Shown piece by piece: positions 1-48,282 of a DNA stretch of 48,282 nt. Source of the stretch: Chitinimonas sp. BJB300. GTDB taxonomy: Bacteria > Pseudomonadota > Gammaproteobacteria > Burkholderiales > Chitinimonadaceae. A model generated the notes under the pieces. It worked only from the letters and a program-made list of their open reading frames with translations. It made no database searches and had not been told where the DNA came from. The DNA lies in NCBI RefSeq assembly GCF_002735695.1, contig NZ_PDZH01000018.1, positions 1 through 48,282 on the forward strand. The letters are read 5' to 3'. The translations under genes were made by a program, and so were the position numbers. Position 1 is the stretch's first letter, and the number at the start of each line of letters is the position of its first letter.

Positions 1-91
1 CACCTACCATCGCCGACAAGCCCGTTGCTGTCGCCGCACCAAACGTGCTCAGCAAATAGTCGGTGTACAAATCGAGTTCTTTGTTCTTCAT
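1..91 (-). CDS. Transposase, N-terminal fragment (IS701/IS4-like), runs off the window
   Basis: Only the first 30 codons are inside the window; the gene continues past base 1. The reading starts MKNKELDLYTDYLLSTFG and continues with an ATATGLSAMVG stretch. From memory this resembles the start of the IS701-like DDE transposases, which begin with a similar DLYTDYL...TATGLS segment before a DQVTRFL motif. The ATG is at 91-89. The expected family length is about 330 residues, so whether the gene is intact cannot be judged. Its presence marks the left edge of the window as a mobile element. The insertion sequence end should lie a little to the right of base 91, but I could not pick out a terminal repeat with certainty. 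Confidence 0.6.
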   Translation of the reverse strand, partial: MKNKELDLYTDYLLSTFGAATATGLSAMVG

Positions 92-256
92 GGCGACAGG
101 TTATCGTATGCACTGCGTAACATCAGTGACTAACAGATAAGCGAGGGCGGCGATTGTACCCCGTTGCCAAGGCTAATTTGGCTAACCAGCGCATCGAGCC
201 TGATACATAACGACGACTTGACGGGAGATGCTTCACGCGCGTTGGCCTGTGTACTC
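92..256. other. Non-coding flank of the transposase gene
   Basis: No gene is seen. It should contain the right end of the insertion sequence whose transposase starts at 91. A short inverted pair, CACTG (111-115) and CAGTG (124-128), is the only symmetry noticed. No clear terminal inverted repeat or target duplication could be assigned because the other end of the element lies outside the window. Confidence 0.4.
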
Positions 257-457
257 TAAGAACCTGTTTACGTTCTTACTGCACAACTGTGATCAGGGCT
301 CATGTGCTGCCCGATAGCCCCCGCAAGGGTGACGCCGAAATGCTACGGTGTTTCGCACCAAGAAGTTCGCAGCCTCATGTACCTATGTACATTCCGTTTT
401 TGCGCTGCGCTTTATCCTGCTTACGGCTGCTCGTGACAGATCGTAAACAGGTTCTAA
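257..457. repeat. Foldback repeat, family B copy 1 (B1)
   Basis: The element proper is 260-454. Its ends are inverted copies: GAACCTGTTTACG at the left and CGTAAACAGGTTC at the right. It is flanked by TAA on both sides (257-259 and 455-457), as expected for a 3-bp target duplication. The inside is shared with the copy at 29055-29339, for example TGTGATCAGGGCTCATGTGC on the left and CTGCTCGTG on the right, but B1 carries roughly 60 extra bases in the middle. It has no coding capacity. The outermost bases match those of the family A repeats elsewhere in the window. Confidence 0.85.
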
Positions 458-577
458 GGCGTTACTTGGCAGCTAGGGCATCGTCCCGGCTTGCTTTGGC
501 TTCTTGTGCAGGACACAAACATATGTCGAAGCTAATTGAATTTGGCAACTCGGCAGCATCGGTTATCTCGGCGGTGC

Positions 578-2077
578 CTAGCTGGCCGGCGGATCGTTTG
601 ATTTTTCCAGTACTTGAAAGGTGACGAAGACATATTTTGGCAGCCGTTCTTGCGCAGGCCCGAGCTTCACGCGGAATTTTTGCTGCCCGGCGCTGAGCGT
701 GTATTCGTTATGCCGGTGATAGAGATCACTATCGAGCAGCAGCATGCGGCTATTGTGGGGGGACTCGGGGCAATACAATGCCCACGCAGGGTTTGGCTGG
801 CCATTGGCTTGCAATATCACCAATTGGGCTTGTGGCGCGATTTTTTCTGCGCCTACCTGTATTTGACCATCACGATGCTTGACCATGCGGCGGACGAAAG
901 TCAGTCCGATGTGCCCATCCTGGCGTAGTAGTAGTACTTCCCCGATTTCCAGATGGTCGTCAAAACCTGGTCGGTAGTGCAGGCCTATCCCGTTGCTGCT
1001 TTCGTCGCCTAGCGTCCAGGTTTCCCACTCCGCTTCTGTTGCGTTGGATTGCAATGCGTGGGCGATTTGCTTTAATCCCAATGCCACGCTGGCAGGTGCT
1101 TCCCGAGTACGGCGCTCGCTACGTCTGCTGCGTGTCTGCCCGGCACGTGAATAGACTACGGCAAGGTCGGCCAATAATTTTTCGCGTAGTGCCAGATCGA
1201 TGGGATTCAGCGCGGCACTGTCGAGTGGATGAGGGCTCAGTGAATGAAAATGTGTAGCCAGCGCCTCGGTATCAAAATAACGGTAACGCTCGCCCACCAT
1301 ATTCCGACGTAGTTTTACTGGGGGTAGGGTGTCATCAAGATTAACGGCATAGTTCTGTTCACGTATGCGGATTATTTTTTCTGGGCGGACCAGATTCACG
1401 CAACGGGGCAGGATTTGATTGAGAAAAGCCAGGTCTTCCGTTCTGCGTCGTTCTGGTTCCGCCAGTTTGAATAAGACGATCAGTAGGTAATAGTTGACGA
1501 TAGGGCACGGTGCTTCCTCGGGGTAACGCGCAATTTCCTTGTGCGAAAAATCGGAAGAGTCCGCAATTAAAAATAGATGGTTCAGGTTGCGCCAGATACG
1601 CAACTCGGGCTCGTAATGGCGTAGATAAGCCCAGCGCGCTTGTTCGGCGTAGTAGGCAATGGCACGTAGGGTGATTAATTCCGATTCACTGGCAAAGCGT
1701 GCCGCAGGTTGTTGGGCATGCTGCTTCAAGCAAAGTTTGTACGCCGAGGCAAGTTCCTGCCAGCAGGCAATCAGGCTGGGTAGCACCTGGCGTGGCGGAA
1801 TACCCTCGATGGTTGCCTTGCCTTGATACACGCCGATCAACAAGGCCATCAGGGGGCGTGCCTTGTCATCGAGCGATTGGACTGAGCGAAAGCGTTCTTT
1901 CAGGCCAACCTTGGCGTTACGGTTCAATTCGGCCACTGCTTTGACGATTTCAGTCAGCGCCAGCAGGGTTTGGTCGCGTGGCAACTCAGCCATCAGCTTG
2001 GTCGCTGAAGGCCCTGCATCTTCATCATCGTGCGCACGACGCCGCAGTGCGTCAATCAAACCTTTGATATCGAACAT
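578..2077 (-). CDS. Conserved hypothetical protein, possible PilZ-like C-terminal domain
   Basis: A 499-residue soluble protein with no signal peptide or membrane segment. About the first 280 residues look alpha-helical and rich in Leu, Ala and Arg, and match no domain I can name. Around residues 360-420 the sequence reads as beta strands, with DESSNGIGLHY, then GEVLLL, then IGLTFVRR. This resembles the second half of a PilZ barrel (D-x-S-x-x-G followed by strands). I do not see a convincing RxxxR arginine pair ahead of it, so c-di-GMP binding is only a guess. The gene is transcribed away from the ABC-F gene. Its ATG is at 2077 and the next gene's leader begins about 55 bases away. It is confidently a real gene because of its length and normal codon use; its function is unknown. 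Confidence 0.7.
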   Translation of the reverse strand: MFDIKGLIDALRRRAHDDEDAGPSATKLMAELPRDQTLLALTEIVKAVAELNRNAKVGLKERFRSVQSLDDKARPLMALLIGVYQGKATIEGIPPRQVLPSLIACWQELASAYKLCLKQHAQQPAARFASESELITLRAIAYYAEQARWAYLRHYEPELRIWRNLNHLFLIADSSDFSHKEIARYPEEAPCPIVNYYLLIVLFKLAEPERRRTEDLAFLNQILPRCVNLVRPEKIIRIREQNYAVNLDDTLPPVKLRRNMVGERYRYFDTEALATHFHSLSPHPLDSAALNPIDLALREKLLADLAVVYSRAGQTRSRRSERRTREAPASVALGLKQIAHALQSNATEAEWETWTLGDESSNGIGLHYRPGFDDHLEIGEVLLLRQDGHIGLTFVRRMVKHRDGQIQVGAEKIAPQAQLVILQANGQPNPAWALYCPESPHNSRMLLLDSDLYHRHNEYTLSAGQQKFRVKLGPAQERLPKYVFVTFQVLEKSNDPPAS

Positions 2078-2129
2078 GTTTTTAATTGTGCCTTGCGGGA
2101 AAGGCCATCCAGGTCGGAACTAACGGGTA

Positions 2130-2138
2130 TGGTAAAAT
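2130..2138 (+). promoter_or_regulatory. Extended -10 promoter candidate for the ABC-F gene
   Basis: TGGTAAAAT fits an extended -10 (TGn followed by a TATAAT-like hexamer). No good -35 lies at the right distance, which is tolerated by extended -10 promoters. A start near 2145 would put the hairpin at 2156-2170 at the very beginning of the message. Inferred from sequence only. Confidence 0.4.
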
Positions 2139-2155
2139 TACTTAATATTCTCGCA

Positions 2156-2181
2156 CCGCGCTATGCGCGGGTTTTTATTTT
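2156..2181 (+). terminator. Intrinsic terminator-like hairpin in the 5' leader of the ABC-F gene (attenuator candidate)
   Basis: CCGCGC (2156-2161), loop TAT, GCGCGG (2165-2170), then GTTTTTATTTT. This is a GC stem followed by a T tract in the plus orientation. The gene to the left is on the minus strand and points away, so there is no upstream plus-strand transcript for it to end. It therefore most likely acts on the ABC-F transcript itself. Confidence 0.6.
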
Positions 2182-2225
2182 GATGTCATGCGTGCTTTAT
2201 GCCACGCCAGCCTGGAGTTTTCGCG

Positions 2226-3830
2226 GTGATCAACACCTTCAATATCACCATGCAATTCGGCGCCAAGCCACTGTTTGAAAAAGTCTCAGTCAAGTTCGGC
2301 GGCGGCAATCGTTATGGTTTGATTGGCGCCAATGGTTCGGGTAAATCGACATTCATGAAAATTCTAGGTGGCGACCTTGAACCCACAAATGGCAATGTTA
2401 GTCTCGATCCGGGCGTACGCCTGGGTAAGTTGCGCCAGGATCAGTTTGGCTACGAAGACCAGCGTGTGCTGGATGTGGTGTTACAAGGTCATGCCGAACT
2501 ATGGTCCACCATGCATGAGAAGGATGCCATCTACGCTAACCCTGAGGCAACAGAAGACGACTACATGCGTGCTGCCGACATGGAAGTGAAGTTCGGCGAA
2601 ATGGGCGGATACGACGCTGAAGCCCGCGCAGGCGCGCTGTTGATGGGTGCCGGTGTGCCAATCGAACAGCACAATGGTTTGATGAGCGAAGTGGCTCCCG
2701 GCTGGAAGTTACGTGTATTGCTGGCGCAGGCACTGTTTTCCGATCCGGATGTGCTGTTGCTGGATGAACCGACCAACAACCTGGATATCAACACTATCCG
2801 CTGGTTGGAAGATACATTGAATGAACGTAATTCCACGATGGTCATCATTTCCCATGACCGTCACTTCCTGAACCAGGTTTGTACCCATATGGCCGATCTG
2901 GATTACAGCACGATTCAGATTTACCCGGGTAATTACGACGACTACATGGAAGCCAGCACCCAGGCGCGGGAACGTCAATTGGGGGCCAATGCAAAAGCCA
3001 AGGAACGCATTGCGGAATTGCAGGTGTTCGCGGCGCGTTTTTCAGCCAACAAATCCAAGGCCCGGCAAGCTACCAGTCGTTTGAAGCTAGCTGACAAGCT
3101 CAAGGAAGGTATGGTCGAGGTGAAGCCTTCATCACGGCAGAATCCTTATATACGCTTCGAGTTCGATGACAAGATCAAGCTGCACCGCCAGGCTTTCGAA
3201 GCGACAGGGCTATCCAAGTCCTTCGACAAGCCGCTGCTCCAGAATTTGAGTCTTATCTTTGAAGCTGGCCAAAAACTGGCGGTGATTGGTGGTAATGGTG
3301 TAGGTAAGTCCACCTTGATGAAAATGCTGGTTGGTGTCCTCAAGGCCGATGCCGGTAATGTTAAATGGGCAGAGAAGGCTGAGCTGGGCTATTTCGCCCA
3401 GGACCATGAAGAAGACTTTGATACAGACGACAATCTGTTCGACTGGCTCAAGCAATGGAGCAAGCCCGGTGACGACGATCAGGTGATTCGCGGTGTGCTA
3501 GGCAAGTTGTTGTTCAGCGGTGATGACGTGAAGAAGTCGGTGCGTGTACTGTCTGGTGGTGAAAAGGGACGCATGCTGTATGGCAAGTTGATTCTGGAAC
3601 AGCCCAATGTGCTGGTCATGGATGAGCCGACCAACCATATGGATATGGAGTCAATCGAGTCATTGAACCTTGCTTTGGACCTGTATAAAGGCACATTGAT
3701 ATTTGTGTCGCATGATCGCCTCTTTGTCTCTTCTTTGGCAACTCAAGTACTTGAACTAAAAGGCGATGGTGGCTATGTTCATTACATGGGTGGTTACGAG
3801 GACTATCTTAACAGTCAGGGAATTGCGTAA
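2226..3830 (+). CDS. ybiT: ABC-F family ATPase, YbiT-like
   Basis: A duplicated ATP-binding cassette protein of the ABC-F class, which has no membrane domain and acts on ribosomes in the members studied. Cassette 1 has Walker [10 protein letters not shown] near residue 37 and [11 protein letters not shown] with the HD switch in IISHDRHF. Cassette 2 has GGNGVGKST, signature LSGGEKGR and [10 protein letters not shown]. The linker carries the family's charged helical stretch ([20 protein letters not shown]). It matches E. coli YbiT along its whole length (about 530 residues). I chose GTG at 2226 because GGAG lies 8 bases upstream and the product then begins [12 protein letters not shown] like the family; an ATG at 2199 would add nine residues with no such support. 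The leader holds a terminator-like hairpin, a common way of controlling ABC-F genes. Confidence 0.93.
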
Positions 3831-3849
3831 TTGCTCTAGGCTGAACTGT

Positions 3850-3878
3850 TGTAATAACGCATCGTGTTCGTTATTACA
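3850..3878. terminator. Hairpin downstream of the ABC-F gene
   Basis: TGTAATAACG (3850-3859) pairs perfectly with CGTTATTACA (3869-3878) around a 9-base loop. It begins 19 bases after the ABC-F stop codon. There is no T tract directly behind it, so it may end or stabilise the transcript only weakly. Confidence 0.45.
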
Positions 3879-3900
3879 TGGTTAAAGTTCACGTTTTGAG

Positions 3901-3929
3901 TTGCTGCTCTAAGTTGGGCGTACTATAGT
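3901..3929 (+). promoter_or_regulatory. Sigma70-type promoter candidate for the FabG-like gene
   Basis: TTGCTG (3901-3906), a 17-base spacer and TATAGT (3924-3929). It would start a transcript near 3936 and leave a leader of about 215 bases before the start codon at 4151. Confidence 0.5.
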
Positions 3930-3935
3930 TATGCA

Positions 3936-4150
3936 CATCTTCAGTAGCCCAATAAAAATATTCGGGCGATCAAGCCGGCAGATTCAAACCGCCGTCTCCC
4001 GAGCCGCCGCAATGGCCGCTCAAGCGAATATATACAAAGAAGAAGCATGGAGCAGACAGAACGCAGTGTCCCGAAAGGGCGCTGCGTTCCCCCTTGTGTA
4101 CTCGTATGTGTATCGCTGCAATAACGCAGCAAGCTTAGGGAGAAGGATCT
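3936..4150 (+). promoter_or_regulatory. Long structured 5' leader of the FabG-like gene
   Basis: No convincing gene lies here, although a frame is open from 3931. Two hairpins are clear. The first (4059-4089) has a 13-pair stem, with one bulge and one G-T pair, capped by GAAA at 4073-4076, a GNRA tetraloop. The second (4115-4130) is GCTGC-aataac-GCAGC and ends about 20 bases before the start codon, just ahead of the ribosome binding site AGGGAGAAGG. The GNRA cap and compact stem suggest a functional RNA rather than chance, but I do not recognise a known riboswitch. Confidence 0.4.
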
Positions 4151-4891
4151 ATGCGTTTAGCGGACAAGGTTACGGTAATCACCGGTGCGGCTAGTGGTAT
4201 AGGCCAAGCCACTGCCTTACGCTTCGGCAAGGAAGGGGCGCGCGTAGTCGTATGCGACATCAACCAGGCCGGTATTGATAGCGTAGTCAGTGAGATTGTC
4301 GGCAATGGGGGGCAGGCGGTTGGTTACGTCGTCAATGTAACGGACAAAGCGCAGATCGCCTCAATGGTTGCCGGCGTAAAGGGACAATGGGGGCGTATTG
4401 ATGTGCTGGTGAACAATGCCGGTATCGTCGCAGATGCCCAATTGAGCAAGATGACCGAAGAACAGTTCGACCGCGTAATCGATATCAACTTGAAAGGTGT
4501 GTACAACTGCACCAAGGGTGTACTCGACACCATGATTGAACAGGCGAGTGGCGTTATCCTCAACGCTTCCAGCGTAGTCGGCCTATATGGGAATTTTGGG
4601 CAGACCAACTATGCCGCCGCCAAATTTGGCGTGATTGGATTCACCAAGACATGGGCCAAGGAACTTGGTAAGCGCGGTATTCGTTCCAATGCGGTTTGCC
4701 CGGGGTTTGTAGCCACGCCAATTCTGAAGGACATGCCGGAGAAGGTCATCCAGGCAATGGAAGAAAAAGTGCCGATGCGCCGATTGGCACGGCCGGATGA
4801 GATTGCCAGTGTGTATCTCTTCTTGGCCAGTGACGATGCCAGCTATATCAATGGCGCCGTTATATCGGTCGATGGTGGTTTGGTGATTTGA
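4151..4891 (+). CDS. FabG-type short-chain dehydrogenase/reductase (3-oxoacyl-ACP or acetoacetyl-CoA reductase)
   Basis: A 246-residue classical SDR. The cofactor-binding motif TGAASGIG is at residues 12-19 and NNAG near 90. The catalytic Ser is in NASSVVG near 140, with Tyr and Lys in NYAAAKFG near 153-157. The C-terminal DGG is typical of FabG-like enzymes, and NADPH is the likely cofactor. The family reduces 3-oxoacyl thioesters; whether the substrate is an ACP or CoA ester cannot be read from the sequence. No other fatty-acid synthesis genes are next to it, so this is probably not the primary fabG of the acpP cluster. A strong ribosome binding site (AGGGAGAAGG) precedes the ATG. The gene stands alone between a long structured leader and a strong two-way terminator. 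Confidence 0.88.
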   Translation: MRLADKVTVITGAASGIGQATALRFGKEGARVVVCDINQAGIDSVVSEIVGNGGQAVGYVVNVTDKAQIASMVAGVKGQWGRIDVLVNNAGIVADAQLSKMTEEQFDRVIDINLKGVYNCTKGVLDTMIEQASGVILNASSVVGLYGNFGQTNYAAAKFGVIGFTKTWAKELGKRGIRSNAVCPGFVATPILKDMPEKVIQAMEEKVPMRRLARPDEIASVYLFLASDDASYINGAVISVDGGLVI

Positions 4892-4913
4892 TATTTGATT
4901 TATCATCGGGGCA

Positions 4914-4953
4914 TCAAAAAAATAACCCGTTCTTAGAGACGGGTTATTTTTTC
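4914..4953. terminator. Bidirectional intrinsic terminator
   Basis: AATAACCCGT and ACGGGTTATT pair around TCTTAGAG, with an A run before and a T run after. It can end both the FabG-like gene (plus) and the L,D-transpeptidase gene (minus), which converge here. Confidence 0.88.
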
Positions 4954-4974
4954 AATTAGCTAATTTGGTTTGTA

Positions 4975-6234
4975 TCAACCGAGTGACCCTTCATATACGA
5001 TGCGCCAGTTTTGTGCTTCACGTTTGAAGTAAAGACGTTTCTTACTGCGCATATTCAAATTGCTGCTTTGGTAGTCCTGCTCAAAGTTGGCCATCAAAAG
5101 GCCGTCCCCATCGTTGGTGGGGTAGCTGAACAGACTTAATCCCTCCAGGCGGATCTTGGCCCATTCCTTGTCGGCGTTAACGCTGGCTTTCTGCTGTTTC
5201 CAGCTTGCCAGATTCGTCTTGCCAGTGCGGAAATCGCTGGCATAGTGGCCCAGGTAGTTGGAGGTGTTGAGGCTTTCCCAGTCGCTTCGCCAAGCTTCCA
5301 ATTCCGCTTGGGCGGCGGTTCTGCGGATTTGCCAGTCACTCTCTGCCAACCACTCGATTGATGGGGTGATGACGACAGGGGTGCCGGGGAGCAGATATCC
5401 GCCCAATGCGACCATATCCGGGTTGGATAACGCAACGCACCCATTCGAAGCCTTGGGCGCGCGGCTATAGGTATCGTACGGCACGCCATGCAGCCAAATG
5501 CCGCTACCCGTACGCCCCTGTTGGCGATCCCAATCATTCGGATAGCTTAAGGGCCAGGCACCAACACCATAGAGTTCGGCGCGCTTGCCATAGGTTTGGT
5601 TCAATTGTTCGCGCGGCATATGGCCGGTGACGAAATACACGCCCAATGGTGTGCGCTGGTCGCCTTCGCGATTCTTATCGAAACCGAGCTTGCCGATGGT
5701 CATGTAGAAGTCGAGCACATATCGCGGCACGCCATTGTCGTTGCGATATAAATAGAGTCGCGATTTACCGGCATCGATAACGACTGCATAACGCTGCGCT
5801 TCATTGAGCTGAAGCAGGTTGGCCGGTATGGCATTGGCGGGCGGTGGCGCGCTATAGCGCTGTATCCGAACTGTGGCTTCTGCGCGCAGGTCGGCGAGTT
5901 TTTCATCGCCTTGTGGGCCACTGCCTATGCCCGCGAGTGGCTGGGCGCGTGCCAGGAGCAAATCACCCTTGAGTAAATGTGCCAGCCGGTAATTGGGGCG
6001 CTCGGTAAGCAGCGCGTCAATCAGACGGTCGGCATCGGCCAACCTATCTTCACGAATAGCGGTGACTGCGGCTACCACTACCTCTTCGGGGTGGGCCTGT
6101 GCGGACAATAATGTGTCGGGTAGGCGGGTTTGAGGAAGCGCTTTATCTTGCGGCCACTGCATGGAGTTGACCGCCGGGGCGAGGTAGAGGCCGGCTGTGA
6201 GGCAAACGGCGATTTTCAACCAAGAGCGCGACAT
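4975..6234 (-). CDS. Csd6/Pgp2-like L,D-transpeptidase-fold protein with NTF2-like C-terminal domain
   Basis: A 419-residue exported protein. An N-terminal signal segment (about residues 1-24) is followed by a short helical repeat-like region. The YkuD catalytic domain covers about residues 150-290, with the His in WLHGVPYDTYSR and the Cys in SNGCVALSNPD. The Arg usually found two residues after the catalytic Cys is Ala here. The last ~115 residues (from about LEAWRSDWESL) form an NTF2-like domain. This order matches H. pylori Csd6 and Campylobacter Pgp2, which trim peptidoglycan tetrapeptides to tripeptides and set cell shape. L,D-carboxypeptidase activity is therefore as likely as cross-linking. 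It is the second gene of a two-gene operon, 6 bases after the TPR gene, whose product ends in the same kind of domain. Confidence 0.85.
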   Translation of the reverse strand: MSRSWLKIAVCLTAGLYLAPAVNSMQWPQDKALPQTRLPDTLLSAQAHPEEVVVAAVTAIREDRLADADRLIDALLTERPNYRLAHLLKGDLLLARAQPLAGIGSGPQGDEKLADLRAEATVRIQRYSAPPPANAIPANLLQLNEAQRYAVVIDAGKSRLYLYRNDNGVPRYVLDFYMTIGKLGFDKNREGDQRTPLGVYFVTGHMPREQLNQTYGKRAELYGVGAWPLSYPNDWDRQQGRTGSGIWLHGVPYDTYSRAPKASNGCVALSNPDMVALGGYLLPGTPVVITPSIEWLAESDWQIRRTAAQAELEAWRSDWESLNTSNYLGHYASDFRTGKTNLASWKQQKASVNADKEWAKIRLEGLSLFSYPTNDGDGLLMANFEQDYQSSNLNMRSKKRLYFKREAQNWRIVYEGSLG

Positions 6235-6240
6235 AATTGC

Positions 6241-7401
6241 TTATCCTACCCGCTCTTCGACAATGAGCCAACGACTACCATTTCTCTCCAAAATCAAGGT
6301 TTTGCCGGTGGATGAGTCGAGTCTGTCTGAAGTGTAGCGTTGAACAAACCGAACCGTTGCCCGATCGTCATCCAGTTTGATGCGCAGCTTATCCAGCTTC
6401 ACCGTGATCTTCTTTGCGGCATTGATGCGTTCACGTCTTTGTTGTTCCCAATCCGAACGGCTTTGTCCTGCGGGCTTGAAGCTCTTGGTATAGCTGGCTA
6501 AGTAAACACTCACGCGTTTACTTGCCCAAGCATCAGCCCAGGCGAGAACACTCTTATGCACCTGTTGTTCAGTATCCGATGAGTCCTTGGCTTTGTCCGC
6601 TGGTTTTTCCACAACCGGTGGTTTGTCAGCAGGCTTGGGTGGGGTTTTCTCCACTGCTTTGACTGGTGGGACTGGGCTGGCGGCCGGCACTGGCTTGGCG
6701 GGTACTGTTGTAGATACAACAGCAACTGGTTTGCTAGGCGGCGGGGTAACGGCGGCTGGCAGGCTGGTTTGGGGCTTATCGGCGCTTTTTACCGGCGGTA
6801 AAGAAGGTGTAGGGGTTGCGTGAGCTGCGTGATTTGAAACCTGCACGACGGGTGCAGTTGCGTTACGGCTTAATAAATCCTGTACCAACACCAACTTGGC
6901 GGAACCGCCGGCCGGTGTGGGTTGGCGTGCAGGGGTGCTTTGGCTACGCTCGACGACATCCCGCTGTAAGGCCTTTTCATAGGCTTGGGCAGCCAATTTG
7001 GCATACACATCTGTTAGGTTTGTATGCGCCGCTGCGTAGGTGGGATTGGTCTGCAACGCTATCTGCAACGTGGTACGGGCCTTATCCAGCTGGCCTTGCT
7101 GGGCATACAGCGCGGCAAGGTTGTTATAAGGTTCTGGCAATGTTGGGTAGTCGCGTGTGAGCCCTGTATAGATTTCGATCGCTTCGTTTACACGCCCCAG
7201 GCTTGCCAGTGCGTTGCCCTTCAGTAGCCGTAAACGCGCATCACGAGGTTTTTTCACCAGTCCTTGGTCGGCAAGTTTCAAGGCATCGGCCGTTTGGCCA
7301 CGCGCCAGCTCGGCCGCAACTTTATCGTCCTCTTCGTCGGCAAAGGCGGGCGCCAGCAGGGTGGCGGCAAGAATCAGGCATAACAGTTGAGAGGGGAGCA
7401 T
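6241..7401 (-). CDS. Exported TPR protein with Pro-rich linker and NTF2-like C-terminal domain
   Basis: A 386-residue protein. A signal peptide (MLPSQLLCLILAATLLAPAFA) is followed by TPR repeats (about 30-155), recognisable from YPTLPEPYNNLAALYAQQG and the next unit. A linker rich in Pro, Ala, Lys and Val runs from about 165 to 275. The C-terminal domain (about 280-386, from VHKSVLAWADAWASK) has the same pattern as the C-terminal domain of the downstream L,D-transpeptidase-like protein: LxxWxxxWxS, a YxxxF segment, SxWEQQRRERI, and a final WxIVxE strand. It is first in the operon. The likely role is a periplasmic partner or scaffold for the enzyme, held in the wall by the Pro/Lys-rich tether. 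That role is inference; the shared domain is seen. Confidence 0.8.
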   Translation of the reverse strand: MLPSQLLCLILAATLLAPAFADEEDDKVAAELARGQTADALKLADQGLVKKPRDARLRLLKGNALASLGRVNEAIEIYTGLTRDYPTLPEPYNNLAALYAQQGQLDKARTTLQIALQTNPTYAAAHTNLTDVYAKLAAQAYEKALQRDVVERSQSTPARQPTPAGGSAKLVLVQDLLSRNATAPVVQVSNHAAHATPTPSLPPVKSADKPQTSLPAAVTPPPSKPVAVVSTTVPAKPVPAASPVPPVKAVEKTPPKPADKPPVVEKPADKAKDSSDTEQQVHKSVLAWADAWASKRVSVYLASYTKSFKPAGQSRSDWEQQRRERINAAKKITVKLDKLRIKLDDDRATVRFVQRYTSDRLDSSTGKTLILERNGSRWLIVEERVG

Positions 7402-7464
7402 TGGCTAGACGATCGTCGCGCAGGCATACAAACTCTCGATTTTATCAGACTCCCCACGCTCGCC

Positions 7465-7818
7465 ATGCCAGCTTATTTCCCTCCCGGCCTACAAGCTGTC
7501 TTGCTGTTGGTCTGCGCCAACATTTTCATGACCTTCGCGTGGTATGCCCATCTGAAGGATATTGCCACAAAGCCGTGGTATATCGCCGCGATTGCAAGCT
7601 GGGGGATAGCACTGTTTGAGTACCTGTTGCAGGTGCCGGCCAACCGGATCGGCTTCGGTGTCTATTCGTTGGCGCAACTGAAGATCATTCAGGAAGTTAT
7701 TACCCTGAGTTTGTTTGTGCCTTTTGCCGTCTTTTATATGGATCAACCATTCAAATGGGATTTCGTCTGGGCGGGCATGTGTTTGCTGGGCGCGGTCTAC
7801 TTCATGTTCCGCGGCTGA
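7465..7818 (+). CDS. DMT-superfamily small membrane protein, DUF486
   Basis: A 117-residue integral membrane protein with about four transmembrane helices. The helices are AVLLLVCANIFMTFAWYAHL, then WYIAAIASWGIALFEYLLQV, then the stretch through VITLSLFVPFAVFY, then FVWAGMCLLGAVYFMF. The PANRIG motif and length are those of the DUF486 family, which is related to small multidrug-type transporters; its substrate is unknown. The ATG at 7465 gives the family's usual N-terminus. An upstream ATG at 7387 in the same frame overlaps the start of the divergent TPR gene and is less likely. No strong ribosome binding site is visible. A family A repeat begins 17 bases after the stop. Confidence 0.82.
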   Translation: MPAYFPPGLQAVLLLVCANIFMTFAWYAHLKDIATKPWYIAAIASWGIALFEYLLQVPANRIGFGVYSLAQLKIIQEVITLSLFVPFAVFYMDQPFKWDFVWAGMCLLGAVYFMFRG

Positions 7819-7832
7819 TTATCGGCATCGGC

Positions 7833-7979
7833 TTAGAACCTGTCTAAAGTCTTGCGAGCTAAGGCAAGATAAGGCGGGACCAGCCGAGGAGGTGGAATTT
7901 ATACAGGGTAAATGAGCATTCCGAGGGTGTTTTCAACGCCATATTGCCGACGCGCAGCAGACTTTATGACAAGTTCTTA
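7833..7979. repeat. Foldback repeat, family A copy 1 (A1)
   Basis: The element is 7836-7976 (141 bp), flanked by TTA on both sides. It is inverted relative to A2, A3 and A4. The left end is intact, while the right end carries a small insertion and a substitution. It lies between the DUF486 gene and the questin-oxidase-like gene. Confidence 0.88.
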
Positions 7980-8072
7980 CGCCATTGGTAATGTAATCGC
8001 CTGGTATTCATTCAGTCTTGGCGCCCGACATCTATAATTTTGCTGAGCATTTATCGTCTATCTGGAGGTTCT

Positions 8073-9050
8073 ATGTTCAGTCTGGCAGCGTTGCTCGATA
8101 CCGCGTCGAGTTATGCACCCGATCATCACTTGGGCTTATCCAACCATTTGCCGATGGGCTTGATTGCGTTGTGGCGTCTTGGTGCGGGTGAGGAACGGCT
8201 GCAGGCTTGGCTGTATGAAGAATCAGCCCAATTGACGCTGGCTACCCCCGCTACCCGCGTGTTCTCGGCGGAGGACATCGTTGGCCACATGGGGATTCAG
8301 GCGGCTTATCCGGAATACCGGGATTTTTATCTTGCCGCGATCAAAACAGGCGGCTGCGCAGCCGTCTTGTCGCGCTATTTGCCCCTGCTGTTGCCAGGCT
8401 TATCTGCTGGTTCCTTCCATGGATTGATCCGTTTGGCCTATGGCTTGAAGGCGCAGTCAGATTCAGAAATAGCGGCGGCCCTGGCGTATTGGTCCAGTTA
8501 CTACCAGTTTATAGGAACGCCAGATGCACCCGGCAACCTGACGCCGGCAGATTGCCTGAAGACATTGGCGGACAACCCAAACCTCAGCCTGCCTGAAGGG
8601 AAGCGTTTGATTGGTTCGGGCATGGTGATAGCCGCATCTTTGCCTGGGTTTCGCGAGCAGGCCAGCCAGTTGGCGGCGGGTGACGCCGTGTTGGGCCAGA
8701 TTGCCGAACTGGTAGTAGAACTGTATGCAAGCAGCCGTGACTTTACTGTGCTGCATATGCTGACTGGTTGCCATGCCCTGCGTGTGGTATTGCCTTACTG
8801 TGATGACGAAGCAGCTGCATTGCGTCTGTTCTGGCTGGCGGCGTGTGCTGCCTACATCGAAGCAGGCAAACCCGTGCTCGAACCGGTAGCGCTGACTACG
8901 AGCAGTCCCGGCTGGGACGAAATTACCGCCCGGGCTGTATTGAGGCGCGACGTACATCAAATCAAGCTGGTATACAGCTGCCGGCAAGAGTCGCTGCACT
9001 ATGGCAAGGCGCTTTACCAACAAGTGGCGGCGCAGGTACTTGGCTGGTAG
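8073..9050 (+). CDS. Questin-oxidase-like protein (DUF4243 family)
   Basis: A 325-residue soluble protein. The opening NHLPMGLIALWRLGAGEERL and the later RLAYGLKAQSDSEIAAALAYW resemble the questin oxidase-like family, first known from fungal polyketide pathways (Baeyer-Villiger ring opening). In bacteria its members have no settled role. Conserved His residues (NHLPMG; GSFHGLIRLAYG; TVLHMLTGCHALR) are spread through the chain as in the family. The ATG at 8073 has GGAGG ten bases ahead; a TTG at 8040 is less likely. No polyketide genes are nearby, so a different substrate is likely. It sits alone between a family A repeat and glnS. Confidence 0.6.
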   Translation: MFSLAALLDTASSYAPDHHLGLSNHLPMGLIALWRLGAGEERLQAWLYEESAQLTLATPATRVFSAEDIVGHMGIQAAYPEYRDFYLAAIKTGGCAAVLSRYLPLLLPGLSAGSFHGLIRLAYGLKAQSDSEIAAALAYWSSYYQFIGTPDAPGNLTPADCLKTLADNPNLSLPEGKRLIGSGMVIAASLPGFREQASQLAAGDAVLGQIAELVVELYASSRDFTVLHMLTGCHALRVVLPYCDDEAAALRLFWLAACAAYIEAGKPVLEPVALTTSSPGWDEITARAVLRRDVHQIKLVYSCRQESLHYGKALYQQVAAQVLGW

Positions 9051-9115
9051 GGGCAGCGGCGTGCTTATCGGGTAAAATCCCGGTCTTGCACAAATTCAAA
9101 GCCTTGCCTTAAGCC

Positions 9116-10816
9116 ATGACTACCGATACCACTACGCCTGTCGTCTCCAATTTCATTCGCAGCGCCATCGATGCCGATTTGGACAGTGGCAAACACCAAC
9201 GCACCATTACACGCTTCCCGCCCGAGCCCAATGGCTATCTGCATGTGGGCCATGCCAAGTCGATCTGCCTGAACTTCGGCATCAAGGAAGACTACAAAGC
9301 GCGTGGTTTGGCGTCGGAATGCAATTTGCGTTTCGATGACACCAATCCTGAAAGGGAATCGGTAGAGTACGCCCAAAGTATTCAGGACGACGTGCATTGG
9401 CTCGGCTTTGAGTGGGACGGCAATGTACGTTGGGCTTCGGATTATTTCGAGCAGTTGTATTTGTATGCGGAAGAGCTGATCGGCAAGGGGCTGGCCTATG
9501 TGTGCGAGTTGAACGCCGATGACATGCGTGAATACCGTGGGGACTTCGGCAAGCCTGGTAAGAACAGCCCGTTCCGGGATCGTACCGTGGAAGAGAATCT
9601 GGCCTTGTTCCGCGCCATGCGTGCAGGCGAATTCGAAGATGGCAGCCGCACCCTGCGCCTGAAAATCGATATGGCGTCGCCCAACCTGAACATGCGCGAC
9701 CCGGTTATCTACCGCATCCGCCGCGTGCACCACATCCGTACGGGCGATGCATGGTGCATCTATCCGATGTACGACTACACCCACTGTATTTCGGATGCGT
9801 TGGAAGGCATTACCCATTCGCTGTGTACGCTGGAGTTTGCCGATCATCGCCCGCTGTATGATTGGGTGCTGGACAATATTTCCATCGGCTGCCACCCGCA
9901 GCAAATTGAATTCTCACGTCTTGAATTGCTGTACGCGCTGACTTCCAAGCGCAAGCTCAACCAGTTGGTTACTGACGGCAAGGTGAGCGGGTGGGATGAC
10001 CCACGCATGCCTACCGTCAGCGGTATGCGCCGGCGTGGTTACAGCCCGGCCGGTATCCGCTTGTTTGCCGAGCGTTGTGGTGTGTCCAAAAGTGAAAACG
10101 TCATCGACTACAGCGTGCTGGAAGGCGCAGTGCGCGAGACGTTAGAAGCCGAGGTACCGCGCGTGATGGCGGTGCTGGACCCGATCAAGGTAACGCTGAG
10201 CAATTTCGAAGCCGGTGTGACGAGTAGCCGCAGTGCGCCTTTCCACCCGCATCACCCGGAGTTTGGTGAGCGTGACGTACCCATCGCCGCCACGATCTAT
10301 CTCGACCGTGAAGACTTCGCCGAAGTGCCACCTCCGGGTTGGCAGCGCCTGACACCCGGTGGTGAGGTGCGCCTGCGTTATTCGTATGTGATGAAGTGTG
10401 ACGAAGTCATTAAGGACGCCACGGGCAAGGTGGTTGAACTGAAATGCTCACTCGACCCGGCCACACTTGGGCAGAACCCGGTTGGCCGCAAGGTGAAAGG
10501 CGTCATCCATTGGGTGAGCGCCGAGCATTCGGTGCAGGCTGAAGTCCGCTTGTACGAACGCCTCTTCACCGTGGAGCGCCCCGATGCTGTGCGGGGTGAG
10601 GATGGCCAATACATCGATTTCGTCCAATTCCTCAACCCGGAATCCTTCAAGACCGTCATGGGTTATGTGGAGGCCGCGGTAACCGGCGCAGCGCCTGAAA
10701 CCCGTTACCAATTCGAACGGCTGGGTTATTTTGTAACCGATCGCAAAGACCACGTTCCCGGCAGCAAGCTGGTGTTCAACCGTACGGTTGGCTTGAAGGA
10801 TAGCTGGGTTAAATAG
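9116..10816 (+). CDS. glnS: Glutamine--tRNA ligase
   Basis: A class I aminoacyl-tRNA synthetase of 566 residues that charges tRNA-Gln in the cytoplasm. The HIGH-type motif is in [15 protein letters not shown] near residues 35-49, and the KMSKS-type motif is LTSKRKL near 278. The C-terminal beta-barrel anticodon-binding region is present through residue 566. The length and motifs match E. coli GlnS (about 554 residues). Having GlnS means direct glutaminylation. The ATG at 9116 follows a short intergenic stretch containing GGTAAAATCC, a possible -10. A family A repeat follows 20 bases after the stop. Confidence 0.97.
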
Positions 10817-10833
10817 TCTAGCTATGTGACCTT

Positions 10834-10979
10834 TTAGAACCTGTCTAAAGTCTGCTGTGCGTCGGCAATATGGCGTTGAAAACATCCTCGGAATGCTCAT
10901 TTACCACTTGTAAACTCCGCTTCCTCAGCTGTTTTCGCCTTATCTTGCCCTTGCTCGCGAGACTTTAGACAGGTTCTTA
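10834..10979. repeat. Foldback repeat, family A copy 2 (A2)
   Basis: The element is 10837-10976 (140 bp), flanked by TTA/TTA. Its ends are perfect inverted copies of GAACCTGTCTAAAGTC. The two halves are imperfect inverted copies of each other that meet at TTTACcacttGTAAA near 10900-10914, so a strand can fold into one long hairpin. Confidence 0.92.
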
Positions 10980-10982
10980 GGA

Positions 10983-11008
10983 CCTCTTCACGACAGATCG
11001 TGAAGAGG
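10983..11008. terminator. Hairpin between glnS and the AraC-type gene
   Basis: CCTCTTCACGA (10983-10993) and TCGTGAAGAGG (10998-11008) form an 11-pair stem with loop CAGA. Only a short CTTT follows on the plus strand. It lies between two convergent genes and probably helps end one or both transcripts. Confidence 0.6.
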
Positions 11009-11010
11009 CT

Positions 11011-11766
11011 TTACTGCGTACCACGTATCCACTGTCGGTAATCGCGGGGCGTAAACCCCGTCAGCTGCCGGAATTGCTTCGACAGCGCACTCTGGTCACA
11101 AAACCCACAACCCAGCGCAATCTCTGAAATAGCGGTGTCAGTTTCGGCCAGGGCACGGGCTGCGGCGTCGATGCGCGTCTTGGTCAGGAATTGCCCGGCT
11201 GATAGCTGGAAGATTTTCTTCATGCGTCGTTCAAACTGGGCGGTGCAAATGCCGGCAAGGTCGGCCAGTGCTTCTATACGCAGTGGTTCCGCATACCGTG
11301 CCAACATCCGGTCGACGGCTTCAGCCATGCGGGCATCCACAATACCGGCGCGGCTGGGTTCGAGCAGGTCGCGTGATAAGCACGCCAAGCCGATCAGCTG
11401 GCCTGCCTTATCCAGTAGTGGTGTTTTGTTGCTGAGGCACCACCCCGGTTTACGGTTGTTGAACAGGGTCAGGTCGAGCTTATCGAGCACAGGTTGGCCA
11501 GTGCGAAACAGCTGCTCGTCTTGCTCGGTGTAACGGTCGGCCATATGGCGCGGCCATAGTTCGTGCGCCGTGCGGCCAACGGCTTCACGCTTGTGGTCGA
11601 GCCCGCAACGGTCGGCACAGGCTTCACTGATGCAAACATACCGGCCTGCACGGTCCTTGATAGAAAACACCATATCAGGCATGTGATCGAATAATGCCTC
11701 GACAAACAAAGGCTGGGCCAGGCGGGCGACAAAATCGCTACGCCAGGATTTCAGGCTTGTCTCCAT
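11011..11766 (-). CDS. PAS-domain AraC-family regulator, likely controlling the hydroxyproline operon
   Basis: A 251-residue protein if translated from the ATG at 11766 (METSLKSW); an upstream ATG at 11847 would add 27 residues. The purine-rich GGAAAGAAG just ahead supports 11766. The N-terminal part (about 20-130) is a PAS domain: FDHMPDMVFSIKDRAGRYV, then GRTAHELWP, then a final strand before LSRDL. The C-terminal 100 residues are the two helix-turn-helix motifs of AraC/XylS proteins, ending RQLTGFTPRDYRQW. The gene is divergent from the hydroxyproline operon with 125 bases between start codons. Hydroxyproline operons of pseudomonads also have an AraC-type regulator, so a role as activator is likely. 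The inducer cannot be read from the sequence. Confidence 0.85.
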   Translation of the reverse strand: METSLKSWRSDFVARLAQPLFVEALFDHMPDMVFSIKDRAGRYVCISEACADRCGLDHKREAVGRTAHELWPRHMADRYTEQDEQLFRTGQPVLDKLDLTLFNNRKPGWCLSNKTPLLDKAGQLIGLACLSRDLLEPSRAGIVDARMAEAVDRMLARYAEPLRIEALADLAGICTAQFERRMKKIFQLSAGQFLTKTRIDAAARALAETDTAISEIALGCGFCDQSALSKQFRQLTGFTPRDYRQWIRGTQ

Positions 11767-11891
11767 CCGCTTCTTTCCATATTTGTCCAAACGAGGCGTT
11801 TTAATGCGCGGATCGTACAAGATTACGACGACGCGTAAATCTAGCATGAGTGCATTCTCAATCTGGCTTTTGAAGCCGCGGGATTGCCGCC
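11767..11891. promoter_or_regulatory. Divergent promoter region between the AraC-type regulator and the hydroxyproline operon
   Basis: 125 bases separate the two start codons. They must hold the promoter of the operon and probably the operators for the PAS-AraC protein. I could not fix -35/-10 boxes or a repeat pair with confidence. Confidence 0.4.
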
Positions 11892-12833
11892 ATGTCTGCT
11901 TTTCAACGTATTGCTGTGGTCGATTCGCACACCGGGGGAGAGCCCACCCGTGTGGTCGTCAGCGGTGGGCCGGATCTGGGGCAAGGTAGCCTTGCTGAAC
12001 GTCGCCGGCATTTTGAACACGATTTCGATGCCTATCGCTCAGCCATTGTGAATGAACCGCGTGGGGCAGACCCGGTGGTCGGAGCATTGCTGTGTGAACC
12101 TGCTGAGCCTGATTGCGCCGCTGGTGTGATCTTCTTCAACAATGTCGGCACGCTGGGCATGTGCGGCCATGGCACGATGGGCTTGATGGTTACGTTGGCG
12201 CATCTGGGTCATATCCGCGTCGGCACCCACCGTATCGATACGCCTGTTGGGGTAGTCGAAGCGACCTTGCTGGACGCTAACCGGGTTGCGCTGCGCAATG
12301 TCCCAAGTTACCGATTGGCCGCCAATGTAGCGGTGGAGGTGCCCGGTTTCGGCCGAATGCATGGCGATATTGCCTGGGGAGGAAACTGGTTTTTTCTGGT
12401 AGCCGACCATGGTCTACGTGTCGCCAAGGACAATCTGGCCCAATTGGGCGATTGCAGCGCCCGTATTCGCGCGGCCTTACGTGCCCAGCGGCTTACCGGT
12501 GTCGATGGGGCGGAGATTGATCATATCGAACTGTTTGGCCCGAGTGAGTTGGCCGATTCGCGCAGCTATGTGCTTTGCCCCGGCCTTGCGTACGATCGTT
12601 CACCCTGCGGTACGGGTACCAGCGCAAAGCTGGCGTGCCTGGCTGCGGACGGTAAGCTGGCGCCGGGCCAGCCATGGCGGCAGGAAAGCGTCATCGGCAG
12701 CATTTTTGAGGGCAGTTACAACCTTGATGGCGGTCCGTGTGTGCCCTTGTTGACAGGGTCGGCCTACATCACCGCCGAGTCCACGCTGTTGATCGACCCG
12801 GCTGATCCGTTTGCCTGGGGCATTCGGTTGTGA
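11892..12833 (+). CDS. lhpA: 4-hydroxyproline 2-epimerase
   Basis: A 313-residue proline-racemase-family enzyme that interconverts trans-4-hydroxy-L-proline and cis-4-hydroxy-D-proline, the first step of bacterial hydroxyproline breakdown. Both catalytic cysteines are present: in MCGHGTMG near residue 90 and in [10 protein letters not shown] near 236. Their presence argues against the dehydratase branch, which has Thr at the first position. The N-terminal [12 protein letters not shown] is characteristic. Gene context separates it from proline racemase proper: the dehydrogenase, deaminase and semialdehyde dehydrogenase of the same pathway follow directly. Its stop overlaps the next start by four bases (GTGA). 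Confidence 0.93.
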
Positions 12834-13984
12834 CGGTGGATGTATTGATTATCGGTGCCGGTATTATCGGCAGCGCCGTGGCCGAGGCTTGCGCGCGACG
12901 GGGTCTATGCGTGCAGGTATTGGAGGCAGGCATCCCTGCGGCAGGTACGACGGCGGCGGGGATGGGGCACTTGGTGGTGTTGGATGACAACCCGGCTGAG
13001 CTGGCGCTGAGCCGTGATGGTCTCGCGCGCTGGCAGGCGCGGCAGCATGCTTTGCCCAGCCAGGCGGAATACCGTGCTTGCGGCACCTTATGGTTGGCGC
13101 GTGACGATGAAGAAATGGCCGAAGCTGAGCGCAAGCAGATCTTGCTACGTCAACATGGTCTTGATAGCCAGTTACTGACTGCGGATGAGCTGCGGCGCTG
13201 TGAGCCTGCATTGGTCAATGGGTTGGCTGGTGCATTGAGGCGGCCTGACGAAGCGGTACTTTACCCGCCGGTGGCAAGTCGCTGGCTGCTAAGCCAAGCC
13301 GAAGCGCTAGGGGCTGTCCTGTTACGCAATGCCGAAGTCAACTGCGTTAATGATGAAGGCGAAGTCTCGCTCAGCGATGGTCGCACGTTGCGCGCCGCCA
13401 ACATCATCGTGGCGGCAGGCAATCAGTCGACCCGTCTTGTGCCCGGGCTGCCGCTGAAACCACGCAAGGGTCAGCTGTTGATTACCGAACGTTACCCGGC
13501 CACCGTGCACCACCAGCTTGTGGAGTTGGGCTATATCCGGTCTGCCCACACCAACGATGGCGATTCGGTGGCATTCAATGTGCAACCGCGGGCTACTGGC
13601 CAATTGCTGATCGGCTCTTCGCGCCAATACAACGACCTCGACTCCGGCCTGAATTGGCCTTTGCTACAACGCATGCTGGCGCGTGCCTGTGAATATCTGC
13701 CCGGTCTGCTTGCATTGCAGGCGTTGCGAAGTTGGACGGGCTTTCGGCCTGCTACACCCGATAAATTGCCATTGCTGGGTCGTGTACCGGGCTGCCAACG
13801 GCTTTGGCTGGCGACAGGTCATGAGGGTTTGGGGATCACAACGGCCCTGGCCAGTGGAGAACTGTTGGCCGACCTGCTTTGCAATACACGGCCCAGCCTC
13901 GACCCTCACCCATATGACCCGGCCCGCTTTGATACATGGACAGCGGCGACGCCCATACAAGCCGTGGAGGCTGCCACATGCTGA
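12830..13984 (+). CDS. D-hydroxyproline dehydrogenase, FAD subunit (DadA/DAO-like)
   Basis: A 384-residue FAD-dependent amine oxidoreductase. The dinucleotide-binding motif [17 protein letters not shown] is at residues 7-23, and the C-terminal [15 protein letters not shown] is the FAD-contacting end of DAO-fold enzymes. With the next two genes it forms the heteromeric D-hydroxyproline dehydrogenase described in Pseudomonas aeruginosa (three different subunits), in contrast to the single-subunit P. putida enzyme. The product of the reaction is delta1-pyrroline-4-hydroxy-2-carboxylate. It starts with GTG at 12830, overlapping the epimerase stop by four bases, and overlaps the ferredoxin-like gene by seven, so translation is probably coupled. 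Confidence 0.9.
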
Positions 13985-14211
13985 TTCGAATTGAACTCGA
14001 TGGAACAGTCCGGCAGGTACCTTCGGGCATCAGCCTCGCTGCGGTACTGGCTGGGCTGCCGGGACGGCGCTCTGCGAGTGGCGAGCCCCGCGCAGCGTTA
14101 TGTGGCATGGGTGTGTGCTTTGAATGCAGAGTGACGGTGGATGGGCAGCCGCACCAGCGTGCTTGCCAGCTACCAGTACGTGAAGGGATGGTGGTGCAGC
14201 GTGATGTCTGA
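13978..14211 (+). CDS. D-hydroxyproline dehydrogenase, small [2Fe-2S] subunit
   Basis: A 77-residue (2Fe-2S)-binding protein. Cysteines in CGMGVCFEC (about residues 42-50) plus a later Cys in HQRACQLPV give the C-x4-C-x2-C...C pattern of plant-type ferredoxin clusters. The ATG at 13978 is preceded by GTGGAGG and gives the short family N-terminus; a longer frame from 13936 is not needed. It lies between the two flavoprotein subunit genes and overlaps both (7 and 8 bases). It presumably carries electrons between flavins within the complex. Confidence 0.9.
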   Translation: MLIRIELDGTVRQVPSGISLAAVLAGLPGRRSASGEPRAALCGMGVCFECRVTVDGQPHQRACQLPVREGMVVQRDV

Positions 14212-15517
14212 CCTGCATACCGAAATCGCCATTGTTGGCGCAGGCCCTGCCGGGTTGGCCGCAGCATTGGCAGTCTGCGAACACGGCAGGGCTGCATGCC
14301 TGATCGACGATAACCCTAAGCCCGGTGGACAGATTTGGCGGGCCGGCCTAACCGCAGGCTCCCGATCGGCGACCAACCGTGAGGCTTGGCTGACGAACCC
14401 CGCCATACCCGCAGAACTCACGGCACGATTGGCACGTGTCGAGGGCCTACGGGTATTGCCGGCAGCACGCGTGGTAGCAACCCAAAATGCGGGCAGCCTT
14501 TTGCTGGAAGACGCGAGCCAAGCGCGTTATCTGCACTACCAAAAGCTGATTGTTGCCAGCGGCGCACGCGAATTACTGCTGCCTTTCCCTGGCTGGACCT
14601 TGCCGGGCGTAACTGGGGCTGGGGGCCTGCAGGCGTTGGTGAAGCAAGGGCTGGATGTAAGCGGTAAACGCATTGTGTTGGCGGGGAGCGGCCCCTTATT
14701 GCTGGCTAGCGCTGCCACGCTTAGGGCCGCGGGTGCTCAGGTATTGCTGATTGCGGAACAAGCTGCTTCACGCCAGCTTGCCGGCTTTGTCTGGTCACTG
14801 CGCCATTGGCCTGCCAAGTTGGCACAGGCGGCCCGTTTACGCTGGGCTTTGCGTGGGGTGCCATATCGCGCCGGCAGCCATGTGCTGGCGGCATTGGGGA
14901 AAGAACGGCTTCAGTCGGTTCGTCTGCAACAAGGCCAGCATGTTCGTGAACTGGCTTGCGATTGGCTGGGCGTGGGGTTTGGCTTGGTGCCGAACACCGA
15001 GCTGTTGCAAGCCTTGGGTTGTGCGTTGCAGGACGGCTCCGCCAAGGTTGATGCCTTGCTGCAATGCTCGCAGCCCAATGTGTTTGCCGTGGGCGAAGCC
15101 TGCGGTATTGGCGGTGTGGACAAAGCCCTGCTGGAAGGTCGTATGGCAGGTTTGGCAGCGGCGGGCCAAGTCGAGGCTGCGCAGGCGTTGATCCCAGCAC
15201 GCGCGCATCAGTTACGTTTTGCTGCCCAATTGGCCCACCACTTTTCACTTGACCCTGCTATTCGCCAACTGGCTGATGCCCAAACGCTGGTATGCCGTTG
15301 CGAAGACGTACGCCACGGTGATTTGCTGGCCTATAACAACTGGCGTGAAGCCAAGCTGCAAACGCGCTGCGGCATGGGTGCGTGCCAGGGGCGTATTTGT
15401 GGCGCTGCCTGTGCAACCCTTTATGGCTGGCCGGTTACCGGCAGCCGACCGCCTATTCAACCCACCCGGCTGGGCAGCTTGCTGCAGCTGGAAACTACCG
15501 AGGCCCCTTCGTCATGA
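14204..15517 (+). CDS. D-hydroxyproline dehydrogenase, large FAD/NAD(P)-fold subunit with BFD-like [2Fe-2S] domain
   Basis: A 437-residue pyridine-nucleotide-disulphide-type flavoprotein. The first dinucleotide motif, GAGPAGLAAALAV, is at residues 11-23, and a second Rossmann motif, LAGSGPLLLASAA, is near 160. The C-terminal ~70 residues form a bacterioferredoxin-associated-ferredoxin-like domain with CRCEDV and CGMGACQGRICG, four cysteines suited to a [2Fe-2S] cluster. This architecture is found in the large subunits of heteromeric opine/hydroxyproline dehydrogenases. ATG 14204 was chosen because it overlaps the preceding gene by eight bases, gives MSDLHTEIAIVGAGP and avoids an unrelated N-terminal extension. 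Confidence 0.9.
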   Translation: MSDLHTEIAIVGAGPAGLAAALAVCEHGRAACLIDDNPKPGGQIWRAGLTAGSRSATNREAWLTNPAIPAELTARLARVEGLRVLPAARVVATQNAGSLLLEDASQARYLHYQKLIVASGARELLLPFPGWTLPGVTGAGGLQALVKQGLDVSGKRIVLAGSGPLLLASAATLRAAGAQVLLIAEQAASRQLAGFVWSLRHWPAKLAQAARLRWALRGVPYRAGSHVLAALGKERLQSVRLQQGQHVRELACDWLGVGFGLVPNTELLQALGCALQDGSAKVDALLQCSQPNVFAVGEACGIGGVDKALLEGRMAGLAAAGQVEAAQALIPARAHQLRFAAQLAHHFSLDPAIRQLADAQTLVCRCEDVRHGDLLAYNNWREAKLQTRCGMGACQGRICGAACATLYGWPVTGSRPPIQPTRLGSLLQLETTEAPSS

Positions 15518-16407
15518 CTGTGAATTTCCAGGGCGTCATGCCCGCTATCACCACGCCGTTCAAACCCGACCTGAATGTTGACCACGAGGCGCTGAATCGT
15601 AATGTGCAGTGGCTGGCGGGTGCGGGTTGTACCGGGATTGTGCCTTGCGGTTCGCTGGGGGAGGGGGCCACGCTGAGCCTGGAAGAAAAGCTGGCCGTGA
15701 TCGAGACCGTGGCCATGGCGGTGGATTTACCCGTGATACCTGGGATTGCGGCTTTGTCCACCGCCGAGGCCGTCAAGTTGGCCAAGGGGGCAGAGGCACG
15801 TGGGGCACGGGCTTTGATGGTGCTGCCACCCTATGTCTATTCCAGCGACTGGCGTGAAATGAAGGCCCATATGGCGGCGGTGCTGAAGGCCACCCGGTTG
15901 CCCTGCATCATCTACAACAACCCTGTGGCTTATAAGACTGACTTCAAGCCCGAGCAGATTCTGGAATTGGCGAACGAATTCGAGAATGTGCAGGCCGTAA
16001 AGGAGTCGTCTACCGATGTCCGCCGGATAACCGCCATCAAAGCGTTGGCGGGGAATCGCCTCAAGCTGGGCGTGGGGGTGGATGATGTGCTGGTTGAGGG
16101 CGTTGCTGCCGGGGCAGAGTTCTGGATTGCCGGCTTGGTGGATGCGCTGCCTCAGGAGTCGGTACGGTTGTTTGAATTGGCCCGTGATGGCCGCCATGCT
16201 GAGGCCGCTGCCTTGTATGCGTGGTTCCTGCCTTTGTTGCGGCTCGATACCGTGCCCAAGTTTGTCCAGCTGATCAAGCTGGTGCAGGAAAAACTCGATG
16301 TGGGTCATCGTAGGGTCCGCCCCCCCCGGTTGGAGTTGGTTGGGGCTGAGCTGGCCGAGGCGGAAGCCGTCATCGCCCATGCACTCGCCACACGGCCCGC
16401 GCTATGA
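15514..16407 (+). CDS. lhpC: Delta1-pyrroline-4-hydroxy-2-carboxylate deaminase (DHDPS/NAL family)
   Basis: A 297-residue (beta/alpha)8-barrel enzyme of the dihydrodipicolinate synthase/N-acetylneuraminate lyase family. The Schiff-base Lys is in VQAVKESSTD near residue 165, and the active-site loop GSLGEGATL near 48 replaces the usual GTTGE. In this operon it should convert the pyrroline product of the dehydrogenase to 2-oxoglutarate semialdehyde with release of ammonia. The ATG at 15514 overlaps the preceding TGA (ATGA). A frame 44 codons longer exists but runs inside the previous gene. The assignment rests on the family plus a complete pathway on either side. Confidence 0.9.
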   Translation: MTVNFQGVMPAITTPFKPDLNVDHEALNRNVQWLAGAGCTGIVPCGSLGEGATLSLEEKLAVIETVAMAVDLPVIPGIAALSTAEAVKLAKGAEARGARALMVLPPYVYSSDWREMKAHMAAVLKATRLPCIIYNNPVAYKTDFKPEQILELANEFENVQAVKESSTDVRRITAIKALAGNRLKLGVGVDDVLVEGVAAGAEFWIAGLVDALPQESVRLFELARDGRHAEAAALYAWFLPLLRLDTVPKFVQLIKLVQEKLDVGHRRVRPPRLELVGAELAEAEAVIAHALATRPAL

Positions 16408-17984
16408 ATACACCGATGCTGCAAGGCTTGTCATTAATGGGGTATGGCTTGGCGGAGCGCGGCGCAGTCAGTTTCCAGGCACGTAATCCCGCCACCGGTG
16501 CGGTATTGCCGCCGCACTTCTATCGCGCCAGCGAAGCAGATGTGAACCACGCGGTTGTATTGGCTGAAGCCGCGGCGCCGCAGTACGCCGCACTCGGCGG
16601 CGTGGTGCACGGCGCTTTCCTGCGTTGTATTGCCGAACAACTGGAAGCGCTGGCTGATGAATTGGCGATGGTTGTGCCGCAGGAAACCGGCTTGCCCGAG
16701 GCGAGGGTTCGCGGTGAGCTGGCTCGAACCACCGGCCAGTTACGTCTATTCGCCAGCGTGGCGGAGGAAGCCAGTTGGGTGGATGCCCGTTTGGACAGCG
16801 CGCAACCAGAACGTTTGCCACAGCCACGCCCGGCATTGCGATCGCATTTGCAGGCAATTGGCCCGGTGGGGGTCTTTGCGGCCAGCAACTTCCCTCTGGC
16901 GTTTTCCGTGGCGGGTGGCGATACCGCTTCTGCACTGGCAGCGGGTTGCCCAGTGGTGGTCAAAGCGCATCCGGCCCACCCGGCGACCAGTGAGTTGGTG
17001 GGTTGGGCTGTGGTGGCGGCTGCCCAGGTATTGGATCTGCCGGAAGGGGTGTTCTCCCTGCTGTTCGATGACGGTATTACGGTTGGACAAGCCCTGGTGC
17101 GGCACCCTGCATTGCGGGCAGTAGGTTTTACCGGGTCGTTGCGGGCGGGGCGCGCATTGATGGACTTGGCCGCAGCCCGCCCGGTGCCGATTCCGGTCTA
17201 TGCCGAAATGGGCAGCGTCAACCCTGTTGTGGCATTGCCGCGGGCATTGACGCACTGCGCCGAGCTGATCGCCGATGGGCTTGCGGCATCGGTTGCGTTG
17301 GGGAATGGTCAGTTCTGTACCCGTCCCGGACTATTGCTGGCCGTAGACGGTGAGGGGTACGTGAGGTTGCGTGCACGTCTACTGGGTAAGTTGGCATTGA
17401 TACCTATTGCCCCCATGCTGACGGCCCGGAATGCCGCTGCGTTTCATGACGACATCGCCACCATGGCAAAGCAAGCCGGTGTGGTGCAGCTGCTGGGTGC
17501 AACCTATGGAGAATACCAAAGCGGCCCGGTGGTGCTGGAGATCGATGCCCAAAACCTGTTGAACCAGCCGGCGCTGGCACGCGAGGTATTCGGCCCGTCC
17601 ATCCTGTTGGTGCGGTGCGCCTCTGCCCTGGAAATGTTGACGATATTGCGTCGGCTTGATGGCCAACTGACCGCCACCTTGCATGCCGAGCCCGAGGAGT
17701 TGGCCGATTGGCCTGGCTTGACGGCGCTATTGGCCAGCAAGGCCGGCCGCGTGTTGTTTGGCGGTGTGCCAACTGGGGTGGAGGTTTGTCCGGCCATGGT
17801 GCATGGCGGCCCTTACCCTGCCACGGCTGACAGCCGCAGCACCTCTGTGGGCACCGCTGCTATTCAGCGCTTCGCACGGCCGGTTTGTTACCAGAACTGG
17901 CCGGAGGCCCTGCTGCCACCGGCTTTACAGCTTGCCAATCCGCTATCAATCTGGCGCTTGGTGGATGGGCAACGACAACGCTGA
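16404..17984 (+). CDS. 2,5-dioxovalerate (alpha-ketoglutaric semialdehyde) dehydrogenase
   Basis: A 526-residue aldehyde dehydrogenase and the last step of the pathway, oxidising 2-oxoglutarate semialdehyde to 2-oxoglutarate with NAD(P)+. Family features are seen: SNFPLAFSVAGGDTASALAAGCPVVVKAHPAHP near residue 165-195, the catalytic Glu in YAEMGSVNP near 270 and the catalytic Cys in NGQFCTRPG near 305. The SNFPLAFSVAGGD stretch is typical of the ketoglutarate semialdehyde branch. It is last in the operon and starts by ATGA overlap. No transporter or peptidase for hydroxyproline follows; the next gene is convergent. Confidence 0.92.
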   Translation: MNTPMLQGLSLMGYGLAERGAVSFQARNPATGAVLPPHFYRASEADVNHAVVLAEAAAPQYAALGGVVHGAFLRCIAEQLEALADELAMVVPQETGLPEARVRGELARTTGQLRLFASVAEEASWVDARLDSAQPERLPQPRPALRSHLQAIGPVGVFAASNFPLAFSVAGGDTASALAAGCPVVVKAHPAHPATSELVGWAVVAAAQVLDLPEGVFSLLFDDGITVGQALVRHPALRAVGFTGSLRAGRALMDLAAARPVPIPVYAEMGSVNPVVALPRALTHCAELIADGLAASVALGNGQFCTRPGLLLAVDGEGYVRLRARLLGKLALIPIAPMLTARNAAAFHDDIATMAKQAGVVQLLGATYGEYQSGPVVLEIDAQNLLNQPALAREVFGPSILLVRCASALEMLTILRRLDGQLTATLHAEPEELADWPGLTALLASKAGRVLFGGVPTGVEVCPAMVHGGPYPATADSRSTSVGTAAIQRFARPVCYQNWPEALLPPALQLANPLSIWRLVDGQRQR

Positions 17985-18020
17985 ATCCATTCATCACAAC
18001 CTAGTCTATGGAGGAATCTA

Positions 18021-19184
18021 TCACGACACTTTGACCACTGCATCGGCCAGCATGTCGATCTTGTCTGGGTCCAACCCAGCCAGATTGATGCGCCCGCCGG
18101 CTACTATATATATAGCGGCATCATTGCGTAGCTGGGCAATGCCTCCTTCGCCCAAAGGCAGCATGGAGAACATGCCCTTATGGCGGCGCAGGTTGTCGAC
18201 TGCCATGCCGCGCTTCGCCAGTGCGTTGGCCAGTTGATCACGGGTCGACTGTATGCGTTCGCGCATGGTGTCGAGTTCATTCCGCCATAGCGCAGCCAGT
18301 TCAGACGATTCCATGATTATCGCCACCACCTCCGCGCCATGGTCGGGTGGCATGGTGTAGCTGTGTCGCGCCAATTCGAATAGCTTGGCTTTTAACCGGG
18401 CTGGCTCAGCCGATTTCACCAACGCGGCACCCGTGCGTTCGCGGTACAGGCCAAAGTGCTTGGAGCACGAATACACGACCAACATCTCTTCGCTGGCATC
18501 CGCCAAGAGGCGTAGGCCGGCAGTGTCCTGCTCCAGCCCTGCGCCAAAGCCGTGATACGCCAAGTCAACAAACGGGACAAAGCCTTGCCGCGTCACCATG
18601 CCGGCCAAGCGTTGCCAGTCGGCCATTTCCAGGTCCACGCCGCTCGGGTTGTGGCAGCAGCCGTGCAACAGCAATACATCGCCTTTGCCCATACCTGCGA
18701 CAGCGCTAAAGAATGCCTCACGGCGCAGACTGCCATCGGTGGCGTCGAGGTAGGGGTACTGCCCTACCTGTAAACCAGCCGCCCTCATGATGGGTGCGTG
18801 GTTGACATAGCTGGGGTCGCTGATCCATACGGTGGCAGTTGGGCGGCTGGCGGCAATCAGGTCGGCCAGCAGGCGTAGGCCACCACTGGCACCTGGTGTT
18901 TGCAAGGTGAACCAGCCTGCTGGTTCGGCGTGGCCCAAAACCAACTGCGTGACAGCTTGGTTGAAGCGCAGATTACCAGCCAGCCCGATGTAGCTTTTGC
19001 TGGTCTGGACTTGCACCAGCCATCGTTCTGCTTGGCGCACGGCAGCCATCACCGGTGTATTACCGCTGACGTCGCGATAAACGCCTACCCCCAGATCGAG
19101 CTTATGTGGGCGGGGATCTTCACGAAAGGCTTCTGCCACCGACAGAATCGGGTCGATAGCAGCAGGCACGAGATTTTGGAACAT
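18021..19184 (-). CDS. Aromatic/aspartate-type aminotransferase (class I, PLP)
   Basis: A 387-residue class Ia aminotransferase. N-terminal DLGVGVYRD, HGCCHNPSGVD, the PLP-contacting VDLAYHGF and the PLP Lys in SCSKHFGLYRER (near residue 250) are all present. The C-terminal GRINLAGL holds the Arg that binds the substrate carboxylate. It resembles TyrB/AspC, but the substitutions (Cys in SCSKHF, VDLAYHGF instead of FDFAYQGF) leave the preferred substrate open. It lies 39 bases after an EamA transporter gene on the same strand, and that pair is divergent from an Lrp/AsnC regulator. The context suggests an amino-acid exchange or export unit under amino-acid control, rather than part of the hydroxyproline operon it converges with. 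Confidence 0.87.
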   Translation of the reverse strand: MFQNLVPAAIDPILSVAEAFREDPRPHKLDLGVGVYRDVSGNTPVMAAVRQAERWLVQVQTSKSYIGLAGNLRFNQAVTQLVLGHAEPAGWFTLQTPGASGGLRLLADLIAASRPTATVWISDPSYVNHAPIMRAAGLQVGQYPYLDATDGSLRREAFFSAVAGMGKGDVLLLHGCCHNPSGVDLEMADWQRLAGMVTRQGFVPFVDLAYHGFGAGLEQDTAGLRLLADASEEMLVVYSCSKHFGLYRERTGAALVKSAEPARLKAKLFELARHSYTMPPDHGAEVVAIIMESSELAALWRNELDTMRERIQSTRDQLANALAKRGMAVDNLRRHKGMFSMLPLGEGGIAQLRNDAAIYIVAGGRINLAGLDPDKIDMLADAVVKVS

Positions 19185-19223
19185 GAGGGTACTCCGGATA
19201 GAGGAAACGATAGCGAAAGCGGG

Positions 19224-20150
19224 TTAGCGACGGCTGGCCAGGAAGACGCCCACAATGATGAGGGACATACCGGCTAGGGCGCTCAGGCTGGGTATCTCGC
19301 CAAGCAATGGCACGGCCAGCAGGGAAGCCAATACAGGTGTCAATGCACCGGCTGCGGTGGCGCGGCTGGCGCCAAGCTTGGCAACGGCAAACGCATAACA
19401 AAGGGTGGAAAGGATGCCCACGCCTAAGCCTTGCACCAGCCCCTGTAATGCAAGCTCATGCAAGGGGAGTGTGGCCAGACCGAGCGGTGGATATACCAGC
19501 AACCAGCACAGCAGCAGGGCCAGCGATGTTGTGGAAATCAGCGCGGCCCCTTCCAACGGTGTCAGGCCTGACTGACGCAGCGAGACAGTGAAATTGGCCC
19601 ACATCAGGCTGCCCACCAGGAAAAGTACATAGCCTTGCCACACTTCCCCACTGCCATGGTTTAAAGCCAGCATCAGTGTTGCACCTGTACCAATCAGCAT
19701 CAGCGCCTTGCCTTGGCCCGCCGCCAGTTTTTGCCGGTAGACCAGCACTGTGATACCGGCCACGAACAAGGGCAAGGTACCGGGAACCAGTGTGCTGCCA
19801 TCGCTAACTGGCGCGTGGTGCATCGCCTCGCTGGCAATCAGGAAGTAAGGCAGGCCGCTGCCGGCTACGATGGCGACAAGGTGCTGCAAGGGCACCGCCT
19901 TGATGCGTTGCCAGCGTTGGATCAGTACGGGCAGGAAGACCAAGCCAGCAGGTCCAAATCGCAATAGCGCCAGCGCGTCCGGCGTGAGATTGGCCCGTGC
20001 GCCTGCGCGCAAGGACAAGAAAAACCCCGCCCAGATCAGCACCGTGACGGCAAGCGCTAAGTAACCCATGCCTATGGCTAGCCGCTGTGTATCCAACGAT
20101 GAGGACAGGAGAGGTTTGGCTTGGATTGAAGTCGACACGGCGGATTCCAA
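19224..20150 (-). CDS. EamA/DMT-family permease
   Basis: A 308-residue membrane protein with about ten transmembrane helices in two EamA repeats. The first starts with AVTVLIWAGFFLSLRAGA and the second near GYVLFLVGSLMWANFTVSL. The inside end reads GASRATAAGALTPVLASLLAVPLLGE, a typical second-repeat signature. Members export amino acids and other metabolites; the substrate is unknown here. It is first in a two-gene minus-strand unit with the aminotransferase. The first ~25 residues precede the first helix, so the exact start is less certain. It is probably controlled by the divergent Lrp-type gene. Confidence 0.88.
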   Translation of the reverse strand: MESAVSTSIQAKPLLSSSLDTQRLAIGMGYLALAVTVLIWAGFFLSLRAGARANLTPDALALLRFGPAGLVFLPVLIQRWQRIKAVPLQHLVAIVAGSGLPYFLIASEAMHHAPVSDGSTLVPGTLPLFVAGITVLVYRQKLAAGQGKALMLIGTGATLMLALNHGSGEVWQGYVLFLVGSLMWANFTVSLRQSGLTPLEGAALISTTSLALLLCWLLVYPPLGLATLPLHELALQGLVQGLGVGILSTLCYAFAVAKLGASRATAAGALTPVLASLLAVPLLGEIPSLSALAGMSLIIVGVFLASRR

Positions 20151-20232
20151 TAGCGATAAGGCTGAAGATACGGAGAATTGTCCCTGCTATGAGTGGGTTT
20201 ATTTGGGCATAGTTTGAGAAGTAAAATCGAAT

Positions 20233-20253
20233 GTTTGGTTGTTTCCACCAAAC
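20233..20253. promoter_or_regulatory. Palindrome, candidate Lrp/AsnC operator
   Basis: GTTTGGT (20233-20239) and ACCAAAC (20247-20253) are perfect inverted copies separated by seven bases. The site lies in the 153-base AT-rich gap between the Lrp-type gene and the EamA gene, where a shared operator is expected. Confidence 0.5.
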
Positions 20254-20303
20254 TTTCATAAAAATAAGCTTGAAAATATCAATATTTACACTTGGGGCAA
20301 TTT

Positions 20304-20765
20304 ATGGACCGGATTGACCGTCAGATGCTGGTTGTTTTACAGCAGGAAGGCCGGCTCAGCACTGTGGAATTGGCCGAACGCGTAGCGTTGTCTCCGTCGC
20401 CCTGCGCTCGGCGGCTGAAGCGGCTGGAGGACCTTGGCATCATCAGTGGTTACCGCGCCGTGCTGAGTCGGCAGCGGCTGCAATTAGCCACCACGGTGTT
20501 TGTGAATGTACGGCTGATGCATCACCGCGAAGATGCCGTGCGCCTGTTTGAGGAAGCCGTGGTGCTGATGGAAGAGGTGATTGCTTGTCATGTGGTGTCG
20601 GGCGCGTTTGATTACCTCCTAGAGGTGGTAGTGCGTGATCTGCCCGATTATGAAAAGCTGGTGCGCAAGTTGCAGTTCCTGGCCATGGTGCAGGACATCA
20701 CCAGCAATTTCGCCATCCGTACCGTCAAGAGCGGTGGGCCACTGCCCCTGAATGGCTTGGCTTGA
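20304..20765 (+). CDS. Lrp/AsnC-family transcriptional regulator
   Basis: A 153-residue protein. The N-terminal helix-turn-helix (residues 1-60) contains IDRQMLVVLQQEGRLS and VALSPSPCARRLKRLE, typical of Lrp. The C-terminal RAM ligand domain contains HVVSGAFDYLLEVVVRDLPDYE near 95-116. ATG 20304 gives the family start MDRIDRQML; a TTG four codons earlier is possible, but its GGGG region suits a ribosome binding site better. It is divergent from the EamA-aminotransferase pair and may respond to an amino acid handled by them. The ligand is not predictable. Confidence 0.9.
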   Translation: MDRIDRQMLVVLQQEGRLSTVELAERVALSPSPCARRLKRLEDLGIISGYRAVLSRQRLQLATTVFVNVRLMHHREDAVRLFEEAVVLMEEVIACHVVSGAFDYLLEVVVRDLPDYEKLVRKLQFLAMVQDITSNFAIRTVKSGGPLPLNGLA

Positions 20766-20927
20766 GCGCGCTTGCAAGGCTGATTTGGGTGTTCGGCGGG
20801 GTTTGCAACAGACTTTAACGGGCGATGAATGTTTATCCGGCTGGGAGGTGACGGAGCAGGCTGGCATAATGATGCGCTTCTGCCCCAGATTATCAGCCGC
20901 GCCGCTTTTGCAGGCCGGCGACACGCC

Positions 20928-21992
20928 ATGAGCCAACTCCAGAACGATACCTTCCTGCGCGCCTTGCTGCGCAAGCCTACCGATTACACGCCGTTATGGT
21001 TGATGCGCCAGGCGGGCCGTTATCTGCCTGAATATCGCGCTACCCGTGAGCGGGCGGGCAGCTTTCTTGACCTGTGCAAGAACACCGAACTGGCTACAGA
21101 GGTGACGCTGCAACCATTGGAGCGTTACCCTTTGGATGCGGCCATTTTGTTTTCCGACATCCTCACTGTACCGCATGCCATGGGCCTGGGGCTGTATTTT
21201 GCCGAGGGCGAGGGCCCGAAGTTCGAGCGGCCATTGCGCGATGAAACGGCTATCAAGGCTTTGGCTGTACCTGATATGCATGCGTTGCAATATGTGTTCG
21301 ACGCTGTCAGCAGCATCCGCAAGGCGTTGAATGGCCGGGTGCCTTTGATTGGTTTTTCGGGCAGCCCGTTTACCTTGGCCTGCTACATGGTTGAAGGCGG
21401 CGGGTCCGATACCTTCAGCAAGATCAAGACGCTGATGTACGAGCGGCCCACGCTTTTGCACCATATCCTCGCGATCAATGCCGAAGCAGTTACCCAGTAT
21501 CTGAATGCCCAGATCGAAGCGGGCGCCCAGGCGGTACAGATTTTCGATAGCTGGGGTGGGGCGCTGGCGTATGGCAAGTACCAGGAATTCTCACTACGTT
21601 ATATGCAGCAAATCATCGCAGGCCTCAAGCGAGAACATGATGGCCGCAAAGTGCCGGTAATCGTCTTCACCAAGGGTGGTGGATTGTGGCTGGAAGACAT
21701 TGCCGCGACGGGTTGTGATGCCATTGGGCTTGATTGGACCGTGGATTTGGCTGACGCACGTCGCCGGGTAGGCGACAAAGTGGCCCTGCAAGGCAATCTG
21801 GATCCGAATGCGTTGTTTGCCGGCCCCGCAGCCATTGAGGCGGAAACCGCACGCCTCTTAGCGAGCTACGGAGCAGGTAGTGGCCATGTTTTCAACCTGG
21901 GCCATGGGATTTCGCAGTTCACGCCGCCCGAGCATGTCACTGCCCTGGTGGAGGCGGTACACCGGCATTCTCGTCCATACCATATTGCCTGA
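20928..21992 (+). CDS. hemE: Uroporphyrinogen decarboxylase
   Basis: A 354-residue enzyme that converts uroporphyrinogen III to coproporphyrinogen III in haem synthesis. The N-terminal signature [16 protein letters not shown] is near residues 22-37. [16 protein letters not shown] is near 145, and [14 protein letters not shown] and NLGHGI line the active site. The length is the family norm. The ATG at 20928 gives the usual N-terminus; a longer frame from 20829 adds 33 residues without family support. It is followed by an AT-rich 548-base gap and then priA, a neighbour pair also seen in other Betaproteobacteria as I recall. Confidence 0.97.
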
Positions 21993-22540
21993 TTGCTGCC
22001 CCTGCTTTTGCGAGTGGCGTCTTGTCTGTACATTTTGTTTGTGTGATTTCTGTTTGGATGCTTGTTTGGCCGCACAGTGTCGGGACTCAGAGGTAGTTTC
22101 CGACCCTGTATTTGGTGAGTATTGCTATAGATTTAGCGCAGATTTAACGGAAATAGACTAAGGCGAAACAAGTTTTGTTATCGTAATTTTAATTAAATCC
22201 AATAAAAACATAGACTTGTTGATACTTCTTGATGTAACGCACTTGAAATGTACGCTAAGTTATGCACAGTTTCCCTTAGCTGGCCATATTGGGTTGTCAA
22301 GCAGACCTTAAACTAGCCACAGCAGCGGCTTATTTAATAAGTAATTGATTTTATTGAAAATAATTTCAAGCCTGTTTTTTGTGCAAGCCAGCAATAAGCC
22401 TGTAATTCCGTGGATTTATCTGGTTCTCACAAACTTGCTCACAAAGTTATCCACAGAAAATGTGGACAGTCGAAAAACCCCTGTTACTACGGGTGTTTAA
22501 GCGCCATTGGCGGTGCTGAAAATTCTTTCCTTGACAGCCC
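21993..22540. other. AT-rich intergenic region with DnaA-box-like sites between hemE and priA
   Basis: No gene is seen in 548 bases, the largest non-repeat gap in the window apart from the rRNA leader. The stretch from about 22170 to 22375 is clearly more AT-rich than its surroundings. TTATGCACA (22260-22268) and TTATCCACA (22447-22455) match the DnaA box, the second exactly. TGTGGACAG (22461-22469) is a weaker inverted site, making TCCACA-gaaaa-TGTGGA. It may be a DnaA-binding regulatory region, part of an origin, or simply promoter DNA for priA. Confidence 0.5.
22447..22469. promoter_or_regulatory. DnaA box pair upstream of priA
   Basis: A perfect TTATCCACA at 22447-22455 is followed after five bases by an inverted site, TGTGGACAG (seven of nine). 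The spacing makes a palindrome. It lies about 72 bases before the priA start and could let DnaA control priA. Confidence 0.5.
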
Positions 22541-24700
22541 ATGCCCTATCTCCGTGTTGCCCTAGATGTACCTTTGCCGCGACTGTTCGACTATCGATTG
22601 GATGTCGCTACTGCGGCTGATATTGGCCGGCGGGTGGTGGTGCCATTTGGTACGCGCCGTCTCGTTGGTGTGGTGCTGGAGATGGTTGAGCAGCCGGCTT
22701 ATGACGTCGCCGCCATCAAGACAGCAGAAGCCGTGTTGGACGATATGCCTACCTTGCCGGCAGGGCTGCTTGATCTGTTTCGCTTCTGCGCCGATTACTA
22801 CCAGCACCCTATCGGCCAAGTGCTGCACACCGCCCTGCCAACCCGCTTCCGGGACCCAAATGTTTTCCGTGTGGCAGAAGCGCTGCACTATCGGGCGGTA
22901 GACGTTGCAACGCTGCTAGCCAGCCTGCCCAGGCAGGCTGCATTGAAGCTGCGGTTGGCGCAGTTATTGGCGACTCCGCGTAACGAGGCCGAAATCCGCG
23001 CAGCCGGCAGTACTGCCTGGAAGACTGTCCAGGTTTGGTTAGATGCAGGCTTGGTGGTGGCACAGGTGCAGCAGACCGTAATGCCTTCCGCTGCGGTTGG
23101 CCCGCCACTGAACGACGAGCAAGCGCATGCCGTGGCCGCAATCACTGCTGCAACGGGTTTTGCCGCCTTTCTGGTGCATGGCATCACTGGCAGCGGCAAA
23201 ACCGAGGTCTATTTGAATGCCATCGCCGCCACATTGGCGCGTGGCCAGCAGGCATTGGTGCTGGTGCCCGAGATCAACCTGACGCCGCAGCTGGAAGGGC
23301 GTTTCCGGCAGCGATTCCCCGGTGTGGATATTGTCAGCCTTAATAGCAGCGTGGCGGAGGGTGAACGCGCTGCGGGCTGGGTGCGGGCTGCCCGTGGTGA
23401 GGCTGGCATCGTATTGGGGACCCGGTTGGCTGTTTTCACGCCGGCGCCGCGGCTTGGGTTGATCGTGGTGGATGAAGAACACGATGCCAGCTTCAAGCAA
23501 CATGATGGCTTGCGCTACTCCGCTCGTGACGTGGCGGTGTATCGCGCTCGTCAAGCTGGCGTGCCGATTGTGCTGGGTTCTGCCACGCCGGCGCTGGAAA
23601 GCTGGCAAAACGCAGAAGCTGGACGTTATCGCCGTTTGCAATTGACTCAGCGAGCCGTGGCTGGTGCGCTGCCGCCTACTTTGCATTTATTGTCGACCAA
23701 GCGCCAGCCGTTGAGCGATGGCATGCATGCACGCACCTTGGCAGCCATTGGCGAGCGCCTGGCGCGGGGTGAGCAGTCGCTGGTCTTTCTGAACCGGCGT
23801 GGCTATGCCCCGGTGATGCATTGCAGCGAATGCGGCTGGATGGCGGCCTGCACGCGGTGTTCGGCTCGCCTGACCGTGCATTTGCGCGAACGTCAGTTGC
23901 GTTGCCACCATTGTGGCGCAGAAGACCGCCTGCCACGGGTGTGCCCCGGTTGCGGTAATCAGGATATGAAGCCGCTGGGGCAGGGCACGCAAAGGCTGGA
24001 AGACATGCTGGCCGAACACTTCCCTGCGGCGCGGGTGTTACGCATTGACCGCGACAGTACGCGGCGCAAAGGCAGCTTTGAAACCGCGCTCAAGGCGGTG
24101 CATGCCTGTGAGGTGGATATCCTGGTGGGTACGCAGATGCTGGCCAAGGGGCACGATTTTCCCAACCTCACCCTGGTGGCGGTGATTGGTGCGGATAACG
24201 GGCTTTACTCGGCTAATTTTCGCGCCAGCGAGCGCTTGTATGCCCAATTGGCGCAGGTTGCGGGCCGGGCGGGCCGGGCGGATAAGCCGGGTGAGGTATT
24301 ACTGCAGACAGATTTTCCCGAACATCCGCTGTACCAAGCACTGTTGGCTGACGACTATGCTTTTTTTGCGGCCGGTGAGCTGGCCGAGCGCAAACTTGCG
24401 GGTTTTCCACCTTTTCTGTACCAAGCCGTGTTGCGTGCCGAAGCCAATCAACTGGCGGAAGCGTTGGCTTACCTGAGCCAAGCCGCGAACCTTGCACCGC
24501 AGTCCGATGCGGTGACGGTGTGGGACCCGGTGGCCGCCAGTATGATGCGCCTCGCCAATCGCGAGCGTGGGCAGTTACTGGTGCAATCCACGGCGCGTAC
24601 GCGGCTGATGGCTTTCCTGACTGAATGGATGGCGGCATTGCGCGCACAAAAACCCGGCAAGGTGCGTTGGGCGCTGGATGTGGATCCGTTGGAACTCTGA
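22541..24700 (+). CDS. priA: Primosomal protein N' (replication restart helicase)
   Basis: A 719-residue 3'-to-5' DNA helicase that reloads the replisome at stalled forks. The N-terminal 3'-end-binding domain (residues 1-105) begins MPYLRVALDVPLPRLFDY. Helicase motifs follow: GITGSGKTEVY (Walker A, near 225), VVDEEHD (Walker B) and GSATPALESW. A zinc-binding insert has paired cysteines in CSECGWMAACTRC, LRCHHC and VCPGC. It then has LVGTQMLAKGHDFPN and the QVAGRAGR helicase motif. Its length is close to E. coli PriA (732). The ATG at 22541 gives the family N-terminus. It is the first of priA-dacB-ubiD, with a 108-base gap before dacB. Confidence 0.97.
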   Translation: MPYLRVALDVPLPRLFDYRLDVATAADIGRRVVVPFGTRRLVGVVLEMVEQPAYDVAAIKTAEAVLDDMPTLPAGLLDLFRFCADYYQHPIGQVLHTALPTRFRDPNVFRVAEALHYRAVDVATLLASLPRQAALKLRLAQLLATPRNEAEIRAAGSTAWKTVQVWLDAGLVVAQVQQTVMPSAAVGPPLNDEQAHAVAAITAATGFAAFLVHGITGSGKTEVYLNAIAATLARGQQALVLVPEINLTPQLEGRFRQRFPGVDIVSLNSSVAEGERAAGWVRAARGEAGIVLGTRLAVFTPAPRLGLIVVDEEHDASFKQHDGLRYSARDVAVYRARQAGVPIVLGSATPALESWQNAEAGRYRRLQLTQRAVAGALPPTLHLLSTKRQPLSDGMHARTLAAIGERLARGEQSLVFLNRRGYAPVMHCSECGWMAACTRCSARLTVHLRERQLRCHHCGAEDRLPRVCPGCGNQDMKPLGQGTQRLEDMLAEHFPAARVLRIDRDSTRRKGSFETALKAVHACEVDILVGTQMLAKGHDFPNLTLVAVIGADNGLYSANFRASERLYAQLAQVAGRAGRADKPGEVLLQTDFPEHPLYQALLADDYAFFAAGELAERKLAGFPPFLYQAVLRAEANQLAEALAYLSQAANLAPQSDAVTVWDPVAASMMRLANRERGQLLVQSTARTRLMAFLTEWMAALRAQKPGKVRWALDVDPLEL

Positions 24701-24808
24701 AAACCGATTCAAAGTCCGTTACGGGTGGTACAGCAAAGTAAGATTATGTTTGGCAAGAGCATGTATACGATCTTGCCCTCAGTTGTGATGAGTAATTAGG
24801 GAGAAATT

Positions 24809-26272
24809 TTGTTACTGAAATTGCAACGGCCGACCTATGGGTTGTGCTTACTATTGGCCGGCTTGCTTGCGCCGATGGCTCAGGCGCAGCTGCCAGCCAC
24901 CGTTGTGGCTAGCCTTCGTGCCGCCAAAATACCCGAATCGGCGCTGTCGGCAGTGGTGGTACCACTTGATGGTGGCCAGCCCAGACTGACCCACGGTGCG
25001 GATTTACCCGTTAATCCGGCCTCCACTATCAAGTTGCTGACAACCTTCATGGCGTTGGAAACGCTGGGGCCGACTTTCAGCTGGCGTACCGGCTTGTACA
25101 CCGATGGCCCAGTGGAGGGCGATACCTTGCGTGGCAACTTGTACGTGAAAGGTGGGGGGGACCCCAAGCTGACCTACGAGCGGGTTTGGCTCTTGCTCCG
25201 TGAACTGCGTAATCGCGGTATACGCAAGGTGACGGGGGACTTGGTGCTTGATCGTAGCTATTTCACCTTGCCGGCCAGTGATAAGGATGCCGCCCCGTTC
25301 GATGAAGAGCCGGAGCGCGCCTACAACGTGGCAGCAGATGCGCTGTTGATGAATTTCAAGGCGCTACGCTTTGATATGGATACTGAATCTGGTGGCATGC
25401 AGGTGCGTATCGACCCGGCTATGGCAGGTGTGCAGGTGGGTAGCCGGATGAAGCTGTTAAAGGGTGATTGCGCCAGCTGGTCGCAAACCTGGGCAAGGCC
25501 CGAGGTGACGACTTTGCCGGATGGCCAGGTACGCGTGATGTTACAGGGCGGGTTTCCACAAGGTTGCCGCGCCAGCCGTTATCTGGGATTGCTCGGTGCG
25601 ACGGACTTTGCCAGCCGACTTACACGCGGACTATGGGCTGAGCTGGGCGGCACGATCGCTGGGCAGACCCGTGAAGCGGTCACACCTGGCGATGCCAAAC
25701 TTCTGGCGGAACAACAGTCGCCACCCTTGGCTGAACAGATTCGTGACGTGAACAAGCTGTCGAACAACACGATGGCGCGCACGATTTTCCTGACGCTGGG
25801 TGCGAATCAGCCGTTGGTGGGGCTGGATAGCCAGGCGGCGGCAGCTGAGGCGGTGCGTGGCGGGCTGGCGCGACAAGGGTTGGACTTCCCCGAGCTGGTG
25901 ATCGATAACGGTGCAGGCCTCTCGCGCGCAGCGCGGATCAGCGTTCGGCACTTGGCCCAGGTGCTGCAAGCTGCCCAGCGTAGCAACTATGCGGCTGAAT
26001 TCGCCGCCAGCCTGCCGATTGTTGGCTTGGATGGCACCATGCGTACGCGCCTTGTCGGTACGCCGTTGGCTGGGTCCGCTAGGATCAAGACCGGTACCTT
26101 GAATGATGTGAAAGCGGTTGCGGGCTATGTCCGCGACGCAAAGGGACGCAGCTGGGGTGTGGTCGGTATTTTGAATCATCCACGCGCTGATGCTGGCCAG
26201 CCTGTGCTCGATAATCTGTTGCAATGGGCCGCTACGTCCGATGTGACGCTTACTCAAGTGGCCAAGCCATGA
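24809..26272 (+). CDS. dacB: D-alanyl-D-alanine carboxypeptidase/endopeptidase, PBP4 type
   Basis: A 487-residue periplasmic class C penicillin-binding protein acting on peptidoglycan. The signal peptide is about residues 1-26 (ending AQAQ). The three active-site motifs are present: SxxK in PASTIKLL near 70, SxN in KLSNNTMAR near 312 and KTG in RIKTGTLND near 428. The inserted domain typical of PBP4 lies between the first two. The start is a TTG at 24809 with TAGGGAG eight bases ahead, which gives a complete signal peptide. A hairpin GGCAAGA/TCTTGCC (24752-24777) lies upstream. Its stop overlaps the ubiD start (ATGA), so the two are probably translated together despite unrelated roles. Confidence 0.93.
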
Positions 26273-27795
26273 AATACCACGACCTTCGCGACTTTATTGC
26301 CCAGCTTGAAGCCATGGGTGAGCTCAAACGCATCAAGACACCTGTTTCCAGTCATTTGGAAATGACGGAAATCTGCGACCGGGTGCTGCGCGCCCAAGGG
26401 CCGGCATTGCTGTTTGAAAACGTACCCGACTACAGCATGCCGGTGCTTGGCAACCTGTTTGGCACGCCACGCCGGGTGGCGCTTGGCATGGGGGCAGAGG
26501 AAGTAAGCGCCCTGCGTGAGATCGGCAAACTGCTGGCGTATCTGAAAGAGCCCGAGCCGCCCAAAGGGTTGAAGGATGCCTGGGAGAAATGGCCAATCTT
26601 GAAACAGGTGTTGAACATGGCCCCGAAGGTGGTCAAGAAAGCACCCTGCCAGGACGTGGTGTGGCAAGGTGAGCAGGCCGACCTCCAGCGCATTCCCATT
26701 CAGCATTGCTGGCCGGGTGATGTAGCCCCGCTGATTACCTGGGGGCTGGTAGTGACGCGTGGCCCGCACAAACCACGGCAGAATTTGGGGATCTATCGCC
26801 AGCAGTTGATCGGCAAGCACCAACTCATCATGCGTTGGCTCGCGCACCGTGGTGGAGCGCTGGATTTTCGCGAGCATGCCATTCGCCATCCTGGCGAGAA
26901 ATTTCCGATTTCGGTGGTGCTGGGGTGTGACCCAGCCACTATTCTGGGAGCTGTCACGCCGGTGCCCGACAGCTTGAGCGAATACCAGTTCGCCGGCTTG
27001 TTGCGTGGTAGTAAAACCGAGCTGGTGAAGTGTCTGGGTAATGATCTGCAAGTGCCAGCCAGTGCCGAAATCGTGCTAGAAGGGCATATCCCCCCTGCTG
27101 ACAAAGGCTGGACCGGTGTGAGTGAAACAGGTGTGCCGATGAAGGAAGTGGGCGGCTATCTGTATGCACTGGAAGGGCCCTATGGCGACCATACCGGTTA
27201 CTACAACGAGCAGGACTGGTTTCCCGTCTTTACGGTTGATCGCGTCACCATGCGGCCCGACCCGATCTACCACAGCACCTATACTGGCAAACCTCCCGAT
27301 GAGCCGGCTGTGCTGGGCGTGGCGCTCAATGAAGTATTCGTGCCCATCCTACAAAAGCAGTTCCCTGAGATTGTGGATTTCTATCTGCCACCGGAAGGGT
27401 GTTCCTATCGTATGGCGGTGGTCAGCATCAAGAAGGCTTACCCTGGCCATGCCAAGCGCTTGATGTTTGGTATCTGGAGCTTCCTGCGCCAGTTCATGTA
27501 CACCAAGTTCATCGTGGTGGTGGACGACGACGTGAACACGCGGGACTGGAAGGAAGTGATCTGGGCGATCACGACCCGTATGGACCCGAGCCGCGACACC
27601 ACTTTGGTGGACAGCACGCCGATTGATTACCTCGACTTTGCCTCACCGGTATCGGGGCTGGGGTCAAAGATGGGTTTGGACGCCACCAACAAATGGCCCG
27701 GCGAAACCACACGGGAATGGGGCGTGCCAATTGAGCGTGATGCGGCGGTGGTCGCCAGTGTCGATGCGCTTTGGCATAAGCTGGGCTTGGATTAG
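26269..27795 (+). CDS. ubiD: 4-hydroxy-3-polyprenylbenzoate decarboxylase
   Basis: A 508-residue prenylated-FMN-dependent decarboxylase of ubiquinone synthesis. Family stretches are seen: [22 protein letters not shown] at the N-terminus, NLGIYRQQ and [10 protein letters not shown] near 185-205, and the acidic active-site region around [10 protein letters not shown] near 270. The C-terminal [13 protein letters not shown] is also typical. Full length compares well with E. coli UbiD (497). The ATG at 26269 overlaps the dacB stop. The partner UbiX, which makes prenylated FMN, is not in the window. A family A repeat follows 63 bases after the stop. Confidence 0.96.
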
Positions 27796-27855
27796 TCGTA
27801 CTGCTGGGCGCCTTTTATGGCGCTGCTGAGGATGTTAAACAGAAGTCTTGGGCCT

Positions 27856-28001
27856 TAAGAACCTGTCTAAAGTCTGCTGCGTGTCGGCAATCTGGCGTTG
27901 AAAACACCCTCGGAATGCTCATTTAGCCTGTGTAAACTCTGCTTCCTCGGCTGTTTTCGCCTTATCTTGCCTTAGCTCGCAAGACTTTAGACAGGCTCTC
28001 A
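27856..28001. repeat. Foldback repeat, family A copy 3 (A3)
   Basis: The element is 27859-27998 (140 bp), in the same orientation as A2. The left flank is TAA and the right flank is TCA, so the duplication is either mutated or imperfect. The right end reads GGCTC instead of GGTTC. It lies between ubiD and the DUF475 gene. Confidence 0.9.
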
Positions 28002-28046
28002 GTGCCCCCTTTGCAACACCAAAAATATCAATAACAAGGGAAGTTC

Positions 28047-29054
28047 ATGCCCACACTACTTAAATATTTCAAGGGCTCTGTATTTGTTACCGTGGCCGGT
28101 TTGGTCGCAGCGTATTTAATTGGGGGCACCAAGGCGGCGTTTATTGCTGCGATTCTGTCGGTGCTTGAAGTGTCTTTGTCATTCGACAATGCTGTGGTCA
28201 ACGCCACGGTGTTGAAGGACATGGATGACAAGTGGCGTCATCGTTTCATGACCTGGGGCATGCTCATCGCAGTATTTGGGATGCGGGTGGTGTTTCCGGT
28301 GCTGATTGTGGCAGTGCTGGCGCAGTTGAATCCTTGGGCGGCGTTCATGTTGGCGGTAAGCGAGCCCGTCAAATATGCCGAGACATTGACCTCGGCGCAT
28401 GTGGTGGTGGCTGGCTTTGGCGGCGCTTTCCTGATGATGGTTTTCCTGAAGTTTTTCCTCGACAAGGAAAAGGATGTGCACTGGGTGCGCCTGATCGAAG
28501 CGCCGTTGAGCAAGCTGGGCAAGATGGAAGCCGTGGAAATTGCGGTCTGTCTGGCCGTGGTGTACGGCATTTCAACCATGCTGCACGAGGAAGAGCGGTT
28601 TTCGTTTGTCATTGCGGCGGTTGCGGGGTTGGTGACCTATATCGTGGTCGATGGCTTTGCTTCGCTGCTGGAAACCGAACAACCCGGTGATGCTGGTGTG
28701 GTGGCACGTACGGGCCTCTCGGCTTTCCTCTACCTGGAGGTACTGGATGCGAGCTTCAGTTTTGATGGCGTGATTGGCGCATTTGCGCTGTCCAACAACA
28801 TCTTCATTATCGCCATCGGCCTGGGTATTGGCGCGATGTTTGTGCGCTCGCTCACCATCATGTTTGTCGAAAAACAAACGCTTGATCAATTCCGCTATCT
28901 GGAACACGGCGCGTTCTACGCCATCGGTGCGCTCGCTACCATCATGTTTGTCGGTACCTTCCATGAGGTTTCCGAAGTGGCGACCGGCCTTATAGGCGCA
29001 GGCTTTATCGGCTTGGCGCTTTGGTCGTCAGTTAGGCACAACAAATCCACCTGA
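28047..29054 (+). CDS. DUF475 / TerC-superfamily integral membrane protein
   Basis: A 335-residue protein with about nine transmembrane helices. Two inverted repeats carry acidic motifs inside membrane segments: LSFDNAVVNA near residue 50 and SFSFDGVIGAFALSNN near 235. Such motifs in TerC/UPF0016-like families bind metal ions, and studied TerC members export manganese. The family match is to DUF475, so metal efflux is likely but not proven. The ATG at 28047 has AAGGGAAG upstream. It stands alone between two foldback repeats. The stop codon TGA is immediately followed by the damaged left end of repeat B2. Confidence 0.82.
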   Translation: MPTLLKYFKGSVFVTVAGLVAAYLIGGTKAAFIAAILSVLEVSLSFDNAVVNATVLKDMDDKWRHRFMTWGMLIAVFGMRVVFPVLIVAVLAQLNPWAAFMLAVSEPVKYAETLTSAHVVVAGFGGAFLMMVFLKFFLDKEKDVHWVRLIEAPLSKLGKMEAVEIAVCLAVVYGISTMLHEEERFSFVIAAVAGLVTYIVVDGFASLLETEQPGDAGVVARTGLSAFLYLEVLDASFSFDGVIGAFALSNNIFIIAIGLGIGAMFVRSLTIMFVEKQTLDQFRYLEHGAFYAIGALATIMFVGTFHEVSEVATGLIGAGFIGLALWSSVRHNKST

Positions 29055-29342
29055 CACCCTGTTTACGATCTTAGAACCTGTCTAAAGTCTGCTGCGCGTC
29101 GGCAATATGGCGTTGAAAACACCCTCAGAATGCTCATTTACCAATCGTAAACTCCGCTTCCTCGGCTTTTTTCGCCTTGTCTTGCCCTAGCTCGCGAGAC
29201 TTTAGACAGGTTCTTACTGCGCAGCTGTGATCAGGGCTCATGTGCTGCTCGAAAGCTTCATGTACAAAAAGTGCATGTCGGTTTCTGCGCTGTGCTACAC
29301 CCTGCTGACAGCTGCTCGTGGCAGACTTTAGACAGGTTCTAA
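29055..29342. repeat. Foldback repeat, family B copy 2 (B2), carrying a nested family A element
   Basis: The left end (29055-29070, CACCCTGTTTACGATC) is a worn version of the B1 left end. Family A copy A4 interrupts it at 29071-29216. The rest (29217-29339) follows B1 closely: TGTGATCAGGGCTCATGTGC, then CTGCTCGTG. The right end GACTTTAGACAGGTTC is of family A type rather than the CGTAAACAGGTTC of B1. It is followed by TAA. It lacks the roughly 60 central bases present in B1. Confidence 0.85.
29071..29216. repeat. Foldback repeat, family A copy 4 (A4), inserted in B2
   Basis: The element is 29074-29213 (140 bp) with perfect 16-base inverted ends, flanked by TTA/TTA. Removing it and one TTA leaves CGATCTTACTGC. 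The uninterrupted B1 reads CGTTCTTACTGC (271-282), so B1 shows the empty site. Confidence 0.92.
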
Positions 29343-29370
29343 GCGTTTCCTCAAGAAACAAGCACGGAAA

Positions 29371-29398
29371 AGCGCGATGGCCATAACGCCATCGCGCT
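29371..29398 (-). terminator. Hairpin terminator candidate for the DUF3579 gene
   Basis: AGCGCGATGGC (29371-29381) and GCCATCGCGCT (29388-29398) form an 11-pair stem. Read on the minus strand it is followed by TTTTCC. It lies about 45 bases after the DUF3579 stop codon. Confidence 0.65.
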
Positions 29399-29444
29399 GT
29401 TCTGCTGGGTCTATGAGGGTGCCGTCAGGTTAGCGTCGGATGGT

Positions 29445-29759
29445 TCAGCCCAGAAACTGGTTATGGTATTGCTCATCCATCAACTGGCGGCAGTCAATGA
29501 CGCGGAGGTCGTTATCGCTCGCGAAGCTCATGAGGAAGCTGTAGACGCGAGGGTCTACCTTTTCCAGCTGCTTATCGATCGCGACGCAACGCACGTTCTC
29601 CATCACCATCGGGCGAACGTAGGGTGCATAGGATAGTTTCTGGTCCATCCCGAAGGTGGACAGAACACCGGATAGGCGTTCCGCCCAATCGGAGGGGCGA
29701 AACTCTCGGCCATTTTTAGTCAGGCCTTGGATGATGACTTCGTACGGGTTGCAAATCAT
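29445..29759 (-). CDS. DUF3579 family protein
   Basis: A 104-residue soluble protein. The sequence MICNPYEVIIQGLTKNGREFRPSDWAERL, with the later CVAIDKQL and FASDNDLRVIDCR, is that of the betaproteobacterial DUF3579 family. Its function is unknown. In other Betaproteobacteria it is usually found near argF and argG (from memory). Here it is about 4 kb from argF and divergent from an Orn/Lys/Arg decarboxylase, with 87 bases between start codons. A hairpin terminator follows its stop. Confidence 0.75.
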   Translation of the reverse strand: MICNPYEVIIQGLTKNGREFRPSDWAERLSGVLSTFGMDQKLSYAPYVRPMVMENVRCVAIDKQLEKVDPRVYSFLMSFASDNDLRVIDCRQLMDEQYHNQFLG

Positions 29760-29846
29760 CTGTTGTGTGCTTGGGTAGGTGCTTTGGATTATTCTTGCTG
29801 GCTTGAGCGGCGACCCCGCTCTTATCAGAATAGAAGGGGAGACAAG

Positions 29847-31832
29847 ATGCCGAAACCGGTTAGTCGTATTTTACTGGTAAACGACGAGAAACTGGTGCTC
29901 AAAGCATTGGTTAAAGGATTGAATGCCGCCGCACGGCAATTGGATAACCCGCTCGGCGTTACCTGTTCTGGCGTGGAAACGGCTGCCGAAGCGCTGTTGG
30001 CGATTCGTGAGGACGGTGAAATCCAGGCGGTGATCGTGGATGACCAACTGCATGGTGAGCTCGCCGGCAAGTCACGCAGCAAGAAATTACAGATGACGGC
30101 GCTGGACTTGGTGCATGAAATCCACGCGCTGCGGCCTGAGCTGGACGTCTATGTGTTGATTGCCCAGGAAAATGAGGACGAGGTGGTCAACACCCTGCTG
30201 TGCGAAACGGTAGATGGGTACTTCTATCGTGACGACCCAGACTACCTGGGTTGGTATCGCATTGTGAATGCACAGTTCCAGGAGCGTGCGCACACCCCCT
30301 TCTACGACAAGCTCAAGCAATATGTCTTCATGGCCAAGGATGCGTGGCATACACCCGGCCATAGCTCGGGCGATAGCCTGCGTGGTAGCCCGTGGGCGGA
30401 AGACTTTTACGATTTCATGGGTGAGCACATCTTTAAAGGCGATTTGTCCTGCTCGGTGCCGATGCTCGATTCGCTTCTTCACCCGACCGGCATTATCGAA
30501 GAAGCCCAGCAGATCGCCGCCAAGGCATTTGGCGCGCGACGCACCTTCTTCGCCACCAATGGCACCTCCACCGCGAATAAGGTGATTCTGCAAACTCTGC
30601 TGGCGCCGGGCGACAAGCTCCTGCTCGACCGTAACTGCCATAAGTCGGTTCACCACGGCGTGGTGATTTCCGGTGCACTGCCCGTTTATATGGATTCGAG
30701 CACCAATGAGGTATATGGGCTGTTTGGGCCTGTGGCCAAGGCGGTGATCTTGAAGGCCATCGAAGCCAATGCCGATGCGCGGGCGATGATCCTGACATCC
30801 TGTACTTACGATGGCCTACGTTACGACCTGAAGCCGATTATTGAAGCGGCGCACAAGCATGGTATCAAGGTCATCATCGACGAGGCATGGTATGGCCACG
30901 CCCGTTTTCACCCCGAATTTCGCCCTACCGCACTGGAATGCGGTGCGGACTTCGCCACCCAGTCTACCCACAAGGTCATGAGTGCTTTTTCACAAGCGTC
31001 GATGATCCACGTCAACGCCCCGCAGTTCGACGAGCATGTGTTCCGCGAGAACTACAACATGCATACCTCCACTAGCCCGCAGTACAGCATGATCGCGAGT
31101 CTGGACGTGGCGCGTCGGCAGATGAGTATGGAAGGCTACAAGCTGCTTAGCCGCACGCTCGCGCTGGCTGCGGAGTTGAAGGAGATGATCAACGCGACGG
31201 GCGTTTTCCGCGTGTTGGAACTGGATGACTTATTACCGAATGAAGTGAAGGCTGATGGTGTCCGGCTCGACCCGACCAAGATCACTGTCGATATTTCAGC
31301 CTGTGGCTACACGGTGGACGAGCTGCAAAAGCTCCTGTTTGAGCGCTTCAATATTCAGATCGAGAAGTCGACGTTCAACACGATCACCTTGTTGTTGACC
31401 ATCGGCACCACCAAGAGCAAGGTATCGCGCTTATACGATGCTTTGATGCGCATCAGCCGCGAAGGGCGTGCACCGCGGCGCTTGTATCGCACGCCCGCTA
31501 TTCCGCATTTCACCAGCTTGAAATACCTGCCGCGTGATGCGTTCTACTGCGGTGGCCAGTTGTCGCCTTTGCTTGATGAGGCAGATCAGGTCAACGCCAA
31601 ACTGGCCGGCCGGATCAGCGCTGACCAGATCGTGCCCTATCCGCCAGGTATCCCGGTCTTGGTGCCGGGCCAGGTGATTACGCCGGAAATCATCAGCTAT
31701 CTGGTCAACCTACTTCGTAGTCAAAAGCAGGTGGAACTGCATGGCGTGGTGTTTGATGGCTGGCTGCCTTGTATCCGTATATTGACGGAGGCAGATGAGC
31801 TGGGATTACGTCCGTTGGATAGCGTGGCCTGA
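29847..31832 (+). CDS. Orn/Lys/Arg decarboxylase (PLP, fold type I) with receiver-like N-terminal domain
   Basis: A 661-residue enzyme. The N-terminal ~130 residues (SRILLVNDEKLVLKAL, then AVIVDDQL) are the CheY-like wing domain of inducible-type decarboxylases. The PLP domain has HTPGHSSGDSL near 170 and the PLP Lys in QSTHKVMSAFSQAS near 380. The C-terminal domain ends in a helical region after PPGIPVLVPGQ near 610. It removes CO2 from lysine, ornithine or arginine to give a polyamine; which substrate cannot be told. It is shorter than E. coli LdcC/AdiA (713-755). The ATG at 29847 has GAAGGGGA ahead and gives MPKPVSRILLV. Its position close to argF and argG suggests a link to arginine or polyamine balance. 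Confidence 0.88.
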   Translation: MPKPVSRILLVNDEKLVLKALVKGLNAAARQLDNPLGVTCSGVETAAEALLAIREDGEIQAVIVDDQLHGELAGKSRSKKLQMTALDLVHEIHALRPELDVYVLIAQENEDEVVNTLLCETVDGYFYRDDPDYLGWYRIVNAQFQERAHTPFYDKLKQYVFMAKDAWHTPGHSSGDSLRGSPWAEDFYDFMGEHIFKGDLSCSVPMLDSLLHPTGIIEEAQQIAAKAFGARRTFFATNGTSTANKVILQTLLAPGDKLLLDRNCHKSVHHGVVISGALPVYMDSSTNEVYGLFGPVAKAVILKAIEANADARAMILTSCTYDGLRYDLKPIIEAAHKHGIKVIIDEAWYGHARFHPEFRPTALECGADFATQSTHKVMSAFSQASMIHVNAPQFDEHVFRENYNMHTSTSPQYSMIASLDVARRQMSMEGYKLLSRTLALAAELKEMINATGVFRVLELDDLLPNEVKADGVRLDPTKITVDISACGYTVDELQKLLFERFNIQIEKSTFNTITLLLTIGTTKSKVSRLYDALMRISREGRAPRRLYRTPAIPHFTSLKYLPRDAFYCGGQLSPLLDEADQVNAKLAGRISADQIVPYPPGIPVLVPGQVITPEIISYLVNLLRSQKQVELHGVVFDGWLPCIRILTEADELGLRPLDSVA

Positions 31833-31847
31833 TTCCAAAAATATCAA

Positions 31848-33662
31848 GTGGCCATGATGCATAGTGTTTTACCCATCCCGACCCACCCACCCCTGAATGG
31901 CGTTGAACTGGACCGGCTCAACGCAGAGGCCTGGCATTGTCAGTACGGTGACCCGGTGCATGCCTGTGTGCTTGCCGAATCGGTAGCGGTACAGGCGCGC
32001 GCGCAGAACGACCGACGCCGCGAAGCCTATGCCGGGCTCACGCTGGCGATTTACCAGATGCGCTTTGGTAATCAAGCAATAGCCGAGCGGGAATTTTATG
32101 GACTGAAAGTCTTTTTTGAGGATATTGGCGATGCCTGCGGTGCAATGCGGGCCAGCTTTGGTATCTCGGCGTTGTTGGGACGGGTGGGTAAAACCGAAGA
32201 AGCCTATGCCGAACTGATCGGCTATGTGGCCGGTTTGGATGAGGCTGAACCCGTCGATACGGTCATGATGTACAACGCGCTGGGAGCTACCTGTGTCGAT
32301 GCGGGGGCAATAGATAGTGCAATGCGCCATTACTACCATGCCTTGCGTGCGGCCCGTCAGTTGGATTCACCCGACCATCTGGCCATGGTGTTGTCCAATC
32401 TGGGCGATGCGCAACATGGCGCCGGCAATTATGAAGATGCGATCAGTTTTTTGATCGAGGCTGATGCCATGGTCAGTAGATCGCGCTTGGGCACAATGGC
32501 GCCCATTGTGGCGAGTAATCTGGCGATGTGCCAGCTGGCTATGGGTGCCCATGAGGCAGCTTACGAAACCATTCAGCCTTATCTGGTTATCAGCGATCAG
32601 GTCAAATGGACTGGCAGGGCGAACAACGCGTTCTACCAGGTCATTGCCGCCCATACCTATGCCGCGCATAGCGACTGGCAACGTGCGCTTGCCAAGGTGA
32701 ACCAGGCACTGAAAGCAGCTCAGGCCTGTGGCGAGATCAAAGTGGAGACGCATTGCTACTGGGTGCTGGGCCTGGTTGAGCGTGGCTGTGGTCACCTCGA
32801 TGCTGCTCTGGCCGCGCTGTGCGAGGCGGAGAGCCGGCTTAACAAGTTGCGCGATCCTTATTATCAGGTCCAGATTCCCCGCGAGTTGGCGCGCACCTAC
32901 GCTGCTTTGGGCCAGTGGCGGGAAGCCTATGCCTATATGGAGCGCTTTCAGCAGTATTTCCAACGGATCCAAGGCAGCGCCGCCCGGGCGCGTACCCAGA
33001 TGATGCAGCTTCAAAGTGAGCTCAGCGAAGCAGAGCGTGACCGTGATAGTGCATTGGTCAAACATGCTGAAGCTGAGCATGCCAGGGCCAAGCTGGAAAT
33101 GTTGAATCGGGAACTGGCGGCGAAGGTGGAGGAAATCGAGCGCTTGCAGGAGCAACTACGCGAGCAAGCCATTCGTGATCCGCTAACCGAGTTGTACAAC
33201 CGCCGTTACTTGCAGGAAGCGTTGGTTGGAGAGTTGCAGCTTGCCGAACGACGCGGCTATCCAGGTTGTGTTGTGTTGATTGACGTCGACTACTTCAAGC
33301 GGGTCAATGACTGTTATGGCCATCCGATGGGGGACAAGGTGCTGATCGAATTGGCCAAGCTGTTGGGCGCGAATATCCGAGGGTCAGACTTCGCCTGCCG
33401 CTTTGGCGGCGAGGAGTTTTGCCTTGTATTGGCGGATATCGGCTTTGAATTGGCAGCTTCACGTGCCGAGACGTTGTTGGTAGCCTTCCAGTCGGTATTG
33501 GTCGAGCTGTATGGTCAAACACTTACCGGTTTGACATTCTCGGCGGGCATTGCTGAATTTCCACGCCATGGTAAGACAGTGGACGAACTTTTGATGGCGG
33601 CGGATGGGGCGCTGTATCGCGCCAAAGCGGCTGGGCGTAAGCGCGTGCTGGTGGCGGTGTAA
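31848..33662 (+). CDS. TPR-containing diguanylate cyclase (GGDEF)
   Basis: A 604-residue soluble protein. Residues ~25-385 are a string of TPR-like helices (for example MVLSNLGDAQHGAGNYEDAISFL). A coiled coil follows (about 390-440, rich in Glu, Arg and Leu), then a GGDEF domain beginning IRDPLTELYNRRYL. The active-site loop is FGGEEF, a working variant, and RGSD lies exactly five residues before GGEEF, the product-inhibition I-site. It should make c-di-GMP under control of the TPR sensor. The start is uncertain: GTG 31848, ATG 31854 and ATG 31857 all lie close together. It follows the decarboxylase by 15 bases and may be cotranscribed. No signal peptide or membrane helix is seen. Confidence 0.9.
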   Translation: MAMMHSVLPIPTHPPLNGVELDRLNAEAWHCQYGDPVHACVLAESVAVQARAQNDRRREAYAGLTLAIYQMRFGNQAIAEREFYGLKVFFEDIGDACGAMRASFGISALLGRVGKTEEAYAELIGYVAGLDEAEPVDTVMMYNALGATCVDAGAIDSAMRHYYHALRAARQLDSPDHLAMVLSNLGDAQHGAGNYEDAISFLIEADAMVSRSRLGTMAPIVASNLAMCQLAMGAHEAAYETIQPYLVISDQVKWTGRANNAFYQVIAAHTYAAHSDWQRALAKVNQALKAAQACGEIKVETHCYWVLGLVERGCGHLDAALAALCEAESRLNKLRDPYYQVQIPRELARTYAALGQWREAYAYMERFQQYFQRIQGSAARARTQMMQLQSELSEAERDRDSALVKHAEAEHARAKLEMLNRELAAKVEEIERLQEQLREQAIRDPLTELYNRRYLQEALVGELQLAERRGYPGCVVLIDVDYFKRVNDCYGHPMGDKVLIELAKLLGANIRGSDFACRFGGEEFCLVLADIGFELAASRAETLLVAFQSVLVELYGQTLTGLTFSAGIAEFPRHGKTVDELLMAADGALYRAKAAGRKRVLVAV

Positions 33663-33808
33663 CCGGCGGATTGCCTGATTTGGGTGTACTGGAAGGTGAC
33701 TGAATTTAGTAAATGGATGTCGCATGGATGAAAATCCTGCTTGACCGCAACTTGCTGCATCGGGGAAGCTCGTGGCTCTTCGTTTCGCAACAAACCTAAG
33801 GTTCCAGC

Positions 33809-34729
33809 ATGAGTGTCAGGCATTTTCTCCAGTTCACCGACTTTACCCGCGACGAATACGAGCACCTGTTCGCGCGCAGCCGCGTACTGAAAGATCGCCT
33901 GCGCCGAGGAGAGCTATACCAACCCTTGGTCGGCAAGACGCTGGCGATGATTTTCGAGAAAAGCTCAACGCGGACGCGCGTGTCGTTTGAATCCGGCATG
34001 AACCAGTTCGGCGGCCATGCCATGTTTTTGGCGTCCAAAGACACGCAGTTGGGGCGGGGCGAGCCAATTGAGGATGTGGCGCGGGTAATTGGCCGCATGT
34101 GCGATATCGTCATGCTGCGTACTTATGAGCAGCGTATCGTCGACACCTTCGCTGCTTATTCCAATGCACCGGTCATTAATGGCCTGACCAACGAGTACCA
34201 CCCGTGCCAGACCCTAGCCGATATCTTCACCTATATCGAGCACCGTGGATCGATCGAGGGTAAGACAGTAGCCTGGATTGGTGATACCAACAATATTTCG
34301 CGTACGTGGCTACAGGCCGCCAAGATTTTCAACTTCAAGCTGCACTTGGCTTCACCGAAGGGCTACGAGATGAAGGTGTTGGACGGTATCGATTACGACA
34401 GCGCGCATTTCGAGCAGACCCACGACCCGCGTGAAGCGGTAAAGGGAGCCGATGTGGTTACCACTGATGTTTGCGTTTCCATGGGGTTCGAGCGGGAAAG
34501 CCTGCAACGGCGCGTTGATTTTCTCCACTATAAAGTCAGCGATGAACTGATGAAATTGGCCGACAAGGATGCCGTGTTTATGCACTGCTTACCGGCACAC
34601 CGTGGTGAAGAGGTGGACCCTGAGGTATTGGATGGTCCGCAATCCATCGTGTGGGATGAAGCGGAGAACCGCATGCACACACAAAAATCCCTGATTGAAT
34701 TTCTGCTGCTGGGCCACGTCAACAGTTGA
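33809..34729 (+). CDS. argF: Ornithine carbamoyltransferase
   Basis: A 306-residue cytoplasmic enzyme that joins carbamoyl phosphate and ornithine to citrulline in arginine synthesis. The carbamoyl-phosphate loop SSTRTRVSFE is near residue 51, HPCQTLAD near 130 and the ornithine-binding CVSMGFE near 230. The catalytic HCLPAHRGEEV is near 268. The length is as expected for the anabolic enzyme. It has its own start at 33809 after a 146-base gap from the GGDEF gene, and argG follows after two small genes. Confidence 0.97.
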   Translation: MSVRHFLQFTDFTRDEYEHLFARSRVLKDRLRRGELYQPLVGKTLAMIFEKSSTRTRVSFESGMNQFGGHAMFLASKDTQLGRGEPIEDVARVIGRMCDIVMLRTYEQRIVDTFAAYSNAPVINGLTNEYHPCQTLADIFTYIEHRGSIEGKTVAWIGDTNNISRTWLQAAKIFNFKLHLASPKGYEMKVLDGIDYDSAHFEQTHDPREAVKGADVVTTDVCVSMGFERESLQRRVDFLHYKVSDELMKLADKDAVFMHCLPAHRGEEVDPEVLDGPQSIVWDEAENRMHTQKSLIEFLLLGHVNS

Positions 34730-34781
34730 TCCCTATTAAAGTCACCTTTCCATCGTACGTTTACCTTCCTGGAGGCCAGAC

Positions 34782-35173
34782 ATGATTGATCACACCAGTA
34801 TCGCTGTGAGGATTTCGCCAAAAGCCGGGCGTTTTACGAAGCGGCGTTGGCAGCCATCGGCTATGCCAAGTTGATGGAGTTTCCCGCCAGTGTGACCGGC
34901 CATAGTGATGTGGCAGGGTATGGTGAGGTAGCTACGGGTAAGCCGGACTTCTGGATCCATGCGGGGACGCCGAATAAACCCCCGGTCCATATTGCATTCC
35001 GGGTGGAAACCCGCGCCGCTGTTGATGCCTTTTACAAGGCGGCGCTGGCGGCAGGTGGCCGTGATAACGGACAACCTGGCTTGCGCCCGCATTATCATCC
35101 CGACTACTACGGTGGTTTTGTCCTCGACCTGGACGGCCACAACATCGAAGCCGTTTGCCATTGCTCCAACTAG
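34782..35173 (+). pseudogene. VOC/glyoxalase-family gene with a single-base frameshift near its start
   Basis: A strong ribosome binding site (CTGGAGG) precedes ATG 34782, which reads MIDHTSIAV and then goes out of frame after base 34810. Shifting to the frame from 34811 restores DFAKSRAFYEAALAAIGYAKL and continues to a normal end at 35173. That end includes PHYHPDYYGGFVLDLDGHNIEAVCH with the family's metal-binding His and Glu. One base is missing in what should be a Ser codon (AG_). The joined protein would be about 130 residues, the usual size for a stand-alone VOC domain. It is either a recent pseudogene or a sequencing error. A shorter product from 34847 is possible but would lose the first strand and helix. 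Confidence 0.85.
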
Positions 35174-35176
35174 ACC

Positions 35177-35542
35177 ATGCCGCATATCACCCTCGAATAC
35201 AGTGACAACCTCCCGGACCAGCCGGATTTCCGCGCGTTGTTTGCTGAATTGCACCAGGCCTTGGTTAGCTTGGGCGATGTGCAAGTCAATGACATCAAGA
35301 GCCGCGCTATCAAGCTGACCGACTGGTATGCCGGCGACGGCAACCCGCGTCACGCTTTTGTGCACCTCAAGCTCTATTTCATCAACCGCCGTACCGATGA
35401 ATTCAAGCGACGAGCGTTGGCGGTGATGCAACCTATCGTCGCCGCCCACTACGCCACTTCGCTCAACGAGCGTGATTGCCAGCTCTGCTTTGAGTTGGTC
35501 GATATCCAAGGCGATTACTACGCCAAGATTGTTTCAAACTGA
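35177..35542 (+). CDS. 5-carboxymethyl-2-hydroxymuconate delta-isomerase family protein
   Basis: A 121-residue protein of the tautomerase superfamily. It begins [11 protein letters not shown], giving the N-terminal Pro that is the catalytic base once Met is removed. The following pattern ([12 protein letters not shown], then [19 protein letters not shown], then FVHLKLYF) matches the CHMI family, which isomerises ring-cleavage products of homoprotocatechuate. No homoprotocatechuate genes are near, so the true substrate may differ. It starts 3 bases after the stop of the frameshifted VOC gene and lies 20 bases before argG, in line for cotranscription. Confidence 0.85.
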
Positions 35543-35562
35543 ACACCAGCAGAAAGTACGCT

Positions 35563-36780
35563 ATGTCTGACATTAAGAAGGTTGTGCTCGCTTATTCGGG
35601 CGGGCTCGATACCTCCGTTATTCTCAAGTGGCTGCAGGACACTTACCAGTGCGAAGTCGTTACTTTTACCGCCGATATCGGCCAGGGCGAAGAGCTGGAG
35701 CCGGCTCGTGCCAAGGCGATCAAGTTTGGCATCAAGCCGGAGAACATCTTCATTGATGATCTGCGTGAAGAATTCGTGCGTGACTTTGTTTTCCCGATGT
35801 TCCGTGCGAACACGGTTTACGAAGGCGAATACCTCTTGGGTACCTCAATTGCCCGACCGCTCATCGCAAAGCGCCAGATCGAAATCGCCAATGCCACCGG
35901 AGCGGATGCTGTCAGCCATGGTGCGACGGGTAAGGGCAATGATCAGGTTCGTTTCGAATTGGGCTACTACGCCCTCAAACCCGGTGTGAAAGTGATCGCC
36001 CCCTGGCGTGAGTGGGATCTGCTCTCGCGTGAGAAGTTGCTGGCCTATGCCGAAGCAGGTGGCATCGCCATTGATATGAAACACAAGCAAGGAGGGGCAC
36101 CGTATTCGATGGATGCCAACCTGCTGCATATCAGCTTCGAAGGCCGCCACCTGGAAGACCCGAAAGCCGAAGCCGAGGAAAGTATGTGGCGCTGGACGGT
36201 ATCGCCCGAGGCAGCCCCCGATGCGGCTGAATATGTTGACCTCGAATTCGAGCGCGGTGACGTGGTGGGGGTAAATGGCGTGCGCTTAAAGCCGCATGAT
36301 GTACTGGCCAAGCTCAATGAGTTGGGTGGGCGCAATGGCATTGGGCGGTTGGATCTGGTCGAGAACCGCTATGTGGGCATGAAGTCGCGCGGATGTTATG
36401 AAACGCCGGGCGGTACCATTTTGCTGAAGGCGCACCGTGGTATCGAGTCGATTACCCTCGACCGGGAAGTGGCACATCTGAAAGACAACTTGATGCCACG
36501 CTACGCGGAAATTATCTACAACGGCTATTGGTGGAGCCCGGAACGCCGCGCTATCCAGGCCCTCGTCGACCAGACTCAGGAGCGCGTAAATGGCTGGGTG
36601 CGGGTCAAGCTGTATAAAGGCAGCGTCAGCGTCGTCAGCCGCGATTCGAAAGATTCACTGTTCGACCAGACCATCGCTACCTTTGACGACGATGGCGGCG
36701 CCTATAACCAGAAAGATGCCGAAGGCTTTATCAAGCTCAACGCACTGCGCATGCGCATTGCGGCAGCCAAGCGTGGCTAG
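35563..36780 (+). CDS. argG: Argininosuccinate synthase
   Basis: A 405-residue enzyme that joins citrulline and aspartate using ATP, the step after ArgF. The ATP-pyrophosphatase loop AYSGGLDTS is at residues 10-18. [13 protein letters not shown] is near 120 and [11 protein letters not shown] near 175. This is the usual ~400-residue form, not the longer E. coli-type ArgG. It is closed by a strong terminator at 36813-36840. Its spacing suggests it can be read with the two small genes upstream. Confidence 0.97.
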
Positions 36781-36812
36781 ATGTAACCGCGTGCAATCGT
36801 AAGCAAACAAGA

Positions 36813-36840
36813 AACCCGGCCTCGCGCCGGGTTTTTTATT
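36813..36840 (+). terminator. Intrinsic terminator of argG
   Basis: AACCCGGC (36813-36820), loop CTCGC, GCCGGGTT (36826-36833), then TTTTATT. Confidence 0.93.
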
Positions 36841-36930
36841 CAGGTTACGTTGGGTTAAGTGCAGTTATGGTGCGGCTGAATAGATGGTTATTGGTTTATG
36901 TTAGTTAAGTAAGTAGTACGGGAGATGAAG

Positions 36931-37488
36931 ATGGAAAAGACGCTGCTAGTGCTGGCTGTGCTGGCATTGAGTGGTTGCGCAGCAATGTCGGAGGCGGAAT
37001 GTCGTACCGGTGATTGGTATGGTGTGGGCGAGCGGGATGGTCGAGGCGGCAGTGGCAGCCGGCTGGGTGATTACGCAGATGCCTGCCGGAAGGCGGGCGT
37101 ATTGCCCGACCCTGCCGAATACTCCAGAGGACGTGAACGTGGACTGCGGACGTATTGCACGCCCGAGAATGGCTATCGAGTGGGTATAAGTGGCGAGTCG
37201 TATCAGAGTGTCTGTACACCGGAAACACAAGCAGGGTTTCTGCGTGAGTACGAACGCGGTCGGGCACGTTATGAATTGCGTCGTGACCTTGATGCCCTCA
37301 GAGAGGATTTTAGCCGCTGGGATAGAGAGAACAGCCGCTTGAACGACTTGATTGGTAAGACCAACAACGAAGAGGAACGGCGCAGATATATGCAGCAGCG
37401 CGATGCCAATGAACGGAATCGGCGTGACGGGCGCATCCGGCAGCTGATATTGGAAACCCGTTGGAACCTGCTGCCTAACGAATACTGA
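36931..37488 (+). CDS. DUF2799-type lipoprotein
   Basis: About 185 residues. The signal peptide ends in a lipobox (LALSGC), so the protein should be lipid-anchored and face the periplasm. The mature part has GDWYGVGERDGRGG, YSRGRERGLRTYC and FLREYERGRARYEL, the repeated Gly/Arg-rich units of the DUF2799 family, which has no known function. The C-terminal third is a charged coiled-coil-like helix. ATG 36931 is favoured because GGGAG lies seven bases ahead; ATG 36925 adds two residues. It is a single gene with its own terminator. Confidence 0.82.
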   Translation: MEKTLLVLAVLALSGCAAMSEAECRTGDWYGVGERDGRGGSGSRLGDYADACRKAGVLPDPAEYSRGRERGLRTYCTPENGYRVGISGESYQSVCTPETQAGFLREYERGRARYELRRDLDALREDFSRWDRENSRLNDLIGKTNNEEERRRYMQQRDANERNRRDGRIRQLILETRWNLLPNEY

Positions 37489-37494
37489 TTAACA

Positions 37495-37515
37495 AAAGCC
37501 GGCTGATGCCGGCTT
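37495..37515 (+). terminator. Hairpin terminator after the lipoprotein gene
   Basis: AAAGCCGGC, loop TGAT, GCCGGCTTT, then GTCTTG. It is a strong stem with a weak T tract. Confidence 0.75.
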
Positions 37516-37569
37516 TGTCTTGCGTAGTCATTAAACCATTAGGGGACTATGCGGGTGTCAAGTCTGTTC

Positions 37570-37715
37570 TAAGAACCTGTCTAATGTCTCGCGAGCTAGG
37601 GCAAGATAAGGCGAAAACAGCTGAGGAAGCGGAGTTTACGAGTGGTAAATGAGCATTCCGAGGGTGTTTTCAACGCCATATTGCCGACGCGCAGCAGACT
37701 TTAGACAGGTTCTAA
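37570..37715. repeat. Foldback repeat, family A copy 5 (A5)
   Basis: The element is 37573-37712 (140 bp), inverted relative to A2-A4 like A1, and flanked by TAA/TAA. The left end has one change (CTAATGTC for CTAAAGTC) and the right end is intact. It lies between the lipoprotein terminator and the end of the ABC permease gene. Confidence 0.92.
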
Positions 37716-37757
37716 CGCGGTATTACCGGTGTACGCCAGACATTAAACACGTGCTTA

Positions 37758-38555
37758 TTACATACCGCCCGCGGCCTGATAACGCTTCTCCAGCCTGCTT
37801 ACCACGGCTGCCATCAGCAAAGTCATTGCCAGATAGCTGAACGAAATTACCAAATACGGCTCCCAGTAACGGGAATAGGCTCCAGCCACCGTGCGGGCAG
37901 CATAAGCCATTTCTGCAAGGCCGATTGCTGACACCAGCGACGAGTCCTTTAACAGCATGATGGCTTCGTTACCTAACGGCGGCAACATTCGGCGGAAAGC
38001 CTGCGGCACGATCACGAAGCGCATGGTTTGCCAGTAATTCATGCCCAGAGAACGCGAAGCTTCAGCTTGGCCCTTGTGTATGGATTGGATGCCTGCACGG
38101 AAGATTTCGGTGATATAGGCGCCTGCATTCAACGTCAGCGCCAATACGCCAGACAGAAATGCACCGTAATCCTGGCGCAGGGTGCGGGCAAGCTCTCCGG
38201 AAATCAGCACGCCATCGGTAGGGTGTACCAAGAGGGGCATCAGTGCGAAATGCACCAGCATGATTTGTACAAACAAGGGTGTACCGCGAAAGAAGGTGAC
38301 ATAGGCAGCAGTGGGCATGCGTACGCCCCAGAACACCGGCAAGCGCCATGGACCATGTTTGACCTCGGCCAATCGACCCAAGCCGCCAAGCAGGCCAATC
38401 AATGTGCCAAACACCACGGCGACGGCGGTGATTTCCATCGTCATCAGTGCGCCTTCGATAAAGAGTTTGTGATATTCCCAGACGATATCGGGACGAAAGT
38501 GGCTAAGGAGTGGCACTGCTTCCTGAACAGCCTTCCAGGCGCTGACGAAATCCAT
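37758..38555 (-). CDS. Amino-acid ABC transporter permease (HisMQ/GlnP type)
   Basis: A 265-residue inner-membrane protein with about five helices. The polar amino-acid permease motif YVTFFRGTPLFVQIML is near residue 90, and the EAA-type loop EASRSLGMNYWQTMRFVIVPQAFRRMLPPLGNE near 165-197 contacts the ATPase. It is the second gene of a minus-strand pair with the binding-protein gene, 78 bases apart with a hairpin between. No ATP-binding subunit is found in the window, so it must be supplied from elsewhere. Confidence 0.92.
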   Translation of the reverse strand: MDFVSAWKAVQEAVPLLSHFRPDIVWEYHKLFIEGALMTMEITAVAVVFGTLIGLLGGLGRLAEVKHGPWRLPVFWGVRMPTAAYVTFFRGTPLFVQIMLVHFALMPLLVHPTDGVLISGELARTLRQDYGAFLSGVLALTLNAGAYITEIFRAGIQSIHKGQAEASRSLGMNYWQTMRFVIVPQAFRRMLPPLGNEAIMLLKDSSLVSAIGLAEMAYAARTVAGAYSRYWEPYLVISFSYLAMTLLMAAVVSRLEKRYQAAGGM

Positions 38556-38576
38556 ATGAGCGAACCCTAAAAATCA

Positions 38577-38608
38577 AGAAGCGCAATTTACGTGAAATCG
38601 CGCTTCTT
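38577..38608 (-). terminator. Hairpin between the binding-protein and permease genes
   Basis: AAGAAGCGC (38577-38585) and GCGCTTCTT (38600-38608). It lies inside the operon, where such stems commonly let the binding protein be made in excess of the permease. A short T-rich stretch follows the stem on the minus strand (TTGATTTTT). Confidence 0.65.
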
Positions 38609-38633
38609 AGTTACAGCAGAAACGGTGGATCAA

Positions 38634-39422
38634 TTACTTTTGGGTACCAAAGTATTGGGTGTAAATCTTGTCGTAAGTGCCATCTGTCTTAATCTTGGCC
38701 AAGCCCTGGTTGATCTTGGCCAAGAGCACGGTATTACCCTTCTTCACGGCAAAGCCATAAAACTCCTTGCTGAAGCCGGCCGATTCCAAGGTCTTGATTT
38801 TGGCGTTTGGATTATTGGCCGCATAGTGCGCAACGACGCCGTTATCGGCGATGACGGCATCCACCCCCCCAGCCTGTAGCTCTTGCAAAGCCAGTGGCAC
38901 GCTCTCAAATCGCTTGATATTGGCGTTGGTTTTACCCAGAAGCCCTTGGGCGACTTCATCGCCGGTCGAGCCCGTCTGTACGCCGACCTTCTTGTTTTTC
39001 AGGTCTGTCGCGGATTCAACCTTGGTGCCGTCATTGATGGCAATCAGCTGTTTGGCCTCGAAGTAGGGTTCCGAGAAATCCATCGACGTTTTGCGCTCAT
39101 TCGTAATAGTCACAGCCGAAGCCACGATGTCGCGGTCACCGGTGGTGAGGGTATTGAAGATGCCTTCCCATGGTGTATTGACAAAATCCACATGAAAACC
39201 CGCTTGCTCGGCCGCGGCAGTCAGCACGTCGACATCAAAACCCACTACCTTCTTGTCTTGGGTTTCGGATTCAAACGGTGCAAAAACGGCATCTGCTGCA
39301 ACCTTCACGGTCAGCATGGCCGGCACAGCCGGGTTGGCAGGGGGAACATCTTTCTTCCCGCAGGCAGCCAGCAACAGGGCTGCAGCGAAGGCGCTCATTA
39401 CGAGGCGGCGGCTGGTATGCAT
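38634..39422 (-). CDS. Polar/basic amino-acid ABC transporter substrate-binding lipoprotein
   Basis: A 262-residue periplasmic binding protein. A signal peptide with lipobox LLAAC anchors it to the membrane. The family core reads VKVAADAVFAPFES, GFDVDVLTAAAEQAG, TNERKTSMDFSEPYFEAKQLIA and VGVQTGSTGDEVAQ, typical of the arginine/lysine/glutamine type (SBP family 3). The ligand cannot be fixed. It is first in a pair with the permease gene. Confidence 0.92.
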   Translation of the reverse strand: MHTSRRLVMSAFAAALLLAACGKKDVPPANPAVPAMLTVKVAADAVFAPFESETQDKKVVGFDVDVLTAAAEQAGFHVDFVNTPWEGIFNTLTTGDRDIVASAVTITNERKTSMDFSEPYFEAKQLIAINDGTKVESATDLKNKKVGVQTGSTGDEVAQGLLGKTNANIKRFESVPLALQELQAGGVDAVIADNGVVAHYAANNPNAKIKTLESAGFSKEFYGFAVKKGNTVLLAKINQGLAKIKTDGTYDKIYTQYFGTQK

Positions 39423-39769
39423 GTTTTTCTCTCAATCGGGTTACTAATTTGGGTGAGCGATAAGGAAACGGCAGACTGTATACACCCGATTGCTTAGAGA
39501 ATTAAGCTTTGCTGTATTAGGATTACCCTATGTTGGATTGCTACAACGCTGCGTTTGGTGATATGAAGGTGCTGATCTGCTCGGGGTGTCCCGGCAGGTA
39601 GTGTTGAGAGATCTATTGTGGTTTAAGTAGGGGGGCTGTGAGCTGCGGCTAAATGCCCTCTACTCCATTTTGGCTTGAGTCTGATGGCTATCCTGACGAA
39701 CAGGGTTGACCGAACGGCAGATGTTGATCAGATGAGTATTGAATAACCGTTTTTGTCGGGAGCAAAAAC
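39423..39769. other. Intergenic region, nothing recognised
   Basis: 347 bases between the binding-protein start and the end of the next minus-strand gene. It must hold the promoter of the ABC pair. I see no RNA gene, repeat of the A or B type, or convincing short reading frame. Confidence 0.5.
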
Positions 39770-40702
39770 TCAAACCCCATTATGAGCAGCATCCAACGGT
39801 TGAATATTGCCCGATCCAACGGGTGCATCTTTCGGTAGGAAGGGGTTTTTAATCTGGATGATCCGGCGATTCTTCAGATTGGCTTTTAGAATGACTTGGC
39901 TGTTATGCCGATTGAATACTTTCTCAAAGCTGCCATCCGCCAGCATCATTTGAAGGCCTTTTTCGATTCGCTGTGCTAATACGATGTCTTTACGGCTGGT
40001 AAAGAAGTAATAAGGCCAAAGGTAATAAATTACCAAGTGCTGCTCAATACTCAGGCCAGACAGTTCTGAATGGTTAAGTTCGTATTCGTCGAATACCTCT
40101 GTAATACCACGTGGAAATAGGTCTATGTATTTCTCTGTGACCATCCGAAACAGGTCTTTGTAATTATGTTCGCTTACCGAAATGCCATTTTCCCTATAAA
40201 CCGCATTGTCACCCCAACCCCTTCCTTGTCCTATTTTTAGGTTCTTAAGGTCGTCCAGCGTTTTTATTTTATCGATGTCCGCTTGTTTGCCTGCATTAAT
40301 CAGAGCGATGCGATAACCCAGCAGGTCTTTACGAAGTGAAATCCGAATGGCTTGGAGGTCTTTCTCTTTATCGGGCGATGTAGAGCTCCATATCACATTG
40401 ATTTTGCCAGTGTTGTTTTTTATTTCCATAATATAGCGGGTCTCATTCATGACGAACGTACTGGGCATCAATTTATAGGGGCCGTATTCCTTTACCGTGC
40501 GTTCGAGCGCCATTTGCAGGAATTCGACTAGGTCGTCAAAACGGCGGTCTGTGGGACTTTCTGGCGCAGGGTAAATGATGTTCTGTATGTTTTCTGGGGT
40601 GGACGTGGCCACACTATCATCCGCTACAACCGGTAATGCGCATAACGCCAGCAATGAAAGAGCTGTACCAAAGGGTGTGATTGAGAACAGCTTGTCGAAC
40701 AT
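39770..40702 (-). CDS. Exported protein of the periplasmic-binding-protein fold, function unknown
   Basis: A 310-residue protein with a signal peptide (about residues 1-27, cleaved near PVVADD). The body resembles solute-binding proteins: IKTLDDLKNLKIGQGRGWGDNAVYRENG looks like the lobe-2 start, and LAQRIEKGLQMMLADGSFEKVFNRH like the C-terminal helix of SBP family 3. The N-lobe is divergent. There is no lipobox and no permease beside it, so a sensor or signalling role is possible. The base composition is lower in GC than in neighbours, which hints at separate origin. It is flanked by gaps of about 250-350 bases. Confidence 0.75.
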   Translation of the reverse strand: MFDKLFSITPFGTALSLLALCALPVVADDSVATSTPENIQNIIYPAPESPTDRRFDDLVEFLQMALERTVKEYGPYKLMPSTFVMNETRYIMEIKNNTGKINVIWSSTSPDKEKDLQAIRISLRKDLLGYRIALINAGKQADIDKIKTLDDLKNLKIGQGRGWGDNAVYRENGISVSEHNYKDLFRMVTEKYIDLFPRGITEVFDEYELNHSELSGLSIEQHLVIYYLWPYYFFTSRKDIVLAQRIEKGLQMMLADGSFEKVFNRHNSQVILKANLKNRRIIQIKNPFLPKDAPVGSGNIQPLDAAHNGV

Positions 40703-40877
40703 GGTTTTACCCCTTTCGATGTAGCCCTAGATCACCGCTGATTCAAATATTGCTGTCGCTTGCTTTATTTCATGGTCAAACCAATATAGCCCGCTGATGG
40801 TTTACAGGCATACCAGCGCGTACTTGATTGCCCTCAACGCAAGGGGGCCTGCACTTGGCGTTGGGGGCGAGAGGGGC

Positions 40878-40911
40878 AACCAGCCAGCCAAAGGGGATTG
40901 CTGGCCTGGTT
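40878..40911 (-). terminator. Hairpin downstream of the pseudokinase gene
   Basis: AACCAGCCAGC (40878-40888) pairs with GCTGGCCTGGTT (40900-40911) with one bulged base. It has no T tract on the minus strand, so terminator activity is doubtful. It starts about 38 bases after the stop codon. Confidence 0.4.
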
Positions 40912-40948
40912 TGCGAAAAGACCGGGTAGGGTGGTGGAAACCGATAAT

Positions 40949-42667
40949 TCAGTGAACACCGAGCGCCGCCAGTTGGGCTGGGCTAAGCTGGCGTTTTAGC
41001 TCTTCCAACCGTTGTCTGGCCCCATTTTCCCGTTCAGCGGCCCTTTGCAGCCAACGGTAAGCTTCCAATTTATCGGCAGGTACACCCCGGCCAGACAAGT
41101 AGAGCAGCGCCAGATTGTATTGTCCTGTCGCGTTGTCTTGCTCGGCAGCCAAGCGAGAATAGCGTACGGCTTCTGCATCGTCCCGACGTGTGCCACGCCC
41201 TGTCATCAGCATAAAGCCGAGATAAGCCTGGGCCTCCGCATGGTTTTGCTCTGCTGCGCGGCGATACCAAGCGACGGCTCTTTCGTTGTCTGCCGCCACC
41301 CCCAGGCCTTTGCGATAGCGAAGTCCCAACTGGGTTTGTGCGGCTGGGTCGCCGGCATCGGCTGCGCTGCGTAGGTCTTCCAATCTCAGGCCGGCCAATG
41401 CAGTTGTCTCGGGTATTTGAATCGGCGCTGCCGCTGCAATGGGGGTTGGGGCCAATGGGGTGCTATCAAAAGCGGGCATTGAAGCCGTTTGCTGCAGCGC
41501 TTGCGGCGGCTTGCTGGCATGCTGTTCTTTGGAACTGAGCAGGGCAGCGCCCACTGCTGCTACCATGATCAAACCTACGCCCACTCCCATCAGTTTGCCC
41601 CGGCTTCCTGTTGACACGGACTTGATGTCAGCGCGTGGCAAGGTGTTGGGGCCGGGCGAAAACTCATCGTCCAGCCGTAAAGTAGGTGCACCCGCCAGAA
41701 GTTGTGCAGCATGCAAAACTGGGGTGGGTTGCATGCTGAATACAGCACCGGTTTGCGGGGCTTCGGGAATGACCAATGCGCGCTGGTCTATTTCGAGGGA
41801 TTCAAAGGCCTTGATGCAGTTATCGAGGCTGGTGAAACCACCTGACAACACAGGTTTTTGCATGCGCTTGATGAGCGCAGGCAGGGCTTCCTGGTGTGCA
41901 TCTTTGTAGTAGTCGATACGATGCAGCGAGATTTGCTTAAACCAATGGCCCAGCGCGTACAGGTCGGTACGCCAATCGAGTGAATTGATGCTGAGTTCGG
42001 GGATCAGCACGCTATCGTATTGATGCCGGCCGGTTTCGCTCAATTCATACCAGCTGGTTTTACTGTGCTCGCCGATAAGTTTGGCGTAGGTTTGCCAGTC
42101 GCGTTGTACAGCTTCCCGCATCGCGGGGGCCAAATAAGCAGCATCGGGGCTGGTCAGGTCGATAAACAGCGGTTTTTCTATTCGTTGTTGCGGATTACGC
42201 GCCACGCCAAAGTCAATCAGCTTCAGGCTATTAAAATCAATCTCGCCCTTGTCATTCTGTGCCAGCACGAAGATATCAGGCCGCAGCCCACCATGTACCA
42301 GTCCAAAGCGGTTCAGGTGTGCCAGTGCACGTAGGCTGGCCAATATGAGCCGTACCAAATCGCTGGAACGCTGGAACGGGTGCTCTAGCTCCCCTGCCGG
42401 TGTGGCAAGCCAGTGGGTAAGTGGGTGGCCGCTGGCTTCGCTGACCAGCATACGTCTGTCCAGATCTACCGCTACAAAACGGGCTGCATAGCGGCTATCA
42501 CGCTGAAAGCTTTGCAGCATGCGGGCTTCGTGACACAGCCAATAGTCAGTGGCAGGGTGCTCAGGTGACAAGCGCTTGCACCAACGTTCGGTGTCGCGCT
42601 GGCTGAGGAACTTGTCGAGTTGAACAGGTCGTTCGGCCTGCGCAGGGATTTCGGCGTGATCGGTCAT
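40949..42667 (-). CDS. Membrane protein with kinase-like (pseudokinase) domain and Sel1 repeats
   Basis: A 572-residue protein from ATG 42667 (a GTG at 42685 would lie inside a hairpin). Residues ~10-300 have a protein-kinase fold: a possible VAIK-type Lys in WCKRLSP, Glu in CHEARML, and DFG in LKLIDFGVAR. The catalytic loop reads HGGLRPDIF where active kinases have HRDxKxxN, so the catalytic Asp and Asn are missing. One transmembrane helix (GVGVGLIMVAAVGAALL, near 365) is followed by a Pro/Ala linker and three to four Sel1 repeats (AAQTQLGLRYRKGLGV and following) in the periplasm. It is codirectional with and directly behind minCDE. A scaffold or ATP-binding signalling role is likely; phosphotransfer is unlikely. 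Confidence 0.82.
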   Translation of the reverse strand: MTDHAEIPAQAERPVQLDKFLSQRDTERWCKRLSPEHPATDYWLCHEARMLQSFQRDSRYAARFVAVDLDRRMLVSEASGHPLTHWLATPAGELEHPFQRSSDLVRLILASLRALAHLNRFGLVHGGLRPDIFVLAQNDKGEIDFNSLKLIDFGVARNPQQRIEKPLFIDLTSPDAAYLAPAMREAVQRDWQTYAKLIGEHSKTSWYELSETGRHQYDSVLIPELSINSLDWRTDLYALGHWFKQISLHRIDYYKDAHQEALPALIKRMQKPVLSGGFTSLDNCIKAFESLEIDQRALVIPEAPQTGAVFSMQPTPVLHAAQLLAGAPTLRLDDEFSPGPNTLPRADIKSVSTGSRGKLMGVGVGLIMVAAVGAALLSSKEQHASKPPQALQQTASMPAFDSTPLAPTPIAAAAPIQIPETTALAGLRLEDLRSAADAGDPAAQTQLGLRYRKGLGVAADNERAVAWYRRAAEQNHAEAQAYLGFMLMTGRGTRRDDAEAVRYSRLAAEQDNATGQYNLALLYLSGRGVPADKLEAYRWLQRAAERENGARQRLEELKRQLSPAQLAALGVH

Positions 42668-42683
42668 GGTGGCGAATCGTGAC

Positions 42684-42744
42684 ACCGGCTTCGTAGCCGG
42701 TTTAGCGTTTGACTAATGGCGAGAAGCCGGTAAATCCCGGCTTC
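42684..42744. repeat. Two adjacent GCCGG hairpins between minE and the pseudokinase gene
   Basis: ACCGGCT-tcgt-AGCCGGT (42684-42701) and GAAGCCGG-taaatc-CCGGCTTC (42723-42744). They share a GCCGGCT-like core. No T tract follows, so they may slow or process the transcript rather than end it. Confidence 0.6.
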
Positions 42745-42750
42745 CCTTGT

Positions 42751-43014
42751 TTAGCGCTTCGTAGTCTCTGGCAGAACGATATTTACTTCCAGCACATCGT
42801 AGTCATCCTGCCGTTCCAGCGATACCTTGATGTCGTCCTGGCCAACGGCGACATATTTGGAAATGACGGCGATCAGCTCACGCTGCAAATCGGGCAAATA
42901 ATCGGGGCTGCCACGGCTGCCCGCACGTTCATGCGCCAAGATGATTTGTAGTCGCTCTCGCGCCACAGAGGCAGATTTCTTTTTGTTGCCAAGCAGATAG
43001 TCAAGAATTGACAT
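42751..43014 (-). CDS. minE: Cell division topological specificity factor MinE
   Basis: An 87-residue protein. The N-terminal [23 protein letters not shown] is the membrane-binding and MinD-activating segment, and the C-terminal half is the dimer domain. It stimulates MinD ATPase and drives the Min oscillation. It starts 3 bases after the minD stop, as usual for minCDE. Confidence 0.97.
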
Positions 43015-43017
43015 GCC

Positions 43018-43827
43018 TTAGCCTCCGAAGAAGCGTTTGATCCAACCCTGCTTGGGGGCTTCGACAAAACGCATGGGCAGTTCTTCACCCAGGAAGCGGC
43101 CGATGACATCTTTGTAGGCTTCCGCCACGTCGGTGCCTTCTAGATGTACAGCCGGCGTGCCGCTGTTTGAGGCCTGCAATACGGATTCCGATTCAGGAAT
43201 GATGCCGATCAGAGGAATACGCAGAAGGTGTTGCACGTCGTCCAGAGACAGCATTTCCCCTGCTTCGACCCGCTTGGGTGAATAGCGTGTGATCAAGAGG
43301 TGCGCTTTGATTGAGCCACCTTCTTCCGCTCTCTTTGACTTGGCATCCAGAATGCCGAGGATGCGGTCTGAGTCCCGTACCGACGATACCTCGGGATTGG
43401 TGACGACGATGGCTTCTTCTGCGAAGTAAAGGGCCAACAGCGCGCCTGTTTCGATACCGGCAGGTGAGTCGCAGATAATGTACTCAAAGCCATCTGCTGC
43501 GAGTTCCTGTAGTACTTTTTCCACACCTTCGCGCGTCAAGGCTTCTTTGTCGCGAGTTTGAGAGGCGGGGAGGATAAATAGGTTGTCGCAATGCTTGTCC
43601 TTGATCAGGGCTTGGCGTAGCGAGGCTTCGCCCTGAATGACATTGACGAAGTCATACACGACGCGCCGCTCGCAACCCATGATGAGATCAAGATTACGCA
43701 AGCCGACGTCGAAGTCGATCACGGCGACTTTCTTGCCGCGTAAGGCGAGCCCAGAGGCAAAGCTTGCGCTGGTCGTGGTTTTACCGACCCCGCCTTTGCC
43801 AGAGGTAACGACGATGATTTTTGCCAC
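43018..43827 (-). CDS. minD: Septum-site-determining ATPase MinD
   Basis: A 269-residue ParA-type ATPase that recruits MinC to the membrane. The deviant Walker A GKGGVGKTT is near residues 10-18, MGCERRVVYDFVNVIQGEA is near 50-68, and the C-terminal amphipathic membrane helix (WIKRFFGG) is present. I placed the start at GTG 43827 because the product then begins like MinD elsewhere (AKIIVVTSGKGG) and AGGAAAAACC lies ahead. An ATG at 43893 overlaps the minC stop (ATGA) and would add 22 residues. Confidence 0.96.
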   Translation of the reverse strand: MAKIIVVTSGKGGVGKTTTSASFASGLALRGKKVAVIDFDVGLRNLDLIMGCERRVVYDFVNVIQGEASLRQALIKDKHCDNLFILPASQTRDKEALTREGVEKVLQELAADGFEYIICDSPAGIETGALLALYFAEEAIVVTNPEVSSVRDSDRILGILDAKSKRAEEGGSIKAHLLITRYSPKRVEAGEMLSLDDVQHLLRIPLIGIIPESESVLQASNSGTPAVHLEGTDVAEAYKDVIGRFLGEELPMRFVEAPKQGWIKRFFGG

Positions 43828-43892
43828 GTTGGTTTTTCCTGAGTTTTCTAAATGGAGTGCGCTGCTTGGCAACGCTGCAATATCGTTAGGCA

Positions 43893-44630
43893 TCAGTCTA
43901 GGTCCATGGCTTCCATCACTAGCCGATTCCCATCCAGGCGGACTTGGGTGGGTAGGCTCTTGATGCTGTGGGGTAGGGCTTCGTCAATAGCGCGGTAAAC
44001 CCCGGCCACTGAGAGCAACTCGGCTTCCATACAATGGGTAAAAATTCGTGCTGAGCGATCACCACGTGCACCTGCAAGCGCGCGGCCACGTAGTGGTGCA
44101 TAGACATGGACGTTGCCATCGGCAATGACTTCTGCGCCATGGCTGACCAAGCCCAGGATAATCAAATCACCACCTCGTGCGTAGACCTGTTGTCCGCTAC
44201 GTACTGGTTTGTCGATGATCATGGTGCCGCTGGGTAAAGCTGCGGGCTCGGTAGGGGTGGCACGCGCAGCTGGTCTGTTTTCCTTAGGAGGAAGGCCGGG
44301 CAACAGGGCAAGGCCGGTGTCAGCAATCGCTTCACGGTTTAGGCCCCCAGTGCCGCGGATGGCTAACGGCTGCATGCCGGCACGCCTTAACAGGGTGACC
44401 AGGGCAGATAAATTGGGCGCACCGGCCTCAGTCGGCCAGTCGCTCAGGTCGATCAGTGCCGCATCGCCATCAAACGAATTATCGCTGCCACCAAATTTCT
44501 GCCCTAGTGCAGTTTCCAGGGTAGTGAGGTCAGCAGTCTTCGGGCTGAATGCGATGAGATTAAGTGCAGTGCTCTTGATTTCAAAAGGCACTACGCTTCG
44601 CGTTTGGGCCGGTTTAACGGAGGCGGTCAT
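43893..44630 (-). CDS. minC: Septum-site-determining protein MinC
   Basis: A 245-residue FtsZ inhibitor. The N-terminal domain (about 1-110) is followed by a Pro/Ala-rich linker. The C-terminal beta-helix domain starts near PVRSGQQVYARGGDLIILGLVSHGAEVIADGNVHVY and ends with DGNRLVMEAMDLD. It is first of minCDE on the minus strand. Confidence 0.95.
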   Translation of the reverse strand: MTASVKPAQTRSVVPFEIKSTALNLIAFSPKTADLTTLETALGQKFGGSDNSFDGDAALIDLSDWPTEAGAPNLSALVTLLRRAGMQPLAIRGTGGLNREAIADTGLALLPGLPPKENRPAARATPTEPAALPSGTMIIDKPVRSGQQVYARGGDLIILGLVSHGAEVIADGNVHVYAPLRGRALAGARGDRSARIFTHCMEAELLSVAGVYRAIDEALPHSIKSLPTQVRLDGNRLVMEAMDLD

Positions 44631-44749
44631 CTAGTGCGCTCTGTGACGGCATGGGATTAGGAAATTGTTGCGGGAGTGTACTTGGTTCACGGCAATTGCT
44701 TCAACAAGACAAGCCTTATGCGCCAGATAGTTGCAGTGCATTCAGCAGC

Positions 44750-45346
44750 TCAAAGGCTACGGCGCTCGATCAGCGCCTGGGCAAGGGTACTGCTGTCTAC
44801 ATGTTCCAGTTCACCACCCACGGGCAAGCCACGGGCAATTCGGCTGACTCGTAGTCCCTGTGTGCGCAGTAACTCAGCTAGGTAGTGTGCGGTTGCTTCG
44901 CCCTCAACGGTAAAGTTGGTGGACAAAATGACCTCCTGCACCACGCCGTCCTGAGCGCGTGCCAGCAGTTTTTCGAAGTGAATATCCCCCGGGCCAACCC
45001 CATCCAAAGGAGAGAGCCGACCCATTAAAACGAAGTATCGACCTTTGAATGCCAGGGTTTGCTCCATGCGCAGCAAGTCCGCCGGCATTTCTACAACACA
45101 GAGTTGTTGATCGTCGCGACCCGGGGCTGCGCACAGTTCACACAATTCGTGTTCGGTGAAAGTGTTGCAACGCGCGCAGTTGCGTAAGCTGGTGAGGGCA
45201 TTTGCCAAAGCGTGCGCTAATTGGCTCGCCCCTGCCTGATCGCGCTGCAGCAGATGGTAGGCCATGCGTTGAGCCGACTTCGGCCCAACACCTGGTAGTA
45301 CCCGTAATGCATCAATCAATTGACTGAGCGGGGAGGGGGTCTTCAT
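44750..45346 (-). CDS. recR: Recombination protein RecR
   Basis: A 198-residue recombinational repair protein that acts with RecF/RecO. The helix-hairpin-helix is in [20 protein letters not shown], the four-Cys zinc site in [16 protein letters not shown], and the Toprim region around [15 protein letters not shown]. It lies in the conserved order dnaX-ybaB-recR. Confidence 0.97.
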
Positions 45347-45376
45347 AAAGCGCTGATTTGACGGCGGCTACACGTA

Positions 45377-45706
45377 TCAGAACGGTAGCTTCATGCCGGC
45401 GGGAAGGTTCAAGCCTGCTGAGAAGCCAGCCATTTTTTCCTGTGAGGTTTGCTCGGCCCGGCGTAGCGCATCGTTGAATGCCGCGGCAATCAAGTCTTCC
45501 AGCATTTCCTTGTCGTCGTCAATCACGCTGGGGTCGATGCTCACGCGCTTCACGGCATGGTGACAGTTCATCACAATTTTGACCATGCCGGCGCCAGACT
45601 GTCCTTCTACATCGATATTGGCCAATTCTTCCTGGGCCTTTTTCATATTGTCTTGCATTTGTTGGGCTTGCTTCATCAGATTGCCCAGGCCGCCTTTGTT
45701 GAACAT
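45377..45706 (-). CDS. ybaB: YbaB/EbfC nucleoid-associated protein
   Basis: A 109-residue DNA-binding protein. It opens with [22 protein letters not shown] and contains [24 protein letters not shown], typical of the family. It lies between dnaX and recR, 30 bases before recR, with AAAGGAATAACC ahead of its ATG. Confidence 0.95.
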
Positions 45707-45745
45707 GGTTATTCCTTTGTTTAGATAAGAGTTGGGTTGCGCACT

Positions 45746-47515
45746 CTAGATAGGCTCTGTACGCGGTTGTATGGATTCAGGCAGGATGGTGGCATCGAAC
45801 TCGGAAATCAGGGCTTGCACCAAGGGGTCGGCATTGAGTGCGACTTCCGCTTCAGCCAGCCGTGCCGCCCGCTCGCGTTGCTGTAAGGCTGCTGGTGTTG
45901 ATTCTGTAGCACCGCCGACATTTATCTTGATCGTGGCGCGCTCACCGAAGTGTTGCCCGAGCGACTGTTCCAGTTTTTCGCGATATTCAGGGCCGGCTAC
46001 CACGCGATGTGTATCGGCCACTGCTAACTCGAAATGCAGTCCCGTGAAGGCAACTAGTTCGGCATGCTGGGCCAGCATGCCCGCTTGACCGCCAAGTCGA
46101 ATCTGCTTGAGTAATTTCGGCCAATTACCATCAAAGCCACGTTGGTTCTCATCGCTATGCGTATCGTTTGGGGCATCATCCGGCCGAGGTGCAGCTTCGT
46201 TGGCAGGCATACTTTCCCACGGTGGCGGCGCTTGCATTTCTTGAAGCAACTCTGCGCCAATAGCCTTTTTCGTGGAGGCTGCGGTTGACGGCATCGTCTT
46301 TGCAACAGATGGCTTGGCCGGTTCTGCGGCTTGAATGACAGGCGTGGCGGCGATTGCTGAGGCAGTTGGCTTGGTCGGGCTCTCTTGATGACTAACCGGT
46401 GCGACTGGTGCTTCCGCCGAAGCTAGGCGGCGAGTAGGTGCAAACGCAAGCATGCGCAGCAGTGTCATGCTCAGGCCTGCGAACTCATCGGGTGCAAGCG
46501 CGAGGTCTCGTCTGCCATGCAGGGTAATTTGATATAGCAGTTGCACTTGCTCAATGCTGAAGCGGGGGGCTAAGGCATTGAGTGCTGAATATTGGGGGTG
46601 GTCCTGCGTAATCGCAGTGGGTACGGTCTGCATCAATGCCAGCAGGTGAAGCAGACTGGAGAGTTCTTGTAAGATGGCATCACTGGCAATGCCACGAACG
46701 GCTAATTGTTCTGCCGCGGCCATAAGCCCCGCTCCATTCTGATTGGCTAACTGCTCCAGTAGGTCATACAAATAGGACTGATCCACTGCGCCCAGCATGG
46801 TGCGAATTCCGGCTTCTTCCACCTTGCCTGAACCGTAGGCAATGGCTTGGTCCAGCAATGAAAGTGCGTCTCGCATACTGCCGGCCGCCGCGTGGCCCAG
46901 TAGTGTGAGAGCTTCAATCTCGTAAGGAATAGCCTCAGCATCCAGTACCTGCTGTAGATGCTTTGCTATCTGTGGAGGTAGCATCTGCCGCAAGGAGAAC
47001 TGAAGGCAGCGCGACAATACAGTAACCGGGACCTTTTGTGGGTCGGTGGTCGCCAATATGAATTTCACATGGCTGGGTGGCTCTTCCAGCGTTTTTAGCA
47101 TCGCATTGAAGGCGCTCTTGGAGAGCATATGAACTTCGTCGATGATATAGACCTTGAACCGGCCCTGGGTAGGTGAGTACTGGGCGTTGTCCAGCACCTC
47201 ACGGATATTGTCGATGCCGGTATTTGAGGCGGCATCGATTTCCAGTAGGTCTACAAAGCGGCCAGCATCAATTTGCAAGCAGGCGTCACAGCGCCCACAG
47301 GGCGAGGCCGTAATGCCGGACTCGCAATTGAGCGACTTGGCGAGAATCCGGGCAATGGTGGTCTTACCTACTCCACGGGTACCCGTGAGTAGATAGGCGT
47401 GGTGCAGGCGCTGGCTTTCCAATGCGTTGCTCAAGGCTTTTACCACGTGCTCTTGGCCAACCAACGTCGAAAACGATTTTGGGCGCCACTTGCGGGCGAG
47501 AACTTGATAAGTCAT
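45746..47515 (-). CDS. dnaX: DNA polymerase III subunit tau/gamma
   Basis: A 589-residue clamp-loader ATPase. Walker A GTRGVGKTT is near residues 45-53, zinc-binding cysteines are in CESGITASPCGRCDAC, Walker B in YIIDEVHMLS near 125, and sensor-type residues in ILATTDPQKVP. After about residue 370 a Pro/Ala-rich linker leads to a C-terminal domain (from about GNWPKLLKQIRLGGQAG) like the polymerase-binding end of tau. First gene of the dnaX-ybaB-recR unit. A strong frameshift signal for a separate gamma form is not evident. Confidence 0.97.
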   Translation of the reverse strand: MTYQVLARKWRPKSFSTLVGQEHVVKALSNALESQRLHHAYLLTGTRGVGKTTIARILAKSLNCESGITASPCGRCDACLQIDAGRFVDLLEIDAASNTGIDNIREVLDNAQYSPTQGRFKVYIIDEVHMLSKSAFNAMLKTLEEPPSHVKFILATTDPQKVPVTVLSRCLQFSLRQMLPPQIAKHLQQVLDAEAIPYEIEALTLLGHAAAGSMRDALSLLDQAIAYGSGKVEEAGIRTMLGAVDQSYLYDLLEQLANQNGAGLMAAAEQLAVRGIASDAILQELSSLLHLLALMQTVPTAITQDHPQYSALNALAPRFSIEQVQLLYQITLHGRRDLALAPDEFAGLSMTLLRMLAFAPTRRLASAEAPVAPVSHQESPTKPTASAIAATPVIQAAEPAKPSVAKTMPSTAASTKKAIGAELLQEMQAPPPWESMPANEAAPRPDDAPNDTHSDENQRGFDGNWPKLLKQIRLGGQAGMLAQHAELVAFTGLHFELAVADTHRVVAGPEYREKLEQSLGQHFGERATIKINVGGATESTPAALQQRERAARLAEAEVALNADPLVQALISEFDATILPESIQPRTEPI

Positions 47516-47567
47516 GCGGGCAATTCTAACAGAAGCAGTTTATTCGTCCGGGTAGTAGGAGTGATCA

Positions 47568-47756
47568 ATGATGTATCCAATGCAAAACAAGCTGTCGGAT
47601 GAAGACCCCCGCCCCGTTGAGCCAATCGCGCCGTCCCCTGGTGAGTGCTGTAACAGTGGCTGTGACCCATGTATTTTTGATTTTTACAGTGAGGAGCTAC
47701 AGGAGTACCGGCTTAGGTTGGCTGAGTGGGAGCTTAGACAAGCCTCTAAAGAATGA
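47568..47756 (+). CDS. Small oxidoreductase-like domain protein
   Basis: A 62-residue protein. The Cys-rich core ECCNSGCDPCIFDFYSEELQEYR matches the short oxidoreductase-like domain (CC-x2-GC-x2-C followed by FDxYxxEL), found alone in many Betaproteobacteria and at the start of some redox proteins. The role is unknown; metal binding is likely from the four cysteines. ATG 47568 and 47571 are both possible, with TAGGAG ahead. It is divergent from dnaX. Confidence 0.8.
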   Translation: MMYPMQNKLSDEDPRPVEPIAPSPGECCNSGCDPCIFDFYSEELQEYRLRLAEWELRQASKE

Positions 47757-47981
47757 AACACTAAACTTATATAGGAAATTTCTTGAGTTGTCTGTACAGG
47801 GAGGCTTTGGTTGTAAGTCAGTGGTAGTTTCAATGTATTTCGACAGAGTTTTGAACGTTACAACGACAGCGGGCCGCGGTTTGTTGGCTGTGTGCTAATT
47901 ATTTTTGTGTGGTGATTTGTTACGAATCAGAGGTTTATTTGTTTTGTTGGAAGGGTTGAGCAGAAAGTTGTGTTTGGGGTG

Positions 47982-48010
47982 TTGACGCGTGTTGGGGCGG
48001 TGCGTATAGT
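47982..48010 (+). promoter_or_regulatory. Strong rRNA promoter
   Basis: TTGACG (47982-47987), a 17-base spacer and TATAGT (48005-48010). Transcription would start near 48017, about 200 bases before the 16S. Confidence 0.85.
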
Positions 48011-48086
48011 TCGCCTCTCTGCTGCTGACGCAGACAAAAACGAAGCGAAACGAATGAGTGTAGCGGAGTTAGTCTGAAGAAGCAAA

Positions 48087-48098
48087 CGCTCTTTAACA
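48087..48098 (+). promoter_or_regulatory. boxA antitermination site of the rRNA leader
   Basis: CGCTCTTTAACA matches the conserved boxA core (GCTCTTTAACA) bound by NusB-S10. Confidence 0.85.
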
Positions 48099-48122
48099 AG
48101 ATACAACCGATAAGCGTAGGCG

Positions 48123-48139
48123 CTTGGCTAGTAGCCAAG
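48123..48139 (+). promoter_or_regulatory. boxB-like hairpin in the rRNA leader
   Basis: CTTGGC and GCCAAG pair around TAGTA, shortly after boxA, the usual place for a boxB-like stem. Confidence 0.55.
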
Positions 48140-48213
48140 GCTTACGTAATGATTGAAACCATTTTGTGGTTTTGATTTTGCAAAAGTCAGTATTGTTTCA
48201 AAAAACAGAGATT

Positions 48214-48282
48214 GAACTCAAGAGTTTGATCCTGGCTCAGATTGAACGCTGGCGGCATGCTTTACACATGCAAGTCGAACGG
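48214..48282 (+). rRNA. 16S ribosomal RNA, 5' end (truncated by the window)
   Basis: AGAGTTTGATCCTGGCTCAG begins at 48221, the universal start used for 27F priming, and is followed by ATTGAACGCTGGCGGCATGC, then TTTACACATGCAAGTCG. The mature end is set near 48214 by comparison with E. coli numbering. The sequence type fits Beta- or Gammaproteobacteria. Confidence 0.97.

Follow-up and report, generated by a model that had tools for sequence, protein, structure and literature searches.

The gene directly behind minE in the analysed stretch of DNA (the window, 48,282 nucleotides from Chitinimonas sp. BJB300) is best explained as coding for a single-pass inner-membrane pseudokinase that serves as a receptor or scaffold and is not a component of the Min machinery, a reading to which a probability of roughly 0.62 can be assigned. 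The gene, here called pk-sel1, and its parts are laid out as follows.

40949..42667, minus strand: the pk-sel1 gene, 572 amino acids counted from the ATG at 42665-42667, stop codon included
41777..42625, minus strand: pseudokinase domain, residues 21-303, with 50 of 283 positions invariant among 19 homologues
41534..41593, minus strand: predicted transmembrane helix, about residues 365-384, placed by hydropathy and flanking charge only and absent from the structural model
41387..41533, minus strand: variable linker, residues 385-433, with 0 of 49 positions invariant and low model confidence
40976..41386, minus strand: Sel1 repeats, residues 434-570, covered by three Pfam stretches and predicted to be periplasmic
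42751..43014, minus strand: minE, the next gene upstream, which is not counted among the functional parts

An earlier, sequence-only reading of this DNA had described an open reading frame with the catalytic loop HGGLRPDIF and a kept DFG, in which a kinase-like domain is joined through one membrane helix to Sel1 repeats, and had placed it behind minE on the same strand with two hairpins between. Both motifs are present in the translation, the architecture is borne out by Pfam, the structural model and hydropathy (its topology being a prediction), and the hairpins can be located at 42723-42744 and 42684-42701. The reading frame stands as well, and only its GTG start is doubtful. From that GTG, the frame (40949-42685, minus strand) encodes 578 residues, and residue numbers throughout follow this version, as in the earlier reading. 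Residue M7 was invariant in an alignment of 14 rows and then in one of 19. Because the homologues share M7, the ATG that encodes it is preferred, and the GTG probably lies 18 nucleotides too early. Pfam confirms MinE, MinD and MinC beside the gene in the window, and the gap between the end of minE at 42751 and the ATG of pk-sel1 is 83 nucleotides.

Homologues were sought by searching an order sample of 399 genomes, which included the genome of origin, with a pseudokinase-domain profile. Strong matches, all with E below 1e-119, came from 19 genomes and weak ones from another 19, the best of the weak reaching 7e-9 (G361). The strong matches are confined to three families, and the gene is present in every genome examined of each (f1, 10 of 10; f32, 5 of 5; f35, 4 of 4). 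A class sample of 369 genomes, again including the genome of origin, gave 18 weak partial matches in the other 368 (best E 1.2e-6). The nearest named homologue, at 79% in the best tblastn segment and 81% over the alignment, is that of Chitinimonas taiwanensis; NCBI taxonomy places Chitinimonas in the Neisseriales, Betaproteobacteria. Comparisons among homologues use one protein per genome (n = 19: G000-G009, G040, G043, G086, G089, G128, G130, G166, G168 and G201), and these rows are related by descent. Four of them, G001, G005, G006 and G166, were read from records L033, L035, L034 and L038 with the same coordinates.

The kinase-like nature of the N-terminal part is evident from several kinds of comparison. 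The Pfam Pkinase profile (PF00069) scores 20.2 bits on the window protein (E 4e-4), which is under the curated cut-off, and matches 11 of 13 homologue rows at E up to 1, with a best value of 3.4e-10. Profile comparison relates the pseudokinase to ULK1 at an E of about 1e-4. In an AlphaFold model built from 14 homologues, the domain is a two-lobed eukaryotic-like kinase fold (PF00069) predicted with a pLDDT of 72-96 (blocks of ten) over residues 21-300. The confident parts of this model span about residues 21-320 and 430-575, and residues 325-429, the putative membrane-helix region, fall under 50. Among the matches listed when the model was compared with the PDB (VIA-align), the N-terminal part finds kinases at Z about 17 (BRAF, TAO3 and PknB 5u94), and the C-terminal part finds Sel1 proteins, with LceB at Z 18.0. 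The N-lobe is short, and no Gly-rich loop can be recognised in it by eye. In the Pfam search at E up to 0.001, Sel1 is the sole family found, in three stretches at E 1.3e-26.

A single hydrophobic 19-mer is present in the window protein (KD mean 2.42), and the charge of +3 before it and +1 after it is consistent with an N-terminus that lies inside. A hydrophobic 19-mer past the kinase domain reaches a KD of at least 1.6 in 18 of the 19 homologues, with a weak segment in G008 (1.49). The charges on either side of the membrane segment are equal in G007, which counts against the topology prediction. Mean pairwise identity over the 19 rows is 0.58 for the pseudokinase and 0.57 for the Sel1 repeats, and it falls to 0.26 in the juxtamembrane region, 0.29 in the membrane helix and 0.21 in the linker. 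Conservation of both end domains but not of the middle is the pattern that a two-sided binding protein would show. Outside the catalytic residues, invariant patches occur at HPFQ-SS (102-108), E170-K171-D176 in the activation segment, HQE-P (264-269), and MQ and GG (275-283).

Three sites in the gene concern catalysis.

42575..42577, minus strand: beta3 Lys37, invariant in 19 of 19
42275..42295, minus strand: catalytic loop, residues 131-137, with HGGLRPD instead of HRDxKPx, the Asp missing in 19 of 19 and Arg135 and Asp137 invariant
42212..42214, minus strand: Asp158 of DFG, unchanged in all 19 rows; the Gly of DFG varies among Gly, Ser and Ala

Residues found without exception in the 19 rows are Lys37, Glu53 (alphaC), His131, Arg135, Asp137, Asp158, Phe159, Lys171 and Asp241, and the retention of Lys37 and Glu53 adds to what had been described before. 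The proposal that this domain is a pseudokinase is supported by the alignment. No row has the HRD Asp, which is replaced by Gly in 16, Ser in 2 and Cys in 1, and a homologue with a complete HRD motif, named beforehand as evidence against the proposal, is therefore absent from the set. His131 is always kept and is followed by GG, GS, GC, AS, CG or SG. The catalytic-loop Asn is lacking in the window protein and is kept in 3 of 19 rows (G043, G089 and G168, all from f35). Judged by its residues against an active kinase, the protein has the Lys, the Glu and the DFG Asp and is without the HRD Asp and the catalytic-loop Asn. This can be read simply as loss of the Asp ahead of the divergence of f1, f32 and f35, followed in some lineages by loss of the Asn. 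Phosphate transfer by this protein is thus likely absent, and the wording is kept at "likely" because Lys37, Glu53, the DFG Asp and D137, an Asp four residues past the lost HRD Asp, are all invariant.

The same residues can be viewed as those of an active, non-canonical phosphotransferase, in which Asp137 or another residue would act as the base while Lys37, Glu53 and Asp158 hold Mg-ATP. Invariance of K37, E53, D137 and D158 in all 19 rows over three families is to be expected if nucleotide handling is selected, and the WNK kinases, with their migrated ATP-binding lysine, provide a precedent (PMC12599244). Replacement of the catalytic-loop Asn in 16 of 19 rows, the unrecognisable Gly-rich loop and the variable Gly of DFG nevertheless make such an enzyme unlikely. 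Loss of the catalytic Asp throughout the homologues might also be the mark of a decaying kinase that persists as a functionless relic. This explanation was rejected on conservation and has very little to recommend it, given that all 19 rows are without a stop and that identity within f1 is far higher in the pseudokinase (0.76) than in the linker (0.30).

The region between minE and pk-sel1 bears on how the two genes might be transcribed, and it holds two hairpins.

42723..42744, minus strand: hairpin 1, behind minE, a GC stem with its T tract missing; an automated scan finds it terminator-like on the plus strand only, with 0.6 expected by chance
42684..42701, minus strand: hairpin 2, a 7-bp stem upstream of the ATG

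The 87-nt stretch with these hairpins folds at -34.5 kcal/mol (z -4.52), and none of 200 shuffles is as low. A terminator-like stem with a T tract stands behind minE at five of eight adjacent loci (G001, G002, G003, G004 and G006), each with a GC-rich stem and 5 or 6 T within 8 bases past the last G-C pair (0 of 500 shuffles each), under scan rules of our own setting by which G-T pairs count and T is counted from the last G-C pair. These eight loci leave out G005, a near copy of G006, and G007, where no minE is adjacent. A full terminator is missing from the others, as the window stem has no T tract, the best stem in G009 has no T, and G008 has no such stem. The automated scan listed no gene-strand terminator behind minE in L034, L033 or L010, because its rule wants T after the stem and the stem here runs into the T tract. 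It also listed no sigma-70-type promoter in those three records or in the window. Of the 18 regions upstream of pk-sel1, 9 contain a [TC]ATAAT box versus a mean of 0.9 in shuffles (0 of 1000 with as many), although this -10-like motif was chosen after some sequences had been viewed, the rows are related, G005 was dropped, and G201 contributes 81 bases only. The box takes the form TG(G/C)CATAATC in G004, G006, G007, G040, G086 and G128, GGCATAATC in G166, and CCCTATAATG in G043 and G089. Thus, in many relatives pk-sel1 is probably transcribed from a promoter of its own. The window's own upstream region has no [TC]ATAAT box, and since the T tract is missing there too, transcription in this species may run on from minE.

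A second copy of the stem AAGCCGG(6)CCGGCTT lies at 37496-37515, 8 nt behind the open reading frame at 36925-37488. Two exact matches to this design exist in the window, where 0.03 would be expected even with one mismatch allowed. Because the same design stands behind another open reading frame, hairpin 1 looks like a gene-end element, as the copy at 37496-37515 probably is.

The proximity to minE had suggested that the protein could link the state of the envelope to the division machinery. In f1, 9 of 10 genomes have minE directly upstream of pk-sel1 and in the same orientation, with full MinE matches adjoining in G000-G006 and G008. The contig of G009 starts inside minE, so that the last 19 residues can be read about 300 nt before pk-sel1, and in G007 the two genes are on different contigs. 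Within f32, MinE is matched in four of five genomes (G040, G086, G128 and G201) but never on the pk-sel1 contig, and G166 gave no match to MinE or MinC, both of which are found in its sister G201. In f35 (G043, G089, G130 and G168), a search that covered MinE and MinC but not MinD returned neither over the cut-off in any of the four genomes, the one MinC_C match, in G168, being below it. An assembly gap can mimic absence, as in G009, which fails the MinE search though its contig begins in minE, and the argument from f35 therefore rests most on the two near-complete genomes, G043 (99% complete) and G089 (91%).

The gene tree unites the minE-adjacent rows (support 100/98) to the exclusion of G007, and because they are a single clade, one event is enough to explain the adjacency. 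Other genes of the stretch are shared as well, namely clusters that we take to be dnaX and argG, together with recR (identified by Pfam), in 7, 4 and 6 respectively of the nine f1 loci compared. For this reason, the adjacency of pk-sel1 and minE is part of a wider synteny. The arrangement persists even in the fairly distant G008 (end branch 0.64), which counts against independence of the two genes.

These observations must be set against a role as a Min accessory, in which the Sel1 repeats would sense the envelope and the pseudokinase would recruit or modulate MinD/MinE or FtsZ. Such a role accords with the position directly behind minE in nine f1 genomes and with the missing T tract of the window, which makes co-transcription possible. 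It fits poorly with the four f35 genomes, with the separate contigs of pk-sel1 and minE in G007, G040, G086, G128 and G201, and with the single change on the tree that accounts for the adjacency. It was rejected as the main reading on the f35 genomes, G007 and the f32 contigs, and the chance that it is correct appears small. The proposed link to division consequently finds no support: conservation of the minE neighbour, when checked in relatives, proved to be restricted to one clade, and the observation that was expected to speak against the link, a gene far from min genes, was made in G007 and in four of five f32 genomes. The best explanation of the sequence data is that the protein is not part of the Min machinery and that its place behind minE reflects inherited gene order in one clade. 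As relatives keep the gene away from min genes or have no minC/minE match, its role is probably that of a general signalling scaffold linked to the envelope, not that of a division gene.

The neighbours in other genomes differ from family to family, and none common to f1, f32 and f35 was found in the loci compared. In f35, only 64-98 bases separate pk-sel1 from the end of an EAL-HDOD gene before it in G043, G089 and G130, which are all of the assessable cases (the contig of G168 is cut). A cheA-type gene stands upstream of the EAL-HDOD gene in the same three genomes, and cheV-type genes are nearby in G043 and G089.

L088 5109-8198, L041 3222-6330 and L090 4139-7161: the cheA-type and EAL-HDOD pair before pk-sel1 in f35

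Pfam supplied these identities for the genes of G089 and for the EAL-HDOD gene of G130, and the G043 EAL-HDOD protein is 89% identical to that of G089. In f32, G166 and G201 share opposite-strand c-di-GMP genes (GGDEF-EAL, and HD with DUF3391, by Pfam on the G201 copies). About 4.5-6 kb from pk-sel1 in G007 and G086 are genes for an SRP54 GTPase and a MinD/ParA-like ATPase (L039 1625-4151, by Pfam; L087 14564-17000, by similarity), which are presumably flhF- and flhG-like. This proximity concerns two genomes picked after the fact and may be due to chance. One might nonetheless imagine an unrecognised polarity or envelope hub of the three families that couples the cell wall to each lineage's positioning or motility machinery, with a nucleotide-loaded pseudokinase inside, Sel1 repeats outside, and the gene found near min in f1, near cheA and EAL-HDOD in f35, and near flhF/flhG-like genes in G007 and G086. 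We regard this as a long shot.

Downstream of pk-sel1, a solute-binding-protein and permease pair was considered as the true partner and rejected. A homologue of the solute-binding protein is present in 5 of 9 f1 loci (G005 not counted), and members of this cluster are absent from the f32 and f35 stretches examined, so the pair is only another lineage neighbour. Between pk-sel1 and the solute-binding-protein gene lies an open reading frame of 310 aa (39770-40702, minus strand) for which neither Pfam nor NCBIfam gives a match at E up to 0.001 and 38 loci give no other match at E 1e-6. It looks like a lineage-specific insertion, and its product is probably secreted, judging by eye from the N-terminus.

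Some known systems offer useful parallels. PknB has a cytoplasmic kinase, a single membrane helix and extracellular repeats. Like the protein described here, such PASTA-type receptor kinases have the kinase fold (PknB 5u94, Z 17.0 over 207 residues), but pk-sel1 is without the HRD Asp, has a short N-lobe, and bears Sel1 instead of PASTA repeats, Sel1 alone having been found in its Pfam search. A scaffold role is proposed by analogy with MviN of M. tuberculosis (ActPs3 family), a membrane-linked bacterial pseudokinase that recruits FhaA (PMC12599244). In ActPs3 the catalytic motifs are fully degraded, whereas pk-sel1 keeps the Lys and the DFG Asp, and no Sel1 repeats are mentioned for that family (PMC12599244). 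The GLW pseudokinases are also proteobacterial and have a membrane helix past the kinase domain, but their beta3 Lys is changed to Leu/Trp and their HRD to GLW, unlike the Lys and H131 present in 19 of 19 pk-sel1 rows (PMC12599244). The CP1 group is again proteobacterial, and some of its members have a single degraded motif, but it lacks a membrane helix and is associated with COG3899, whereas pk-sel1 has a predicted helix and, by Pfam, only Sel1 in its remainder (PMC12599244). In the Caulobacter polar scaffold PodJ, a membrane segment is likewise followed by a periplasmic Sel1 domain, as predicted for pk-sel1, and this domain may mediate peptidoglycan interaction (PMC9926476). The remainder of PodJ is disordered and coiled coil, as opposed to a kinase fold (PMC9926476). 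The pk-sel1 model contains no coiled coils of the PodJ type in its non-Sel1 part, where the longest helix preceding the membrane segment spans residues 107-126 and residues 325-364 are of low confidence. Membership in the MviN or PodJ kinds is not claimed, and the comparisons are by analogy.

Taken together, a receptor or scaffold of this kind would have its kinase part facing the cytosol and its Sel1 repeats bound to a periplasmic partner, be it a protein or a component of the cell wall. The pseudokinase would be a docking or switch module for a cytosolic partner, with the invariant non-catalytic patches as the docking surface. A nucleotide may be bound, since the nucleotide-holding residues are invariant, and ATP might be held as a structural or sensed ligand. 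Elsewhere in the genome there are three matches over the Pkinase cut-off, and any of these could phosphorylate or pair with pk-sel1.

According to a 2025 review, bacterial pseudokinases are largely unexplored by experiment and fall into two groups, one in which all three motifs are divergent and one in which the ATP- and metal-binding motifs are (PMC12599244). The combination seen in pk-sel1, with nucleotide-holding residues kept and the catalytic Asp lost in 19 of 19 rows, defines neither group as presented there. A literature search whose reach largely excluded subscription journals returned no description of this protein. The family is noteworthy as a pseudokinase variant that pairs intact nucleotide-holding residues with a Sel1 exterior, and it might serve as a clean test of the function of a dead kinase, possibly still competent for nucleotide, that is coupled to repeats in the periplasm. 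A further lesson is that a position immediately after an operon, even one shared by nearly every member of a family, does not by itself mean that a gene has the operon's function.
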